From the NCBI RefSeq assembly GCF_001693735.1, contig NZ_LWDV01000010.1, forward strand, positions 492,552 to 556,551: a stretch of DNA of 64,000 bases, read 5' to 3'. The stretch is from Orenia metallireducens. GTDB taxonomy: Bacteria; Bacillota; Halanaerobiia; Halobacteroidales; Halobacteroidaceae. The notes below the pieces were generated by a model. That model searched no databases. It saw nothing but the letters and a program-made list of their open reading frames with translations, and was not told where the DNA came from. Positions 1 to 64,000 of the stretch are shown here, piece by piece. Positions within the stretch are counted from its first letter, which is position 1; the number at the start of each line of letters is the position of its first letter. A program made the position numbers and the translations under genes.

Positions 1-280
1 GTTTGTCATCAAAGGACTCCCATTCTACTGCTTCTTTAAGCCTTGCAAAAGCTATTGCTGGCTTGTCAACTCCCTCAGATTTACCATGAGGTATAGCAAT
101 TTCATACCCAACCCCTGTACTTGACTTTGCTTCTCTCTCAAATACAGTTTGAAGATATTCATCTATTGAATTCAAATTACCATTTCTATCAATCAATTCA
201 CCTAATGATTTGATTATACTATCTCTATCTTCTCCTTCCATATCAAGGACAATTAAATCTTCATTTATTAAAGAACTCAT
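1..280 (-). CDS. PTS fructose-family EIIA protein (partial, N-terminal part)
   Basis: N-terminal ~93 residues of a PTS EIIA domain of the fructose/mannitol family; the C-terminus lies beyond the window edge. The ATG at 280-278 follows an AGAGGTGA ribosome site. The motif STGVGYEIAIPHGKSEG carries the His that family knowledge identifies as the phosphorylated residue, receiving phosphate from HPr and passing it to EIIB. It starts 5 bases after the stop of the PRD regulator upstream, which itself ends in an EIIA domain, so both are probably co-transcribed and belong to one sugar uptake system. The sugar cannot be told from this fragment. Confidence 0.85.
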   Translation of the reverse strand, partial: MSSLINEDLIVLDMEGEDRDSIIKSLGELIDRNGNLNSIDEYLQTVFEREAKSSTGVGYEIAIPHGKSEGVDKPAIAFARLKEAVEWESFDDK

Positions 281-285
281 CTCTA

Positions 286-2298
286 TCACCTCTTAAATAA
301 TAAGTTTTTTATATCTTCTTTTGTAGTAGCTCTTTTAATTGCTTCTAATACTTGTTTATCATCAAGAATTCTATGAAAATATCTGAAGAAATTCTTAGAT
401 TTTTCTTTTTCCAAAGCCAGTAAGAGAATAATACTTACTTTTTCATTTCCCCATTTTATTGGGTTATCTAAAGTAGCTACAGCTATCTTAGATTTTAAAA
501 CATAACTATCTCTACCATGAGGAATAGCAACTTCATTGCCTACAGCAGTGGATGTTATCTTTTCCCTCTCTAATGCTGAATCTATAAACTCTTCTTCAAC
601 TAGTTCTTTATTTAAAAGTTCAGTGCTCAGCCTTTTAATAATCTCTTCTTTTGAATCTAAATCTAAATTTATATAGATTAGTTCATCATCAAACAACTCT
701 TTAATCTCATTAGACACTTGTTCTAATTTCAACTTTTCATTTTCTTTATCTTGAATTAAATAATTGATTTTACTTTTAATTAAGTTAATATCATTTTCTG
801 TCAATAAAACACTAACTTGTACCACAGGTTTAGAAATATCACTTATCGGAATAGTACTAATAACTATATCTACATCTTCTAATTCTCTATTCTTCAATTC
901 ATGTACTGACATTAAATCTAATATCTCTATTCCAGATAATCTCTTTCTTAATCTAGTTGCTAGCAATTGAGAAGTACCAACTCCACTACTACATACAATA
1001 ATCACTTTAATCTTATTACTAACCCTTTCTAAAGCAGCACCTAAGTGTAATGCTATATATCCAATCTCTTCTTCATTGACTTTAATGCCTAAATGCTTTT
1101 CAAATACTATACTAGTAGCCCAAGCAGCTCCAAAGATACTAGGATAATTATTCTTGATTTCATCTAAAATTGGATTTCTAAGGCTCATTCCATATTTTAA
1201 GCGATTAATAGCAGGTCTTAAATGTAAAACTAGTCCTAATAATAACTGTTCATCCTCGCTTAAATTAGCACCTAGCACATCACCTGCCATATAAATAATA
1301 TCCTTAGCAATTTCAATTACCTTCTGGTCTGTATTCTCTAAAACATCATTTATATCTTTACTAATAATGTTCTGTTGTACTTTAGAGCCTAAAATATGAA
1401 GAGAGATATAACCTAATTCAGCTTCTGGTATCTGTACATCCAACTCTTCTTCTAAATTCTTAGCTATTACCTTGGCAATTTCAAACTCTTCTGTCTTTTT
1501 TAAGGAATTTAACTGCTCCTTTTCCATTTTAATATCTTTTCCTTTGCTTAACCTCTTTAAGCTAATAGCAATGTGAATAACTAACCCTACAAAAGCTTCG
1601 TCAGTAAATATAAATTTTAGGTCTCTTTCTATCTCCCCTAAAACATTCTCAATCTTTCGAAAATTAATATTATTAAAAAGTTCTCGTAATTGTTGATAAG
1701 TTTTATTATCTATTCTACTATCTATTATTATTGGATCAGTTACATCTTCTAACATCGCTTTTAATTCTTGGTTATCTTTAAATTGCGCCAACAGATCAGC
1801 TACTGCTCTTCTCCAATTCTTCTCTTCCCCTTTAACTTCAACTCCATAATTCTGCTTTCTCTCTAAAAGCAAATCATATTTATTCAACCACTTTTCCACA
1901 TCTTCTAAATCATTATAAATAGTAGTTCTACTAACATATAACTCTTCTCCTAAACTTTTCATTGTATACTTGTTTTCAGATTGCAATAAGCATTTTAGAA
2001 TATACTTCTGTCTAGTTTCTGAAGAAAAAGGATCTCTATAACTTTCAGAACTAAAGAGTTCATTCTTTAATTTATTCTTATATTCAGGATCAACCTCTAG
2101 CCAGATTCCTACTCTAGGTTTCTTAATCAACTTAATTTCATCATTATTCAAGACATCTTCCAGCTTCTTTAGATCACTTCTAATTGTCCTAGCAGATACT
2201 TCAAACTCCTTAGCTAAGTCTTTGATAGTGATTGCCTCTTCTTGATCTAATAAAATCGACAATATCTTAGTACTTCTTTCATTTGGTAATGCTAGCAT
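286..2298 (-). CDS. PRD-domain transcriptional regulator with EIIB and EIIA domains (MtlR/ManR/LicR type)
   Basis: PTS-controlled activator of the BglG/MtlR superfamily, about 670 residues. Domains in order: N-terminal HTH (~8-60), second Mga-like HTH (~100-150), PRD1 (~195-310, His in VIHI ~245 and SLHI ~304), PRD2 (~320-428, His in VLHL ~362 and ALHL ~421), EIIB (~433-510, Cys in VCSSGVGTS ~439) and EIIA (~535-670, His in VAIPHGRD ~597). In this family phosphorylation of these residues by HPr, EIIB and EIIA sets activity according to sugar supply. I chose the ATG at 2298 because AAGGTG lies just before it; a GTG at 2307 overlaps that ribosome site. It probably controls the EIIA-containing PTS genes following it. 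Confidence 0.92.
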   Translation of the reverse strand: MLALPNERSTKILSILLDQEEAITIKDLAKEFEVSARTIRSDLKKLEDVLNNDEIKLIKKPRVGIWLEVDPEYKNKLKNELFSSESYRDPFSSETRQKYILKCLLQSENKYTMKSLGEELYVSRTTIYNDLEDVEKWLNKYDLLLERKQNYGVEVKGEEKNWRRAVADLLAQFKDNQELKAMLEDVTDPIIIDSRIDNKTYQQLRELFNNINFRKIENVLGEIERDLKFIFTDEAFVGLVIHIAISLKRLSKGKDIKMEKEQLNSLKKTEEFEIAKVIAKNLEEELDVQIPEAELGYISLHILGSKVQQNIISKDINDVLENTDQKVIEIAKDIIYMAGDVLGANLSEDEQLLLGLVLHLRPAINRLKYGMSLRNPILDEIKNNYPSIFGAAWATSIVFEKHLGIKVNEEEIGYIALHLGAALERVSNKIKVIIVCSSGVGTSQLLATRLRKRLSGIEILDLMSVHELKNRELEDVDIVISTIPISDISKPVVQVSVLLTENDINLIKSKINYLIQDKENEKLKLEQVSNEIKELFDDELIYINLDLDSKEEIIKRLSTELLNKELVEEEFIDSALEREKITSTAVGNEVAIPHGRDSYVLKSKIAVATLDNPIKWGNEKVSIILLLALEKEKSKNFFRYFHRILDDKQVLEAIKRATTKEDIKNLLFKR

Positions 2299-2669
2299 CT
2301 TTATCACCTTATTATTTGTTGTAGTTTTCCACTATTATTTCCGGAAAAACCCCACTAATGAGGAAATTAGTTAACTATCTTCTTTAACCTTAATCTTATT
2401 ATACTACATAAACCCTTGCTTTCCTAGGCTTCAAAAGCCATAATACCTTCCACTTTAATACGGAAACTCTTTACAAATAACTTCCTCAATTATATAGGTA
2501 TGTGAATTCAAAATGAAATATTAGTGGTATATTGAGACACTTTAGTAATCAGTGACAAGTAACGGGTAACGAGTAAAAACCTTCTCTCGTTATTGTCTTA
2601 ATATCTCTCTAAAGACATATTTAAATGAGTAAAAAGTCTGTTCTTATCACTATTCACTCATCACTTATT
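2299..2669. other. Intergenic region with a small inverted-repeat element
   Basis: No credible gene. The stretch 2526-2614 is a short element with imperfect inverted ends: GGTATATTGAGACACTTT at 2526-2543, and on the other strand CTTTAGAGAGATATTA at 2614-2599. The second end recurs almost exactly at 32907. Inside are degenerate GTAACGAGT and ACTCATCACTT words of a kind also seen near 8350 and 37577. The remainder, upstream of the PRD regulator, is AT-rich and presumably holds its promoter, but no convincing -35/-10 pair was identified. Confidence 0.5.
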
Positions 2670-2693
2670 AAAAAGGCGAGCTAGTTGCCCGCC
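2670..2693 (-). terminator. Rho-independent terminator after phosphoglucomutase gene
   Basis: On the minus strand a GC-rich hairpin (GGCGGGC...AGCTCGCC) is followed by TTTTT. It lies directly downstream of the phosphoglucomutase stop and would end the epimerase-glucokinase-manA-pgm transcript. Confidence 0.65.
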
Positions 2694-2705
2694 ATTAGTA
2701 TTGTA

Positions 2706-4421
2706 TTATTTAATTAACTCCATTACAGCTTCTTTTAAATTAGATAATTTCTCATCAGCAGCTAAATTACTATCTGCTACAACAGAGAAGTAGAATTTAA
2801 TTTTCGGTTCTGTACCAGATGGTCTAACTGTTACTAAGCTATCATCTTCTAATAAGAATTGTAATACGTTGGATTCTGGCAAATCGATAGTCTTCTCTTC
2901 TCCAGTAATTATATCATATTCTCTGCTAACCAAATAATCCTTGATAACTACTACCTTCTGGCCATTGATTTCTGCTGGACTATTTTCACGCAGAGATTTT
3001 AATAAAGAAGCAATCTTTTCCTTTCCTGCTTTTCCTGGCATCTTAATTGCTTCTAAATCTGCTTTATAATAGCCATACTCCTCATACATTCTCATCAACT
3101 CTTGATAAAGTGAACTATCTTGAGATTGATAATAAGCTGCCATCTCAGCAATTAACATTGTTGCTACTATAGCATCTTTATCGCGAGCATGAGTCCCATA
3201 TAAATAACCATAACTTTCCTCAAAACCAAATAAATATTCTTTATCATACTTTCCTTCTTCAAACTCTCTAATCTTTTCACCAATATATTTAAATCCTGTT
3301 AAGGTATCCATTACATCAAGATTATATTTTTTAGCAATAGGATTAATCATTTCAGTTGTTACAACAGTTTTGATAACCACAGCATTATCAGGAATCTCAT
3401 CTAAAGATTTCACTATGTATTCAGTCAATAATATTCCAACTTCATTCCCATTTAAAAAGACCCAATTATCATCAGTATCCTTGACAGCAATACCTACCCT
3501 ATCGGCATCAGGGTCATTAGCCATAACCAATTGGGCATCTGTTTGATCAGCTAATTTAATCCCCATCTCAAAAACATTAGGCTCCTCTGGATTAGGATAA
3601 GCTACTGTAGGAAATTCTGGGTCTGGTGCTTCTTGTTCCTTAACCACATGTAAGTTCTTAAAACCTAATTCCCTTAAAATTCTCTTTACAAGCATATTAC
3701 CAGTCCCATGTAATGGAGTATAAACAAGATGGAAATCATCAGCTACTTCTTTGATTACTTCAGGATTTAAAGATAAATCCTTTAAAGTTTTGATATACTT
3801 ATCATCCATTTCAGGGTCAATAATCTCAAATAATCCTCCTTCTCTAGCTACTTCTTCTGAAGTAATCTTTACCTCTTCAAAGTTCTCAATAGCATTGACT
3901 TCAGCAATAATACCTTTATCATGAGGTGGAACAATCTGACCTCCATCTTCCCAATATACCTTGTAACCACTATATTCTGGCGGATTATGGCTTGCTGTCA
4001 GCATAATACCAGCAGTAGCTTCTAACTCTCTAACTGCAAAAGAAAGCTCTGGAGTTGGACGTAAATCATCAAATAAATAAGCCTTAATCCCATTAGCTGC
4101 CAATACCAATGCAGCTTCTATAGCAAATTCTCTAGACTTATATCTAGAATCATGAGAGATTACAACTCCCTTAGATTTATCACCATTTTCAGTAATATAA
4201 TTAGCTAATCCTTGAGTAGCTTTTCTAACTACATATTTATTAATTCTATTGGTTCCAGCACCAATAACTCCCCTTAATCCACCAGTTCCAAAGTCTAAAC
4301 TGGTATAAAATCTATCTTCAATCTCTTTTTCATTCCCACTAATTTTTTCTAACTCTTCTTTAGTCTCTTGATCGAAATAATCATTATTTAACCATGCTTG
4401 ATATTTACTTTGGTAATTCAT
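2706..4421 (-). CDS. pgcA: Phosphoglucomutase/phosphomannomutase (alpha-D-phosphohexomutase)
   Basis: Interconverts hexose 1- and 6-phosphates (glucose-1-P and glucose-6-P, possibly mannose-P) through a phosphoserine intermediate. The signature TASHNPPEYSGYK holds the catalytic Ser (~147 counting from an upstream GTG), the metal loop reads DPDADRVG, the sugar loop GFEESYGY, and the C-terminal phosphate loop TVRPSGTEPK. About 571 residues, normal for the Bacillus PgcA-type enzyme. The ATG at 4421 follows AGGAGGTG; the upstream GTG lies inside that ribosome site. Last gene of the operon with manA, glucokinase and epimerase. It links glucose-6-P to glucose-1-P for GalU and RfbA, both encoded in this window. 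The symbol is by resemblance. Confidence 0.93.
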   Translation of the reverse strand: MNYQSKYQAWLNNDYFDQETKEELEKISGNEKEIEDRFYTSLDFGTGGLRGVIGAGTNRINKYVVRKATQGLANYITENGDKSKGVVISHDSRYKSREFAIEAALVLAANGIKAYLFDDLRPTPELSFAVRELEATAGIMLTASHNPPEYSGYKVYWEDGGQIVPPHDKGIIAEVNAIENFEEVKITSEEVAREGGLFEIIDPEMDDKYIKTLKDLSLNPEVIKEVADDFHLVYTPLHGTGNMLVKRILRELGFKNLHVVKEQEAPDPEFPTVAYPNPEEPNVFEMGIKLADQTDAQLVMANDPDADRVGIAVKDTDDNWVFLNGNEVGILLTEYIVKSLDEIPDNAVVIKTVVTTEMINPIAKKYNLDVMDTLTGFKYIGEKIREFEEGKYDKEYLFGFEESYGYLYGTHARDKDAIVATMLIAEMAAYYQSQDSSLYQELMRMYEEYGYYKADLEAIKMPGKAGKEKIASLLKSLRENSPAEINGQKVVVIKDYLVSREYDIITGEEKTIDLPESNVLQFLLEDDSLVTVRPSGTEPKIKFYFSVVADSNLAADEKLSNLKEAVMELIK

Positions 4422-4471
4422 TATAAACACCTCCTTTTATCCTATATTTTAACTATTATCAATAACAATAT

Positions 4472-5518
4472 TTAAAGACCTTTAATCTGTTTAATCTCTT
4501 CTTGAGAGTAACCTAATTCCTCTAGCTCTGCTTTTAATTCAGCTAAATCTCTAATATAAGATTTAATCAACTTACACTCTCCAATAAGTTCATACTCACC
4601 AAGGGCTGCTGGTAATAAGAGAGTTTCTCCTGCCTTTAGATCCATCTCTCCACCTTCATAAGAAAGCTTTGCCTTACCTTCTAATCCCATCAATACATAA
4701 AAACGCTCATGATTAGTATCAGCACTATACTTTTCAGTAATATCTAAAGTTTCTGTAGTAAAGTAAGGGCAAGCTACTAGAATAGTTCTAACATAACCAT
4801 CCTCTTTTATCTCTAAACCAACTACCTTATCTTCGGGTTCTGCACCAAACTCAATTACATCTAAGGCAGATTCAATATGTAATTCACGAGGCTTGCCATC
4901 TTGCCCCATTCGATTCCAATCATAAACTCGATAAGTAGTATCAGAGTTCTGCTGAATCTCTGCAATTAAGATCCCTTCCTCAATGGCATGGACAGTTCCT
5001 GAAGGCATATAAAGGACATCTCCAGCCTCTACATTAATCTCAATTAAGTTCTCTTCTAATCTTCCCTCTTTGATAGAAGCAGCAAACTCATCCTTATCTA
5101 CTTCAGGCTTAACCCCATAGACCAATTTAGCATCTTCTTGGGCATCAATCACATACCACATCTCTGTTTTCCCTAATTCTCCATTCTCATACTGATGAGC
5201 ATATTCATCATCTGGATGCACCTGTACTGATAGTTTATCATTAGCATCTAAGATTTTGATAAGTAAAGGAAATTTTTCATAATAATCCTCTTTAGCTTCA
5301 ACCCCTAGAATCTTCTCTCTCTCTTCTTTAATTGCTTCCATTAAACCTTTTCCTGCTAAATTACCATTACTAATTACACTTGTACCATTCTCATGGGCTG
5401 CTATCTCCCAGCTCTCTCCGATTGACCCTGCTGGTAATTTCCTAGAGAATTTCTCTTCTAAAGCCCTACCTCCCCAGATCTTTTCCTTATAAATCGGCTC
5501 AAACTTTAATGGATACAT
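4472..5518 (-). CDS. manA: Mannose-6-phosphate isomerase, class I
   Basis: Zinc-dependent cupin isomerase converting mannose-6-P to fructose-6-P. The family ligands are visible: QVHPDD (Gln ~99, His ~101), the Glu in GKTEMWY (~119) and the His in MPSGTVHAIEEG (~177). The conserved NSDTTYRVYDW block (~191-201) contains the active-site Arg. At 348 residues it matches short Firmicute ManA proteins. The start ATG follows AAAGGATGAG. It sits 42 bases before pgm and 25 bases after the glucokinase gene, all on one strand, consistent with an operon feeding several sugars into glycolysis. Confidence 0.93.
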   Translation of the reverse strand: MYPLKFEPIYKEKIWGGRALEEKFSRKLPAGSIGESWEIAAHENGTSVISNGNLAGKGLMEAIKEEREKILGVEAKEDYYEKFPLLIKILDANDKLSVQVHPDDEYAHQYENGELGKTEMWYVIDAQEDAKLVYGVKPEVDKDEFAASIKEGRLEENLIEINVEAGDVLYMPSGTVHAIEEGILIAEIQQNSDTTYRVYDWNRMGQDGKPRELHIESALDVIEFGAEPEDKVVGLEIKEDGYVRTILVACPYFTTETLDITEKYSADTNHERFYVLMGLEGKAKLSYEGGEMDLKAGETLLLPAALGEYELIGECKLIKSYIRDLAELKAELEELGYSQEEIKQIKGL

Positions 5519-5542
5519 TATTTTCTCATCCTTTCTATATTG

Positions 5543-6504
5543 TTATAATAAATTCAAATTTACTAAAGCAGTAGCAACTGCACCCTTAACTCCTACATCA
5601 CTACCTAACTTAGCAGTAGTGATTGTTGTACCTTCTGCTAAGAAATCTAAAGCTCTAACCTTCACAGTCTCCTTCACCTTAGCCTCAAATAAATCCCAAG
5701 AAGCAATAACTCCACCACCAATAATAATCTTCTCAGGGTTAAAATTATTAATTAAGTTAGCCAACCCTATACCTAAATAATTTGATCAATTATCTCTTGA
5801 GCTAGCTGATCACCCTTTCTAGCAGCCTCTGCAACAGTAGCACCATTAATTTCTGCTAAATCCTCTACCAATTCAGCAATTAAAGTATCTTTACCTGACT
5901 GTACAGCCTCTTGACCCATTCTACCTAAGGCAGTACCAGAGGCTAAGACCTCAAAACAACCATAGTTACCACAACCACATTGCAAATCGCTATAGGGATC
6001 TAAAGTAGCATGTCCCACTTCACCTGCTCCACTATTTGCTCCATGAACAATCTCATTATTAATTATTACTCCAGCACCAATCCCAGTACTAATAGTTATG
6101 TAAATTAAGTCACTAACACCTTTTCCTGCTCCAAACCACTTCTCTGCTAAAGTAGCAGCATTGGCATCATTCTCTAAAAATACTGGTACTTTAAACTCTG
6201 CTAACTCTGCTAAGACATCTACATTCTCTAAATCTAAATTAGGAGGATTGACAATTACTCTCGTTTTGACATCTAAAGGACCTGGACTACCTAACCCAAT
6301 TCCTTTAACTGCTTTCATATCAATCTCTGCTTCTTCTAAAACATTATAAATAGTTTTTTTGATGTTATTAAAGATTTTATCCTTACCCTTCTTAGCTTCT
6401 GTAGCTACTTTACACTTAGCTATAATATTTCCCTCTAAGTCTGCTACAGCAGTTAAAATCTTTGTACCACCTAAATCAACACCTACTACATAAGATTTAG
6501 CCAT
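5543..6504 (-). pseudogene. ROK-family glucokinase, broken by a frameshift
   Basis: ATP-dependent hexokinase of the ROK family (probable glucokinase) split in two frames. The N-terminal part (6504-5773, 243 codons) has the phosphate loop DLGGTK, the catalytic Asp in ENDANAA (~113), GEVGH and the ROK zinc motif CGCGNYGC (~176-183). The C-terminal part (5764-5543) begins in ANLINNFNPEKIIIGGGV. Between them, ATTATTTAGG reads into a stop, whereas the neighbouring frame reads YLGIGLANL, exactly the expected continuation, so one base is missing (or two extra) near 5773-5780. Restored, it would be about 320 residues, the usual ROK length. It is either a real lesion in a sugar operon or a consensus error. 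Confidence 0.85.
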
Positions 6505-6563
6505 GTCATCACCTAGTTTCTTTTTTTATTAGTTGCTAGAAGCTAACAGCTACAAACCAATAG

Positions 6564-7433
6564 CTACTTGATACTTATACTATAAGTACAAGAGAATTCT
6601 ACTCCAGGCTGTAGAACTTCGATCCCTTCTTTAGTCTTCAAATTACCATCAGAATCTTTCAGATCAGCAACCCCATACCAAGGCTCAATACAGATAAAAG
6701 GTGCTCCACTTGGTGGTGACCAAATACCCATATACGGAAAACCAGCAAATTCTACTTTAACCTCTCTATTGGACTTCTTGCTCTTTAATGAAACTGACTT
6801 TGATTTTAAACCTTTTAGAATCAAAGCATCATTTTGAAATAAGTCTTCAGCTAAAGGTTTAATATTATTATTAGCTAAAAATTCTATAGTGGTATCACTC
6901 AATAATCCTTCATCTAATAAATAAGCTCTTAGCTCTTTATCCTCTTCAAACTCTAAATAATAGTCCTCTTTATTCTCTCCTTCTTCTAAAGGCCAATTAA
7001 AGGCTGGATGAGCTCCTATAGAGAAAAACATAGTTTCCTTATCTTTATTTTTAACAAAATAACTAATCTCAACCTTATTAGCTACTAGTTTATACTCAAT
7101 ATCTAATTCAAACTGATAAGGATACTTCTTTAATAACTCTTTGTTACTTACTAACCTGTATACTACCCTTTGCTCCTCCTGCTCAACTAAATCAAATTGA
7201 TTGTCTCTAGCAAATCCATGTTGAGTAAGATTGAAGATTTCATCATTTACTTTATACTGATCGTTCTTTACCTTACCTACAATCGGAAATAATACTGGTG
7301 CATGGCGTCCCCAATACTTTGGGTCAGCCTTCCATAAATATTCTTGATTATCCTCTTTTAGCTCTAGACTAGTCATCTCTGCTCCCTGACTAGCTATCTT
7401 AACCCTAATTAATTCATTCTCTATTATTGTCAT
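6564..7433 (-). CDS. Aldose 1-epimerase family protein (LacX-like mutarotase)
   Basis: Galactose-mutarotase-fold protein of 289 residues, resembling the LacX/YihR branch; this family interconverts alpha and beta anomers of sugars or sugar phosphates. Conserved segments include GAEMTSLE near the N-terminus, GRHAPVLFPIVG (~42-53), LTQHGFARD with the family His, SIGAHPAFNWP (~139-149) with the second His, and CIEPWYGVAD near the C-terminus. The start ATG follows AGGAGGT. It is the first gene of the operon leading to glucokinase, manA and pgm, which supports a role in supplying the right anomer to the kinase. The exact substrate is unknown. Confidence 0.88.
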   Translation of the reverse strand: MTIIENELIRVKIASQGAEMTSLELKEDNQEYLWKADPKYWGRHAPVLFPIVGKVKNDQYKVNDEIFNLTQHGFARDNQFDLVEQEEQRVVYRLVSNKELLKKYPYQFELDIEYKLVANKVEISYFVKNKDKETMFFSIGAHPAFNWPLEEGENKEDYYLEFEEDKELRAYLLDEGLLSDTTIEFLANNNIKPLAEDLFQNDALILKGLKSKSVSLKSKKSNREVKVEFAGFPYMGIWSPPSGAPFICIEPWYGVADLKDSDGNLKTKEGIEVLQPGVEFSCTYSISIK

Positions 7434-7611
7434 TATCTTTACCTCCTATATTCTTTGTATTTGAAAAATAAGTTAGTAATCACTACCTTAATACCTTTCT
7501 ATTGTATCAAATTTCTTGACACCATAAAAAGTAATTTTAAATAAAATACCTAATTTTCATCTATAACTTTAATCTATCTTGCCTAGCAAGCTCATAAATC
7601 TCTGACCCCAA

Positions 7612-8076
7612 TTAAGATGCTTTAATTCCTTCTTTATTGTTTAGTAATATAAAATAAATTATACCTGTTACCAAAGCTATTAGACTAAGGTATAGATAAA
7701 GGTTACTTCCTCCTAATTTATCATAAATAACTCTACCAATTAAGCTGGCACATATAGCACTAATACCACTAGTAGTAGCATATAGATTCTGCCCTGTAGC
7801 CTTAAATCTATCGCCACTATTTACATTAATAAAGTTGATAGGTGTGATCGGATTCCAAAAGACTGAAAAGATGGTCATAATCAAAATAACTATTAAGAAA
7901 TTATCAGTTAATAAAAAAGAAAAGCCAAATAATATCATACCTATAATAGCAAACATTAGTAATCTTTTATTGATTCAATAATAATCAGATATAAGACCCC
8001 AAATTGGCAAAGTCAACAAAGCAACTCCTTTTGCAATTCGTTGATTAAACCAAACAGATAGATAAATAGAATAAAC
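7612..8076 (-). pseudogene. Remnant of an MFS transporter
   Basis: A decayed major-facilitator gene. The readable C-terminal part (7956-7612) gives four hydrophobic helices and ends LLNNKEGIKAS. Upstream in the same frame one can read SVWFNQRIAKGVALL and IWGLISDYY, typical MFS N-terminal text, but an in-frame TGA follows DYY (~7970) and a TAA at 8079-8077 cuts the extreme N-terminus. The middle of the protein is also missing, because an intact transporter would be around 400 residues. No ribosome site fits an internal restart. It lies downstream of the thi operon terminator. Former substrate cannot be inferred. Confidence 0.75.
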
Positions 8077-8443
8077 TTAGTTCTTTTTGTAATATGCTTA
8101 GAAAAAGATTAATAATAATTTTGCTTAATTCTGAAAGGAAATTGGATTAGATAAAATAAAAAATCAGACATCATCTAGATAAATAAAAACTAAATCTAGA
8201 AGGATGGCTGATTATAATTAATATCATAATCATTAAATTAAATAAATATAAACAGGATTTAAGCTGGTGTAGATTTATAAGCCCTTTATGCAGTTGTTTA
8301 TTAATATAGCTATCAAAATCTAAAGTAAAATCTATAAATAATCTTGTATTTTTATTTTTTACTCGTCACTCGTTACCGTAATCAAACTTAAACTTAATTT
8401 AAATTTCACCCTAAAGTTGGGTGACTATATTAATCTCTATAAA
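8077..8443. other. Intergenic region downstream of thiE
   Basis: No gene seen. It holds a strong terminator (8162-8213, listed separately), a weak hairpin TCACCC...GGGTGA at ~8406-8424 just after thiE, and a short TTACTCGTCACTCGTTACC word at ~8359-8377 that belongs to the degenerate intergenic repeats also found near 2550 and 37577. Confidence 0.5.
8162..8213 (-). terminator. Probable terminator of the thi operon
   Basis: A long imperfect hairpin pairs AATCAGCCATCCTTCTAGAT with its complement across a 12-base loop and is followed on the minus strand by TTTTTTATTTT. It lies ~230 bases after the thiE stop, with only a weak hairpin in between. Confidence 0.65.
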
Positions 8444-9073
8444 CTACAATCTACTTCTAATACTATCTATCTTAGCTCTAATATCTTCTGCTCCTACTAT
8501 CTCTGTTACCATAGAAACACATTTCGCACCAAGACTAATAATCTGCTCTACATTCTGCTCTTTAATTCCACCAATAGCTACAAAAGGGATCTCAAAATTA
8601 TTAGCAACATACTCTAAATATTCTAAACCTACAGGATCACAGACATCCTCTTTAGTATAGGTTTTGAAGATAGGTCCTACACCAATATAGTCTGCCCCTC
8701 TCTTGACAGCATCTTCAGCCTGCTGCGGCGAATGGGTTGACAGACCTATTATCTTATCTTCACCAAGCAACTTTCGCACCTCTTCTAGAGGTAAATCCTC
8801 TTGACCGATATGCACACCATCTGCATCTATTGCCATAGCCAAATGGATATCATCATTAATGATAAAGGTTACCCCTGCTTTCCTAGTCATCTCTCTTAAC
8901 TTCTTACACTCCTCATATTTATAAAGCATCTTCTTCTTTTTTTCTCGATACTGAATAACCTTAACTTCAGCAGCGATCATCTCCTCTACTACCTCAATAT
9001 TGCTTCTTCCTAAAGAAAACTTTTCAGCAGTAATACAGTATAAATCAGTAGTTAACCTCTCTTGCTTATTCAT
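8444..9073 (-). CDS. thiE: Thiamine-phosphate synthase
   Basis: TIM-barrel enzyme that couples HMP-pyrophosphate and thiazole phosphate carboxylate to thiamine monophosphate. Family motifs: VIQYREKKK (~38-46) for the pyrophosphate-binding strand, FIINDDIHLA (~70-79), DADGVHIGQEDL (~84-95), GADYIGVGPIFKTYTK and FVAIGGI. At 209 residues it has the normal length. Its ATG overlaps the end of thiF by four bases (9070-9073), so the two are translationally coupled. It is the last gene of the riboswitch-controlled thiS-G-H-F-E operon. No pyrimidine-branch gene (thiC, thiD) occurs in this window. Confidence 0.95.
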   Translation of the reverse strand: MNKQERLTTDLYCITAEKFSLGRSNIEVVEEMIAAEVKVIQYREKKKKMLYKYEECKKLREMTRKAGVTFIINDDIHLAMAIDADGVHIGQEDLPLEEVRKLLGEDKIIGLSTHSPQQAEDAVKRGADYIGVGPIFKTYTKEDVCDPVGLEYLEYVANNFEIPFVAIGGIKEQNVEQIISLGAKCVSMVTEIVGAEDIRAKIDSIRSRL

Positions 9074-9684
9074 ACCCTTCCCTCCAATACAGCCTCTAAA
9101 ATCAAATCGGCCTGTTTAGCTGCTACTATATTAACCCTAGGAGATAAGGGAGGATTATCATCACTCACCTCAGTAATAAAATCTCCTACTATATAAAAAT
9201 TATCATTAAATCTCTTAGTCTGAATTTTATCAGTATTTCCCCAGCCAGCCAAGCCTGAAGCAAAGACTAGAAATTTATCTGAATTGATATACTCATCTAC
9301 TATCATCTTCTTACTCTTTACTTCATCAAAGGCCTCTACTATAATATCACAATCATCGAAGAATTGACTAATATTATCACTGTTTACTCGCTTTACTATA
9401 GCTTCAAACTCTAAATCAGGATTGATCTTTAGAAGATTCTCCTTTAAAGCCAATACCTTTGCCTGACTTACTTGCTCAGTAAAATAGAATTGGCGATTTA
9501 AATTAGGGTACTCGACCTTATCAAAGTCTACAATAACAAAGTTCTTAAAGCCACTTCTTACTAAATTAAAGGCACAGTTAGAACCAAGTCCTCCTGCTCC
9601 ACCGATTCCTACCTTAACTGACTGTAATTTATTTAAATTTTCTTCTCCAATATAACCTACCACTGCCTTTTCAAAGTCATTCAT
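9070..9684 (-). CDS. thiF: ThiS adenylyltransferase ThiF
   Basis: E1-like enzyme that adenylates the C-terminal glycine of ThiS in preparation for sulfur transfer. The ATP-binding glycine loop GIGGAGGLGSN lies near residues 27-37, and DFDKVEYPNLNRQFY (~53-67) holds the Asp and Arg typical of MoeB/ThiF proteins. No CxxC zinc pairs are present and the protein is short (204 residues), as in the clostridial ThiF branch rather than E. coli ThiF. It is separated from thiH by ~260 bases that carry an imperfect palindromic repeat, but strand and function place it in the thi operon. Confidence 0.92.
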   Translation of the reverse strand: MNDFEKAVVGYIGEENLNKLQSVKVGIGGAGGLGSNCAFNLVRSGFKNFVIVDFDKVEYPNLNRQFYFTEQVSQAKVLALKENLLKINPDLEFEAIVKRVNSDNISQFFDDCDIIVEAFDEVKSKKMIVDEYINSDKFLVFASGLAGWGNTDKIQTKRFNDNFYIVGDFITEVSDDNPPLSPRVNIVAAKQADLILEAVLEGRV

Positions 9685-9780
9685 TTAATTAAAGCCCCCC
9701 ATACTGACTTAATTAATATATAATAACATCTAAATATTTTAGATTAGTAATTATAAATTTAATTAAAGAATAAAAATTTT

Positions 9781-9883
9781 TTGCCACGGATAAGCACAGA
9801 TTTTCACGGATTAAAACCAAATAATAATTATATTTTTTGTTAATCTTTTATCTGTATTTCATTTATACTAATCTGTGGCTAAC
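9781..9883. repeat. Imperfect palindromic intergenic repeat (CACGGAT/CACAGAT family)
   Basis: The left arm reads GCCACGGATAAGCACAGAT plus TTCACGGATTAAAAC; the right arm reads ATCTGTATTTCAT then ACTAATCTGTGGCTAAC, roughly its reverse complement around an AT-rich loop. Relatives lie at 50255-50367 and 55069-55218. It interrupts the thi operon between thiF and thiH, where it would form a long hairpin in the transcript. Confidence 0.7.
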
Positions 9884-9946
9884 TATTTCATTTCTTTTTC
9901 TTGTCCTATATAGTTAATAATTATTCATTACACATTATTAATGGCT

Positions 9947-11047
9947 TTATAATTGTTGCCAATCCTTAAAGACAGGTTGATAACCTCTATTTAACAATAA
10001 CTCCTTTATCTCTGCAACGGTTCTTTCATCAGAGATATCAAATTGTTTTACCCCTTTATCCTTAGCATATCCACCAACGGCTGTTGAAGACTCTGCTGAC
10101 ATCTTAGTAATACCTAAAGGTAATAGATTGTCTCTTAACTTATCACTCTCTCTAGTAGATAAGCTGATTCCTACACGTGGTAAAAATAATCTATAAGCTA
10201 GAATAATCTGTACCAAGGCAAGATCATCTACAATGGAATTTGATTGAAAAGAACCTAAATGGGGGCGTAACCTTGGCAAAGAAAGACTAATCTCAGTATC
10301 CATATAATTATTCTGAAGATAATTAGCATGTAAGCCAGCAAAAAAGGCCTCTTTTCTCCAATCATCAAGCCCTAATAACGGACCAATATTGACCCGTCTC
10401 ATCCCTGCTTGACAGCCCCGTTCTGGAGCATCTAATCTAAAGCGGTAGTTTTTCTTAGGTCCTGTAATATGTACCTCATCATAAATCTCTTCATTATAAG
10501 CCTCTTGGTAGATTGTTAGTCCATCAACCCCAGCTTCTACTAATTCCTTATACTCTTCAGTCTTCATTGGATAAACCTCAATAGCAATAGAAGAGAAGTA
10601 TTCTGTTAAAATCTTTATAGAGTCTTTGATATATGAAACTGGACTATGCTTTCTTGATTCACCTGTTAGCACTACTAAATCTTTAATCCCTTTATCCATA
10701 ATAGCCTTAGCCTCTTCTTCAACCTGATTTATAGTTAACTTATTCCTTTTAAATCCATTCTTAACACTAAAGCCACAATAAGCACATTGGTTAACACAAT
10801 AATTAGCCAAATAAAGGGGAACATATAAGAAGATAACCTTACCAAAGTTCTGAACTGTTAATTTATGAGCCTTCTGAGCCATCTCTTCTAAATAATCACT
10901 GGCTACTGGTGATAATAAGACTAAAAAGTCTTCCTCTCTCAATCTATCCTTAGCTAAGACCTTCTCTACATCATATTTAGTAACTTGAGCAAAAAAACTA
11001 TAGAAATCAATATTTTTTACTCTTTTATATTCTTCATAAAAACTCAT
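9947..11047 (-). CDS. thiH: 2-iminoacetate synthase (tyrosine lyase) ThiH
   Basis: Radical SAM enzyme cleaving tyrosine to dehydroglycine (2-iminoacetate) and p-cresol, supplying the glycine-derived part of the thiazole in anaerobes. The 4Fe-4S motif CVNQCAYC gives Cys ~84, 88 and 91, spaced CxxxCxxC. Further family blocks are [25 protein letters not shown], the GRR-like [16 protein letters not shown] and PRLRPHLG. At 366 residues it matches the usual length. It starts 2 bases after the thiG stop. ThiH rather than the oxygen-dependent ThiO agrees with an anaerobic organism. Confidence 0.96.
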
Positions 11048-11049
11048 GA

Positions 11050-11823
11050 CTACTCTCCTTTTAAGAATCCTGTTAATGGTGATGAAGCTGAAGCATAATC
11101 TTTGACTGCTCCTAATCCAGCTAGATAGGCTATTCTTCCTGCTTGAACTGCATAATCAAAGGCTTGTGCCATCTTCACTGGATCACTAGCTGTAGCAATA
11201 GCTGTATTAACCAGTACTGCATCTGCCCCCATCTCCATCGCTTCAGCAGCATGGGAAGGCTTTCCTATACCAGCATCTACAATTATTGGTAGATTAATTT
11301 CATCAATCAAGATTCTAATTAACTCTTTAGTCTTTAAACCCCTATTAGAACCAATTGGAGCCCCTAAAGGCATTACTGCTGCTGCACCTACCTCTTCTAA
11401 TCTCTTAGCTACCATTAAATCTGGACTAACATAAGGAAGTACAACAAAGCCTTCTTTAGCCAAAATCTCTGTTGCTTTAATCGTCTCTTGGTTATCTGGC
11501 ATTAGATACTTATTATCAGAAATCGCCTCAATCTTTATCCAGTTTCCACAACCTGCTGCCTTAGCAATTCTAGCTATTCTTACTACTTCCTCAGCCGTTC
11601 TAGCTCCAGAAGTATTAGGTAACAAAGTAAAGTTATCTGGAATATAATTAATCACATTCTCTTCTGGATTATCAAAATCAACTCTACGCAAAGCCATGGT
11701 CACTACTTGAGAGTTAGATGCTTCTAAAGTCTCTCTAATAACCTCCTTACTAGGAAATTTACCTGTTCCAGTGAACAATCTACTTTCTAACTCTACTCCA
11801 CCAATTATTAATTTATCTTCCAT
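11050..11823 (-). CDS. thiG: Thiazole synthase
   Basis: TIM-barrel enzyme that builds the thiazole phosphate ring from deoxyxylulose-5-P, iminoacetate and ThiS-thiocarboxylate. The Schiff-base Lys lies in NWIKIE (~101 counting from an upstream GTG); other blocks are [40 protein letters not shown] and [20 protein letters not shown]. The preferred start is the ATG at 11823, preceded by AGGAGGTG. Notably that ribosome site is made from the codons of the ThiS C-terminal Gly residues, so ThiS end and thiG start are fused functionally at DNA level. Confidence 0.96.
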
Positions 11824-11827
11824 TATT

Positions 11828-12028
11828 TCACCCACCTCCTACAAATCTAAGAACCTCTAAACTATCTTGATCCTTTAAAATAATATCTTCCCACTCTTCT
11901 CTACCAACAACTCTCTTGTTGTACTCAATTACTAAGCGGTCCAATTCAAGACCTTTGCATTCTAGAAATTCTGTCAGTTTTACTTTCTGCTCTAAAGTCT
12001 CTACTTGACCATTTATCTTTATCTTCAT
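11828..12028 (-). CDS. thiS: Sulfur carrier protein ThiS
   Basis: Ubiquitin-like sulfur carrier of 66 residues; its C-terminal Gly is adenylated by ThiF and converted to a thiocarboxylate that donates sulfur to the thiazole. The end reads LRFVGGG, the diagnostic Gly-Gly tail with one extra Gly. The ATG follows GGGAGGGAAAGG. It is the first gene behind the TPP riboswitch and its terminator, so the whole operon is repressed when thiamine pyrophosphate is abundant. The stop TGA lies four bases before the thiG ATG. Confidence 0.95.
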
Positions 12029-12050
12029 CCTTTCCCTCCCTTATAAAATA

Positions 12051-12080
12051 AAAATGCTCCCTACATAGGGAGCATTTTTT
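12051..12080 (-). terminator. Regulatory terminator of the TPP riboswitch
   Basis: Near-perfect hairpin ATGCTCCC-TATGTA-GGGAGCAT followed by a U-rich stretch, 22 bases before thiS. Its left arm GCUCCCUA can pair instead with UAGGGAAGC at the 3' end of the aptamer (one bulged A), giving a plausible antiterminator. TPP binding would sequester that aptamer strand and allow termination. Confidence 0.85.
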
Positions 12081-12120
12081 AGTAAAAAGCCTAATTCTAT
12101 TATTAAGCTTATCTATCTAA

Positions 12121-12340
12121 ATCCGCTTCCCTACGCTGGTATTAACCAGATCAGGTTGAAGAGTTGGAGATAAAGTGAGTTCTTAGTTTCAGGGGGAGTT
12201 TTTTATCTCCCATTGAAACTTAGTAGAACCAATCCAGGACCATAGTGCTTCTTTATCTTCCACTTAGTAGAAGTGGGAGTTTTAGAAGCACTTAGGTATC
12301 GGATAAATCTCCTCTCAGCCTATAACTTAGGCACCCCTAG
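12121..12340 (-). promoter_or_regulatory. TPP riboswitch (THI element) with a large internal insertion
   Basis: Reading the minus strand, the 5' half has AGGGGTGCC-TAAGT-TATAGGCTGAGAGG (12340-12310), with the P3 stem GCCTA/TAGGC and the CTGAGA core. The 3' half has AACCTGATCTGGTTAA, then TACCAGCGTAGGGAAG (12157-12126), the pyrophosphate-sensing arm. In typical TPP riboswitches the two halves are almost adjacent (about 100 nt in all); here ~130-140 nt separate them. The insert contains two hairpins: 12244-12292 (AGTGCTTCT/AGAAGCACT with inner CCACTT/AAGTGG) and 12185-12220 (AGTTTCA/TGAAACT with inner GGGAG/CTCCC). It controls thiSGHFE. Confidence 0.95.
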
Positions 12341-12369
12341 CTTTATATTCTATTGTAACCTTATTATAA

Positions 12370-12398
12370 ATTATATCTACTTTAAAACTTTATTTCAA
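12370..12398 (-). promoter_or_regulatory. Sigma-A type promoter of the thi operon
   Basis: On the minus strand TTGAAA (12398-12393) and TATAAT (12375-12370) are separated by exactly 17 bases. They lie ~30 bases upstream of the TPP riboswitch, so transcription would begin just before the aptamer. Confidence 0.8.
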
Positions 12399-12421
12399 TA
12401 ACTTAACCCAAATATAACAGA

Positions 12422-14083
12422 TTATTTTTTCAATCTATTGTTAGCTTCTACTACCTGATTGATAGCCTCTAATTGTTCTTGAGAAACTTCCGACCCTTCT
12501 TTAATCTTAAAGTATAAATTAGTAATTGCGTGAGTTACCTCAGTCATTAAATCCTTTATCTTTTCAGCTGAATTTAAAGTCTCTTCAGTTTGAGCAGAGA
12601 CCTCTTCACTAGAAGCTGAAATCTCTTCAACTACTGAGCTGAGTTGTTCACTAGAGATAACCTGATTTTCAGAAGAAGACATCACCGCTTTCATCTTCTC
12701 TTCAACTTGATTTGACAATCTATTGATTTCATCAAAAATATCTATAATGCTCTCCTGAGAGCTATCTTTAGACTTACTCATTACAGCAACAGCGGCTTCT
12801 ACAACCCCTTCAATCTCTTGAGTAATACCTTTAACCTCTTTGGTAGCCTCTATACTTTCAGTTGCTAATGCCTTAATCTCTTCTGCTACCACAGCAAATC
12901 CTCTGCCATGCTCACCAGCCCTTGCAGCTTCAATAGCAGCATTTAGAGCCAATAAATTCGTCTGATCTGTGATTTGCATAATCCTATCAGAGATTTTTCC
13001 TATCTTATCAGCACTTCTTCTTAACTCTTGCATTGTATCAGCAGTTTTATGAACAATTCTAGTTCCTGACTCTATCTTCTGACTTGTATTCTCTATACTC
13101 TGATAAGTATCTTTACCTGCATTGGAAATCAGCTTAGCCTGTTGAGATAATTTGTTAACCCCTCCTTGCACCTCTTGTAAAGATACTGTTACTTTTTCTA
13201 CAGCTGTAGCTACTTCGACATTTCCAGAAATTAAATCTTTAATCACAGCAAAAGCTTGAGTAATCTCATTATCGACCTCATCAGCAATCGCTTCCATCTC
13301 TTGAGATGTATCAGTTACAGTCTTTACTTTACTAGCAGCATCTTTTGTCCTTTTCTTAATTATAGCAGTTAAATTGCTAACCCCATAAGAGATAACAACT
13401 CCTAATATAACTCCAATAAAAAGACTCAACATCACTATTACGATTACCCTCTTTTTTATACCATCAGCATAATCTATAACCTTTCTAATATTTTCATCCA
13501 ACTTATTCCAAACCATCTTGTTTAAATCATTATTAGCTATATTCATACCTAACATAAGTTGACCATCTATCGTTTTTAATTGCATCTTTCTTTGATTCTC
13601 TAGCTTGTCACTAATTATCAACTCATCAGTTTTAGCCTTAAATTCTGAATTCAAAGCAGCAATCTTATCTAACTTATCTTTCATCTCTTCGTCTTTTATA
13701 TGTTCTCCCAACTCATTAACATATTTCTCTAGAAGCCCATTATCGTTAAATAATTTTAAAGTATTAGTACCCATTAAATCAATATACCAGCGATAAATAT
13801 TAATCTGTTTTATCATCGATTCTTTAGAAATTTGAGAATTTAATTTAACAACAGGTATTACATCGTCTTCTATTTCATTAACTCTTTGACTAATCTGATT
13901 TGTGTTGTACCAAATTATTCCTCCCGTTAATAGACTAACTATTATCAATAACAGAAATCCTACTTGAACCTGTCTAACAATTGTCGTACTAGCTAATATC
14001 TTGGTCAAATAATTTACTAAGCTTTTGACAATTTTATTATCCTTTATCTTCAACTTCTTTATAAGTTGTTTTAATTTATTCAT
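12422..14083 (-). CDS. Methyl-accepting chemotaxis protein
   Basis: Membrane chemoreceptor of 553 residues. Order: short cytoplasmic basic N-terminus, TM1 (~40-58), a periplasmic four-helix-type sensor (~60-210), TM2 (~211-231), then a long coiled-coil signalling region. The highly conserved hairpin tip includes [19 protein letters not shown] and [14 protein letters not shown] (~370-405), the CheA/CheW contact. The sensor has no recognisable ligand motif. A CheW gene lies ~11 kb away at 24651, and no other chemotaxis genes are in the window, so this is a dispersed receptor. Confidence 0.95.
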
Positions 14084-14542
14084 AATTTACCCTTCCTTTA
14101 TATTAATTTTATAAGATCTGTCGGTCTAGTCCATTAAAATCCTATTAAACTCACTAATTCTTACAACTATCTGCTTTCTATACTTTTAAACCTTGATTTA
14201 AAAGACTGATGATAAAACTAACATAGCTATCACAAATTATCATATAAGAAAATCCTCTACAAATAAATTACCTAAAGTAAGCTAAATTATTATAAAAAAT
14301 TTTATTATGTTAAATCAAGAAATCTTATAAGCAGAACTAAAACCCATCATTCTTTATTAAATTATAAGACTATATACTAATAAAATTTAACTTCTGCTAC
14401 CAATTTCAGAATTCATCTTTTACTTAATATTATTCTATTATTAATCTATAAATCCTCCAAGATATAGATATTTATTAAAAAATTATATAAAATAATATAA
14501 TGCTTTATTCTACAAATTTAGTTACTATCCTATCACAAACAA
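14084..14542. other. AT-rich intergenic region
   Basis: About 460 bases between the chemoreceptor start and the terminator of the radical SAM gene. Very AT-rich with no open frame, repeat or RNA signature that I could support. It presumably holds the chemoreceptor promoter. Confidence 0.4.
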
Positions 14543-14583
14543 AATAAGTGTGAGTATCTTGTATCAAGTTCTACTCACACTTA
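14543..14583 (-). terminator. Terminator after the radical SAM gene
   Basis: Strong 13-bp stem ATAAGTGTGAGTA/TACTCACACTTAT with a small inner CTTG/CAAG pairing, followed on the minus strand by TTTTGTTTG. It lies ~60 bases after the stop at 14645. Confidence 0.8.
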
Positions 14584-14644
14584 TACTAATATTCTACATC
14601 ATCACTATTACAATTTTTCCTATTAATATATATTACTAGAAATA

Positions 14645-16399
14645 TTAAATCTTAATCTCTTTAAACAGCGCTTTATTAAATAAAGTTGACTCATTATAAT
14701 AATTAAAGAGAATTACTGTATAATCTTCTTCTACATCTACAGTAAAGCCATCAATAACATTTAAAATATTGTACTTAAAGGTCTCAATCTGAATCTGCCG
14801 TTGTATCTGTCTAGAGCTTAAGTCAATTAGCTCTGGTAGATGTTCTTTAATCATCTGTTCATCATTGACAAAATCTTTAAATTTAGATTTATAATCTTCA
14901 ATCTCATATTTATTTAAGAAATCTGGCAGATCTACCTTCCTTCTTCCTAATAATAGATCAAATTTTAATAGCTCATCAAAAAGATCCTCTTTAGCCTGAC
15001 AATATTCTCGATAAAATTCCTGTAAGTACTCATATAAACTCTCTAGCTTATGAGAATATCTATAATATCCCTTCTTCTCCCAAAATTCAGCCAAAGATTC
15101 ATACATATCAAAAGGGGTATCATAAAAGTTTTTTTCAATAAATTCAATACTATAATCAAAGTGATGGGAATTGCCAAATGTCTCTAATACCTCTTCTATC
15201 ATCTTCAATTTTAACATCTGACTATAACTTAGCTCTTTACTTGCTAAGACTTCATAAGGTGGCATTGGAGTATAAACATATTCATACTCTCTCTCTCTTA
15301 CACGTAAGCCAGAGCCCTTAATTAACTTTAAAAATCCTAGCTGCAATCTTCCTGGCCTAAGGTTATAGACATCATTAAAAGAATTTCTAAAACTCTGATA
15401 ATCCTCTTTTGGTAATCCAGCAATTAAATCCAAGTGTAAGTGAATATTCTCAGGTTCAAATAGTCTTTTAACCACTTCACTTAATCGTTCAAAATTCATC
15501 TTCCGATCAATTAACTCTAAGGTTTCTAAATTGGTAGACTGTACACCAATCTCAAACTGGAAGTATCCCTTAGGTACCTTAGCTAAAAACTCAATTACTT
15601 CATCACTCAATAAATCTGCTGTTATTTCAAAATGGAAGTTCATCTCATGGTCATCGGGCTTATTCTCTAATAAGAACTTAAAAATCTCTAAAGCCCGGCT
15701 TTGATTACAGTTAAAGGTTCTATCAACAAACTTAACCTGTTTAACCTTAGCCTTGATAAATTTCAACAACTCTCTTTTTACCCTCTCTAAAGAAAAATAT
15801 CTCACTGAAGATAAGGTGGATGACAAGCAATATTGGCAGTTAAAAGGGCATCCACGATTAGATTCAAAGTAGATTATTTTATTCTCTAACCCTTCCATAC
15901 TCTTATATGGAGAAGGTATCTCGTCTAGATCATCGATTACGGGACGAGGATTATTCTTGATAATCTTATCATCTTCTCTATAAACTAAACCTTTTACTGT
16001 AGCTAAATCTCCATCTTTACTTAACTTGTCCAAAAACTCTTTAAAGGTAATCTCGCCCTCACCACAGATAATATAATCAACTGCATAGTTCTCTTCCATT
16101 GTTTTAACTGGGTCAAAGGATACCTCTGGTCCTCCCAATAAAATCTTTACTTCTGGCTGTACCTTCTTTAAAAGGCTGACAACCTCTAAAATCTGTTCTA
16201 TATTCCAGATATAACAAGAAAATGCAATAATATCAGCCTGCTGCCGATAAAGCTCAGCTACAACATCATCACTATGCTGATTAATTGTATACTCCTCTAA
16301 AATAATATCAAAGTCATCCTCACAATAGCTTTTGATATATCTTAAAGCTAGGGATGAATGTATGTATTTAGAATTTAATGTAGTAAGTAAGGTTTTCAT
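14645..16399 (-). CDS. B12-binding-domain radical SAM protein (DUF4080 type)
   Basis: 584 residues. The N-terminal cobalamin-binding-like Rossmann domain (~1-140) includes DIIAFSCYIWN and ILLGGPEVSFDP; it lacks an obvious DxHxxG cobalamin His motif, as is usual for many radical SAM proteins of this type. The radical SAM core (~170-380) has CPFNCQYC with Cys ~184, 188, 191. A C-terminal helical region (~400-584) matches what is annotated as DUF4080 in anaerobes. Members are predicted SAM-dependent methyl or radical transferases; the substrate is unknown and the neighbours give no clue. It stands as a single-gene unit with its own terminator. Confidence 0.85.
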   Translation of the reverse strand: MKTLLTTLNSKYIHSSLALRYIKSYCEDDFDIILEEYTINQHSDDVVAELYRQQADIIAFSCYIWNIEQILEVVSLLKKVQPEVKILLGGPEVSFDPVKTMEENYAVDYIICGEGEITFKEFLDKLSKDGDLATVKGLVYREDDKIIKNNPRPVIDDLDEIPSPYKSMEGLENKIIYFESNRGCPFNCQYCLSSTLSSVRYFSLERVKRELLKFIKAKVKQVKFVDRTFNCNQSRALEIFKFLLENKPDDHEMNFHFEITADLLSDEVIEFLAKVPKGYFQFEIGVQSTNLETLELIDRKMNFERLSEVVKRLFEPENIHLHLDLIAGLPKEDYQSFRNSFNDVYNLRPGRLQLGFLKLIKGSGLRVREREYEYVYTPMPPYEVLASKELSYSQMLKLKMIEEVLETFGNSHHFDYSIEFIEKNFYDTPFDMYESLAEFWEKKGYYRYSHKLESLYEYLQEFYREYCQAKEDLFDELLKFDLLLGRRKVDLPDFLNKYEIEDYKSKFKDFVNDEQMIKEHLPELIDLSSRQIQRQIQIETFKYNILNVIDGFTVDVEEDYTVILFNYYNESTLFNKALFKEIKI

Positions 16400-16865
16400 A
16401 TTGATAACTCCTTTATTATAGTTTACAGTGTACAGTTAAGGTCTTTAAAAACCGAAGAAAATTTCTGTTTGAATGAAATAAAAATTGAGCTGAAATTTAG
16501 AGTCTAATCAAATTTTAAATAAGGAATATGATTAATGATAATAATTAGCACTTTGGTGGCTAAGTTAGTGGGCTTTGCCACGGAAAGTCTTGATCGGGTT
16601 TACCACGAAGGGTTTGCTTTTTAAACCCGTAGGTTAGACTCGTAGGTACATTTTCTTCTTGATTGGGTTTACCACGAAGAGTTTTTGTTCTGGGCTGCCC
16701 TTGCCACGAAAGGGTTGCTTTATAACCCCTGAAGGTAAAACTCGTAGGTTTGGCTAGATTTTCATCAATGAAAAACGTAACCCGCCCTTAGGCGGAATTG
16801 CTTGACTTTAAACTTTAGATTATAAGAATTAAAATGATTTGTCAATTAATTATTTATTACAACTT
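16400..16865. repeat. Partial copy of the long dispersed repeat
   Basis: Between 16553 and 16792 the sequence repeats modules found at 21509-21864 and 39177-39587: TTTACCACGAAGGGTTTG then AAACCCGTAGGTTAGA, and TTGCCACGAAAGGGTT then TAACCCCTGAAGGTA, each a small hairpin (GGGTTT/AAACCC). The flanks differ from the other copies, so this looks like a rearranged or truncated member. AATTAAGGTCTTTAAAAA-like text at its left is also shared with the 39-kb copy. No open frame of note. Confidence 0.65.
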
Positions 16866-16897
16866 AAAAAAACCCCTACTTGTACAAGTAGGGGTTT
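16866..16897 (-). terminator. Terminator after the CBS protein gene
   Basis: Perfect palindrome AAACCCCTACTTGTACAAGT continuing to AGGGGTTT, followed on the minus strand by seven T residues. It lies just below the stop of the CBS-domain gene. Confidence 0.85.
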
Positions 16898-16909
16898 AAG
16901 TTAAATATA

Positions 16910-17335
16910 CTATTTCTGAGGTTTACTTGGAACAGAAATACTTGATAATGCATTACCTGCTTCCATATCACTCTTATCTTGTACAGCTAAATCTCCTAAA
17001 GCAACAATACCCACTAGGTTTCCATTCTCAACAATTGGTAATCGTCTAATTTGGTTTTCTGCCATCAGCTGAGCAGCCTCCTCTACACTCATTTCAGGAT
17101 TACCATAAACCAAATTACTAGACATACAATTTTGTACTTGATCATTAGCATTTCCATTTACAGCAGTATTACGTATAGCAATGTCACGATCTGTGATAAT
17201 ACCTACAGGTTGAGCTCCATTAGTAACTGGAACAGCACCTACATTAAGATTTTTCATAATCTGTGCTGCTTCATTTACAGTAGAGTTAGGAGCAACAGTG
17301 GATACATCACTAGTCATAATATCTCTGATTTGCAT
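16910..17335 (-). CDS. Tandem CBS-domain protein
   Basis: About 141 residues made of two CBS domains and little else. CBS1 runs MQIRDIMTSDVSTVAPN...NVGAVPVTNG...GIITDRDIAIR; CBS2 covers CMSSNLVYGNPEMSV...NQIRRLPIVENG...GIVALGDLAV. This family (YhcV/HrpA-like) typically binds adenine nucleotides and acts as an energy or stress sensor; no enzyme domain is attached. The start is taken as the ATG at 17335, because the earlier ATG codons overlap the AGGAGG ribosome site. The C-terminal ~15 residues are a disordered Ser/Pro tail. It is monocistronic, with a strong terminator. Confidence 0.9.
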   Translation of the reverse strand: MQIRDIMTSDVSTVAPNSTVNEAAQIMKNLNVGAVPVTNGAQPVGIITDRDIAIRNTAVNGNANDQVQNCMSSNLVYGNPEMSVEEAAQLMAENQIRRLPIVENGNLVGIVALGDLAVQDKSDMEAGNALSSISVPSKPQK

Positions 17336-17415
17336 ATTAATTATCATCCTCCTTTTCAAGGTTAGGATATGTAATTAGAGTTTTTTTAATTCTAAATAAA
17401 GCAAATGTTTAACAG

Positions 17416-17955
17416 TTAAATCTTGCCTGTTTTATTTAGCAATAAAACCATAGCAAAAAGAAAGATTTCTATAATTGTTAAAATTGTCGGAATTGATGGA
17501 TAGGTAAAGAGATTAATATAACTGGTAAAATAAATGGCTTATAAGTGTCTGCTTTTGTAATTTGAGCTATTCCCAAACTACTGGCCCATATTAAGTTAGC
17601 TACTGTCATTATTCCTGCTCCCATACTCATTATTACCCATAATATTTCTAAACACTGTAGGAAATCTCCTATTTTTATTATTCTCATAAACTGCAAACTA
17701 ATAAAAGGCGCATTTTTTGAGAGTTGAATTCCAAAGTTTGCAACTATACTTATAAGTAGTAATACTACTATAAAAGAACCTATACCGCTAGCAACAAACT
17801 TCGCTAATAAACCATTCTCTACTTTATTACAAATAGGAATATACATTCCCATCATAGTACAGATACCTAAGTAGCTCAAAAAAAAGAACTTCCTTTTAAG
17901 ATGGGAATTATTCCATTATTAAGTTGGGGTTGAAGCAGGCCAAAATTGGCAGTTT
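17416..17955 (-). pseudogene. Remnant of a GerAB-type spore germination permease
   Basis: Hydrophobic fragment resembling the C-terminal half of GerAB/GerKB germination permeases (APC superfamily), which in spore formers sense germinants in the spore inner membrane. The main readable block (17879-17478) contains SKNAPFISLQFMRIIKIGDF and AAGIMTVANL-like helices. Upstream NNGIIPILKGSS is out of frame by one base at a run of eight T residues (~17885). Downstream a second shift near 17495 restores PTILTIIEIFLFAMVLLLNK and a natural stop at 17416. The N-terminal half is gone, replaced at ~17960 by an EamA gene fragment. It indicates a sporulating ancestry. Confidence 0.7.
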
Positions 17956-17960
17956 GTAAA

Positions 17961-18460
17961 TTAAGAAGAAATAACTTGAATTAAACCATAGATTATTCCT
18001 GTTATACCTTCTGAGTCTATATCCTTATTAGGACCTAAAATCATAATAAATATCCCCAATACTCCTAAGCTTAAAGATATAGCCCCCCTCATATTTAACC
18101 TCTCTTTTAAAAACAAAATTGATAGTAACACAACCAAAGCTGGTGAAGTATAATAACTTAAAGTAGCATTAGCAACACTTGTATTCTCAATTGCTTGGAA
18201 GAAGAATAACCAGTTAAGAGATAGCACTATTCCAGAAGCTACTACCAAATATTTATTATTCCCTTTTAAAGATATCATTAACTTATTTTTATAAACTGAT
18301 ATAAGTAATAAAGATCAGAAAGCAAAAGATACTCTATAGAAAACGATTATCTCTGAAAGATAAGGAATCCAACGTACAAACAATCCAATACTCCCCCAGA
18401 CTAACATAGCAATTATAATAAATAAGTATCCAACCTATCTTTATTTAACAAAGTATAATC
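17961..18460 (-). pseudogene. Remnant of an EamA/DMT-family exporter
   Basis: N-terminal half of a drug/metabolite transporter (10-TM EamA superfamily). Readable text includes MLVWGSIGLFVRWIPYL, EIIVFYRVSFAF, a TGA stop (~18316), then SLLLISVYKNKLMISLKGNN and FFQAIENTSVANATLSYYTS, the typical EamA mid-domain motif. A one-base shift near 18430 separates a plausible start (LLNKDRLDTYL) from this frame. The coding text ends at 17961, where the sequence passes directly into germination-permease remnant, so a deletion appears to have joined two dead genes. Confidence 0.75.
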
Positions 18461-18473
18461 CCCCTTTACTAGA

Positions 18474-19400
18474 CTACAATAGATATACTATTAAGGGGAT
18501 AGTTAAAACTGATAACAATGTACTTAGAAATACCCCTTCAGAAGCTAAAGCAGCATCACCACCAAACTCTTGAGCAAAGATAGCCGTATTAGCAGCAGCA
18601 GGCATCCCAGTTAAGATTACTGATACACCTAAAACCAATGAATTTAATTCTATAGGTAATGCTTTTAAGATAGCTAGTACACCAATAGGCAATATAATTA
18701 ATCTAATTAAACTAATAACCCACAGCTTCCAATTATAAAAGATATCTGTCACCTTAACCTGCGCCAAAATAGAACCTACCACTAACATCGATAAAGGTGT
18801 CGTAGAATGTCCTAATATCTCTAAGGTCTCTGAAATAGATACAGGTAACTTAATTGAAAATACAAATAATAAGAAGCCAATTCCTACAGATATAATTCCA
18901 GGATTGAATAGCTCATCAAAATTAATCCCTTTATCTTCCTGATGGCTACGACTCATAATCATTACCCCTAAAGTCCAGATTAATACATTAAAGACTAGAT
19001 TATAAATTGCTGCTAAAAATAATCCTTCAGAACCAAAGATAACGTCAACTACAGGATAACCCATAAACCCTGCATTAGAAAATATTAAGATAAATTGAAA
19101 GATATCGCGCTCTTTATCTGTAGTTGGCAAAAAACGAATCACTAAATAAGAGAATAAAATCATAATTATATAGATACCCAAAGTTATTATAAATACATTT
19201 CTTAGATTACTTAAACGTTCTAAAGTAAAATCATAATTCATAGAATCAATAATTAAAGCCGGTAAAGTTAAATAGATAATAACATTAGTTAAATTCTTAC
19301 TAAGATGATCATCAACAACCTTTAGTCTTTTAATAACAAAACCTGATAAAAGAAGAAAAAACAGAATTAACGTCTGATTAAATACTGTAGAAAAATTCAC
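18474..19400 (-). CDS. AEC-family (auxin efflux carrier-type) transporter
   Basis: Inner-membrane protein of about 308 residues with ~10 hydrophobic helices in two five-helix halves. Family features include the N-terminal FFLLLSGFVIKRLKVVDDH, ATVIIYLTLPAL-like helix (NVIIYLTLPALII), SNAGFMGYPVVDVIFG (~120) and the C-terminal GMPAAANTAIFAQEFGGDAA. Bacterial members move malate, other carboxylates or amino acids; the substrate here is unknown. The start is probably the GTG at 19400, after AAGGGTGG. It is divergent from the plus-strand gene at 19552, sharing a ~150-base promoter region. Confidence 0.9.
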   Translation of the reverse strand: MNFSTVFNQTLILFFLLLSGFVIKRLKVVDDHLSKNLTNVIIYLTLPALIIDSMNYDFTLERLSNLRNVFIITLGIYIIMILFSYLVIRFLPTTDKERDIFQFILIFSNAGFMGYPVVDVIFGSEGLFLAAIYNLVFNVLIWTLGVMIMSRSHQEDKGINFDELFNPGIISVGIGFLLFVFSIKLPVSISETLEILGHSTTPLSMLVVGSILAQVKVTDIFYNWKLWVISLIRLIILPIGVLAILKALPIELNSLVLGVSVILTGMPAAANTAIFAQEFGGDAALASEGVFLSTLLSVLTIPLIVYLL

Positions 19401-19471
19401 TTTAACCACCCTTTCTAAATTTTAATTGATAAAACAATCTCATAATGGAATCAGTAACTACATATATTATA

Positions 19472-19499
19472 TTGTTTTTCTAAAGAATCTTAATATAAT
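19472..19499 (+). promoter_or_regulatory. Possible promoter of the plus-strand gene
   Basis: TTGTTT (19472-19477) and TATAAT (19494-19499) are 16 bases apart, ~50 bases before the GTG at 19552. The -10 is perfect and the -35 is weak. The region also has to carry the divergent promoter of the AEC gene. Confidence 0.45.
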
Positions 19500-19551
19500 T
19501 GAATTATAAATCTCCTGTAAGCAGTAATCTATCATAGAGGAGGAGTTAACT

Positions 19552-20487
19552 GTGATCTGTTATTATAAACTCAAAGATTTAACTGAAGACTTTGAGGTAA
19601 ATAAAAATTTTTTACAAGATTATCTCAAAGAATTGAATACTAATAACTTACTTATTAAAGATAACAATAATTATTCTCTACAGAGTAAGAGCTTAATTAA
19701 GTTATTAGATTTAATAGAAAAAAAACAAGCTCCCTTTGAGATACCTCTACTAAGCTTTATTATCTGTCATAGATTCAAAGAGTTAATTAAAAATAATAAT
19801 ATCATCTTACAATTTACAAACCGCAGTAAAATAATACATCAAAGAGATTTAAGTAACTTTGAAGAATTACCTGAATCTCTAAAAAAGGGTTACTATCAAT
19901 TTGCTAATAAAGTCTTAGCTTGGGTTAAAACCAAACTATTCTCTGATAATCTGACTAAAATTATTATAGATAGAGTAGCTGATTCTAATAATAAACAGGC
20001 TAGTACCAATATAAGAATTACCTTTTATGAAGGAACTCAAGTTGATGATTTATATCTAATCATCCAAAAAGAGATGAATAACCTTAAAGAATTAAAGCTC
20101 AATCAACCTAAAAATCAAATAAAGAGTAATAATTATTTACTTGCTCAATTTAGGGATATATTGAATAATTCAAAAAACATTCTGTATGACATGGCGGAAT
20201 TATTGGTTCAAATTAATGATGAACAACATATCCGTCAGATATTTAAGCTAATTACTGGTATTGAATCCTCTTATAGAATAGTTACTTTGCCAGAGCTTAT
20301 GGTAGTTGGATTTAATAAATTAAGCCTTCCAAGTAAACTGGAAATTAACTATGATAATAATACCCTTGGACTAAACTTTGATAATGGTTGCAGCTTCATC
20401 TGTCAGCTAGAGCATAATAATAATGATAAAAAATTGATTATAAACCTAGCTGATTTACCTAAAGACTTAGAGTTAATCGCACTGTAA
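19552..20487 (+). CDS. Unrecognised 311-residue protein, possible winged-helix N-terminus
   Basis: I do not recognise this protein. It starts at GTG with an excellent AGGAGGAG ribosome site. The first ~60 residues (KLKDLTEDFEVNKNFLQDYL...NNLLIKDNNNYSL) look like a winged-helix DNA-binding unit: helix, turn, helix and a beta wing. The remainder is mixed alpha/beta, soluble, without cysteine clusters or membrane spans, rich in Asn, Lys and Leu. It is the only convincing plus-strand gene in the window and is divergent from the AEC transporter, so a regulator of that transporter is a reasonable guess, not a finding. Confidence 0.75.
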   Translation: MICYYKLKDLTEDFEVNKNFLQDYLKELNTNNLLIKDNNNYSLQSKSLIKLLDLIEKKQAPFEIPLLSFIICHRFKELIKNNNIILQFTNRSKIIHQRDLSNFEELPESLKKGYYQFANKVLAWVKTKLFSDNLTKIIIDRVADSNNKQASTNIRITFYEGTQVDDLYLIIQKEMNNLKELKLNQPKNQIKSNNYLLAQFRDILNNSKNILYDMAELLVQINDEQHIRQIFKLITGIESSYRIVTLPELMVVGFNKLSLPSKLEINYDNNTLGLNFDNGCSFICQLEHNNNDKKLIINLADLPKDLELIAL

Positions 20488-20624
20488 TTTTAAATTAAAC
20501 TTTAGTCTAAGTCCAACTAGATACAAGATTCATAGCTTTACTTAAACTAAAGCCAAAATTACCTTAATTAAAATTACATTATATTGTGATATACAAGACT
20601 TTTTGTGTAAATCACTATATACAA

Positions 20625-20651
20625 AGATAGAAAGTGCCTCACTTTCTATCT
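20625..20651. terminator. Hairpin between convergent genes
   Basis: Perfect 12-bp stem AGATAGAAAGTG/CACTTTCTATCT with a 3-base loop, placed between the plus-strand gene and the SDR gene. Neither side has a long T run, so efficiency is uncertain. The restored SDR stop codon would lie inside it. Confidence 0.5.
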
Positions 20652-20660
20652 ATAACCACC

Positions 20661-21335
20661 TCAGATAATAACAATCCCTTCAGGCTTATTTAAAACATCC
20701 AAAACAACCCTAGCTACATCCTCAGGAGGCATAAAAGATGTAGTATCATCTCTAATGTCTTCCCAGAAAGGTGTTGCTATTTCTCCCATATAAATTCCAA
20801 TTACCTTAATCTTACTCCCTTTTAAGTCTTGCTGTAGACTCTTAGTAAATCCACTCACCCCAAATTTACTAGCAGAATATACACTCTCTTTGGCTTTTCC
20901 TCTTTTACCTGCTGTAGAGATAATATTAATAATCTGTCCTCTCTCTTCTTCCTTCATCAGCTTTAAAGCCTGTTGGCTACAAAATATAGTTCCTTTTAAA
21001 TTAGTATCTATCATCTGATTAATATCCTCTAATGACAAATCATCTAATTCCCCAAAGTGACCTACTTCAGCATTATTAACTAGAATATCAACCCGATAAT
21101 ATTCTGCCTTCACAAATCTAAATAGTCTCTTTACTTCCTCATAGACACTAATATCAGCAATAAATACATCCACATAGCCCTCATCTTCTCTAATCAAGTC
21201 AGCTGTTTCTTCTAGCTTATCTGCTCTTCTTACAACCAATATAACTTTAGCACCCTCTTTAGCAAACAAAAGTGTCATAGCTCTACCCAAACCACTTCCT
21301 GCTCCAGTAACTATTGTAACCTTCTCTTTTAACAT
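20661..21335 (-). CDS. Short-chain dehydrogenase/reductase, C-terminus clipped by a frameshift
   Basis: Classical SDR, 224 residues as read. Cofactor loop TGAGSGLG (~10-17), NNAE (~87-90, where NNAG is usual), catalytic Ser ~140 and YSASK (Tyr ~153, Lys ~157). An Arg pair in VVRRADK after the second strand suggests NADP(H) preference. The frame ends PEGIVII-stop, but the next frame reads LSEVVIDRK and stops within the following hairpin, exactly the expected ending of this family (PEGVVI.EVVIRP). A one-base loss near 20665 therefore removes about ten residues. The fold core is intact, so it may still work. Substrate unknown. Confidence 0.85.
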   Translation of the reverse strand: MLKEKVTIVTGAGSGLGRAMTLLFAKEGAKVILVVRRADKLEETADLIREDEGYVDVFIADISVYEEVKRLFRFVKAEYYRVDILVNNAEVGHFGELDDLSLEDINQMIDTNLKGTIFCSQQALKLMKEEERGQIINIISTAGKRGKAKESVYSASKFGVSGFTKSLQQDLKGSKIKVIGIYMGEIATPFWEDIRDDTTSFMPPEDVARVVLDVLNKPEGIVII

Positions 21336-21958
21336 CCCTGCACTCCTTTTGTATTATTTTAAACTATAATCTTCAAGCTGTCTATTAATATTAATTTTAC
21401 CCTATAATTATAATTATTATATTTTAATACATAAGGGAAATATGGGGATATTGCAACAGTTTTACTTTTTAAAAAGTAGACAAATTTTTAGGTTCTGCCT
21501 AAGGGCGGTTTACTTTTGTACCCAAAGGCATCATTCAGGAAGAAATAACTCTTCCTTCAAAGCTCATTGCCACAAAAACAAGCAAAAATCCTAGAAAAGA
21601 ATTAACCTACGAATCTACCTACAGGTTTAAAAACCAAACCCTTCGTGGTAAACCTAGAGCAAGACTCTTCGTAGTGGAGCCCACTCACTATGCAATCAAA
21701 ATTTATTGAAATCAATAAATCTTAGAGTTCTAATTCAAAGATTACATTGTTATTAATATCTATTTAGAATACTTGCTTCGTTCAAATATAAAGAAAACTT
21801 AGTGAAACAAGTGTTTTTTCTTATTGAACTTTAGTTGAACTTATCCTTTAGGGCTAATTCTTTTCACATATAAACACCTTAACTGTAAACACAAAAATTA
21901 TCACAATATATATCTATTATCTGAATTTATACTAATTCCAAAATCTCTACATAAGTCA
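21336..21958. repeat. Long dispersed repeat, inverted copy, with GATATTGC end motif
   Basis: The core 21509-21864, read on the minus strand, matches 39177-39587 almost base for base: AGAATTAGCCCTAAAGGATA, the AATTTTGATTGC..GTGAGTGGGCTC block, TTTACCACGAAGGGTTTGG and AGGAAGAGTTATTTCTTCC. It lacks the ~65-85-base GGGCTGCCCTTGCCACGAAA module present in the 39-kb copy. At 21441-21463 the boundary sequence TATGGGGATATTGCAACAG matches ends of other elements (33140-33118, 39126). No long open frame is conserved between copies. Confidence 0.8.
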
Positions 21959-21986
21959 AAGCCCCTCTTGTTTACAAGAGGGGCTT
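21959..21986 (-). terminator. Terminator after aconitase gene
   Basis: GC-rich hairpin AAGCCCCTCTTGT/ACAAGAGGGGCTT immediately below the acnB stop. The downstream T content is modest, but position and stem strength fit an intrinsic terminator. Confidence 0.7.
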
Positions 21987-22008
21987 AAATCTACTTTTAA
22001 GCTAAAGC

Positions 22009-24519
22009 TTACTTAAACATATCAAAGTACTCTTCTACTGTAGGAAATTTACCTAAAATAGCTGCCATAGCTGCTACATGGGCACTACCTAAGTAGGTTT
22101 GAGAATCAGCTGGTCCAATTCTAGATTGATAATTTCTTGTTGTAGTTGTTAATGCAGTTGATCCTGCACCAATTCTACGCTTATTACCCATACATAGTCC
22201 ACAACCAGGCATAGTAATAGTAGCTCCAGCTGCTGTTAATTTAGCAAGGCTACCATCTTGAGCCAACTCATTATAGATATCTCTTGAAGCAGGACATACT
22301 ACAAAGTTAACTTCATGAGGTATCTTATATCCTTCTACTATTCTAGCTGCTGCTCTAATACTCTCTAAATCTCCACCAACACAGCTACCAATAAATACTT
22401 CATCTAACTCTATTCCAGCTATCTCTGATAAAGGTGCTACATTATCAGGATGGTGTGGCTTAGCTACTAATGGCTCATTTACCTCATCTAAAGGAATCTC
22501 GATAGTAGCTGCATAATCAGCATCCTCATCACCTTTAAGCAGAACCGGGTTAGCTAGATATTCTTCCATAGCTTTAATTGTATCCTTTACTGATGGTGAC
22601 TTTTGAGCATCAGGTCTAGATTTCAAGTAATCTAAGTTCTTCTTAATTGCTTCAATTGTTACTTCATCTGATGGTACAGTACCAGCAGAAGCACTCCTTT
22701 CTGCTACTGCATTTGTTAAGATATATCTCTCATCAGCATCTAGGAACTCTACACCTTCCATCTCGATAATTCTTCCAGTGTAAACATCCTTACCAACAGT
22801 CTTATCAGCATAAACTACCAAAGTAGATACTAAATCTCTAGCAGTAATTCCTTCTTTAGGTTGACCTTTAAAGATAACTCTAACTGACTCATCCATAGTC
22901 ATAGTCTGCTTACCATACTTCATTGCTCCAGCAATAATATCAGAAGCTGCTGGGAAGGATACTCCAGTTGGAGTTCTAGTATGAGAATCTCCACCTACAA
23001 TTACATCTGTTGGTAATACAAAGCGGTTACCGATAGTATGGATGATACCTTCTCCAGTCTCTAGACAGACTCCACCACGCTTTGTAACAAATTCATCAAT
23101 GAACTTATGTCTATTTCTATCTTCAGTAGATGGACATTCTCCAGTATGGCATAAACTTTGTACTACAAACTCAGCTCCAAAGTCTCCACCAGCCATCAAT
23201 TGATACTCTTCTAAGGTCATTGGACCAGTAGTGTCCTGAGAGAATACACCTCTGATTTTTACTTCAGCAGTCTCTCCTGCTAAGATGGTATCCTTTCCAT
23301 CTAATCTATTCATACCTACAATCTTTTGAGCTAAGGTCTGTGGTACTCGCTCTTCTTCTTTTTCTACTGGAGCAGGAACTTTACTCTGATCAAAATCAAT
23401 ATCATTGTCTAAACAATATTTAACTGCCCACTTCTGTAGCTCATTACCTGCATCAAAGTAAGTCATTCCCCCAGCAGCTATCTTATCTAATTGGAAAGGA
23501 ATCGGTAACTTAACATCTAACTCTTCTTCTCCATTAACTATTAACTTACTATTTTCTATATCTAATTCTAATGAATCTCCTTCATTAATACTATCTGTAT
23601 CACAGATAACTGGTAAGATAGCAGATGCCATTAAAGAGATTTTAAAGATTGGAGCCATACTCTTAGCAACAACTACCCCTCCAGCCTTCTTCTCAGGCTC
23701 TCCGTCAACTGGCTTACCTAAGACCTGTAACATAGTATAAGTAGCAGATTTTCTAGAAGAACCCTCTCCTAGTGCCGATCCTGCTACAAAGAAGATATTA
23801 TCATTTTTCTCTTTTAATTTTTTCAGCCTGTCCATAAAGTCTGCTTCATCTTCTCTACCATCCATAATAAACTGTGCATGTAATGGGTGGTCAGTTCTAC
23901 TATCAGCATTCTTAGATGGACTTAAGTGTCCTGTAGTGATATTATTTCCAACCTTGATTGATAACCCCTGATATTTATCAGCTAACTTCCAGTCTTGAGC
24001 AAACTCTCTTTCTGCCCAACTCTTAATTACATCTTTAACTGCTTCATTATCTTCAGCTAAAGCTACTAATCTATTAAATTCAGAAGGGTTAACTAAGACT
24101 GTATCTTTAAGTATATTTAATATCTCTTCAGTATAGTAACCTTCTTCTAATAAAGTAACTAATTCTACAGAAGCTGCTCCACCTTGCATATTATCTAATA
24201 ATTCTAAAGCATCCTCTTTAGATAGATAATCACTGCTTAATTCACCTTTAACAAACTTAGCTAATCCCTCAGCCTTTGCATAAGATGATGGGAAAGTTCC
24301 CCTTCTTACCTCTTGTGAGATTAATCTTAGTAATAACTTATCTAAGCTCTCCTCTTCAAATATAACAAAGTTCTCTTCTGACAAATTATCTAAAGTTAGA
24401 CCTTCAATAATAGCTTCAACCTCTTCTTTGCTTAGAGGTCTTGGATCTAAACCATAATTTTTCTTCCGTTCTATAGCTTTTACTTTATAAGCTTCCAGTA
24501 CTGGTAATAACTTCTCCAT
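22009..24519 (-). CDS. acnB: Aconitate hydratase B (bifunctional aconitase/2-methylisocitrate dehydratase)
   Basis: 4Fe-4S hydro-lyase interconverting citrate, cis-aconitate and isocitrate, 836 residues, AcnB branch. AcnB domain order is seen: an N-terminal HEAT-like domain (~1-160), the swivelling domain (~165-380, with ITTGHLSPSKNADSRTDHPLHA), then the catalytic core with VGGDSHTRTPTGVSFPA. Cluster cysteines lie in FIGSCVGGD and PGCGLC, about 60 residues apart as in E. coli AcnB. Start at ATG after AGGAGG. It stands alone; no citrate synthase or isocitrate dehydrogenase is in the window. Many Firmicutes use AcnA-type enzymes, so the branch is worth noting. A glutamate-supply role is likely. 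Confidence 0.96.
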   Translation of the reverse strand: MEKLLPVLEAYKVKAIERKKNYGLDPRPLSKEEVEAIIEGLTLDNLSEENFVIFEEESLDKLLLRLISQEVRRGTFPSSYAKAEGLAKFVKGELSSDYLSKEDALELLDNMQGGAASVELVTLLEEGYYTEEILNILKDTVLVNPSEFNRLVALAEDNEAVKDVIKSWAEREFAQDWKLADKYQGLSIKVGNNITTGHLSPSKNADSRTDHPLHAQFIMDGREDEADFMDRLKKLKEKNDNIFFVAGSALGEGSSRKSATYTMLQVLGKPVDGEPEKKAGGVVVAKSMAPIFKISLMASAILPVICDTDSINEGDSLELDIENSKLIVNGEEELDVKLPIPFQLDKIAAGGMTYFDAGNELQKWAVKYCLDNDIDFDQSKVPAPVEKEEERVPQTLAQKIVGMNRLDGKDTILAGETAEVKIRGVFSQDTTGPMTLEEYQLMAGGDFGAEFVVQSLCHTGECPSTEDRNRHKFIDEFVTKRGGVCLETGEGIIHTIGNRFVLPTDVIVGGDSHTRTPTGVSFPAASDIIAGAMKYGKQTMTMDESVRVIFKGQPKEGITARDLVSTLVVYADKTVGKDVYTGRIIEMEGVEFLDADERYILTNAVAERSASAGTVPSDEVTIEAIKKNLDYLKSRPDAQKSPSVKDTIKAMEEYLANPVLLKGDEDADYAATIEIPLDEVNEPLVAKPHHPDNVAPLSEIAGIELDEVFIGSCVGGDLESIRAAARIVEGYKIPHEVNFVVCPASRDIYNELAQDGSLAKLTAAGATITMPGCGLCMGNKRRIGAGSTALTTTTRNYQSRIGPADSQTYLGSAHVAAMAAILGKFPTVEEYFDMFK

Positions 24520-24619
24520 ACTCTCCTCCTATAATAAATATTTTTAATTAATTATACAATAAAATTTATAATTTTACAAATGAGCTAACTTGCTTTATTT
24601 AAGGTTAAGTTGGTACTAC

Positions 24620-24655
24620 AATAATAAAAACTCCCAGCTGGGAGTTTTTATTATT
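24620..24655 (-). terminator. Terminator after cheW
   Basis: Long perfect palindrome AATAATAAAAACTCCCAGCT, continuing GGGAGTTTTTATTATT, beginning at the cheW stop codon and supplying its own T run on the minus strand. Confidence 0.85.
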
Positions 24656-25115
24656 GATGACTTTCTGTTATCTCCTCTATCTTAATCTGCTCTTCAGTGG
24701 TCAGAATCTTATCAAGATCTAATAGAATAATTAACCTTTTTTCTAACTTAGCAATCCCTTCTAAATATTCAGTCTTAATTCCTGCTATTCCTTTCTTAGG
24801 AGCAACAATCTGCTCTTCTTCAATTCTGATTACCTCAGAAGCATCATCTACTATAAAGCCAACATCTATATCATTAATCTTAACAACTAAAATTCTATCT
24901 TCTCCTTCATTATCAAGGGGAAAGTCCAATCTCTTTCTTAAATCAATAATAGTGATAATATCACCTCTAAGGTTAGTAATACCTTCAATAAAGTCTGCTG
25001 CTTGAGGCAATTTAGTGACTGGTTGTGGCTTAAGGATCTCCTGCACCTTAGTAATCTCTACTCCAAATTCTTCAGAAGCTAACTTAAAGATAATAAATTG
25101 ATTTATAGTTCCCAT
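24651..25115 (-). CDS. cheW: Chemotaxis coupling protein CheW
   Basis: 154-residue CheW-fold adaptor that links chemoreceptors to the CheA kinase. Characteristic text: FIIFKLASEEFGVEITKVQEI (N-terminal strand and helix), the receptor-contact loop FIEGITNLRGDIITIIDLRKRL (~43-64) and the central VKINDIDVGFIVDDASEVIRI. The Arg in NLRG, required for receptor binding in the family, is present. Start at ATG after AGGAGG. It lies 26 bases downstream of the pullulanase gene but has its own terminator; functional pairing with pullulanase is not implied. No cheA is present nearby. Confidence 0.94.
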   Translation of the reverse strand: MGTINQFIIFKLASEEFGVEITKVQEILKPQPVTKLPQAADFIEGITNLRGDIITIIDLRKRLDFPLDNEGEDRILVVKINDIDVGFIVDDASEVIRIEEEQIVAPKKGIAGIKTEYLEGIAKLEKRLIILLDLDKILTTEEQIKIEEITESHQ

Positions 25116-25140
25116 ATTTAACTCCTCCTTTTATGTGGTG

Positions 25141-27036
25141 TTATCTATATAATATCATTGTACTAATTTTAGGTACCATTACTTTCTGATCATCAATAAC
25201 TTCTAATACTTCAGTTCCAGCCTTCTCTTCCTTAACTACTACATTCCATTTCTTATCTTCAGGTAGCATAACCTCTTTACTTTCATGATGTGGATTAAAG
25301 ATAACAACTATCTGATTCCAGCTATCATTATTAGCATTATCCTTTAATCTATAGATGATTATCCCATCATCAGCCTCTAAAAATTCTAAACTTTCTCTAA
25401 TCTCTTCAGCATCACTCATTCTAAAAGCAGGATGAGCTCTTCTTAACTCAATTAAACCTTTATAATAAGCAAATGATTCAAAGTTTTCGGCCTTCTTTTC
25501 CCACTCAATTTGATTAATATCATCAGGTGAATTATAACTATTAGCAACTCCATATTTCGTTCTTAAAAACTCCACTCCACCATGCAAGAAAGGAATCCCT
25601 TGAGAAGTTAAGACTATAGCATTACATAAATTATTCATTCTAACCTTACTTACTCTGCTATCTACAGAATTACTCTTCTCAATTTTATCCCATAATGTTA
25701 AATCATCATGGGCTGAAACATAATTAACTACTTCATGAGGATTTGCTGCAAAAGAATTTATAGCCGCAATAATGCCTTCTTTAACATGATTTATATTGCT
25801 AATCTTTCCAGTAGCATAACCTCTATCCTCTCCTCTAGTGCTTCCTTTAACTGCATCTCTTAAATTATCATTGAATACTCCAATACCTAGATCTCTCTGT
25901 TCTCCTTTGCGCATTTGAACTTCCCTAGATAATGGAGAATAATCAGCCATCCAAGGTTCCCCATAAATCAAGATATTAGAATCTATTTCATGCAAAGTCT
26001 CCTCTACCAATTTCATAGTCTCTTTATCATGTAAAGCCATTAAATCAAATCTAAAGCCATCAATATGGTACTCTTCAGCCCAATATTTAACAGACTCTAC
26101 GATAAACTTACGTACCATAGGAATCTCTGAAGCAACTTCATTCCCACAGCCTGAACCATTAGAGAATTCTCCATTATCTTTAAAGCGGTAATAATACTCA
26201 GGAGCTAATTTACCAAAACTTGAGGTCAAAGTATTATATGTATGATTATAAACAACATCCATAATAACTCTAATTCCATTCTTATGTAAAGATAAAACCA
26301 TCTCTTTAAACTCTTTGATTCTAGCTAAAGGGTCTGTTGGATCAGTTGAATAAGACCCCTCTGGGACATTATAGTTCATTGGGTCATAACCCCAGTTATA
26401 CTCTTCATCCTTACTTTCATCTACACTACCATAATCAAATACAGGTAGTAAATGAATATGGGTAATCCCTAATTCCTTTAAATGGTCAATTCCAGTCTTA
26501 ATATCTGCACCAGTTAAAGTACTTCCTTCTTCAGTAAATGCTAAATATTTCCCTTTATATTTCATCCCAGATTTTGGTGATATTGAAAAGTCTCTTACAT
26601 GCATCTCATAGATAATTGCATCTTCAATATTCTCAAAGCTTGGTCTCTTGTCATCTTTCCAAGCAGCTGGATCTGTCTCTTTTAAATCAACTATTGCTCC
26701 CTTAACCCCATTTTGAGAGACAGCTCTAGCATAAGGGTCTACTGCATAATAAATTTCTTCATCACGTTCAACTTGATAGTGGTAAAATTTATTCTTATGA
26801 TCACCAGTAATATTTACTGTCCAAATCCCATTCTCCTTCTTTTCCATCTTGTATATTTTACCAGCCTCTTTTTCATCAAAATCTTCCTTATACAATACTA
26901 AATTTACTTTGTCAGAATTAGGTGACCAAACAGCAAAGCTTGTCTTCTCGGGGCTGTATTGAACACCTAATTGTTCATCGCTATATTCTAAATAAGCTCT
27001 TTCAGCTGGAGAAAAACTATCCAAGTAGTTACTCAC
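25141..27036 (-). CDS. pulA: Type I pullulanase (GH13 debranching enzyme)
   Basis: 631 residues, no signal peptide, so a cytoplasmic debranching enzyme hydrolysing alpha-1,6 links in glycogen or imported maltodextrins. CBM48 (~20-110) precedes the GH13 barrel. The type I pullulanase signature YNWGYDP is at ~213-219. Catalytic Asp ~331 in GFRFDLMAL, Glu ~360 in IYGEPW, and the transition-state Asp in VSAHDD. GTG start after GAGGTGG. The alpha-glucan phosphorylase gene 1 kb upstream would use the linear chains produced, so these two plus phosphoglucomutase outline a glycogen breakdown route. Confidence 0.95.
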   Translation of the reverse strand: MSNYLDSFSPAERAYLEYSDEQLGVQYSPEKTSFAVWSPNSDKVNLVLYKEDFDEKEAGKIYKMEKKENGIWTVNITGDHKNKFYHYQVERDEEIYYAVDPYARAVSQNGVKGAIVDLKETDPAAWKDDKRPSFENIEDAIIYEMHVRDFSISPKSGMKYKGKYLAFTEEGSTLTGADIKTGIDHLKELGITHIHLLPVFDYGSVDESKDEEYNWGYDPMNYNVPEGSYSTDPTDPLARIKEFKEMVLSLHKNGIRVIMDVVYNHTYNTLTSSFGKLAPEYYYRFKDNGEFSNGSGCGNEVASEIPMVRKFIVESVKYWAEEYHIDGFRFDLMALHDKETMKLVEETLHEIDSNILIYGEPWMADYSPLSREVQMRKGEQRDLGIGVFNDNLRDAVKGSTRGEDRGYATGKISNINHVKEGIIAAINSFAANPHEVVNYVSAHDDLTLWDKIEKSNSVDSRVSKVRMNNLCNAIVLTSQGIPFLHGGVEFLRTKYGVANSYNSPDDINQIEWEKKAENFESFAYYKGLIELRRAHPAFRMSDAEEIRESLEFLEADDGIIIYRLKDNANNDSWNQIVVIFNPHHESKEVMLPEDKKWNVVVKEEKAGTEVLEVIDDQKVMVPKISTMILYR

Positions 27037-27544
27037 TTTACCACCTCTATTTTAAATAATTATATATCAATTTAATAGATCTAATAAATTATTTAAGAAT
27101 AAGCGATCATTACTTATACTTAAAATTAGACATAATTATAAAAAACTCCTTTATAAATCCTTTAAAACTTAAATTTTAATATTCTAATGAAAAATTAGAA
27201 TAAAAAACTACTAAAGAATAATTATTAAATCCAAATCTTTTAACACCCAAAGTTTAAAGATAACTTTCTCAAAAACAAAGAACTATATAAGCTAATATAT
27301 TATGTTTAGTAATTACCATATTACAACTTATTATTACCATGATATCACATTATATTTAGAATATATTAAAATTTAAGAACGAATATTCAATAAACTCTTT
27401 GATTTCTTCTATATCTAAAGATTATTAATCTCACTTTAAAGTTAGGTATCTACAATCTAAAATAAAATATGGCTTTTAATGACAATATTATTATGTATAT
27501 ACTCAAGTTTAGTTATAAAATCTATTAAAATAGGTCATATAATA
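27037..27544. other. AT-rich intergenic region upstream of pullulanase
   Basis: About 500 bases, very AT-rich, no supportable gene, repeat or RNA. It must include the pullulanase promoter, but no clear -35/-10 pair stood out. Confidence 0.4.
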
Positions 27545-27581
27545 AATAAGAGTCAGCTTGTATACAAGCTGACTCTTATTC
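27545..27581 (-). terminator. Terminator after small zinc-ribbon gene
   Basis: Perfect palindrome AATAAGAGTCAGCTTG-TA-CAAGCTGACTCTTATT followed by TATTAT on the minus strand, directly after the small gene at 27592-27753. Confidence 0.75.
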
Positions 27582-27591
27582 TAAAGTAAAA

Positions 27592-27753
27592 TCAAACTAT
27601 GAATGAAAAATTTAAAGATAAAAGGATTGAACTTATCAATCTCTTAGAATTTAATTTACCTTCTCTTTTTAAATTTCCACTACAATTTGAACAATGTTCC
27701 ACAACAGTATAATTTACACTACCACAATCTTTACACTTTACTTTACTTCTCAT
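27592..27753 (-). CDS. Small zinc-ribbon protein, 53 residues
   Basis: Short gene with an AAGGAGGACG ribosome site nine bases before its ATG and its own terminator. The N-terminal half is a compact zinc ribbon: CKDC near residues 7-10 and CSNC at 21-24, an 11-residue spacer. The C-terminal ~20 residues are hydrophobic (LISSILLSLNFSFIV), suggesting a membrane anchor or a hydrophobic tail. I do not recognise a named family. Zinc ribbons of this size often act as nucleic acid or protein-binding modules. Promoter, start, two Cys pairs and terminator together make it a probable real gene. Confidence 0.7.
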   Translation of the reverse strand: MRSKVKCKDCGSVNYTVVEHCSNCSGNLKREGKLNSKRLISSILLSLNFSFIV

Positions 27754-28052
27754 GATTTTCGTCCTCCTTATTCTCTTATATTCTTATAGTAGAAAATCAC
27801 TTATAAAATTATATATTTTTTATATCTGCATTATAACACAATAGATACAGATTTGCAAAATACTTAATGCTAATAGTTGTAAAATTTACTAAAACATATA
27901 TTCTTCTAAAAGATATTGTTTATTAAAAATAAGGGAAAATAACTTAAATTTTTCACAGAAATTTCAGAAGAACACCCATCCTAAAACAACTTAAAATAGG
28001 CATCCTTTTAACCTTAAAATGTAATTTAATCAGATAGTAATCTTAAACATAA

Positions 28053-29723
28053 TTAGTTATTCTCTGGAGCGTAAACTAATCTATAGTAATCATTTAACAT
28101 TCTATCAGCAGAGAATTTTTCATAAGTATCTTTATGACTTTCTTTCATCATTTCTACCCACTTCTCTTTGTCAGCATAAGTAGGTAACACTTGATTTAAT
28201 AATACATCATAAAGATTATTTACATCATATTCGTCTAATTGAGCAATCTTTTCATCATAAGAACCTTCGAAGTCCTCAGCAGTCTTAGCTTCTTCACCAT
28301 CTGGTGAGATAGCCCAACCATTAACTCCATGATTACATGCTTCTGGCCACCATCCATCAAGGATACTTAAGTTTAATACTCCATTCATAGCAGCTTTCAT
28401 ACCGGAAGTACCACTTGCTTCTTTAGGTCTACGTGGATTGTTTAACCAGATGTCACAACCTCTAGTTAATGCAGCACCAATTGTCATATCATAGTCTTCT
28501 AAGAACACTACACTATTAGAGTATTTGTCCGCCATTTCAATAAGTCTAGCAACAATTTCTCTACCTTTATTATCTAATGGATGCGCTTTACCAGCAAATA
28601 CAATTTGAATTTCACCAGACTTTAAGTATTTTTCAATAACTTCTGGCTTACTAAAGATAAAATCACTTCTCTTATAAGGAGCAGCACGGCGAGCAAATCC
28701 AATTAATAATTTATCTGCATCTAACTTAACTCCATTTCTTTCTTCAATTAAGTCTAATAAGTCTTTTTTAGCTGCTTGGTGAGCTTCCCAAATCTTATTA
28801 GTATCTCCATCTTTAAATGCACTAACCACTCTCTCATCTGTCCAAGTACCTCTATGAACACCATTAGTGATACCTACGATTGGAGCAGCACCATCTACAT
28901 GGCTCCACATTTCATTAGCAGTTTGCTCATGTAAGCTAGCAACAGAGTTAGCATTTCTAGATAATCTTAGTCCTGCTGCAGTCATACTAAATGGAGCATC
29001 ACCAATAGCTACCATCTGTTCTGTATTTAGGTGTAAATAAGCACCCATATACTTTAGTAATCTGTGTGGATGAACTTCGTTTCCTGCTGCAACTGGAGTA
29101 TGAGTAGTAAATACTACATTCTTTCTAACTTCTCTTAATGCATCGTCAAACCACATACCTTCATCTTCCATCTTCTCTCTTAATAACTCAATTCCTGCAA
29201 ATACAGGATGGCTATCATTAAAGTGGTAAACATCAGGCTTAATACCTAAAGCTCTAAGAGCTCTTACTCCACCAATACTTAATACCATCTCTTGAGCAAT
29301 TCTATGCTCATTAAATCCACCATAAAGTCTATCTGTAATCCACTCATCACCAGCATAGTTTTCTGGTAAGTCAGTATCTAATAGATATAAGTCAGCATTA
29401 TTAAAGCAATCTACTTTCCATACCTTACACCAAACATCTCTTTCTCTAATTTCTACTTTTACTTTTACACCAGTATCTTCTAAGAAATCATACTTTTCTG
29501 TTTCAATTGGATAAGCTTTGTAAGGTCTTCCCTCTTTAATAATTTGTTCATTGTATCCTTGTTTCCATAACATACCAATTCCTATTAAGTCACGATTTTG
29601 ATCATAAGCAGCTTTCATGTGGTCTCCTGCTAAGATTCCTAATCCTCCAGAGTAAATTTTAAAATCACTAGTAATTCCATACTCCATACAAAAATATGCT
29701 ACTTTTGGTTCTTGATTAGCCAT
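28053..29723 (-). CDS. glgP: Alpha-glucan phosphorylase (short GT35 form)
   Basis: Releases glucose-1-phosphate from the non-reducing ends of glycogen or maltodextrin, using pyridoxal phosphate. 556 residues, the compact alpha-glucan phosphorylase branch (TIGR02094-like) that lacks the long N-terminal part of classical GlgP. The PLP Lys is ~443 in GTSGMKAAMNG. Other blocks: YFCMEYGI, IYSGGLGILAGDHMK, VYHFNDSHPVFAG, TTHTPVAAGNE, GITNGVH and FARRAAPYKRSD. Start at ATG after GAGGGGGAG. Its product would go to phosphoglucomutase (2706-4421) or to GalU/RfbA. Confidence 0.95.
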   Translation of the reverse strand: MANQEPKVAYFCMEYGITSDFKIYSGGLGILAGDHMKAAYDQNRDLIGIGMLWKQGYNEQIIKEGRPYKAYPIETEKYDFLEDTGVKVKVEIRERDVWCKVWKVDCFNNADLYLLDTDLPENYAGDEWITDRLYGGFNEHRIAQEMVLSIGGVRALRALGIKPDVYHFNDSHPVFAGIELLREKMEDEGMWFDDALREVRKNVVFTTHTPVAAGNEVHPHRLLKYMGAYLHLNTEQMVAIGDAPFSMTAAGLRLSRNANSVASLHEQTANEMWSHVDGAAPIVGITNGVHRGTWTDERVVSAFKDGDTNKIWEAHQAAKKDLLDLIEERNGVKLDADKLLIGFARRAAPYKRSDFIFSKPEVIEKYLKSGEIQIVFAGKAHPLDNKGREIVARLIEMADKYSNSVVFLEDYDMTIGAALTRGCDIWLNNPRRPKEASGTSGMKAAMNGVLNLSILDGWWPEACNHGVNGWAISPDGEEAKTAEDFEGSYDEKIAQLDEYDVNNLYDVLLNQVLPTYADKEKWVEMMKESHKDTYEKFSADRMLNDYYRLVYAPENN

Positions 29724-29786
29724 AATTCTCCCCCTCTTATAAAGTTATCTTTTTATTATATGATATGCTTCTTTTTAAAGAAGCGA

Positions 29787-29823
29787 TGTTTACATTATTA
29801 CCAAAAATGGAGTTCTGTAAACA
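29787..29823. promoter_or_regulatory. Inverted repeat upstream of glgP
   Basis: TGTTTACA (29787-29794) and TGTAAACA (29816-29823) form a perfect 8-base inverted repeat with a 21-base spacer, ~65-100 bases upstream of the glgP start. Near it are a TATAAT-like -10 and a GCTTCTTT/AAAGAAGC hairpin (29767-29784). An operator is possible, but no regulator is known and it could be chance in AT-rich DNA. Confidence 0.3.
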
Positions 29824-29960
29824 CTATAAAAGCTATTACTAAAATTTGATAGATACTTTGTTAAATATCATCCTCAAATATTCCAATTATTCTGAAAATT
29901 AACCATTATAAATTAGTAAATCTTTAAGCCATTATTAAAATATTAGAAGCCATACAATAC

Positions 29961-30134
29961 AAAAAGACCCCCAATTAACATAAATAAAATGTTAACCGGG
30001 GATCTCACAAAATGTAACCTTGCCCTCAAATTTTTAATAAGCCTATAATAATGGACACAATTAATTTTTAATTTATAAGACTTCATAATAATTTCTAATT
30101 TTGTTATGTAGAAAAACAAATACCTCTCTTAACA
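29961..30134 (-). ncRNA. Candidate small RNA, promoter to terminator, no ORF
   Basis: A ~170-nt minus-strand unit begins just after a near-ideal promoter (30141-30168) and ends at a strong hairpin: GATCCCCGGTTAACAT, loop, then ATGTTAATTGGGGGTC, followed by TTTTTG at 29965-29961. All three frames are interrupted; the only ATG (30087) reads 14 codons to a TAG. A G-rich segment GAGGGCAAGG lies mid-transcript. I could not match it to a known family (no clear 6S, SRP or tmRNA features). It sits between dinB and glgP and could also be a leader element with premature termination. Confidence 0.5.
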
Positions 30135-30140
30135 ATTTTT

Positions 30141-30168
30141 ATTATATCATATTCTTGAAAAATGTCAA
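30141..30168 (-). promoter_or_regulatory. Strong consensus promoter for the candidate small RNA
   Basis: Minus-strand TTGACA (30168-30163), 16-base spacer, TATAAT (30146-30141), with an extended -10 TG at the right place (TGATATAAT). It is the best promoter match I saw in the window, yet no protein gene starts within 400 bases downstream. Confidence 0.8.
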
Positions 30169-30238
30169 ATAAAAAATTAATCTGTTCTAAAAACAGTGAA
30201 AAATCTCTAATCTTTATCATTAATCTCTTAAAATAAGA

Positions 30239-31282
30239 CTATAATAACTTCAATTGCTCAACACGATCTTCTATTATATTCGACAAAGTTACACCAATCA
30301 ACCTTAGCTTCTTATCTAAATCAATCTCTTCTAGCAATATCTCTGCCAATCGGTAAATATCCTCTTGTGTAGAAATATATCCTTCAATAGTTCTACTGCG
30401 TGATAACTCTTCAAAATTTTCATATTTCACTTTTAAAGTAATAGTCTTTCCTTTTACTTCTTTATTCCTTACTCTATTAGCTACTTCTTCACTTAAACTT
30501 TTCAAATAACCCCTTAGTACCCCTTTATCCTTGGTATCATATTTAAAGGTCGTCTCTTTACCTAAAGATTTCGGTAAACCAGGAGGAGTAACCTTTCTAT
30601 TATCCTCCCCCTGAGCTAGCTTATATAATTGATAGCCTTTCTTACCAAACTCTCTTATCAGTAAACTTCGATCTCCCTTAGCTATATCAGAAATTTTATA
30701 AAAGCCCAACTCCTTTAATCTCTTTTCAGTCTTAGGTCCAACTCCCCATAGGTTATTTACATCTAAAGGAAATATAATATCTTGAGCATCAAAAGGAGAA
30801 ATAATCTTAAAACCACTTGGCTTATCGAAGTCAGAAGCTAATTTTGCTAAATATTTATTATAACTAACTCCAATAGAAGCTGTTAAATTAAGCTCTTCTT
30901 TTATCTCTCTTTTAATCTCCTTAGCAATTCTAATACTATTTTTATAATTTCCCTTTACATCAAGAAAAGCTTCATCTAAAGCAAGAGGTTCTACTAAATC
31001 TGTATATCGATAGAAAATCTCTCTAATTTGATTAGAAACCTCTTTATATTTTAAATGGTCACCCTGTAAGTAGGTACCATGAGGGCACAATTGGCGTGCT
31101 TTAATAATGGGCATTGCTGAATGCACCCCATATCTCCTTGCTTCATAGGATGCTGTACTAACAACACCCCTCTTACTCTTTCCACCTATAATCACAGGTT
31201 TACCTTTCAACTTTGGATTATCCCTCTGCTCAATAGAAGCATAAAAAGCATCCATATCGACATGTATAATATTAAGCTCCAT
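30239..31282 (-). CDS. dinB: DNA polymerase IV (Y-family)
   Basis: Error-prone translesion DNA polymerase, ~347 residues. Palm-domain metal ligands: the Asp in HVDMDAFYASIE near the N-terminus and the acidic pair in EPLALDEAFLDV. Steric-gate region FYASIE, finger motif YEARRYGVHSAMP, helix-hairpin-helix NLWGVGPKTEKRL (~178-190) and the little-finger domain to the end. A C-terminal clamp-binding motif is plausible (EQLKLL, last residues). The preferred start is the ATG at 31282, eight bases after GGAG; a GTG at 31291 is nearer the ribosome site. Single gene; SOS control not visible. Confidence 0.94.
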   Translation of the reverse strand: MELNIIHVDMDAFYASIEQRDNPKLKGKPVIIGGKSKRGVVSTASYEARRYGVHSAMPIIKARQLCPHGTYLQGDHLKYKEVSNQIREIFYRYTDLVEPLALDEAFLDVKGNYKNSIRIAKEIKREIKEELNLTASIGVSYNKYLAKLASDFDKPSGFKIISPFDAQDIIFPLDVNNLWGVGPKTEKRLKELGFYKISDIAKGDRSLLIREFGKKGYQLYKLAQGEDNRKVTPPGLPKSLGKETTFKYDTKDKGVLRGYLKSLSEEVANRVRNKEVKGKTITLKVKYENFEELSRSRTIEGYISTQEDIYRLAEILLEEIDLDKKLRLIGVTLSNIIEDRVEQLKLL

Positions 31283-31427
31283 AACTGACACTCCAGTTTA
31301 ATTAACAATTGGCAATCTATAATTTACAGTTAGTTATGATTTTCAAAGATATCCATAATAAACCAATCCAATATATAGTGAGATTAATCTTTAAGATTTA
31401 ACTATTAATTTAATTGACAATTGTTCA

Positions 31428-32138
31428 TTATAAATTCTCTTTTATCTTCTCTCTAACAATCAAGGTTAAATCATCTCTCTCTTCCTTACTTAGCTTATCT
31501 GTATATATAGCTTCACCAATTATCACTTCTACCCTATCACCTTTAATCAATCCACCATTAGCTTCCCTTAACTTATAAGATCCCTTGATTGTAATCGGCA
31601 CTACGGGAATATTCTCCCTTAAAGCTATCTTCAAGCTTCCTCTTTTAAAATCTCCCAATTTATCAGAACGACTCCTTGTCCCTTCAGGGAAGATAACTAA
31701 AGATTGTCCAGCATCAAATACCCTTCCTGCATCTTTAAAGGCCCTTAAAGTCTGACGAAAATCATTTCTCTTAATAAAGATACATTCCATATTCTTCATC
31801 CAACTGCTAACAAAAGGCATATATCTAAGCTCCCATTTGGCAACAAAAGCTATTGGCTTACTAATATACCCTAATAATAAAGGTATATCAAAAGAACCTT
31901 GATGGTTAGCTACAAATAATACTGGTTCATCAGGTAATCTCTCCTTACCTTTCACTATTACCTCACTACCTGTGAAATCTACTAGACTTTTGGCCCAAGA
32001 TTTTGCTATTTTATTGGTATAACTTCTTACAACTTCATCTCTTCCCTTTAATTCCAATAGCTTCATCTTTAAAAGTGAGCCTAATAGTGCAATTTGGTAT
32101 AACCAAAAGTAGGCAAACCAGCTAACTGTTTTAATCAT
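31428..32138 (-). CDS. plsC: 1-acyl-sn-glycerol-3-phosphate acyltransferase
   Basis: Membrane-associated acyltransferase making phosphatidic acid from lysophosphatidic acid. The catalytic NHQGSFD (HX4D) and the substrate-binding FPEGTRSRS are both present, with the third block VPVTIKGSYKL further on. An N-terminal hydrophobic helix (WFAYFWLYQIALLGSLL) anchors it. About 236 residues from the ATG at 32138, which follows AAAGGGAGAG; an upstream ATG at 32156 overlaps that ribosome site. Neighbours dinB and the glutaredoxin-like gene give no functional link. Confidence 0.93.
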   Translation of the reverse strand: MIKTVSWFAYFWLYQIALLGSLLKMKLLELKGRDEVVRSYTNKIAKSWAKSLVDFTGSEVIVKGKERLPDEPVLFVANHQGSFDIPLLLGYISKPIAFVAKWELRYMPFVSSWMKNMECIFIKRNDFRQTLRAFKDAGRVFDAGQSLVIFPEGTRSRSDKLGDFKRGSLKIALRENIPVVPITIKGSYKLREANGGLIKGDRVEVIIGEAIYTDKLSKEERDDLTLIVREKIKENL

Positions 32139-32213
32139 AACGTCTCTCCCTTTCATTAAATATAATCTTGACTATATAAATAATTATAAATTAGATTATA
32201 TCTTAAATCAAAA

Positions 32214-32242
32214 ATAAGTTGCCTCATTTAGAGGCAACTTAT
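32214..32242 (-). terminator. Terminator after glutaredoxin-like gene
   Basis: Stem ATAAGTTGCCTC/GAGGCAACTTAT with a five-base loop, then ATTTTTGATTT on the minus strand, just past the stop at 32248. Confidence 0.8.
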
Positions 32243-32247
32243 AAATA

Positions 32248-32481
32248 TTAAATATATTTCTCTTCTAAATATTCAATAATTTTTGCAGAATCATTGACTA
32301 CAGTTCCATCACTATCTTCTATTACTGGAACTTTAATCTGACCTGATAACTCTTTAATCTTAGTCCTCTTCTCTCTATCTTTAGGAACCTCAATCTTTTC
32401 ATATTCTAACTCCAGCTCATCTAACTTATTGCGTACTTTCGCACAGAAAGGACAAGTTTCAAATTGATATAACTTAATCAT
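32248..32481 (-). CDS. Glutaredoxin-like thioredoxin-fold protein
   Basis: 77-residue single-domain thiol protein with the GrxA/GST-N fold: LYQFETCPFCAKVRNKL with CPFC active site (Cys ~9 and 12), the cis-Pro loop KVPVIED, and the C-terminal DSAKIIEYLEEKY. Family members reduce mixed disulfides or serve as GST N-domains; the KIIEYL end is closest to the 'glutathione S-transferase N-terminal domain' small proteins of anaerobes. Start at ATG, with AGGAGGTAG upstream. Monocistronic with its own terminator. Confidence 0.9.
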   Translation of the reverse strand: MIKLYQFETCPFCAKVRNKLDELELEYEKIEVPKDREKRTKIKELSGQIKVPVIEDSDGTVVNDSAKIIEYLEEKYI

Positions 32482-32627
32482 CCTATCTACCTCCTTATGA
32501 GATAATTAGTAACTATTACTATTATTCTCAATAATAAGACTAATTCCTGCTTAAATTCTAAATTAACATTTAATTTATTATACATTACTGTCATTAATAT
32601 TATTCCAACTATACTAAAAAAAGAATG

Positions 32628-32840
32628 CTATCCAGTAAAGAAGTCAAATATATTACTTAACATACTTGCATCTGCTCTAAATAATTCTGTATACTTGCAT
32701 CTAGTACAGGTCACTGTTGTAAATTTCTTGTTCTGTATATCAAACATCTTAGATAATCCTCCACCAGTAGCTGCAAACTGGTCTGTCTCATAACTTCCAT
32801 TACCACATTTAGGACATTCATAATTATCTATTCTTGACAA
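32628..32840 (-). CDS. Zinc-ribbon protein (DUF2082-like)
   Basis: 70-residue protein with two zinc-binding pairs: YECPKCGNGSYET at the N-terminus and CTRCKYTELFRA near residue 49, separated by a GGGLSKMFDIQ loop. The pattern CPKCGN...CTRCGYTE is that of the DUF2082 nucleic-acid-binding Zn-ribbon family, widespread in Firmicutes and of unknown function. It uses a TTG start with a GGGAGGG ribosome site. It lies next to the glutaredoxin-like gene but is separated from it by ~145 bases. Confidence 0.82.
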   Translation of the reverse strand: MSRIDNYECPKCGNGSYETDQFAATGGGLSKMFDIQNKKFTTVTCTRCKYTELFRADASMLSNIFDFFTG

Positions 32841-33160
32841 TATAATCCCTCCCTTTATCTATATTATACTCCTTATATTGATTATTTAATAGATTAAATA
32901 GTTATACTTTAGAGAGATATTACGACAGTTTCTACTTTAGTTTACAGTTGACGGTTGACAATTAAGTTCAAAATCTCAGACCTCACCCCCTAACCCCCTC
33001 TCCTTATCTAATGAGAGGGAGAATTAGATTTTTATTTTGTTCCCTCTCCTAAGAATAGGAAAGACCGGTTTTGTATGAAGGGTTGCTAAACCCTGAAGGG
33101 CTAGGGTGAGGTATGAAAAGTGTCGCAATATCCCCATATAATCTAATTAAAAACTCAACT
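32841..33160. repeat. Element with inverted GATATTRCGACA ends around a CCCTCACC palindrome
   Basis: The left end, 32907-32933, reads CTTTAGAGAGATATTACGAC; the right end, 33140-33115 on the other strand, reads TATGGGGATATTGCGACACT. Between them, 32980-33112 is a palindromic block: CCTCACCCCCTAACCCCCTC...CTAGGGTGAGG with inner GAGAGGGAG/CTCCCTCTC-type pairing, a style of intergenic repeat seen in many bacterial genomes. A GTTTACAGTTGACGGTTGAC word lies just inside the left end. No gene. Confidence 0.65.
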
Positions 33161-33167
33161 ACAATAG

Positions 33168-33194
33168 AAAAAGGTGCCAACAGGCACCTTTTCT
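33168..33194 (-). terminator. Terminator after the CoA-disulfide reductase fusion gene
   Basis: AAAAGGTGCC-TGTT-GGCACCTTTT hairpin beginning at the stop codon of the fusion gene, with a T-rich tail on the minus strand. Confidence 0.85.
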
Positions 33195-35681
33195 CTAAAT
33201 AAATAAACTCATATTTGATTCTTCAGCATCACTTAAGAAGCTTGCTACTCCTCCAACTTCTACTCCCTCTATCAATTCTTCTTTCTTAATTCCCATTACA
33301 TCCATAGACATTTGGCAAGCAACTAATCTTACACCATTTAACTTTGCTTGCCCAATTAATGCCTCTAAGGAATCTACACCTTTATCTTTCATTACCTTTC
33401 TAATCATCTTAGCTCCCATCCCAAACATATTCATATTAGATAGTGGTAGCTTCTCACTTCCTTGTGGCATCATCTTACCAAACATCTTATCCATCATAGA
33501 TTTTTTAACCTTAACCTCTTCCTTCTTCCTCAAAATATTCAATCCCCAGAAGGTAAAGAATAATGTTACTTCACTACCCATCGCCGCTGCACCATTAGCA
33601 ATGATAAAGGAAGCAATTGCCCTATCTAACTCTCCACTGAAGACAACCATAGTCTTTTTATTTTTGGTATCTCCATTAGCCACTTCTCTTCTACCCTGCC
33701 CTTTCTGGATAGTAGCTGTAAAGTTATGACCTTCTTGACAACTATCTATCAATTTATTTCCGGTACTCTTACACCATGCTCCTATATCTGCTATAAAACC
33801 TGGATCTGTGGCTACAACCTCTAATATATCACCTTCATCTAATTCCTTCATCTTATTAGCTACTTGCATAATTGGTCCTGGACATTGTAACCCACAAGTA
33901 TCCAGCTGAACCCTTTTGCCAGCTTGATTATTTGCTAATTGCTTTCCCACTATCTGACCTTCCTCAGGATTAGATGCTGTATTCATCTGCTCACAATCAG
34001 GGGTATTACAATTACCTATTGATTCTTCTTTATCATTGATGATCTCTTTATAAAGCTTATATCCACCAGATAAATTTTTAACCTTCTTAAATCCATGCTG
34101 TATTAAGATTCTAGCTCCGATATATCCTCTTAGTCCAACTGCACAATAGATTACAATATTCTTATCTTTATCAAGTTCATCTAATCTATCCCTTAAACTA
34201 TTAAGAGGAATATTAATTGAGCCATCAATCTTACCTAATTCTACTTCTACCTCTTCTCTTACATCTAAGATGATAGTATCATTACTTAAATCTTCAAGCT
34301 CATGCCAGTAAATTACATCAACCATTCCCTTTAAGATATTCCCTGCAGTAAAACCAGCCATATTCACTGGGTCTTTAGCAGAACCAAAAGGTGGGGCATA
34401 AGCTAGCTCTAGTTCTTGTAAATCAAAGACTGTCTTTTCAAATCTAATCGCAGTTGCTAGAATATCTATTCTCTTATCTACCCCATCATAACCAACTATT
34501 TGAGCACCTAATAACTTACCTTTGTCAGGTGTAAAGATAATCTTAATGGTCATTGGAATAGCGCCTGGGTAGTATCCTGCATGATTTTTAGAGTTGGTAT
34601 AGGAAACTTGGTAGTCAATCCCTGCTTCTTTCAGTTGCTTTTCATTATTTCCAGTAGCAGCTACAGTTAAATCAAAGACCTTAGCAATAGCTGTTCCTTG
34701 AGTTCCAACAAATTTCTCTTTAGCTCCAGCTAAATTATTAGCTACAATTCTTCCTTGCTTATTAGCAGGACCAGCTAATGGAATATGAGCAGGTTTTTTA
34801 GTTACAAAGTCAACTACTTCAATAGCATCTCCAATAGCATAGATACTCTCATCAGAAGTCTGTAAATGTTTATTGACCTTGATAGCTCCTGTCTCTCCTA
34901 ACTCCAAACCTGCTTCTTTAGCTAGTTTAGTACTTGGCTTAACCCCAATGGACATAACTACTAAACTAGCTTTAATCTCTTTACCACTTTGTAATTCTAC
35001 AATGGTCTTATCTCCTTCTTCTCTAAAGGCTTTAACTCCATCAGATAAATGTAGATCAACCCCTTTAGTACGCATATGATTATGAACTATAGCTGCCATA
35101 TCTGCATCAATTGGCCCTAGAACTTGTGGTGCCAACTCTACCACTGATACTTTTACACCACGGTGATGTAAGTTCTCAGCCATCTCTACTCCAATATATC
35201 CAGCTCCAACTACAACAGCATTTTCCGGTTTATTATCATCAACAAATCCTTTAATCAGATCTGTATCAGGAATATTTCTTAGAGTAAAGATATTCTTTCC
35301 GTCAATTCCTGGGAGAGGTGGCTTAATTGGATCAGCACCAGGAGATAATACTAGAACATCATAGCTTTCTGTATAAACCTCACCTTTAACCCAATCCTTT
35401 ACTTTAACTTCCTTATTCCCTCTGTTAATACTCAATACTTCATTCATAACTCTTACATCAATATCAAATCTAGCTTCCATCGCTTCTGGAGTCTGTACCA
35501 ATAACTTATCACGTTCCTTAATCACCTCACCGATATGATAAGGTAACCCACAGTTAGCAAAAGAGATATGTTCACCCTTTTCAAAGATAATAATCTCTGC
35601 CTCTTCATCAACCCTTCTCAATCTAGCTGCTGTGCTTGCTCCACCAGCTACACCACCAACAATCAATACCTTTTTACTCAT
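33195..35681 (-). CDS. CoA-disulfide reductase/rhodanese/TusA/DsrE fusion protein
   Basis: Cytoplasmic sulfane-sulfur enzyme of ~828 residues with four parts. FAD/NAD(P)H disulfide reductase of the Cdr type (~1-450): GGVAGGASTAARLRR FAD loop, the single active Cys ~46 in SFANCGLPYHIG, and a second loop VVGAGYIGVEMAE. Rhodanese (~465-550): Cys ~515 in IYCAVGLRGY. TusA (~593-665): TCGLQCPGPIMQ, Cys ~602. DsrE-like domain (~678-830): Cys ~791 in ACQMSMDVMG. The family reduces CoA disulfide or persulfides and relays sulfur between domains. The start ATG at 35681 follows AGGAGG. The ArsR gene directly upstream is the probable regulator. Confidence 0.93.
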   Translation of the reverse strand: MSKKVLIVGGVAGGASTAARLRRVDEEAEIIIFEKGEHISFANCGLPYHIGEVIKERDKLLVQTPEAMEARFDIDVRVMNEVLSINRGNKEVKVKDWVKGEVYTESYDVLVLSPGADPIKPPLPGIDGKNIFTLRNIPDTDLIKGFVDDNKPENAVVVGAGYIGVEMAENLHHRGVKVSVVELAPQVLGPIDADMAAIVHNHMRTKGVDLHLSDGVKAFREEGDKTIVELQSGKEIKASLVVMSIGVKPSTKLAKEAGLELGETGAIKVNKHLQTSDESIYAIGDAIEVVDFVTKKPAHIPLAGPANKQGRIVANNLAGAKEKFVGTQGTAIAKVFDLTVAATGNNEKQLKEAGIDYQVSYTNSKNHAGYYPGAIPMTIKIIFTPDKGKLLGAQIVGYDGVDKRIDILATAIRFEKTVFDLQELELAYAPPFGSAKDPVNMAGFTAGNILKGMVDVIYWHELEDLSNDTIILDVREEVEVELGKIDGSINIPLNSLRDRLDELDKDKNIVIYCAVGLRGYIGARILIQHGFKKVKNLSGGYKLYKEIINDKEESIGNCNTPDCEQMNTASNPEEGQIVGKQLANNQAGKRVQLDTCGLQCPGPIMQVANKMKELDEGDILEVVATDPGFIADIGAWCKSTGNKLIDSCQEGHNFTATIQKGQGRREVANGDTKNKKTMVVFSGELDRAIASFIIANGAAAMGSEVTLFFTFWGLNILRKKEEVKVKKSMMDKMFGKMMPQGSEKLPLSNMNMFGMGAKMIRKVMKDKGVDSLEALIGQAKLNGVRLVACQMSMDVMGIKKEELIEGVEVGGVASFLSDAEESNMSLFI

Positions 35682-35734
35682 TATCAAAACCTCCTTAATA
35701 TTTAAATATTAATATATATTGATTTTATGATATA

Positions 35735-35807
35735 ATCTATAAAATTTAAGTTTAAGCTTAAGTCTGGATCTAAGTAATTAAACTCAACCTTAAACTCAAG
35801 CCTAAAC
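35735..35807 (-). promoter_or_regulatory. Repeated AGTTTAAG motifs between arsR-type gene and fusion gene
   Basis: On the minus strand three near-copies with 12-base spacing appear, AGTTTAGGCTTG, AGTTTAAGGTTG and AGTTTAATTACT, followed by ACTTAAGCTTAAACTTAAAT. They fill the gap between the regulator stop and the reductase start, overlapping the regulator's last codons. They could be operator sites or simply AT-rich repeat; a similar AAACTTAAACTTAATTT occurs near 8387. Confidence 0.4.
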
Positions 35808-36092
35808 TTAAAATAGCGCCTTTACTACCTTCTTAGCATCTTCATCAATCACATAATAATTAATCTCAATCCCATTTCTTTCACCTTCTAAAATCCCTAA
35901 GTTTCTCAATTTAGCAAGGTGTTGGGATAGAGTAGACTGAGGAATCTCTAGACAACTTTGCATCTTAGATACATTACACCCCTCTTCTTTCATCAATCCT
36001 TTAACTATACACAATCTAATCGGATGGGACAAAGCCTTTAATACCTTGGCTTTAGATTCTAGTATTTCCATCTCCTTTGTGATATTCTCCAC
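35808..36092 (-). CDS. ArsR-family winged-helix repressor
   Basis: 94-residue ArsR/SmtB-type dimeric repressor. LKALSHPIRLCIVKGL is the classic helix, and CLEIPQSTLSQHLAKLRNLG (~47-66) the recognition helix-turn-helix, followed by the wing GERNGIEINYYVID. Cysteines at ~28, 39 and 47 could sense metals or, given the adjacent sulfane-sulfur enzyme, persulfides; the arrangement is not the exact Cys pair known from SqrR/BigR, so sensing is unproven. This regulator type is often seen before Cdr-rhodanese fusions. Co-oriented with the fusion gene, 126 bases upstream of it. Confidence 0.93.
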   Translation of the reverse strand: MENITKEMEILESKAKVLKALSHPIRLCIVKGLMKEEGCNVSKMQSCLEIPQSTLSQHLAKLRNLGILEGERNGIEINYYVIDEDAKKVVKALF

Positions 36093-36267
36093 TTATCTTC
36101 CTCCTAATCGGCAGATTATTATATTTATATATTACGATATTTAGAGAGAATTGTCAAATCAATATTAGTTACCACTTTAAAAGCTTATTACAATAACAAT
36201 CATCTTTACTAATATAACCTATTCTTTACTTATTAAATATATATCTAAAAATAGAAATACCTATAAT

Positions 36268-36301
36268 AAAAAAACCCACTAATTTTTAGTGGGTTTTTTA
36301 T
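36268..36301 (-). terminator. Terminator after CsgG-domain gene
   Basis: AAAACCCACTAA-AAAT-TTAGTGGGTTTTTT hairpin with long T tail on the minus strand, just below the stop at 36327. Confidence 0.85.
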
Positions 36302-36326
36302 CAATACAAGTACATAAATACATTTT

Positions 36327-37373
36327 TTATAATTCATATTTTTGATATACATCTTGGGCAAATTCATCTACGGCCTCAGTCAATACTCTATCAATCATCT
36401 CTTCATCAGAAGGAATAATTATAGATTCATCCTGATAATAATATTCACTATAGGTAGCTTTTTTAGTAACTGTCTTACTTAAAGCTATAGAAGCATCACT
36501 TACATCTAACAATTTAAATATAACTTTAGTATATGACTGCTTCTGTACATGATACCTTTTTTTCTGTTTACCATCCCAAGTTTCAACATACTCAGAACTT
36601 TCATCCTTATTTACACTTCCACTTAACACTTTACCTACAACTAGATAATCAACCCCTAAAATATTTCCTATCTCTTTGGCAGTCTCAGAATCAATTAATC
36701 CAGTTGCCCCTAACTGCTGCTCTTCTAAAATAGCATCAAGCTGTTTTCTCTCTACTACTTCAATAAATTTTGGATTTCTATCCAATAATTGAGCAGCAAA
36801 TAGACTAGTTGCTCTACTTCCTAAGTTATATCTATAGGTTGTATCTTCAAAATCAATTACGGCTATTCTCTTTAATCTTAGCTCTCTAAGCCTTTGATAT
36901 GCCAAGTTATACTTTTCATTAGTATCAAAATAATTATTATCATAAAATCTAACCTTCTCAAATTCATTATAAGCAAGCTCCCAGTTACCCTCTGACAAAT
37001 AGTCACTTCCTAATTGATAATGGCGCTTTTTATACTCTTCTTTGGCATTATATAATAATCTATTGACCTCTACACTATCTTTAACATCTTTAGCCTGAGA
37101 CAAATCTCTAATAGCTAAACCATACTCCCCTTTTCCTAGGTACATCTTCCCTTTACTTAGATGGTTTTGATATGTCTCTTCACGGTGATTTTTAATCATC
37201 TTATAAATACCAACTACCCCTAAAATCACTAAAGCTCCAATCAATCCCTTCTTCATTCCATCTGAATCATCTGAACTAGCAGAAACTGTTTGAGCGCGGG
37301 CATAGTCAATTCCTACAAAAGAAACCAACATAAATACCATTAAAATTACTGAGACAACTCTCCTAGCTTTCAA
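36327..37373 (-). CDS. CsgG-domain envelope protein with TPR-like repeats
   Basis: 348 residues. A signal peptide (~1-28, ending ARA) is followed by a Ser/Asp-rich linker and a second hydrophobic helix (~43-60, KKGLIGALVILGVVGIYKMI). Two TPR-like helical repeats (~75-155: YLGKGEYGLAIRDLSQAK, YLSEGNWELAYNEFEKV) lead into a CsgG-type domain (~167-345: RIAVIDFEDTTYRYNLGS, VVERKQLDAILEEQQLG, LGVDYLVVGKVLSG). CsgG-like domains occur in curli pores and in periplasmic assembly proteins; here no lipobox or pore segment is evident, so a periplasmic scaffold is more likely. First in sequence of an envelope cluster that continues to 47.7 kb. Confidence 0.85.
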   Translation of the reverse strand: MKARRVVSVILMVFMLVSFVGIDYARAQTVSASSDDSDGMKKGLIGALVILGVVGIYKMIKNHREETYQNHLSKGKMYLGKGEYGLAIRDLSQAKDVKDSVEVNRLLYNAKEEYKKRHYQLGSDYLSEGNWELAYNEFEKVRFYDNNYFDTNEKYNLAYQRLRELRLKRIAVIDFEDTTYRYNLGSRATSLFAAQLLDRNPKFIEVVERKQLDAILEEQQLGATGLIDSETAKEIGNILGVDYLVVGKVLSGSVNKDESSEYVETWDGKQKKRYHVQKQSYTKVIFKLLDVSDASIALSKTVTKKATYSEYYYQDESIIIPSDEEMIDRVLTEAVDEFAQDVYQKYEL

Positions 37374-37672
37374 TTTTAAAATTCCCCTTTCTCTACTCCG
37401 TAGTTTATTATACTTAATTTAATTATTTTAAATATAATTATTTATTGCATATTCTACATTAACAATAACAAATCCTCCATTATTATAAAATTTAATTAAC
37501 CTAACAATAATTATCCAATGATTCTAAATTGAATAATATAATAGGATTTATGTAATTAGATATGATGGTAAAAAATAATGAGTGACAGATGACGAGAAGA
37601 GCTCCTTACTCCTTATCCATCACTTGTCACTCATTATCACACTATCATAATCTCTTCACTATGTTATATCAA
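37374..37672 (-). terminator. Intergenic gap with repeat-derived terminator (37577-37635)
   Basis: AATGAGTGACAGATGA and TCACTTGTCACTCATT form a long imperfect stem; on the minus strand it is followed by ATTATTTTTTACC. It lies ~40 bases after the TolB-like gene. The arms resemble GAGTGA/TCACTC intergenic repeat words near 2550 and 8360. The rest of the gap is AT-rich and holds nothing else I could identify. Confidence 0.6.
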
Positions 37673-39058
37673 TTAATCTTGCCACTCTGGCTCATTATAA
37701 TTTACCTTCTTCTTAGAGATAATCTCTCTCTTCTCTTCCTTTCTTGTAAACAGGTTAATCTCTCTACCCTCTATACCATCACTTACATACAAGATCAATT
37801 GTTCTTCTCTATCCCAAAGAGCATAATTATAGACTCTACCATTAACCTTCATTATATCTTTCAAATTACTACCATTAGGAGCGATTTGATAAATTATTGA
37901 CTTTCCAGAACTATAATTATTAAATATAATCTCTTCTTCATCACCTGACCAAGCTGGCTGAGAGTCAGTGCCAAACCCACTATTCAATAACATCTTAGCA
38001 GTACCATCCTCTTGCATCACATGCAATTTCCTCTCTCCAGTTGTTGCTGAGATATAAGCAATTGATTGATATTTAGAAGAATAAGCAATCTGACTATCAT
38101 AATAGTTATTATCAGTTAATCTCTGTAAATAAGTACCTGTTAAATCACTCTTATAGATATCAAAGTCACCATCTCGATTAGAAGCAAACAAAATTGTATT
38201 CTTATCTAACCAGACTGGACTCTCTTTATCTGTTGTTGTAAAGGTCACCTGTCTTAGATTAGATCCATCAGCATTCATTACGTAAATATTTGTATTCCCA
38301 TCTCTATTAGATAAGAATAGAAGTTGCTCCCCATCAGCAGACCAGTTAGGTGCCCAATCATCACCCTTATCATCGGTTAACTTCACCACATTCTTAGCAT
38401 AAATATCTGTTACATAGATACTCTTACTCTTCTCCTTATCACTGACAAAGAAGAATTTAGCCTCTCTCTTACTTTCAAGAGCAATCTCTTCATTAAATAA
38501 CTTATCCTTACCTTCTAGATTAATTACTTTAGTCCATACCATATAACCTGGAGAACTGACCTTTACTAATCTGTCTTCTATAGTAGGGTTCTCTATTACA
38601 GGGATTTTTTTAATTGTAAAATAACCATTAGCATCAGTCTCAACCAGCTGATTACCTATCTCAACAGTAACCCCTGCTAAGGACTCCCCTTTAAATCTAT
38701 CGATTACCTGTCCACTTAAATTCATATAATTTCTTTCTAATTGAATAGAGATTGATTTATCCCCTTCTTCTAACAGAACCTGCTTAGTCTTAGCAATGTA
38801 ATCTTTACCACTTAACCTGACTACACTATCTTTACCATCAATATCCTCAATTACAGGAATATTATTAACAATAAAATATCCTTGATTATTTGTCTTTACA
38901 ACTTGATTTCCAACCTCCACAGTAATCCCTACTAAAGGCTCTCCTGTGAACTTATCAGTTACATTACCTCTTAAATTCATAAATTTATCATCTTGACAAC
39001 CTATTACTGTTATAGAAACCACAAGTAATAATATAAGTAATTTTAATCTTCTCAACAT
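37673..39058 (-). CDS. Lipoprotein with two CarboxypepD-like domains and a TolB-type beta-propeller
   Basis: About 461 residues. Lipobox VIGC after a hydrophobic leader marks a lipoprotein. Two consecutive carboxypeptidase-regulatory-like beta domains follow (~30-110 and ~112-195), near duplicates: LRGNVTDKFTGEPLVGITVE and LSGQVIDRFKGESLAGVTVE. The C-terminal half is a WD40/PD40 propeller with TolB-style blades (WSADGEQLLFLSNRDGNTNIYVMNADGS, and FASNRDGDFDIYKSDL). Such proteins bind protein or glycan partners at the cell surface. The ATG at 39058 follows GGGAGG. Separated from the LPP20-like gene by an 0.8-kb repeat-filled gap. Confidence 0.9.
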   Translation of the reverse strand: MLRRLKLLILLLVVSITVIGCQDDKFMNLRGNVTDKFTGEPLVGITVEVGNQVVKTNNQGYFIVNNIPVIEDIDGKDSVVRLSGKDYIAKTKQVLLEEGDKSISIQLERNYMNLSGQVIDRFKGESLAGVTVEIGNQLVETDANGYFTIKKIPVIENPTIEDRLVKVSSPGYMVWTKVINLEGKDKLFNEEIALESKREAKFFFVSDKEKSKSIYVTDIYAKNVVKLTDDKGDDWAPNWSADGEQLLFLSNRDGNTNIYVMNADGSNLRQVTFTTTDKESPVWLDKNTILFASNRDGDFDIYKSDLTGTYLQRLTDNNYYDSQIAYSSKYQSIAYISATTGERKLHVMQEDGTAKMLLNSGFGTDSQPAWSGDEEEIIFNNYSSGKSIIYQIAPNGSNLKDIMKVNGRVYNYALWDREEQLILYVSDGIEGREINLFTRKEEKREIISKKKVNYNEPEWQD

Positions 39059-39073
39059 AAATCCTCCCTTCAA

Positions 39074-39749
39074 TTTATTAGAGCATACTATCTTAATTCA
39101 ATAATAATATAAATTTTATCACTTCATGGGTATATTGCGATGCTTCTTTCAATTAATAATTAAGGTCTTTAAAAAGGAGAAGAATTAGCCCTAAAGGATA
39201 AGTTCAACTAAAGTTCAGTAAGAAAAACACTTACTTCACTAAGTTTCCTTTATATTTGAGCGAAGCAAATATTCTAAACAAATAATAATAACAATGTAAT
39301 CTTTGAATTAGAACTCTAAGATTTATTGATTTCAATAAATTTTGATTGCGTAGTGAGTGGGCTCTACCACGAAGAGTCTTGCTCTAGGTTTACCACGAAG
39401 GGTTTGGTTCTTAAACCCGTAGGTAGATTCGTAGGTTAATTCTTTTCTAGACCGGGCTGCCCTTGCCACGAAAGGGTTACTTTATAACCCCGAAGGTAAA
39501 ACTCGTAGGTTTGGTTACTTTTGCGGCAATGGGCTTTGAAGGAAGAGTTATTTCTTCCTGAATGATGCCTTTGGGTACAAAAGTAACACGAGAACGCCCT
39601 GAAAGAAGTGCCCTTGGGGTGAAAGCTGATAAGCTTTCTCGTAATAGTTTTTTGTTGAAGATTTGTTTGCCTTAAAAAAAATAACTTTGCAATACCTATC
39701 TATTGTACCAATTTTATATTAGCATAGAAATATTAATCCAAGGATTACA
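39074..39749. repeat. Long dispersed repeat, complete copy, with GATATTGC-like ends
   Basis: The core 39177-39587 is the fullest copy of the repeat also found inverted at 21509-21864 and partly at 16553-16792. It contains hairpin modules TTTACCACGAAGGGTTTGG then TTAAACCCGTAGG, and TTGCCACGAAAGGGTTAC then TATAACCCCGAAGG. The outer ends resemble the shared boundary motif: ATGGGTATATTGCGATGC at 39126-39143 and, on the other strand, AGATAGGTATTGCAAAGT at ~39701-39684. Plus-strand open frames here are short and not shared between copies. Confidence 0.75.
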
Positions 39750-39884
39750 TTACTCAAACTCAACAATATCTCCCTTCAAAGTTACATCTTCAGACTCTAT
39801 AATTTCAGCAATAACCGCTCCTTTACTGATACTAATAATCTTAACACTACCAATAGGCAGACTTACTGCTTTTTCAACACTCTT
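39750..39884 (-). pseudogene. Remnant resembling a FlgT-type C-terminal domain
   Basis: A ~45-codon open stretch just after the LPP20-like gene, in a different frame, reads KSVEKAVSLPIGSVKIISIS, then KGAVIAEIIESEDVTLKGDIVEFE and stop. The pattern (GxVxIxxVxxxxAxAxI...xxGDxV) is that of small SH3-like C-terminal domains such as in FlgT-type proteins. It has no start codon or ribosome site and is preceded by a stop, so it looks like the tail of a gene lost when the adjacent repeat element arrived. Confidence 0.45.
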
Positions 39885-39897
39885 TTATAAAGTAGAT

Positions 39898-40770
39898 TTA
39901 ATTTAAAACAATAACTACTTTACAGTTATTAAAAATTCCATTACTTCCCCCTACTTGTTCTAAGCTTCTAGCATCTTTATCATCTAAAATTAGGTCAGTA
40001 CTATATCTTCCCTTAACCTTTATAGCATTAATAATCAATGGATTCTTACCTACTCTTGGATTGGCCTTAGCATCTGCTAGGCTTCTATTGTAACCTACAA
40101 TTCCTTGAGTAATGACCCCATCACTTTGAATCTTACTCATACCATAAACTAAACTTCCATCCTCACTATAAATCTTTGGAGCTAGCGCTGGCTTGGCATC
40201 TATATTCAATGTATTGATAATGACTCCTGTATAATCACTATCTACTAAATTAGCAGATTCTTCTGAAGTATCGTTACTATTATCAAAATTATCATTATTA
40301 TTAAAGGTTTTACTACTTTCTTTACTTATACTAGGGAAAATCGCTTTCATAATACCATCTTTTCCATAGAATTGAACTTGCATTACAACTTGATATACCT
40401 TATCTGCCACTTTCTTCTCTTCAATAATTTGGGCACCTCTTACTACACCACTTACTCTCTTATTGATAATATCAGATTGGATTTGAGCATTCTTAACGGT
40501 CTGTTCAGAATCTATTTGAACCCCCCTAACTGTCTCTAGTAACCTTCTTTGTGCCATTGTAATAGCAGCTTCTCTAGCCATAATCTTAGCTTGAGCCTCA
40601 TTTGTAATATAATCAGGAGCAACACCATAGCCAATTGCCTCTACTACTGACTTTTCCCAATCAGTAACTGTATTATCACCTTCATCAAATAATCCCTCTG
40701 CAAAAGAGAATTGGGTTCCAATGAACAATATCATCACTATAACTAATAAGATATTAATTCTTTTATTCAT
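39898..40770 (-). CDS. Secreted LPP20-domain-like protein
   Basis: 290 residues with a clear signal peptide (ILLVIVMILFIGTQFSFAEG, cleavage near 25). No lipobox Cys. The N-terminal half (~35-150) has the LPP20/FlgT-N pattern: AIGYGVAPDYITNEAQAKIM then AREAAITMAQRRLLETVRGV (~46-85) and VSGVVRGAQIIEEKKVADKVYQV. An Asn/Asp/Ser-rich linker (~155-178) leads to a C-terminal domain (~180-290: YTGVIINTLNIDAKPALAPKIY, GRYSTDLILDD). Lies 22 bases after the FlgT-like gene, so co-transcribed; both share the same N-terminal fold type. Function unknown; likely periplasmic or outer-membrane-associated. Confidence 0.82.
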   Translation of the reverse strand: MNKRINILLVIVMILFIGTQFSFAEGLFDEGDNTVTDWEKSVVEAIGYGVAPDYITNEAQAKIMAREAAITMAQRRLLETVRGVQIDSEQTVKNAQIQSDIINKRVSGVVRGAQIIEEKKVADKVYQVVMQVQFYGKDGIMKAIFPSISKESSKTFNNNDNFDNSNDTSEESANLVDSDYTGVIINTLNIDAKPALAPKIYSEDGSLVYGMSKIQSDGVITQGIVGYNRSLADAKANPRVGKNPLIINAIKVKGRYSTDLILDDKDARSLEQVGGSNGIFNNCKVVIVLN

Positions 40771-40792
40771 ACTTATAACCTCCTTAACTTAA

Positions 40793-41947
40793 TTATTTAA
40801 CCTCTAAGATTAACTTTCCTTCTGACATATTCTTAATTTCAAAACTGAAAGGAACCTTCTCTTCCAACTCTATTGCTATATCAAAAACCTCCACGGCAGG
40901 TTCTAAATCTATATCAAAGGTGAGCAATTCATTGCCAAACTCTCTAAAGAATACATTTACTACTCCTGACAGAGTAGGCAGAGTTCTCTTTATTTGACCT
41001 AACTGACTTAATGAACTGATACCATTAATTTGTAATTGAATAGTCTTCTCTTGCTGAATTAAGTCATTACTCATCTTATTGATTAATTTATCTGTAATAT
41101 TCCCTGTAGCTTCTATGATTGACTTTTTAGCAGCCATCTCCTTATTGATTCCTACACCCTTACCATCATCAGTTACAGCAGCAATAACTTGTGCTGTAGT
41201 TGCATTGATAACACGAGCTTCAACTTGGGCATTATACGATTTCAAGCTTCTAGCGATACCATCTAAAGTATTTCTTAAATCAATATAATTTGACCTAATA
41301 CTACCTATCACAACAAAATCAGCTTTTAATTGTATCCCCAATTTAACGGCCAAATTATAATCTCCACTGATAATTGATCTTCTTTCTTCTCTATTAATCA
41401 CTGAATCAATCTTATAACGATCTATCACTTGGAACCCTGACTCTATAAACTTATTCATCATTTCAGTCTCTGCCAAACTATCTGGTAATTTAACATAATA
41501 GTCGTCCATTTCCTGGGAGATTAAAACCATAACTCTTGGATTGCCAATCCTTTTTATATTCAGCTTCAAAGCATCTAAATCATCTGCTAATACTTTTGTT
41601 CCAACTCTAACTTTAAGTTTGACTATATAGATATCATCATCAATTGATTGATCGATTATTTGATACCCTTTTACATATCCTTGGCTACTTTTTAGAATCT
41701 TATCTTCAATTAATCGAGCATTCTTTACCATGGTTGAAGAGCTAATGAAGGTACCTACAGCCTGCTCTACAGCCCTTCTTAATCCATCGTTAATGGCTTT
41801 TTTCTCAGTATTAACTAAACCATCACCTCCTAAATATGCTTTCCCCTTAGTCTCTATGACAATACTATCTTCAGCTAACACAGATTGTGTAAAGCTAAAA
41901 ATAATTATTAAAGCCACAAATAATTTATATAATCTCTTCTGCAACAT
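40793..41947 (-). CDS. FlgT-like secreted protein
   Basis: About 384 residues with a signal peptide (LYKLFVALIIIFSFTQSVLAED). The N-terminal domain (~30-115) matches the FlgT-N pattern, IETKGKAYLGGDGLVNTEKK then AINDGLRRAVEQAVGTFISS; the middle domain (~125-290: NPRVMVLISQEMDD, FIESGFQVIDRYKID, GIQLKADFVVIGSI) has the TolB-N/CsgG-like fold of FlgT-M. In Vibrio FlgT builds the flagellar H-ring in the outer membrane; in Firmicute relatives the role is unknown. ATG at 41947 after GGGAGTGG. Probably one operon with the LPP20-like gene. Confidence 0.82.
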   Translation of the reverse strand: MLQKRLYKLFVALIIIFSFTQSVLAEDSIVIETKGKAYLGGDGLVNTEKKAINDGLRRAVEQAVGTFISSSTMVKNARLIEDKILKSSQGYVKGYQIIDQSIDDDIYIVKLKVRVGTKVLADDLDALKLNIKRIGNPRVMVLISQEMDDYYVKLPDSLAETEMMNKFIESGFQVIDRYKIDSVINREERRSIISGDYNLAVKLGIQLKADFVVIGSIRSNYIDLRNTLDGIARSLKSYNAQVEARVINATTAQVIAAVTDDGKGVGINKEMAAKKSIIEATGNITDKLINKMSNDLIQQEKTIQLQINGISSLSQLGQIKRTLPTLSGVVNVFFREFGNELLTFDIDLEPAVEVFDIAIELEEKVPFSFEIKNMSEGKLILEVK

Positions 41948-42176
41948 TATAGCCACTCCCATCTTCTAGTTTCACAATTACCTATATTAATTCTATGCAC
42001 TTACATTAATTCCCTTGTTAAAAATGTATTAATTTATTATCAGTTGCTTTTAGAAGCTTTTACTACCTCCCTTTAATATCCTTGGTGTAGCTGTTATCCG
42101 TTAGTATCAGCTAATTAGTAAAAACAGCTTTCAATACTTATACTCTTATATACAGTGATATTAATTCAATATGAAT

Positions 42177-42208
42177 AAAGAAGAAGCAGATTAATCTGCT
42201 TCTTCTTT
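42177..42208 (-). terminator. Terminator after the outer-membrane barrel gene
   Basis: AAAGAAGAAGCAGATT/AATCTGCTTCTTCTTT palindrome with T-rich 3' side on the minus strand, four bases from the stop at 42212. Confidence 0.8.
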
Positions 42209-42211
42209 ATT

Positions 42212-43435
42212 CTAAAACTCTATTTTAAGATTTAAAGCACCTTCTACCCCTTGGGATTTATTAAATAATCCCATTAAATCAGAAATACCTAAATCTGCTT
42301 CAAATATCCATAACTTCAATCCCATTCCTGCTGACCAATCAAAGTCCTTTCTAAGTGTAGAATAACTTATTCCAGTCCTTAATGGTAAAAACTCAAGCCA
42401 TGTTAACTCTGTTGCAGTAGCAAATTTATGATCTCTTTGACCATCATGATAACTTGTATATGAATAATCAGCAAATAAATCAATATTTTCATTCCAGTTC
42501 ATCTTTCCACCTAAGCGAATAGTAGATGGTAGTTGATACTTTAACTCTTCATCTTTAACAACTTCACTATCTCCAACCTCTTCAAATTCTTCTGTAGCTT
42601 CGTTATATTCATATCTAATTTCATGAATCTTATTTACTTTTAAAGCACCTATATTCATTACACTAAAACCAAGGCTATACTTATCATTTAAGTCTGCATA
42701 TACTCCAAAATCAAAAGCTGAGCCCTTTGCCGCGTTATCACTAATACCTTCTAATTCATTATATTTAGCTACAAAGTAGCCATCTCCTCTTACTACAGCA
42801 TCTCCATTTTCATCATAAGTGATTATAGTAGTACCATTACCCTCTAAAGCAAAGATTGCTCCAGATAACTGATGATAAGTCAGCCCCATCCTTAAATCTT
42901 TTAATTTCCACTCCTCTTTTAGCTCCTCAGGGCTGATGGAAAAATTGATACCGATATCGCCATAAACTGCTCCAGAACCTTTACTACCATTAAAGTTATA
43001 AGTCTTGCCAATTTCATTCCCCTTTAATAATAGCTCGGTTACATCATTGGATAATTCAACTAGTGCAGAACCTCTACCTTCTGAGCTAATAGCTACAGAT
43101 CCTACAACCAATTTGAAACCGTTATTTGAATCTGCCCCTACCAAAAATCCATCTTCAACCTTGTCCAATAAATCATCCTTCATACCATCATCAATATAAT
43201 CATTAATCAATAGGTTATTCCATAGACCACCTGCTAGTCCAAGTTCAAAGGTAAAGCGATCTAGTGTAGCATTAACCGCTCCCGGATTACCATAAATAGC
43301 ATCTGCTCCTGTCACTGTAACAAACTCATCACTAAGACCAATAGTCTTAGCTGAAGAAGCAGCCTCTATATTAGTATTTACCGTTGAAATTAATATTAAG
43401 AACAATAATGAAATCATCATAATAGTTTTAAACAT
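42212..43435 (-). CDS. Predicted outer-membrane beta-barrel (TraF/PorV-like)
   Basis: 407 residues: signal peptide (MMISLLFLILISTVNTNIEAAS), then the conserved GLSDEFVTVTGADAIYGNPGAVN start typical of TraF_2/PorV-type barrels, then alternating-hydrophobicity strands to the end. The last residues LNLKIEF end in Phe, the signature of outer-membrane beta-signals recognised by BamA in diderms. Barrel-like repeats such as YGDIGINFSIS, FDFGVYADLNDKYSLGFSVMNIGAL and LFADYSYTSY are typical. It is direct sequence support for a diderm envelope. Co-oriented with the lipoprotein gene upstream (19-base gap), so probably one operon. Confidence 0.85.
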   Translation of the reverse strand: MFKTIMMISLLFLILISTVNTNIEAASSAKTIGLSDEFVTVTGADAIYGNPGAVNATLDRFTFELGLAGGLWNNLLINDYIDDGMKDDLLDKVEDGFLVGADSNNGFKLVVGSVAISSEGRGSALVELSNDVTELLLKGNEIGKTYNFNGSKGSGAVYGDIGINFSISPEELKEEWKLKDLRMGLTYHQLSGAIFALEGNGTTIITYDENGDAVVRGDGYFVAKYNELEGISDNAAKGSAFDFGVYADLNDKYSLGFSVMNIGALKVNKIHEIRYEYNEATEEFEEVGDSEVVKDEELKYQLPSTIRLGGKMNWNENIDLFADYSYTSYHDGQRDHKFATATELTWLEFLPLRTGISYSTLRKDFDWSAGMGLKLWIFEADLGISDLMGLFNKSQGVEGALNLKIEF

Positions 43436-43454
43436 TTACTCTTCACCCCCTATT

Positions 43455-44939
43455 TTATTCTTTGTTTTGATTGACTTTAAGTACTAAAACTCCATAAGAT
43501 TCAATACTAATCTCTTGATCAGGTGTAAAACTAGCAGTATCTGTACCATTTCCTACCTTTACTTTCATTGCTAAATAACTTTTATCTTTAAACTTATTTA
43601 GAACCTCTTGATTAAATACAAATTCCTTTGTAGCTTCTCCCAATGGAATATCTACTATTTTATCAATAAAGACATAAGTATTATCAAAAGTTGGACTATT
43701 TCCTACATAAAGATCGATTGAAATAATAACATTAGACCCTAGGTTATTGACTGTCTTCGTTACTAATCTACCCTCTTTTAATCCATCATTAATCCTATCT
43801 ATATCATCATTGCTAATATCAAAACTAGATATTTCTTCATATACTAAATTACTATCTTCAACTTTTAAATTGTCTGCATCTTCTGGAGGAAGATTAATTA
43901 TTAATGACCCATAGATAGCTGTATCTAAAGTAACTGATTGAGTAGAATCATAATTAACAGTACTGGCGGTTGTATTTAATTTTCCTGATATAAATAACTC
44001 ATCACTTATATTTGTATCTGCTGGAAGATCATAATACCCATCCCCATTAGTATCTGTAATAGTAACTCCTCCAAGCGTAAAGTTACTTATCTCAAAATCT
44101 AAATTACTATCTACAGGAAATAATGTATTCAATCGTAGATGAGCCCCTTCACTTCCAGTTATAGCAGTATTACTCCCAAAATTTAAACTTGGTGTGAAAT
44201 TAAGAGTATCCATACTATTAAGTTCACTAGCATGAAGTCCCTTTACTTTACTAATCTCCAAAGAGGATGAAGTTATATCTACTGTAAAAGTAGTTGTTCC
44301 TGAACTCTGGATTCCCTTAACAGCTAATTTCATTCCACTCTCTAAAGTTTTTTGGGCTAAATCCATCTCTAAACTCTTTGTAGTGCCTACAGCAACATTT
44401 TCAAAGGTAACACTAGAAATTACTGTACCCTGTGAGTTCTGTAATTCGATAGTCAAATTATCCAACTTATTTTCTATAGATTCTTTATTGGTATTATTCA
44501 AAAATACATTAAATTTATTTATTGAAAGATTCTTACTAGATAAGGTTATGCTATCAAATTTATCAAATGGAATAGGATCAAGTATTACTTTACTAAACTC
44601 TCCATTTTCAGCAGCACCATCAGCTGACAAATTTACTAAAACGGAATTTAATGTAATAGGTTTCAAATTAATCTCTGTTTCCTTCTTGATTTCATTCTCT
44701 TTTGCTCCCACTAATATTAAACTAATAGTACTATCTGCATTAATCTTATAACCAAACTCTTTAAATTCTTTAGTATCAAGCAATTCAGCTAATGCATTAC
44801 TCTGCTTAATAGCTGGAGCCTGTAAAGCCACATCCCATGCTGGACCAAAGGTACCTCGACTATTCTCAGAACAGCCTGAGAATACTAAAGAAGAGGCTAT
44901 AACAATCAAAAGTAGAGTCAACATCTTCTTCATTTCCAT
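43455..44939 (-). CDS. Large lipoprotein of unknown function
   Basis: 494 residues; lipobox VFSGC after a typical leader (lipidated Cys ~23). The mature part is mostly beta-rich, Ser/Thr/Asn-rich, without cysteines or recognisable catalytic motifs; repeated phrases like ISLILVGAKENEIKKETEI, SITLSSKNLSINKFNVFLNN and LEISKVKGLHASEL suggest several Ig- or filament-like beta domains. I do not recognise a family. ATG preceded by AGGAGTG. Its position directly before the outer-membrane barrel suggests a partner of that barrel. Confidence 0.8.
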   Translation of the reverse strand: MEMKKMLTLLLIVIASSLVFSGCSENSRGTFGPAWDVALQAPAIKQSNALAELLDTKEFKEFGYKINADSTISLILVGAKENEIKKETEINLKPITLNSVLVNLSADGAAENGEFSKVILDPIPFDKFDSITLSSKNLSINKFNVFLNNTNKESIENKLDNLTIELQNSQGTVISSVTFENVAVGTTKSLEMDLAQKTLESGMKLAVKGIQSSGTTTFTVDITSSSLEISKVKGLHASELNSMDTLNFTPSLNFGSNTAITGSEGAHLRLNTLFPVDSNLDFEISNFTLGGVTITDTNGDGYYDLPADTNISDELFISGKLNTTASTVNYDSTQSVTLDTAIYGSLIINLPPEDADNLKVEDSNLVYEEISSFDISNDDIDRINDGLKEGRLVTKTVNNLGSNVIISIDLYVGNSPTFDNTYVFIDKIVDIPLGEATKEFVFNQEVLNKFKDKSYLAMKVKVGNGTDTASFTPDQEISIESYGVLVLKVNQNKE

Positions 44940-45001
44940 AATTTCACTCCTTTTTTAAAGTATTATTAATTTTTATATAAATCTTATAATTTTCTATCAA
45001 A

Positions 45002-45475
45002 TTAATGTAAATTACCTTCTCTATGAATAACATCATAAGCAAAAAGAACATAATCAATCTCAGCAGTTGTCATCCCTTCTTCTTTAGCTAATTCTCTAAC
45101 TATCTTAATGATAAGTAGATAATCTTCAGGTTCAAAACGCTCCTTCTCTCTAGTAAAATAACCTATTCGATAAAGTGCTGCCCATACTCTAGTATCAATC
45201 ACACAATGCTGTTTCTCATCTAAGCTGGTCAAAATAGCAGAAGCAGTTGGTGTTCCTCCCCCCTTTAAACTACTCAATAAAACAACTTGAGCAAACTCAT
45301 CATTAATCTTATAAGCTATCTCTATAATACTCTCTACTCGCCCTTCTGGATTCTTATGTACATGATAAGAGCTTCTTGTAGAATTGAGATGAGCCAATCG
45401 ATATAATTCATCTTTACTTAGATATCCTTTCTGATGATACTCCTTTCCATAAAGAACATAGAAAACTAAATTATT
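45002..45475 (-). CDS. HhH-GPD-like/unknown helical protein without a clear start
   Basis: Open frame of ~158 codons (stop-free from about 45475). The text RLAHLNSTRSSYHVHKNPEG, LKGGGTPTASAILTSLDE and CVIDTRVWAALYRIGYF resembles a family of small helix-hairpin-helix proteins related to DNA glycosylases (KGVGxPxASAILT...VIDxRxW). The N-terminal text LVFYVLYGKEYHQKGYLSKDEL is coherent but has no ATG, GTG or TTG start; the first usable start is TTG at 45397, which would drop ~26 residues and has no ribosome site. Either N-terminally truncated or expressed from an unusual start. The catalytic Asp of glycosylases was not identified. Confidence 0.55.
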   Translation of the reverse strand, partial: NNLVFYVLYGKEYHQKGYLSKDELYRLAHLNSTRSSYHVHKNPEGRVESIIEIAYKINDEFAQVVLLSSLKGGGTPTASAILTSLDEKQHCVIDTRVWAALYRIGYFTREKERFEPEDYLLIIKIVRELAKEEGMTTAEIDYVLFAYDVIHREGNLH

Positions 45476-45596
45476 TAATTATAATTTATAAATTCTATAA
45501 GAATATAATAATTCCTCTATATTTTTCTTAGATATAACAAACTAGAGAAGAATCGATAAATTTTATATAACTATCTATTCTTATTACCAACAAAAA

Positions 45597-45622
45597 AAGG
45601 ACTACTGAAAAGTAGTCCTTTA
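45597..45622 (-). terminator. Terminator after the SpoIID-domain gene
   Basis: AAAGGACTACT-TTTC-AGTAGTCCTTT followed by TTTTGTTGG on the minus strand, ten bases below the stop at 45632. Confidence 0.85.
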
Positions 45623-45631
45623 AGCTAAATC

Positions 45632-47719
45632 TTAATACCTATCTTCAATTGTAGTATCGGTATAGAAATGATTTAATATATCTATATATTGATAGTTATC
45701 ATCTGCCATTGCAGCTACTGCAACTTGATCCATACCAACACTGTGTCCCCAACCACCACCATAGAATAGGAAACTGACTAGTTTACCATCTTGATATTGT
45801 GGTTGAATCCAGAAACGATTACTGCGTAAACCACCAAATTTAGAACGTAAGCTATAAGTGATTTCTTTCTCCTCTTCTGTTCCCACTACTAATAGAGATT
45901 TTACACTACCAGCTTTTCCTCTATAGGTAGGAACAATCTTCTTAATTCCTTTAATTCCCAAGCTATTTTCTAAATATTCTACTGAGAGATTACGTTGCCA
46001 ACGATAATGGCTCTCCTTTGTATACTGTAATGCTTTGGAATATGAATCTGGAGACTTCCTCAACCAGTCCTTTAATTCTGCAGGATTTAGAGGGAATTGA
46101 GAATCTTCTTTTTCAGTAGACACTGCTCTTAAATAACCTATTTCAAAGGTCCATACATCTTCACTATTCTCTGTATATCCTCCAGAGTTGGCACTATAAA
46201 CAGCATTAACTGCTTTACCATTATAAGTCATCACTTCACCTGCTGTCTCTAGTACAGCTTGATTGGAATTAGGATGTTCCCGATTAATTCCTCGATAAGC
46301 AGCACAGTGAACGTCAGAACATAAGTCATATCCATCTTTAGAGTGCTTACCTAAGTTAGCTAGTGTATAACTTCTAGCAGCTACCGCCTGTGTCTTTAGA
46401 GCCTCTATAGGCCATAACGCTGACATTTCAGAAGGAATAACAGCCATTAGATATTCTTCCATATGAACTAAGTTAACTACAGTAATTCCCTTCTCTTGAG
46501 GAATTAACTCTAATGCTCCACGATATTGGCGATCTTCAATACCTCCCCAATAATATCCTCTTCCATAAATTATATTATGCACTAGTACTGGAGCATACTC
46601 TTTGGGTCTTACTTGAATAGAGTCACTAAACACTATCTCTTTCTCACCAGCTATTAGATAGTACTTATCATCTCTAATAATAGCCTTTACAAGCTCTGAC
46701 TTCTTACCTTCTAAAATAATTTTTTCCCCTTCTTTGATTATAAAGTCACTACCTACTCTAAAATATACCTCTTCTTCATCCTCGATAATTCCTATTCTCA
46801 ACTCTCTTCCTGGGCTTTCAATAGGTTTTATCTCCTTGAAAGTCACCACTTTAGGAATCTCTCTCTTTCTCTCTTCTGGCAATGTTAAATCTTTATCATC
46901 AAAATATTCTGGATGCTCTTCTTTTAGTCGGTCTAGATTCTCTTGAATTGCTTGGTCACTAGAATTCTCTTTATTTGCTTGTTTTAAATATATAACGGCA
47001 TTTCTATCTTCACCTAAATTTAGATAAGATAATGCAATCATTCTATTTACACCTTTTAAGCTTCCATCGGTTGTTAGTGCTTTTTTGTAATTATCTATAG
47101 CAATACTATACTTTCCTTGAACAAAGTTAATCTTACCTAATTGGTAGTAGCCTAAAGCAAAATTATTATAACCTAATGCACTTCTAATATAATCCTCTGC
47201 TTGCTGATAGTTCTCTTCTTTAAAGGATATTAAACTCAAATAATAATTAGTATCTCTTAAGATAAATTTATCTTCTGACTGTGAGTTTAATATCTTTTCC
47301 AATTCAATTTTCGCTTCATTAATTTTATCTAAATTATAATAAGCAATAGCCAAATCCAACCTAATATCAACATAATCTTCTTTTTCTAATATTGCTTCAT
47401 ATTCTTTAATAACTAAACTATATTCACCTAAAGTTTCATAAACTGATGCCAAATTCTCTCTAGCAATCTTATTATCTTTATATTCTAATATCTGCTTATA
47501 TTTTTCTATACTCTCATCATATTCCCCTTGGTAATATAAAGATCTTGCTTCATCCAATAGTTTGTCTAAATCATAAACAACTTGCTCCTCTTGATTCTCT
47601 TTAACTTCTTGCTGACTTGAGTGATTATAATAAGCAAATATTCCAGAACTTATAAGTGATAACAAGATTACACCTATTGCTGTAACTTTTAAATATTTGT
47701 CTTCTAATTTATTCCACAT
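45632..47719 (-). CDS. TPR-SpoIID/LytB-domain protein
   Basis: 695 residues. N-terminal membrane anchor (~10-32, YLKVTAIGVILLSLISSGIFAYY), then about six TPR units (~50-265: YYQGEYDESIEKYKQILEYK, TLGEYSLVIKEYEAIL, AYYNLDKINEAKIELEKIL), a linker, and a SpoIID domain (~375-690). SpoIID landmarks: YRGALELIPQ, MEEYLMAVIPSEM, ALKTQAVAARSYTL, TAGEVMTYNGKAVNAVYSAN, GGYTENSEDVW and the end GWGHSVGMDQVAV. In sporulation SpoIID is a lytic transglycosylase; SpoIID-like proteins also occur in non-sporulating envelopes, including a known amidase enhancer (LytB). The TPR extension suggests recruitment to a complex, possibly the adjacent envelope cluster. Confidence 0.92.
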   Translation of the reverse strand: MWNKLEDKYLKVTAIGVILLSLISSGIFAYYNHSSQQEVKENQEEQVVYDLDKLLDEARSLYYQGEYDESIEKYKQILEYKDNKIARENLASVYETLGEYSLVIKEYEAILEKEDYVDIRLDLAIAYYNLDKINEAKIELEKILNSQSEDKFILRDTNYYLSLISFKEENYQQAEDYIRSALGYNNFALGYYQLGKINFVQGKYSIAIDNYKKALTTDGSLKGVNRMIALSYLNLGEDRNAVIYLKQANKENSSDQAIQENLDRLKEEHPEYFDDKDLTLPEERKREIPKVVTFKEIKPIESPGRELRIGIIEDEEEVYFRVGSDFIIKEGEKIILEGKKSELVKAIIRDDKYYLIAGEKEIVFSDSIQVRPKEYAPVLVHNIIYGRGYYWGGIEDRQYRGALELIPQEKGITVVNLVHMEEYLMAVIPSEMSALWPIEALKTQAVAARSYTLANLGKHSKDGYDLCSDVHCAAYRGINREHPNSNQAVLETAGEVMTYNGKAVNAVYSANSGGYTENSEDVWTFEIGYLRAVSTEKEDSQFPLNPAELKDWLRKSPDSYSKALQYTKESHYRWQRNLSVEYLENSLGIKGIKKIVPTYRGKAGSVKSLLVVGTEEEKEITYSLRSKFGGLRSNRFWIQPQYQDGKLVSFLFYGGGWGHSVGMDQVAVAAMADDNYQYIDILNHFYTDTTIEDRY

Positions 47720-47843
47720 AATACCACACCTTTCATTTCCAGTTCGTTTTAGGTGTTTGCACTCTTAATTATAACGTGCCCAAACTAGTATAACAATGAA
47801 TAATTATTGGTAACTAGAAAGTTTATGTAGATGTAAAAATTAA

Positions 47844-47871
47844 AAAAAGCCAACTTAAGAGCCGGCTTTTT
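47844..47871 (-). terminator. Terminator after galU
   Basis: AAAAAGCC/GGCTTTTT arms with an inner GGCTC..., T run on the minus strand, ten bases past the galU stop. Confidence 0.75.
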
Positions 47872-47880
47872 ATACTAAAC

Positions 47881-48768
47881 TTACTCAAATATTCCCTTAT
47901 TCTCTTTAAAAAACTTATTTAAATACGCTTTAAACTCATCTTTAATATCTTCACGCCCCATAGCAAATTCGATAGTTGCCTCCAAAAATCCTAATTTATT
48001 TCCTATATCATATCTCTTTCCACTAAAGACCTTTGCATAAACCTGCTCTTTATCCATCAACTTCTGCAAGGCATCCGTTAATTGAATCTCATTACCTTTA
48101 CCTGGTGGAGTATTCTCTAATATATTGAATATCTCTGGGGTAATAATATATCTTCCTAAAATAGCAATATTAGAAGGTGCATCCTCTAAATTAGGCTTCT
48201 CAACCAATGCTCTAACTTTATACAGATTATCATATTGTTCAGAATAATCTACAATTCCATACTTATGTACCAAATTATCAGGTACTTCTTGTACACCAAT
48301 AATAGTAGATTCTTTCTCTTCAAACTCTTCAATTAACTGTCTAGTTACAGGCTTATCAGCATTGACAATATCATCACCTAATAACACAGCAAAAGGCTCA
48401 TTACCTATAAAGGTCTTAGCACACAAAATAGCATGTCCTAAACCTTTAGTCTCTTTCTGTCTTACATAATGAACATTAATCAAATCTGATATGTCTCTAA
48501 CAGTCTCTAATAATTCCTTCTTTCCTTTAGCCTCTAGAGCCAGCTCCAACTCTAGGTTTCTATCAAAGTGATCTTCTATAGCCCGTTTATGCTTTCCAGT
48601 TATGATAATCAAATCTTCAATTCCAGAAGCTACAGCCTCTTCAACAATATATTGAATAGTAGGCTTATCTACTATTGGTAACATCTCCTTAGGCTGTGCC
48701 TTGGTAGCTGGTAAAAATCTAGTTCCTAAACCTGCTGCTGGAATTACTGCTTTTCTTACCTTCATCAA
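47881..48768 (-). CDS. galU: UTP-glucose-1-phosphate uridylyltransferase
   Basis: Makes UDP-glucose from UTP and glucose-1-P, 295 residues. Nucleotide loop AAGLGTRFLPATKAQPKEMLP (~11-31), sugar-binding IQYIVEEAVASGIEDLIIITG, FAVLLGDDIV with the metal-binding Asp, and VEKPNLEDAPSNIAILGRYI. Its product is the substrate of the UDP-glucose dehydrogenases in the same cluster. ATG after AGGAGTGAG. No terminator is evident between wecB and galU, so they may be co-transcribed. Confidence 0.96.
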   Translation of the reverse strand: MMKVRKAVIPAAGLGTRFLPATKAQPKEMLPIVDKPTIQYIVEEAVASGIEDLIIITGKHKRAIEDHFDRNLELELALEAKGKKELLETVRDISDLINVHYVRQKETKGLGHAILCAKTFIGNEPFAVLLGDDIVNADKPVTRQLIEEFEEKESTIIGVQEVPDNLVHKYGIVDYSEQYDNLYKVRALVEKPNLEDAPSNIAILGRYIITPEIFNILENTPPGKGNEIQLTDALQKLMDKEQVYAKVFSGKRYDIGNKLGFLEATIEFAMGREDIKDEFKAYLNKFFKENKGIFE

Positions 48769-49004
48769 CTCACTCCTTTAATAATTTACAATTAACTATG
48801 TACAGTTAGAAGAACAAATTCTCAAAAGAATTAACTAAACAGTACATTAATAAAATATTTATATAATGTCTGCTTTATAATCTTAATTGTAAGTTGTACA
48901 TTCAAGAATATCTTAGTATCTTCATACTAACAATAGTCATTATTTAAATTTTGATTCAAGTAATTGGTCACTAATCATTAATTTTTAACTACTTACTACA
49001 TTAA

Positions 49005-50186
49005 TTAAGGATTCATTTCCAAAATCCTCTCTTCTTCACCAATAAATTCTTCCAATTTATCTTGTCGATAACCAAAATAATAGAGAATCATCTCAACAAT
49101 TCTTCTGCTAGCTACCCCATCTCCATAAGGGTTAATAGCATTAGACATTTGGCTATATTCTTGCTCATTCTCAATTAAGCTATTAGCTACATATATGATT
49201 TCATCCTTACCTGTCCCTATAAGCTTAACAGTTCCTGCTTCTATTGCCTCAGGTCTTTCGGTAGTATCCCTTAGTACTAAAACTGGCTTTCCTAAGCTTG
49301 GAGCCTCTTCTTGTATTCCCCCAGAGTCAGTCATGATTAGATAGACCTTTGCCATCAAATTAGCAAACTCTTTATAGGATAATGGCTCTATCAAGTGCAC
49401 TCTTTCTAAGCCACCTAAAATATCAGTAGCTAGCTCTCTAACCTTAGGGTTTAAATGAACTGGAAAGATAAACTCTACTTCAGGATTATCTAAAATCAGC
49501 TCTTGCACAGCACCGAAAATATTTCTAATACCTCCAGCTAAATTCTCTCTACGGTGTGTTGTTAAGAGAATAACTTTTTTATTAGTAAAATCAATTTTAT
49601 TCAATTGATTATTATCAAATATATAATTATCTTCTATAACATTAAATAAAGAATCAATTACAGTATTGCCACTAATATATATATTATCCTCACTAACATT
49701 CTCTCTTAATAAGTTCTCCTTAGCCTTATAAGTAGGAGCAAAATGAAAATTAGCCAGCACTCCTATCAAATGGCGATTAATCTCTTCAGGATAAGGTGAA
49801 TATCTATCATAACTCCGTAAACCTGCTTCTATATGTGCAATAGGTATTTGTTGATAGAAGCTGACTAAGGCTGCTACAAAGCTGGTAGTAGTATCACCAT
49901 GGACTAAGACTAAATCAGGTCTTTCCTTGATCAGAATCTCCTCTAAACCCTTTAATATTCCTGTAGTAATATCAGATAAAATCTGACCTGCTTTCATAAT
50001 ATCTAAGTCATAATCAACCCTGATATTAAATAAATCCAAAACTTGATCTAACATCTCCCGATGCTGAGCTGTTACTGTCACAATTGATTCTATCTCTTCT
50101 CTATTCTCTAACTCTTTGACTACAGGAGCCATCTTAATTGCTTCAGGGCGTGTACCAAAGATAGACATAACCTTAAGCTTGTTCAT
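49005..50186 (-). CDS. wecB: UDP-N-acetylglucosamine 2-epimerase (non-hydrolysing)
   Basis: Interconverts UDP-GlcNAc and UDP-ManNAc. About 393 residues. Family motifs: SIFGTRPEAIKMAPV (~7-21), DLVLVHGDTTTSFVAAL, AHIEAGLRSYDRYSPYPEEINR, LTTHRRENL (~210-218), the Asp/Glu pair in MTDSGGIQEEAPSLGKPVLVLR and the C-terminal PYGDGVASRRIVE. Preferred start ATG at 50186 after GGAGG; an upstream ATG at 50198 is part of that ribosome site. UDP-ManNAc would feed a wall or capsule polysaccharide; UDP-ManNAc dehydrogenase (WecC) is not separate, and the neighbouring Ugd could conceivably act on it, though it is closer to UDP-glucose dehydrogenases. Confidence 0.95.
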   Translation of the reverse strand: MNKLKVMSIFGTRPEAIKMAPVVKELENREEIESIVTVTAQHREMLDQVLDLFNIRVDYDLDIMKAGQILSDITTGILKGLEEILIKERPDLVLVHGDTTTSFVAALVSFYQQIPIAHIEAGLRSYDRYSPYPEEINRHLIGVLANFHFAPTYKAKENLLRENVSEDNIYISGNTVIDSLFNVIEDNYIFDNNQLNKIDFTNKKVILLTTHRRENLAGGIRNIFGAVQELILDNPEVEFIFPVHLNPKVRELATDILGGLERVHLIEPLSYKEFANLMAKVYLIMTDSGGIQEEAPSLGKPVLVLRDTTERPEAIEAGTVKLIGTGKDEIIYVANSLIENEQEYSQMSNAINPYGDGVASRRIVEMILYYFGYRQDKLEEFIGEEERILEMNP

Positions 50187-50254
50187 AATCTCCTCCATAA
50201 TTAATTTTAAAACTAGTATATGGAGAAAGATGATAAAATATTACAGAACTATTT

Positions 50255-50367
50255 TTGCCAAAGATTGACAAGGATCTACACAGATTAGTTAAAACCATTT
50301 CAAATAATAAACTAATTTAATTTTTTGACCTTTATCCTTGTTTTATCTGTGTCAATCTGTGGCTAAC
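50255..50367. repeat. Imperfect palindromic intergenic repeat (CACAGATT family)
   Basis: Left arm TTGCCAAAGATTGACAAGG plus ATCTACACAGATTAG; right arm ATCCTTGTTTTATCTGTG plus TCAATCTGTGGCTAAC. Same family as 9781-9883. It separates ugd and wecB and could fold into a long hairpin. Confidence 0.65.
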
Positions 50368-50475
50368 TAATTTCTTTTATCTCTAGCAATAAGAATAAGA
50401 ACCAAAAGTAAATACTCATAACTTTTATTCCTAATTACTCTATACTCTTTTCTCCTCTAATTCACAATTATATTG

Positions 50476-51642
50476 TTAGTCTCTTCTATATAGGTCTCTT
50501 GTATATACTTTATCCTCTACATCTTCTAACTCTTGGTTCATTCTATTAGCAACTATAACATCTGATATATCTTTAAACTCTTCTAAATCTCTTATCACTT
50601 TTGAATGTAAGAACTCTTCCTCTTTTAAGGTTGGTTCATAGACAACTACCTCTATCCCCTTGGCTTTAATCCTTTCCATTACCCCTTGTATAGATGATGC
50701 TCTAAAGTTATCAGAACCTGTCTTCATAGTTAAACGATATATTCCTACTACCTCAGGATTCTTCTTTAAGATTACCTCAGCAATATGATCTTTTCTTGTA
50801 TCATTAGCATCTACTATAGCAGCAATTATATTGTTTGGTACATCAGCATAATTTGCTCTAAGCTGTTTGGTATCCTTTGGTAAGCAGTAACCTCCATAAC
50901 CAAAAGATGGATTATTATAATGGCTACCTATTCTTGGATCAAGGCAGACACCTTCTATGATTTGTTTGGTATCAAGACCTTTTAATTCAGCATAGGTATC
51001 CAATTCATTAAAATATGATACTCTCAAGGCTAAATAGGTATTAGCAAATAACTTAATAGCCTCTGCTTCTGTAGAACCAGTAAATAAGACTGGAATGTCT
51101 TCTTTTATAGCCCCTTCAGCCAACAACTTTGCAAACTTTTCTGCCCTTTGAGACTCTTCTCCTACTACTATTCGTGAAGGATATAAGTTATCATATAATG
51201 CCTTACCCTCTCTTAAAAACTCTGGTGAGAAGATAATATTATCTGTAGCATATTTTGCTTTAATAGCCTTAGTATAGCCTACTGGTATTGTAGATTTGAT
51301 TACCATTACAGCATCAGGATTTATCTCTAATACATCCTCTATCACAGCTTCGACTGTTTTGGTATTAAAATAATTCTTCTCTATATCATAATCTGTTGGA
51401 GTAGCAATTATTATAAATTCTGCATCCTTATAAGCTTCTTCTTTATCTAAAGTTGCTGTTAAATCTAACTCCTTGTTAGCTAAATACTCCTCTATCTCTT
51501 GGTCTACAATCGGTGACTTCTGATTGTTGATTAAATCTACCTTTTCCTGTACTATATCTAAAGCCACTACCTCATTATTTTGAGCCAAAAGTACTGCATT
51601 GGATAATCCTACATAGCCTGTTCCTGCTACGGCGATTTTCAT
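50476..51642 (-). CDS. ugd: UDP-glucose 6-dehydrogenase, copy 1
   Basis: NAD-dependent two-step oxidation of UDP-glucose to UDP-glucuronate, 388 residues. NAD loop [12 protein letters not shown] (~4-15), the conserved [23 protein letters not shown] with catalytic Glu/Lys, and the catalytic Cys ~253 in [13 protein letters not shown]. Length and blocks match E. coli Ugd. Nearly identical copy at 56297-57463 and a broken third at 63349-64000. Its ATG is preceded by AAGGAGTG. UDP-glucuronate is a common capsule sugar donor. Follows the Rpn-like gene by ~80 bases. Confidence 0.94.
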
Positions 51643-51718
51643 TTTTTATTCACTCCTTTTTGAATTTTTGAGTCTTAAAAGGTGTTTTTTGGACACTGAC
51701 TATAACTAAAAATTAATG

Positions 51719-52618
51719 TTAATTTCTTTCTTTAATTAACTTTATCTGCTCCTTTGATAATTCAGTAACCTCTATAATATCATCTATATCCATCTTTTTT
51801 TCCAATAATTTCTTAGCTACTTCTAATTTGCCTTCTAATTTACCTTCTGATTTTCCTTCTAATTTACCTTCTGATTTGCCAACTTGATAAAGATTAGTCA
51901 ATTCTTTAGACATAACTTCATCACCTCCGATATTATTATTAATATCATCTCTAAATTTCAACTCTAAATCATTAGGCAAGAATAATATCCCATCTAAAAA
52001 CTCAAAGATATTATAAATCTTTCTTCTACTATAGCCTCTATCTATTAATAATCTAAATAATTTTTTCTTAAAATTATATCTTAGCTCATCTTGACCTTTA
52101 CTTTTTAAAGTATATAAACCTGCTAAGATAACCATAGCAAAAGGATTATTCAGCTTAAGCAATTCTTCCTCTCTCTGCTCTAATATCTTATAACTATTGT
52201 ATTCATAATTTAGCTTTGTTCCATGAAAATCATAATCAAAACTATTTGGCTTGTAATTCTCTCTATCTTCAGTAAATATAGCTAAAGCCACTATTTTCTT
52301 ATTATACTTGTCATAAATTCGATAGAAATACTTAAACATCCTAGAACTAAACTCTACTTCATAATAACCCTGTACCTCTAAATGAACCAAAATCCAATTC
52401 TCTCTACCATCCTTAAGGTAAACCTTAACCAATCTATCAGCCATCTTCTTACCTTCTAAGGTCTTATCCATTATATTTGCAAGTTCATTATCTAAAAACT
52501 CATAGCCCTGACTAAAATCAACCTGCTGATACAACTTAGGCATAAAAAAGTTTAGAAAGTCTTCAAATAAATCTTCAATTATTTCTTTCCATAATAAATC
52601 TGGCATCTCCCGCTCCAT
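51719..52618 (-). CDS. Rpn-family recombination-promoting nuclease-like protein
   Basis: 299 residues, PD-(D/E)xK superfamily of the Rpn/YhgA (putative transposase_31) group, known in E. coli (RpnA-E) as Ca-stimulated DNA endonucleases that promote RecA-independent recombination. The nuclease core (~30-110) has KVYLKDGRENWILVHLEVQG with the acidic-x-Gln step, and a C-terminal tail with repeated SEGKLEGK units (~252-268) encoded by 12-base direct repeats, then a helical end (ELSKEQIKLIKERN). The repeats could vary by slippage. It lies alone among polysaccharide genes, like a mobile-associated passenger. Start: ATG at 52618, with a weak GGGGAATTAT upstream. Confidence 0.85.
   Translation of the reverse strand: MEREMPDLLWKEIIEDLFEDFLNFFMPKLYQQVDFSQGYEFLDNELANIMDKTLEGKKMADRLVKVYLKDGRENWILVHLEVQGYYEVEFSSRMFKYFYRIYDKYNKKIVALAIFTEDRENYKPNSFDYDFHGTKLNYEYNSYKILEQREEELLKLNNPFAMVILAGLYTLKSKGQDELRYNFKKKLFRLLIDRGYSRRKIYNIFEFLDGILFLPNDLELKFRDDINNNIGGDEVMSKELTNLYQVGKSEGKLEGKSEGKLEGKLEVAKKLLEKKMDIDDIIEVTELSKEQIKLIKERN
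51820..51880. repeat. Five 12-base direct repeats inside the Rpn-like gene
   Basis: On the plus strand TTCTAATTTGCC, TTCTAATTTACC, TTCTGATTTTCC, TTCTAATTTACC and TTCTGATTTGCC follow one another without gaps, encoding alternating GKLE/GKSE units. Copy-number change would add or remove four residues without shifting the frame. Confidence 0.85.
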
Positions 52619-52936
52619 CTATAATTCCCCTCCAAACATCATTAAACACAATAATAATTATATCATAATTTATTATTTTCCAAAAGTTGAGATGCTAATA
52701 AAATAAAGGATAACGATTATAGTTTCATAGACCTTATAACAATTTTTAAGTTCTTAAAAAATTAAAATATTTTTTTGGAGACTGACTTTCACAGACTGAG
52801 AACCGACTTAAAAAACTTAATAATTTAAAGCTTTTAATCTGTATTGAGTCTGTATAAACCTATGTAAAATATCTTAATTTTTATCTTTTAATATAATCCA
52901 TATTATATTAATTTAATAAAGGCTACTCTAATAATA
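52619..52936. other. Intergenic region upstream of the Rpn-like gene
   Basis: AT-rich. Between ~52773 and 52862 a weak imperfect inverted repeat (GGAGACTGACTTTCACAGAC...AATCTGTATTGAGTCTGTAT) is a diverged relative of the CACAGATT family. Nothing else recognised. Confidence 0.4.
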
Positions 52937-52959
52937 AAAGTACGGAATCCCGCACTTTT
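52937..52959 (-). terminator. Terminator after sat
   Basis: AAAAGTGCGGGATTCCGTAC, continuing TTTT, hairpin with T-rich 3' side on the minus strand, 18 bases below the sat stop. Confidence 0.8.
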
Positions 52960-52976
52960 ATGTACTCTATTCAAAT

Positions 52977-54134
52977 TTATTTATTAGTTGACATACCTTT
53001 AATTAATACATCTGCAACCTCTGGTCTAGTCATCTCTTTTGGAGGTCTTTTTCCAGCTCTTAATAGTCCTCTTACTTTAGTACCACTTAAGAAAATATGA
53101 TCTTCTTTACCATGAGGGCAGGTTTTAGCAGTAGCCATAGATTCACACTCTTTGCAATAGAAGGAATGTTCAAATTTTAAAGGTTCAATTCCTATCTCTT
53201 CTTCCTTAAAGTTATCAAACATCTCTTGAGCCTCATAGGTTCCATAATAATCACCAACACCAGCATGGTCACGCCCAACGATAAAGTGAGTACACCCATA
53301 ATTTTTGCGGCATAAAGCATGGAATACAGCCTCTCTTGGTCCTGCATATCTCATTGCTGCTGGAAATACCGCTAGAGCAATCCTATCTCTAGGATAAATC
53401 TTATCCATTACTACTTCATAGCTTTCAATTCTATATTCTACTGGTACATCATCACTTTTTGTCTTACCAACTAATGGTGTCAACAATAATCCATCACAAA
53501 TCTCTAAACCACATTTTTGAATATATTCATGGGCTCTATGTATAGGATTTCTCGTTTGAAAGCCAACTACTCTATTCCAGCCTTTTTCTTCAATCATAGC
53601 TCGTACATCTTTAGGATCTAATCTATACTGATTAAACATATCGTGTTCGATTCTTCTTACTAAAGATATCTTACCACCTAGTAATATCTCTCCTCTTTGA
53701 TATACCTGAGCTACACCAGGGTGTGAATCTTCTTTAGTCTTATATACTAACTCAGCTTCTTTCTCCTTATTATAAGAATATTTATCCTCTAAATGCAAAA
53801 TAGCATAGACTTTACCTTCTGTATCTGTTAATGCTACATCCTCACCAGCCTCTAAACTATCAGCTTCTTCCTGACTAACCCCTAATACAACTGGAATAGT
53901 CCATGGTAAACCATTAGTTAAGTACATATCTTCTACAACACTAGTATAATCCTTTTCAGTCATAAACCCTTCTAACGGACTATAGAGTCCAATTGCTATA
54001 TTCTCTGCCTCAGTTAAATCACGCAAGCTTAATTTCACTTGTGGCAGTTGTTCTGCTTTGCTTAATAGTTCTTCTCTTTCAGCCCCTTCTACAACTCGAT
54101 TAATGAGTCTACCTCCATGTGCTTCAATCAACAT
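52977..54134 (-). CDS. sat: Sulfate adenylyltransferase (ATP sulfurylase)
   Basis: Forms adenosine 5'-phosphosulfate (APS) from sulfate and ATP. 385 residues, single-domain homo-oligomeric type. Catalytic blocks: [19 protein letters not shown] (RNPxHxxH, ~185-203), [32 protein letters not shown] and [11 protein letters not shown]. Its zinc/structural Cys cluster [20 protein letters not shown] lies near the end, followed by [17 protein letters not shown]. First of three clustered sulfate genes with a PHP phosphoesterase and cysC. No APS reductase or PAPS reductase is nearby, so the pathway here leads to PAPS, not sulfide. Confidence 0.95.
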
Positions 54135-54198
54135 CTTAACAACTCCTTATAATTAATTTACAATGTACAGTTTACAGTGTGCAATTTGTAATTATTTA

Positions 54199-55011
54199 TT
54201 ACTTCTTCAATCCTTCTAGTACACTACAAGGTACATCAACTGTCCCTAATAAATACTTATCCTCATTAGCAGGTCCATGGCAATCAGAACCACCAGTAAT
54301 AATTAAGTTATTCTCTTGAGCTAAAGATAGATAATACTGAGTCTCTTCTTCACTATGCTTAGAGTAATAAACCTCTATCCCATCTAAGCCATCATAAGCA
54401 ATTAACTCTTTAACAATCTGGTTATTATCAATTATCCCAGGGTGAGCCAAGACAACTATTCCACCTGCACCTTTAATCAAGCTGATAGCATCCTCTGGCT
54501 TCAATTGATATTTAGGAACATAGGCTGGACCACCATCCTCTAAATAATCATCAAAGGCTTCTTGCATAGCTTCAACATATCCTTCCTCTACCATCAGACG
54601 AGCAATATGAGGACGTCCTACCCCTGTATCACCAGAAATCTCTTTTAGTCTATCAAAATCTAATTTTATATCTAAATCAGATAACTTATCTAAAATCTGC
54701 TTAGCCCTTACTTCCCGAGAGTTCTGTAAGTTATCTATTATTTCTAATAATTTATCATTCTTATAATCAATACAATAACCTAAAATATCGATTCTCTCCC
54801 CTTGATAATAAGTAGTTAACTCAATCCCAGGTATAACTTCTATTCCTAATTCTCTTCCTTTTTTTATAGCCTCTTCTACTCCTGCTACAGTATCATGATC
54901 AGTAACTGCAATCACTGATAAATCTCTTCTCTTTGCTTCTTCAATTAGTTCTGTTGGAGTAAAAGAACCATCAGAGGCTATAGTATGAATATGTAAATCG
55001 ATCTTTTTCAT
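54199..55011 (-). CDS. PHP-domain phosphoesterase, possible pAp phosphatase
   Basis: 270 residues, polymerase-and-histidinol-phosphatase superfamily, YciV/RNase AM-like. Metal ligands visible: DLHIHTIASDGSFTP (His ~7, 9, Asp ~14), VTDHDTVAGV, PGIELTT, VVLAHPG and GGSDCHGP near the end. Characterised relatives hydrolyse 3',5'-nucleoside bisphosphates (pAp) or degrade short RNA 5' to 3'. Sandwiched between sat and cysC on the same strand, so removal of pAp, the by-product of PAPS-dependent sulfotransfer, is an attractive though unproven role. ATG after GGGAAAAT. Confidence 0.88.
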   Translation of the reverse strand: MKKIDLHIHTIASDGSFTPTELIEEAKRRDLSVIAVTDHDTVAGVEEAIKKGRELGIEVIPGIELTTYYQGERIDILGYCIDYKNDKLLEIIDNLQNSREVRAKQILDKLSDLDIKLDFDRLKEISGDTGVGRPHIARLMVEEGYVEAMQEAFDDYLEDGGPAYVPKYQLKPEDAISLIKGAGGIVVLAHPGIIDNNQIVKELIAYDGLDGIEVYYSKHSEEETQYYLSLAQENNLIITGGSDCHGPANEDKYLLGTVDVPCSVLEGLKK

Positions 55012-55312
55012 TATTTTCCCTCATTCCTTTGCTTTTATAGACTTTAAAAATTTAAAAACTTAATTTTAACTACGAGTATACACTAATTTGCACGAATAAA
55101 AACTTAAAATAATATTTAAAACTTTAAACCTTATTAACTATAAATAGTTTTATAAATATTCTAAGGTTTTACTTTTTGATTAGCCTTATTCGTATTTATC
55201 TGTGCCCATTCGTGGTTCTAAATTGGTTTTAGAATATTTTAAAGCTTTACCCATTTACTACTCTTATTCGTGTTTCTTTAATATTATTTTTTGAACTTAA
55301 CTGTCAACTGTT
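55012..55312. repeat. Imperfect palindromic repeat between the PHP gene and cysC
   Basis: Left arm near 55069 reads ACTACGAGTATACAC then GCACGAATAAAAAC; right arm reads ATTCGTATTTATCTGTGCCC then ATTCGTGGTTC (to 55218). Related to the CACGGAT/CACAGAT family. A further TTACCCATTTACTACTC and ACTGTCAACTG word lie nearby. No gene. Confidence 0.55.
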
Positions 55313-55933
55313 TTATCCTATTACTTTTAACTTCTTCTTAATCTCAGCTTGTCTCTCATCAATTGCTTCTAACACCTTAGCTACTGCTTCTTCTACAGAT
55401 AATTCTACAGTATCCACTACTAGATCAGGATTCTCTGGTACCTCATAAGGAGCTGAAATTCCTGTAAAGTTCTTAATCTCTCCTGCTTTAGCCATCTCAT
55501 ATAATCCTTTAGGATCTCTTTCTGCACAAGCCTCTACATCAGCTTTGACATAAATCTCCATAAAGTTATCTGCTCCTGCCCTCTCTCGAGCAAAATTCCT
55601 AGCCTCTTGATACGGTGATATGAAGGAAGCCAAAGTAATTAACCCGGCATCCTTAAATAAAGCAGCCACCTCTGCAACCCGACGGATATTCTCATTTCTA
55701 TCCTCTGCAGTAAAACCTAAATCAGAGTTTAAGCCATGGCGAACATTGTCTCCATCTAAACGATATACAGCTTTTCCTTGTTTAACTAATTTTTTCTCTA
55801 TCTCTACAGCAATAGTAGATTTCCCTGCTCCAGATAGTCCAGTAAACCATAAAACCATACCCTCTTGTCCTAAATTATTGCATCTATCACTATAACTTAC
55901 CTTTCCCTTATGCCATGTTATATTCTTAGTCAT
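55313..55933 (-). CDS. cysC: Adenylyl-sulfate kinase
   Basis: Phosphorylates APS to 3'-phosphoadenosine 5'-phosphosulfate (PAPS). 206 residues. P-loop WFTGLSGAGKSTIA (~29-42), YRLDGDNVRHGLNSDLGFT (~57-75), the IRRVAEVAALF helix, FISPYQEARNFAR and FMEIYVKADVEACAERDPKGLY, PYEVPENPDLVVDT. All CysC landmarks are intact. With sat and the PHP protein it makes a PAPS-forming set inside a polysaccharide locus; sulfation of a surface glycan is the likely end use. ATG after AAAGGAGAT. Confidence 0.96.
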   Translation of the reverse strand: MTKNITWHKGKVSYSDRCNNLGQEGMVLWFTGLSGAGKSTIAVEIEKKLVKQGKAVYRLDGDNVRHGLNSDLGFTAEDRNENIRRVAEVAALFKDAGLITLASFISPYQEARNFARERAGADNFMEIYVKADVEACAERDPKGLYEMAKAGEIKNFTGISAPYEVPENPDLVVDTVELSVEEAVAKVLEAIDERQAEIKKKLKVIG

Positions 55934-56296
55934 AGTTTATCTCCTTTCGTAGATTAAGCTTGATGTAGTTTATAAAGAACCTAATCAAAAACATTATAAT
56001 TAGAATAATATATGTTGTAACTCAATAACTATTGTAATTATACCATAAACTACAAATATTTATAAAACCTTATTATACAAATAGTTCCTTAATATCCTTT
56101 AGTAAATTAAAAATAAGAGCCACAAGCAACTTGCTCGCAAGCTCTTATTTAGTGTAAGTTTAGGAATCTGGAATCTGTGCAATCTATTTAACTGATTGAC
56201 TACTAATTCTCTATCATTTATTATCTATCATTTGTTCTTCTCTTTTGACTTTGGTCTTAATTGTTCATTGTATATTGTCAATTGTAAATTATATTT
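55934..56296. other. Intergenic region between ugd copy 2 and cysC
   Basis: Contains the ugd copy 2 terminator at 56113-56148 (listed separately), then AT-rich DNA toward cysC with probable promoter words. A TTGTTCATTGTATATTGTC-type repeat of the TTTACAATTGACA kind, common in this window, lies next to the ugd stop (~56258-56285). No gene. Confidence 0.45.
56113..56148 (-). terminator. Terminator after ugd copy 2
   Basis: ATAAGAG...CTCTTAT hairpin with inner GCTTGCGAGCAAGTTGCTTG and a TTTTTAATTT tail on the minus strand. Its sequence closely matches the terminator downstream of ugd copy 3 (63264-63297), so the duplicated unit included downstream DNA. Confidence 0.8.
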
Positions 56297-57463
56297 CTAA
56301 TCTCTCCTATACAAATCCCTTGTATAGACTTTTTCCTCTACATCTTCTAATTCTTGATTCATTCTATTGGCAACTATCACATCAGACACCTCTTTAAATT
56401 CAGATAAATTTTCAATCACCTTAGAATGGAAGAACTCTTCATCTTTTAAAGTAGGCTCATATATAACCACTTCTATTCCTTTAGCTTTTATTCTTTCCAT
56501 TACCCCTTGAATCGAGGAAGCTCTAAAATTATCAGAGCCTGTCTTCATAGTAAGTCGGTAGATACCAACTACTTCTGGGTCTTTTTTAAGTATCATCTCA
56601 GCAATATGATCCTTTCTAGTACTATTGGCATCTACTATAGCATGGATTATATTATTTGGTACATCTGCATAATTGGCTCTAAGTTGCTTTGTATCCTTTG
56701 GTAAGCAATAACCACCGTAACCAAAAGAAGGGTTATTATAAAAATCACCTATTCTCGGGTCAAGACAGACACCTTCTATAATCTGCTTGGTATCAAGTCC
56801 TTTTAATTCTGCGTATGTATCTAGTTCATTAAAGTAGGATACCCTAAGAGCTAGATACGTATTAGCAAACAACTTAATCGCCTCTGCTTCTGTAGAATCT
56901 GTAAATAGTACTGGAATATCATCTTTGATAGCTCCTTCAATCAATAACTCTGCAAATTTTTCTGCTTGCTCAGATTGTTCTCCTACTACTATTCGTGAAG
57001 GATATAAATTATCATATAATGCTTTACCTTCTCTTAAAAACTCTGGTGAAAAGATGATATTCTCAGCATCATATTTCTCTTTGATAGCCTTAGTATAGCC
57101 TACTGGGATAGTTGATTTGATTACCATTACAGCCTCAGGATTTATTGCTAAGACATCTTCTATAACAAACTCTACTGTTTTGGTATTAAAGTAATTCTTT
57201 TCTGTATCATAATCTGTTGGTGTAGCAATTATTATAAATTCAGCATTCTTGTAAGCTTCTTCTTTATCTAAAGTTGCTGTTAAGTTTAATTCTTTATTAG
57301 CCAAGTATTCTTCTATCTCCTTGTCTACAATAGGTGACTTTTTATTATTAATCATATCTACTTTTTCTTGTACTATATCTAAGGCTACTACTTCATTATT
57401 CTGAGCTAAAAGGATTGCATTTGATAAACCTACATAGCCTGTCCCTGCTACAGCGATTTTCAT
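56297..57463 (-). CDS. ugd: UDP-glucose 6-dehydrogenase, copy 2
   Basis: 388 residues, same domains as copy 1 at 50476: [15 protein letters not shown] loop, [26 protein letters not shown] with the catalytic Cys ~253, YTRDLYRRD ending. The protein differs from copy 1 mainly by conservative substitutions (for example DLINNQKSP to DMINNKKSP), but at DNA level there are many synonymous changes, so this is not a very recent duplication. First gene after rfbB in the rhamnose cluster. ATG after AAAGGAGTG. Confidence 0.94.
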
Positions 57464-57540
57464 GGTTTAATTCACTCCTTTAAATAAGTGACTAGTAACT
57501 AGTAAGTTACTACTTGCTACTTTTTACCCATCATTCGTTA

Positions 57541-58737
57541 CTATTTCTCATACATCTCTTTATAGTATTCTTGATAATCTCCGCTAACTATCGCTTCTAC
57601 CCAATCTTGGTTATCTAAATACCATCTAATAGTCTTTTCTATACCATCTTCAAAATTAGTCTCTGGATACCAACCAAGTTCTGTTGCTATCTTAGTAGGA
57701 TCAATAGCATATCTCATATCATGCCCAAGACGATCCTTAACAAAGGTAATTAAATCATAATTTATATTATCTAAATCTGTCTTCAATACTTTCTGATATG
57801 CTGGTTCTTCCTTCATAATTTTAGCAATAGTATCTATTGTGAGCTTTACAATATTGATATTCTGCTCTTCATTAAAACCACCTACATTATAGACTTCACC
57901 TAATCTACCATCATTTATAACTATATCGATTGCTTTTGCATGATCTTCTACATATAGCCAGTCCCTTACATTCTTCCCATCACCGTATACAGGTAGCTTC
58001 TCTCCTTCTAAGATGTTCTTAATAATAAGTGGAATTAACTTTTCAGGGAAGTGATATGGTCCATAATTATTACTGCATCTAGTGATATTAACGGGCATAT
58101 TATATGTCTCTGCATATGCCATCACAATCATATCAGCTGATGCCTTTGAAGATGAGTAGGGGCTTCTAGGGTCAAGAGGAGTCTCTTCTGTAAAGAATTT
58201 ATCACCATATGTCTTTAAACTAACTCTATCTTTAACTACCTTTTTAACTTCATCATCTTCTAAGATAAGGTCTATAGCCTCTTCATAATCCTTTGATAAT
58301 GAGCCATAAACCTCATCTGTAGAAACTTGTAAATACTTTACTCCCTCTTTATAAATAGGATATCCCTTATCATCAGTTCCTAGCATCCAAGCCGACTTAG
58401 CTACATCTAACAAATTCTGTGTCCCAAGAATATTTGTTTCAAGGAATACCTGTGGATTCTCAATAGATCTATCTACATGTGACTCTGCTGCAAAGTTTAC
58501 TAAATAATTAACATCATATCTATAAAAAATATTCTCAACTAACTCTCTATTCTTAATATCACCTTTTACAAACTCTACTCTTTTATCTTCTAATTCCTCT
58601 TTAATAGTCCCTAAATTCCCAGCATAAGTTAATTTATCTAAAATAATAATCTTAATATCTTTATATTTCTTTAGCATATACTTTGTAAAGTTAGCACCGA
58701 TAAATCCAGCTGCACCAGTTACTAAATATACTTTCAT
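57541..58737 (-). CDS. rfbB: dTDP-glucose 4,6-dehydratase
   Basis: Second step of dTDP-L-rhamnose synthesis. About 398 residues, longer than the usual ~350. Rossmann loop VTGAAGFIGANF (~6-17), the NFAAESHVDRSI block, STDEVYGSL, the SDR pair YSSSK and the C-terminal WYLDN. The extra length is an acidic insertion between VSTDEVYGS and YSSSKAS (DYEEAIDLILEDDEVKKVVK and following), a region that caps the active site. Preferred start ATG at 58737 after GCAGGTG; upstream codons in frame are non-family text. Part of the rfbA-C-D-B set. Confidence 0.94.
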   Translation of the reverse strand: MKVYLVTGAAGFIGANFTKYMLKKYKDIKIIILDKLTYAGNLGTIKEELEDKRVEFVKGDIKNRELVENIFYRYDVNYLVNFAAESHVDRSIENPQVFLETNILGTQNLLDVAKSAWMLGTDDKGYPIYKEGVKYLQVSTDEVYGSLSKDYEEAIDLILEDDEVKKVVKDRVSLKTYGDKFFTEETPLDPRSPYSSSKASADMIVMAYAETYNMPVNITRCSNNYGPYHFPEKLIPLIIKNILEGEKLPVYGDGKNVRDWLYVEDHAKAIDIVINDGRLGEVYNVGGFNEEQNINIVKLTIDTIAKIMKEEPAYQKVLKTDLDNINYDLITFVKDRLGHDMRYAIDPTKIATELGWYPETNFEDGIEKTIRWYLDNQDWVEAIVSGDYQEYYKEMYEK

Positions 58738-58761
58738 AAAAACACCTGCTTTCTTGAATTT

Positions 58762-58977
58762 TACCACAGAGTCACAGAGGACTCAAAGTCAACACAGAGT
58801 TTCATTATTGATTTTTAAATCTTTTCTCTGCATCCCTTATGGTTAATCTTTCTATTATATACTAGCTAAAACACTTCACCACTGAGTCGCAGAGTACATT
58901 GATTCTTCATAGAATTTATTAATATTTTCATTTCTTTCTCTGTGAAGCCTCTTTTACTCTGTGCCTCTGTGGTTATT
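58762..58977. repeat. Two CACAGAG palindromes between rfbB and rfbD
   Basis: Copy 1 (58762-58845) reads ACCACAGAGTCACAGAGGAC at the left arm and has a degraded right arm. Copy 2 (58877-58977) reads CACCACTGAGTCGCAGAGTA ... CTCTGTGCCTCTGTGGTTA. Each could form a long hairpin in the intergenic transcript. Confidence 0.8.
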
Positions 58978-58985
58978 TTTATTTA

Positions 58986-59867
58986 TTAATTAATTTTCAA
59001 TTCTCCATTATCAACTAATTCTTTAAGAAATCTATCTATAGCATCTTTCCAGCCAGGCATCTTCTTTCCAATAAGCTCTTCAGCCTTTGAACTATCAAGC
59101 TTACTATATTCTGCCCTTTTAGCAGGAAGATTAAAGTCGGCTGTTTTAGCTCTACCTAACTTTCCTTTCCACCCTATGCTATCTAAGACATACTTGGCTT
59201 GATCATACTTACTAACTTCTCCATTATTAGAAAGATGATAAAGTCCGTAATTATCTGTTTGAATTAAATCCCAAGAATATAATGCAAGATCCCATGAATA
59301 GGTTGGAACAGATACCTGATCATCTACTATTTTAAGTTCATCTTTACTTCTAGACCAATTTATAACAGATTTGTTAAAATTATTATTCCCTATACCAAAA
59401 ACCCAAGAAGTTCTGATTACAAAGGAGTTATTATATGCCCCTAGAACCATCTGTTCTCCTTGAGCCTTTGACTTACCATATATAGAAAGAGGATTAGTCT
59501 TATCCTCTTCTGTATATGGGGTTTTCTTAAATCCATCAAATACAAAATCTGTTGAATAGGTGACAAAAACTGCTCCTTTTTTCTTAGCAATCTCTGCTAA
59601 TTTTTTAGGAGCATCACAATTTAAAGCAAAAGCTTTTTTCTCTTCTTCTTCAGCTTTATCTACATTATTATAGGCTGCACAATTGATAATCATATCAAAC
59701 TCTTTATCTGCTACAAATTCCTCCACTGCCTGATGGTCAGTAATATCAAGGGCTTGACACCCATTATCTGCAATATAATCTGTAGCTATATATTCTTCTC
59801 CAAGTTGGTTAAAGAGTTTCTGAAACTCTTGTCCTAATTGACCATTAGCACCTGTTAAAAGTATCAT
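58986..59867 (-). CDS. rfbD: dTDP-4-dehydrorhamnose reductase
   Basis: Final step of dTDP-L-rhamnose synthesis, NADPH-dependent. About 293 residues from the ATG at 59867, which follows GGAGG; an upstream in-frame start at 59930 would translate repeat-derived text (CSVPPW), so it is rejected. Motifs: MILLTGANGQLGQEFQ, the VTYSTDFVFDG block with the catalytic region, YGKSKAQGE (Tyr/Lys) and the C-terminal RPAEYSKLDSSK-like end. Middle gene of the rfbA-C-D-B set. Confidence 0.95.
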   Translation of the reverse strand: MILLTGANGQLGQEFQKLFNQLGEEYIATDYIADNGCQALDITDHQAVEEFVADKEFDMIINCAAYNNVDKAEEEEKKAFALNCDAPKKLAEIAKKKGAVFVTYSTDFVFDGFKKTPYTEEDKTNPLSIYGKSKAQGEQMVLGAYNNSFVIRTSWVFGIGNNNFNKSVINWSRSKDELKIVDDQVSVPTYSWDLALYSWDLIQTDNYGLYHLSNNGEVSKYDQAKYVLDSIGWKGKLGRAKTADFNLPAKRAEYSKLDSSKAEELIGKKMPGWKDAIDRFLKELVDNGELKIN

Positions 59868-59907
59868 AATAACCTCCAAATGTTTTACTTTAATACATGA
59901 AAAGTTT

Positions 59908-60287
59908 AACCACGGAGGCACAGAGCACACTAAGATTTCACAGAGTTTTATATTATTGATTTCACTTACTTCTCTGTGTTAACTCCTCACCTCTGTGACT
60001 CTGTGGTTTATCTTTTATTTTTATAATTTAATAATATAGAAAATATTTCACCACGGAGGCACAGAGAACATTGAGACTTCACAGAGTTTTTATTATTAAT
60101 TTTTATTTTCCTCTGTGTTAACTCCTTTCCTCTGTGACTCTGTGGTTTATCTTTTATTTTTATAATTTAATAATATATAAAATCTTACCACCGAGACACG
60201 GAGTACACTGAGTACTCACAGAGTTTTTATTATTAATTTTTATTTCTTTCTCTGTGTTAACTCCTTCCCTCTGTGACTCTGTGGTTA
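59908..60287. repeat. Three CACAGAG palindromes between rfbD and rfbC
   Basis: Copies at 59908-60009, 60050-60149 and 60187-60287, each ~100 bases: ACCACGGAGGCACAGAG...TTCACAGAGTTTT, a short AT-rich loop, CTCTGTGTTAACTCC...CTCTGTGACTCTGTGGTT. Between them a nearly constant ~40-base AT spacer (TCTTTTATTTTTATAATTTA) gives a direct period of ~140. Confidence 0.9.
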
Positions 60288-60301
60288 ATTCTCTTCACTA
60301 G

Positions 60302-60871
60302 TTACTTGTTACTATTATACTCTTTCAATGTTGGTAATTTCTTATCTTTATCAGATAACAATAAATCTTTTTCTTTAATTCCATACTCCTCAAAAGGCCA
60401 ATCTATCGCTATATCTTTATCATTCCAGATAATCCCCGCATCATATTCTGGGTGATAATAGTTAGTAGTCTTATACATAAACTCTGCTTCATCTGTCAAA
60501 GCTACAAATCCATGGGCAAATCCTTCTGGTATATAGAACATCTTCTTATTCTCTTCAGAAAGAATAATTCCAAAATATTCGCCATAGGTCTCTGAACCTT
60601 CTCTTAAATCCACAGCTACATCATAGACAGTCCCTTTAATAGCCCGCACTAACTTTCCTTGTGAATATTTAGTTTGAAAATGTAAGCCACGTAATGTACC
60701 TTTTTTAGACTTAGAATGATTATCTTGGACAAAGTCCATCTCAAGACCTATCTCAGCAAACTCTCTTTTGTTGTAACTTTCCATAAAAAATCCACGGTGA
60801 TCACCAAAGATAGTTGGTTCAATTATGTATAAATCTTTAATTGGAGTTTCTATTTTTTTAAACTTCCCCAT
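60302..60871 (-). CDS. rfbC: dTDP-4-dehydrorhamnose 3,5-epimerase
   Basis: Third enzyme of dTDP-L-rhamnose synthesis, 189 residues, cupin fold. Family blocks: HRGFFMESYNKREFAEIGLE, QDNHSKSKKGTLRGLHFQ (catalytic His in GLHFQ), GKLVRAIKGTVYDVAVDLR, FYIPEGFAHGFVAL with the second catalytic His region, and YKTTNYYHPEYDAGIIWND. Complete. Co-oriented with rfbD and rfbA, with palindromic repeats on both sides. Confidence 0.96.
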   Translation of the reverse strand: MGKFKKIETPIKDLYIIEPTIFGDHRGFFMESYNKREFAEIGLEMDFVQDNHSKSKKGTLRGLHFQTKYSQGKLVRAIKGTVYDVAVDLREGSETYGEYFGIILSEENKKMFYIPEGFAHGFVALTDEAEFMYKTTNYYHPEYDAGIIWNDKDIAIDWPFEEYGIKEKDLLLSDKDKKLPTLKEYNSNK

Positions 60872-60926
60872 TTTAAACCTCCATTAAAATATTATTATAC
60901 TAATTTCAGTAATATCTGAACTACTT

Positions 60927-61144
60927 TACCACTAAGACACAGAGAACACTGAGTTTTCACAGAGTTTTACTAACAATTTTTATTTCTTTTTCTGTATTAA
61001 CCCGTTACTCTGTGGTTAGCTTTGCTTTTCAATAATAAAATATCCTACCACCGAAAAACATACTACACTGAGTATCCATAACGTTTTTAATTATTAATTT
61101 TTCTTTCTCTGTGTTGACTCCTTACCTCTGTGACTCTGTGGTTA
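60927..61144. repeat. Two CACAGAG palindromes between rfbC and the GxxExxY remnant
   Basis: Copies at 60927-61017 (left arm ACCACTAAGACACAGAGAAC) and 61046-61144 (left arm diverged, ACCACCGAAAAACATACTAC; right arm intact CTCTGTGACTCTGTGGTTA). The second ends ~19 bases from the end of the remnant gene. Confidence 0.85.
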
Positions 61145-61162
61145 ATGTTCCCATTCTTTTAA

Positions 61163-61534
61163 TTATAAAATTAATCTCTTGATTCCATTTCTTAATAAAT
61201 CAACATTAAAATTTATTAATAATCCCAAACTTTTATTTGATAACTTCATATATGTTAATAATTGAGCTTTATGAGTATTTGCTAGCGTTTCTACAGCTTT
61301 TAATTCAACAATAACCTGCTTTTCTACTAAAAGATCTATTCTATAAGCATCTCTTAATTCTTTATCTCTATATCTAATAGGTAATAATAATTACTTTTCA
61401 TAGTCTAATCCGCTCTCTTCTAACTCTATACATAAACATTCTTCATATGTTTTCTCTAATAAACCTGGTCCTAAACTTTTATGCACTTCAATAGCAGCTC
61501 CTATTATTTTAGAAGTTATCTCATTTTGATTCAC
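61163..61534 (-). pseudogene. GxxExxY (PDDEXK_3) protein, one nonsense codon
   Basis: A 124-codon frame reads [40 protein letters not shown], then YEK-stop, and resumes in frame LLLPIRYRDKELRDAYRIDL, LVEKQVIVELKAVETLANTH up to GIKRLIL and stop. Family GxxExxY: GxGLLExxY and the IxYK..RxDLLVE...VELKA core with Asp, Glu and Lys of a PD-(D/E)xK nuclease fold are all present. The only lesion is TAA at 61393-61391 where a Gln codon is expected. GTG start with GGAGG ten bases upstream. Function of the family is unknown. It is flanked by CACAGAG palindromes, and its ribosome-site region itself lies in half of one. Confidence 0.85.
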
Positions 61535-61550
61535 CTAAATAAATCCTCCA

Positions 61551-61572
61551 TTTCTCTATGACTTTGTGGTTA
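61551..61572. repeat. Half of a CACAGAG palindrome upstream of the GxxExxY remnant
   Basis: TTTCTCTATGACTTTGTGGT on the plus strand matches the right arm (TCTCTGTGACTCTGTGGTT) with three changes. No left arm lies beside it; the GxxExxY gene occupies that position. Confidence 0.6.
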
Positions 61573-61613
61573 TTATTCCCAAACTTTGAATTATAATAAC
61601 CAATAAAATAATT

Positions 61614-62222
61614 TACCACAGAGGCACGGAGTACACTAAGTATTCACAGAGCTTTATTACCACTTTTAAATTTTTCTCTGTGTTAACTTCATTACTCTGT
61701 GGTTTATCTTTAATTTTTATAATTTGATAATACATAAAATCTACCACCAAGACACAGAGTACACTAAGTATTCACAGAGTTTTATTATTAATTTTACTTA
61801 CTTCTCTGTGTTAACTCCTTTCCTCTGTGACTCTGTGGTTATCTTTCTATTCTTTATAATTTAAAATCTACCACTAAGACACAGAGTACACTAAGAATTC
61901 ACAGAGTTTTATTATTAATTTTACTTACTTCTCTGTGTTAACTCCTTTCCTCTGTGACTCTGTGGTTATCTTTCTATTCTTTATAATTTAAAGTCTGCCA
62001 CCAAGACACAAAGTACACTGAAGATTCACAGAGTTTTATTATTAATTTTACTTACTTCTCTGTGTTAACTCCTTTCCTCTGTGACTCTGTGGTTATCTTT
62101 CTATTCTTTATAATTTAAAGTCTACCACCAAGACACAAAGTACACTGAGGATTCACAGATTTTTATTATTAATTTTACTTAATTCTCTGTGTTAACTCCT
62201 TTCCTCTGTGACTCTGTGGTTA
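61614..62222. repeat. Tandem array of five CACAGAG palindromes
   Basis: Units begin at 61614, 61743, 61870, 61997 and 62124; the last four repeat at exactly 127 bases and are nearly identical. Each unit: ACCACNAAGACACAGAGTAC, ACTNAGNATTCACAGAGTTT, TATTATTAATTTTACTTACT loop, TCTCTGTGTTAACTCC, TTTCCTCTGTGACTCTGTGG, then a TTATCTTTCTATTCTTTATA spacer. Each arm pair gives an imperfect ~100-base hairpin. This fills the gap between the GxxExxY remnant and rfbA. Confidence 0.95.
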
Positions 62223-62232
62223 ATTATCTATC

Positions 62233-63099
62233 TTATTTTTCTATAATTGATACAAGATACTTCCCATATTCTGTCTTCATCAGCGGCTTAGCCAATTCCC
62301 GCAATTCATCATCACTAATATATCCTAGCCTATAAGCAATCTCTTCTATACAAGCCACATAAAGTCCCTGTCTCTTCTGGACTGCTTCTACAAAATTAGC
62401 AGCATTCAATAATCCATCATGGGTTCCTGTATCTAACCATGCCATTCCTCTTCCAAAGTGTTCTACCATCAGACTACCTTCATCTAGATAGAGTCGATTG
62501 ATATCTGTGATCTCTAACTCTCCTCTAGGTGAAGGTTCTAGATTTTTAGCCTTCTCTACTACTGTATTATCATAGAAATAAAGCCCTGGCACTGCATAGT
62601 GAGATTTAGGCTTCTCTGGTTTTTCTTCTAAGGATAATACTTTACCATCTTCATCAAATTCAACTACACCAAAGCTACTAGGATCTTTAACATAATAACC
62701 AAAGATAGTTGCCCCTTCTTCTAAGGAAGCAGCTCTCTGTAACATTTGGCTAAAATTCTGACCATAGAATACATTATCTCCTAAGATTAAAGCCACATTC
62801 TCATCACCGATAAATTCTTCCCCAACGATGAATGCATCTGCCAATCCTCTTGGCTTATCCTGTACTTTATATGATAGTTCAAGACCTATTTGGCTACCAT
62901 CTCCTAACATTTCCTCGTAAACTGGTAAATCTCTAGGAGTAGAGATAATTAATATCTCTCTAATTCCTGATAGCATTAATACTGATAATGGATAATAAAT
63001 CATTGGTTTATCATAGATTGGTAAGCTTTGTTTTGATAATGCTTTTGTTAATGGATAAAGTCTGGTACCTGATCCTCCTGCTAAGATTATGCCTTTCAT
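62233..63099 (-). CDS. rfbA: Glucose-1-phosphate thymidylyltransferase
   Basis: First step of dTDP-L-rhamnose synthesis: dTTP plus glucose-1-P gives dTDP-glucose. 288 residues. Signature [19 protein letters not shown] then [45 protein letters not shown] (metal Asp), [32 protein letters not shown] and [18 protein letters not shown]. Complete. First transcribed gene of the rhamnose set (rfbA then rfbC, rfbD, rfbB); all gaps between these genes are filled with palindromic repeats. Glucose-1-P could come from the phosphorylase/PGM genes in this window. Confidence 0.97.
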
Positions 63100-63263
63100 T
63101 GTTAGCCTCCCATATTATTAAATTGAATAACTAATATGCTTCCTAATTACTATTATATTAAAAATTTCACCTTAAATAAATACCAATCCTATTTAAAATC
63201 TAATAATCATCTATAACCCTATTTTTTATTATTGTATTAATATCTAATAACTATAATACAAAA

Positions 63264-63297
63264 ATAAGAGCCACAAGCAATCGCCAGCAACTCTTAT
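63264..63297 (-). terminator. Terminator after ugd copy 3
   Basis: ATAAGAGTTGCTGGCG...TTGTGGCTCTTAT followed by TTTTTGTATT on the minus strand. Near-copy of 56113-56148. Confidence 0.75.
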
Positions 63298-63348
63298 CTA
63301 TTTTACCTTTTAATCTTAATTGTAAATTGTACATCCTCAATTTAGATC

Positions 63349-64000
63349 CTAGTCCCTTCTATACAAATCCCTTGTATATAATTTCTCCTCTACATCCTCT
63401 AGCTCTTGGTTCATTCTATTGGCAATTATTACATCTGATATTTCTTTAAATTCAGCCAAATCTTTAATCACCTTGGAATGGAAAACCTCTTCATCTTCTA
63501 AGGTTGGCTCATAGATAACTACCTCTGTCCCCTTAGCTTTGATTCGCTCCATTACCCCTTGTATAGCTGATGCTCTAAAGTTATCAGAGCCTGTCTTCAT
63601 TGTTAATCTATAGATTCCAACTACCTCTGGGTCTTTTTTAAGTATCATCTCAGCAATATGATCTTTTCTAGTACTATTGGTATCTACTATAGCATGAATG
63701 ATATTATTTGGTACATCAGCATAATTTGTTCTAAGCTGCTTCGTATCCTTTGGTAAAAACAGTACCCTCCATAACCAAAGGAAGGATTATTATAAAAATC
63801 ACCTATTCTCGGGTCAAGACAGACACCTTCTATAATCTGTTTGGTATTAAGACCCTTTGATTCTGCATAGGTGTTTAGTTCATTAAAGTAGGATACTCTA
63901 AGAGCCAAGTATGTATTGGCAAAAAGTTTGATAGCCTCTGCTTCTGTTGAATCAGTAAATAAGACTGGGATATCATCTTTGCTGGCTCCTTCAGCCAATA
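63349..64000 (-). pseudogene. UDP-glucose 6-dehydrogenase, copy 3, frameshifted and partial
   Basis: C-terminal ~215 codons of a third Ugd, running off the window at its N-terminal side. Text from [20 protein letters not shown] to FGYGGYC is in one frame and [10 protein letters not shown]-like text to YTRDLYRRD in another. The break is right at the catalytic Cys: TGTTTTTACCAAAGG replaces the TGC/TGT-TTA-CCA-AAG of the other copies, i.e. two extra T in a T run (63758-63762). Without the shift it would be as complete as copies 1 and 2. Closest to copy 2. Confidence 0.85.

Follow-up and report, generated by a model that had tools for sequence, protein, structure and literature searches.

A linked set of CsgG-, FlgT- and LPP20-type envelope genes in Orenia metallireducens: a candidate outer-membrane scaffold with relatives in flagellar rings

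The window analysed here is a stretch of 64,000 nucleotides on a contig (C10) of the 3.47 Mb genome of Orenia metallireducens (G000), and the open reading frames between positions 36327 and 47719 are co-oriented, all of them lying on the minus strand (Table 1). A sequence-only reading had described them as eight envelope genes, which is right as to coordinates and orientation but not as to the eighth gene (G), which encodes a DNA glycosylase. Domain searches bear out its calls of a CsgG-TPR protein (A), a CarboxypepD-propeller protein (B), a DUF5723 barrel ending in Phe (E), a lipobox protein (F) and a TPR-SpoIID protein (H); the LPP20-like (C) and FlgT-like (D) calls are weak by single sequence and firm by profiles and models. 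Gene order, which it had proposed to check, is conserved, the genes being found in the order arsR-A-B-X-C-D-E-F-ogg-H-galU in two genomes of the same genus; in the family comparison, G003 and G005 largely keep this order and G004 is rearranged.

Table 1. Features of the locus, in positions of the window (X, second CsgG gene, of which a remnant is left).
Feature	Position	Strand	Description
A	36327..37373	-	348 aa; signal peptide, TPRs, CsgG-type domain; Pfam CsgG 60.9 bits
B	37673..39073	-	466 aa lipoprotein; two CarboxypepD_reg domains and TolB-type beta-propeller
Dispersed repeat	39130..39745	.	fills most of former X gene; 52 matches in own genome
X remnant	39753..39878	-	last 42 codons of second CsgG gene; tblastn 81% identity, E 2.7e-15
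C	39898..40770	-	290 aa; LPP20/FlgP-like SHS2 domain with ring-hairpin-length insert, Tp0624-type second domain
D	40793..41962	-	389 aa; SHS2 (33-121) with hairpin, CsgG/TolB-N-like domain (129-303), separate C-terminal domain
E	42212..43435	-	outer-membrane barrel, DUF5723, Pfam 43.3 bits, ends in Phe
F	43455..44939	-	lipobox lipoprotein; orthologs about 200 aa longer
G	45002..45397	-	truncated N-glycosylase/DNA lyase (8-oxoguanine-type, cytoplasmic); NCBIfam PRK01229 E 2.7e-7
H	45632..47719	-	membrane-anchored TPR-SpoIID, beside galU; TIGR02669 212.8 bits

Gene A, with orthologs in four relatives (85, 66, 52 and 42% identity), exceeds the Pfam cut-off for CsgG of 20.8 bits, as does D (23.3 bits). 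Both thereby share a domain with the curli protein CsgG, from which the locus differs in that A is fused to TPRs and the full-length X is lost. X is intact in two genomes of the same genus (L025, L026), for instance as L025:6797-7675, which encodes 292 aa and scores 76 bits for CsgG, and its loss in O. metallireducens follows from the CsgG-family matches of that genome, which are two only, A and D, with no third. The gap of 824 bp between B and C (39074-39897) consists of the X remnant and the dispersed repeat; the same intergenic repeat is also present at 21510-21910 and 16552-16770. At the family loci of G003, G004 and G005 no X was seen. CsgG-domain proteins encoded at L030:10741-12075 and L032:11309-12613, are possible CsgG-barrel fusions, since on visual inspection their C-terminal part resembles an outer-membrane barrel with a final Phe. 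As for the propeller lipoprotein B, it adjoins C/D in five other family genomes. A propeller also occurs in the relative G014 (L036:9662-11065), there of the PQQ/BamB type and fused to FlgT_N; this fusion gene adjoins an LPP20-like gene, lies a few kb from flagellar genes and is comparable to the arrangement here, in which D and the propeller (B) are separate genes lying close together.

The LPP20 name for C is owed to profiles and would not be justified by single-sequence Pfam searches, in which C alone gives chance-level matches only (LPP20 E 0.17-0.23). A profile made from 13 relatives matches FlgP of the Campylobacter jejuni basal disk (9HMF) with E 6.2e-24, in an alignment that is gapless across the ring-forming hairpin region, and also matches Vibrio FlgP (E 1.5e-6) and, when the second domain of C is taken in, Treponema Tp0624 (E 3.9e-11). 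In contrast to the C. jejuni protein, C carries an extra domain and, on inspection, has no lipobox, since its signal peptide ends in FSFAEG with no Cys and thus shows no lipoprotein signal. The model of C (pLDDT 72, falling below 50 in the hairpin part) has a full-length fold match in domains D1-D2 of Treponema pallidum Tp0624 (5JIR), at Z 15.5 over 206 residues, but lacks the OmpA-like D3 of that protein; among the structure matches listed for C, this one alone goes beyond the SHS2 domain. Monophyly of the Halanaerobial sequences is not rejected in the tree of C (p-AU 0.53).

For D, the single-sequence Pfam matches are likewise weak (FlgT_N E 6.5e-5, CsgG E 4.5e-5), and the profile comparison with FlgP reaches E 5.2e-10. 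A FlgT-like protein on record for Orenia metallireducens shares 81% identity with D. The model (pLDDT 84) has as its best Foldseek match Vibrio FlgT (3w1e; E 1.2e-9), to which it aligns with VIA Z 12.5 over 217 residues, at an rmsd of 10 across two domains. Its hairpin is a strand pair at 72-92, in the same place as the insert of the FlgP family, and by model comparison the middle domain resembles the N-terminal domain of TolB as well as CsgG; the C-terminal domain (305-388) lies outside the coverage of the structure matches listed. Another likeness is to Leptospira LipL46, since D matches NF033164 over residues 40-316 (E 1.7e-12), although its 46.7 bits stand against a family cut-off of 400 and it shows no lipobox on inspection. 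In the tree, true FlgT is placed away from D, its branch being long (3.12), with long branches meeting and an unresolved backbone. Judged by these profiles and models, C and D are truly related to the proteins of flagellar rings. The comparison with the Vibrio H-ring (FlgO, FlgP, FlgT) is close in several respects, as D has both N-terminal FlgT domains, C has the FlgP SHS2 domain, and CsgG/FlgO-type proteins are linked to them; the C-terminal domain of D, unmatched in the listed matches, and the Tp0624-type domain added to C set the two apart, as does the lack of a link with flagellar genes in the Orenia family.

The remaining genes belong to other modules. E is present in single copy in 36 of 61 genomes of the class, mostly without D, and is on another contig than D in G004, G006, G007 and G010; it forms a separate, class-wide module and is likely a general outer-membrane protein of the class. 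F is possibly surface-exposed and evolves fast, its identity between species of the same genus being 29-37% as compared with 48-86% for the other genes. G has lost about 30 N-terminal residues, reads GGG where sister species have GVG, and is probably decaying. The membership of H in the system is doubtful. An inverted repeat is visible in the sequence after E (about 42209-42176), and terminator-like sites are found after H (45621-45596) and after galU. Outside the host family, relatives of B, E, F and H occur at none of 61 D-bearing loci. Because of this absence, and because E is mostly found without D and on other contigs, the unit is A-B-(X)-C-D, E-F and H-galU being mere neighbours, and what had been taken for one envelope cluster of eight genes is a row of several modules. 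The distribution of E across the class, elsewhere than D in the four genomes named, together with the absence of relatives of B, E, F and H from the D loci of other families, led to the rejection of a single eight-gene complex.

This also bears on the secretion complex suggested from the sequence alone, taken here as the proposal of a CsgG-type pore through which some surface protein would be exported, E and F serving as its partners in the outer membrane. The CsgG domains of A and D agree with such a pore, as do the rapid evolution of F, as in an exposed protein, and the adjacency of E and F in several family genomes. However, X, the sole gene for a full-length CsgG domain, is destroyed here and none is seen at the three other family loci, which weakens the proposal; moreover, the two hairpin regions of A are charge-rich on inspection, and E and F travel apart from the genes around D. 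A secretion pore is consequently regarded as improbable.

What does recur around D is a combination of protein types. Of the 15 class genomes that have D, 13 also have full-length C, which is missing from all 46 genomes that lack D (p = 1.6e-11, for 61 genomes that are related and so not independent). Outside the host family, 61 D-like loci (a sample in which Selenomonadaceae and Alteromonadaceae are over-represented) were considered; a CsgG-family neighbour is present at 42 of them, an LPP20 neighbour at 25 and either at 47, and all 92 of the CsgG/LPP20 partner genes lie on the strand of D, with none opposite. The genome scan used profile A2, A1 being too diverse for it. Such loci are found in Selenomonadaceae, Alteromonadaceae, Thermodesulfobacteriota, Myxococcota, Latescibacterota, Fermentibacterota and WOR-3. 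Linkage of envelope-targeted CsgG/FlgT/LPP20-type proteins beyond chance is thus supported. Of the earlier suggestion that the genes act together, this linkage, the co-occurrence of C and D and the conserved order are what stands, a joint function of all eight genes being unsupported; its restriction of the system to diderm Firmicutes has to be given up, as Alteromonadaceae, Thermodesulfobacteriota, Latescibacterota and others have the kit as well. In Alteromonas lipolytica, for example, it comprises a FlgT-like protein, a TPR-CsgG protein, an fn3 protein, an LPP20 protein, an SLT transglycosylase and an LPP20 protein with an extension, and a separate true FlgT (E 2.2e-26) is encoded elsewhere, about 10 kb from FlgH.

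The transglycosylase within this Alteromonas set and the SpoIID gene near the Orenia locus are lytic enzymes of the kind expected if the proteins were LpoB-like regulators of peptidoglycan synthesis or hydrolysis, and A does have a weak match to LpoB (18.6 bits), which is stronger in relatives (49.6 bits in Mitsuokella). Nevertheless, A stays under the LpoB cut-off of 22.3 bits, the SpoIID gene has its own terminator-like site and is found at none of the D-bearing loci beyond the host family, and such a role would leave the ring inserts of the SHS2 proteins unexplained, so that regulators of this type seem, if anything, slightly less probable still than a secretion pore.

A more serious alternative is that the locus builds a flagellar accessory ring, like the H-ring or the basal disk, around the L-ring, where it would stiffen the outer membrane or recruit stators. 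The sequence-only reading had seen no flagellar genes, which is correct for the neighbourhood but not for the genome, as FlgH is encoded on the same contig (C10:646019) and two flagellin-family genes on another. The genome has no second FlgT_N or C-like gene, making this locus its sole FlgT/FlgP-like set; kit and flagella are found together in 8 of 8 family genomes, and the nearest solved relatives of the proteins are those of flagellar rings. Furthermore, the genes are in the order FlgT-LPP20-FlgO in G032 and are followed 265 bp on by a flagellin, a linkage to flagellar genes that the Orenia locus does not share, and flagellins lie within about 9 kb of the triad in G014 and G017. A flagellar role of the kit is possible in O. 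metallireducens and may be real in some relatives; by the trees of C and D, the Orenia and the flagellin-linked copies may or may not be orthologous. In published RNA-seq of O. metallireducens Z6, the expression of nearly all flagellar genes drops under pressure (PMC12948478).

On the other hand, FlgH is about 110 kb away from the locus, and the kit is missing in most flagellated members of the class (among 49 good genomes, FlgH is present in 42 and D in 13). Triad copies in G019 and G058 are located among metabolic genes, and D is divergent from true FlgT. Sets related to the kit are also found in genomes without flagella, in which respect they differ from the Vibrio H-ring: Mitsuokella jalaludinii and M. 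multacida possess the D-CsgG pair, and neither FlgH nor a flagellin was found in them. Across 121 genomes of Selenomonadaceae, FlgT-like genes are present in 9 of 10 without FlgH and in 93 of 111 with it (p = 1), and because occurrence is independent of FlgH, the FlgT-like family is untied to flagella; since profile A4, on which this census is based, picks up further FlgT-like paralogs as well, the test applies to the family and not to each triad. FlgT-like genes are often present in several copies per Selenomonadaceae genome, and up to 14 matches were counted in a single genome of the family (G181, G194), far exceeding the need of one motor type. A scan for sigma-D promoters found no site upstream of the core, but is uninformative because the flagellin of L034 is also without one. 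An accessory ring of the motor is a tentative reading, and over it we favour a general scaffold.

According to the favoured reading, to which we give about an even chance, A, C and D (with B and X) would be the local version of a recurrent kit that serves the outer membrane as a general scaffold, without being devoted to the flagellum. The kit would be composed of CsgG-family proteins together with two others, one FlgT-like and one an SHS2 protein resembling LPP20/FlgP; B would be a partner specific to the lineage, and X the second CsgG, now lost. In the FlgP family, the proteins that form rings tend to be those in which a hairpin is inserted after the SHS2 helix and before the second strand (PMC12222027). 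Ring formation by C and D would be expected because the region of this insert is present in C, according to the alignment, and in D, according to the model. The ring assembly, localisation and function that we infer for the kit would then run as follows: C and D would be exported to the periplasm, where oligomerisation through the SHS2 hairpins would yield a ring or a patch lying against the outer membrane; a second layer would come from the CsgG/TolB-N domains present in A and D, and TPRs and propeller would offer docking surfaces. Such a scaffold may hold the outer membrane or seat envelope machines in it. In Helicobacter, the outer-membrane barrier is guarded during flagellar rotation by a ring that is encoded in one operon with flgP, and therefore rings of the flgP neighbourhood can serve membrane integrity (PMC11756786). 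A wider proposition, which we hold only tentatively, is that SHS2 proteins of the LPP20/FlgP type together with FlgT-type and CsgG-type proteins form a widespread non-flagellar outer-membrane ring machine, spread over at least six bacterial phyla, and that the H-ring and basal disk of flagella would have been recruited from it.

Diderm-type flagella have been described in Halanaerobiales by Antunes et al. 2016 (PMC5007114), who mention neither FlgT nor CsgG. In the open-access literature searched, most subscription papers lying outside the search, no paper joins FlgT, CsgG and LPP20; each fold is already known, and it is the linked kit that is unnamed in these papers. Flagellar outer rings are usually regarded as add-ons of the motor. 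A gene set that links the same building blocks and is also found in bacteria lacking flagella points to a scaffold with a more general role at the outer membrane; the origin of flagellar outer rings becomes a question that genetics can test in laboratory strains, and a candidate structure is added to the little-known outer membrane of Halanaerobiales.
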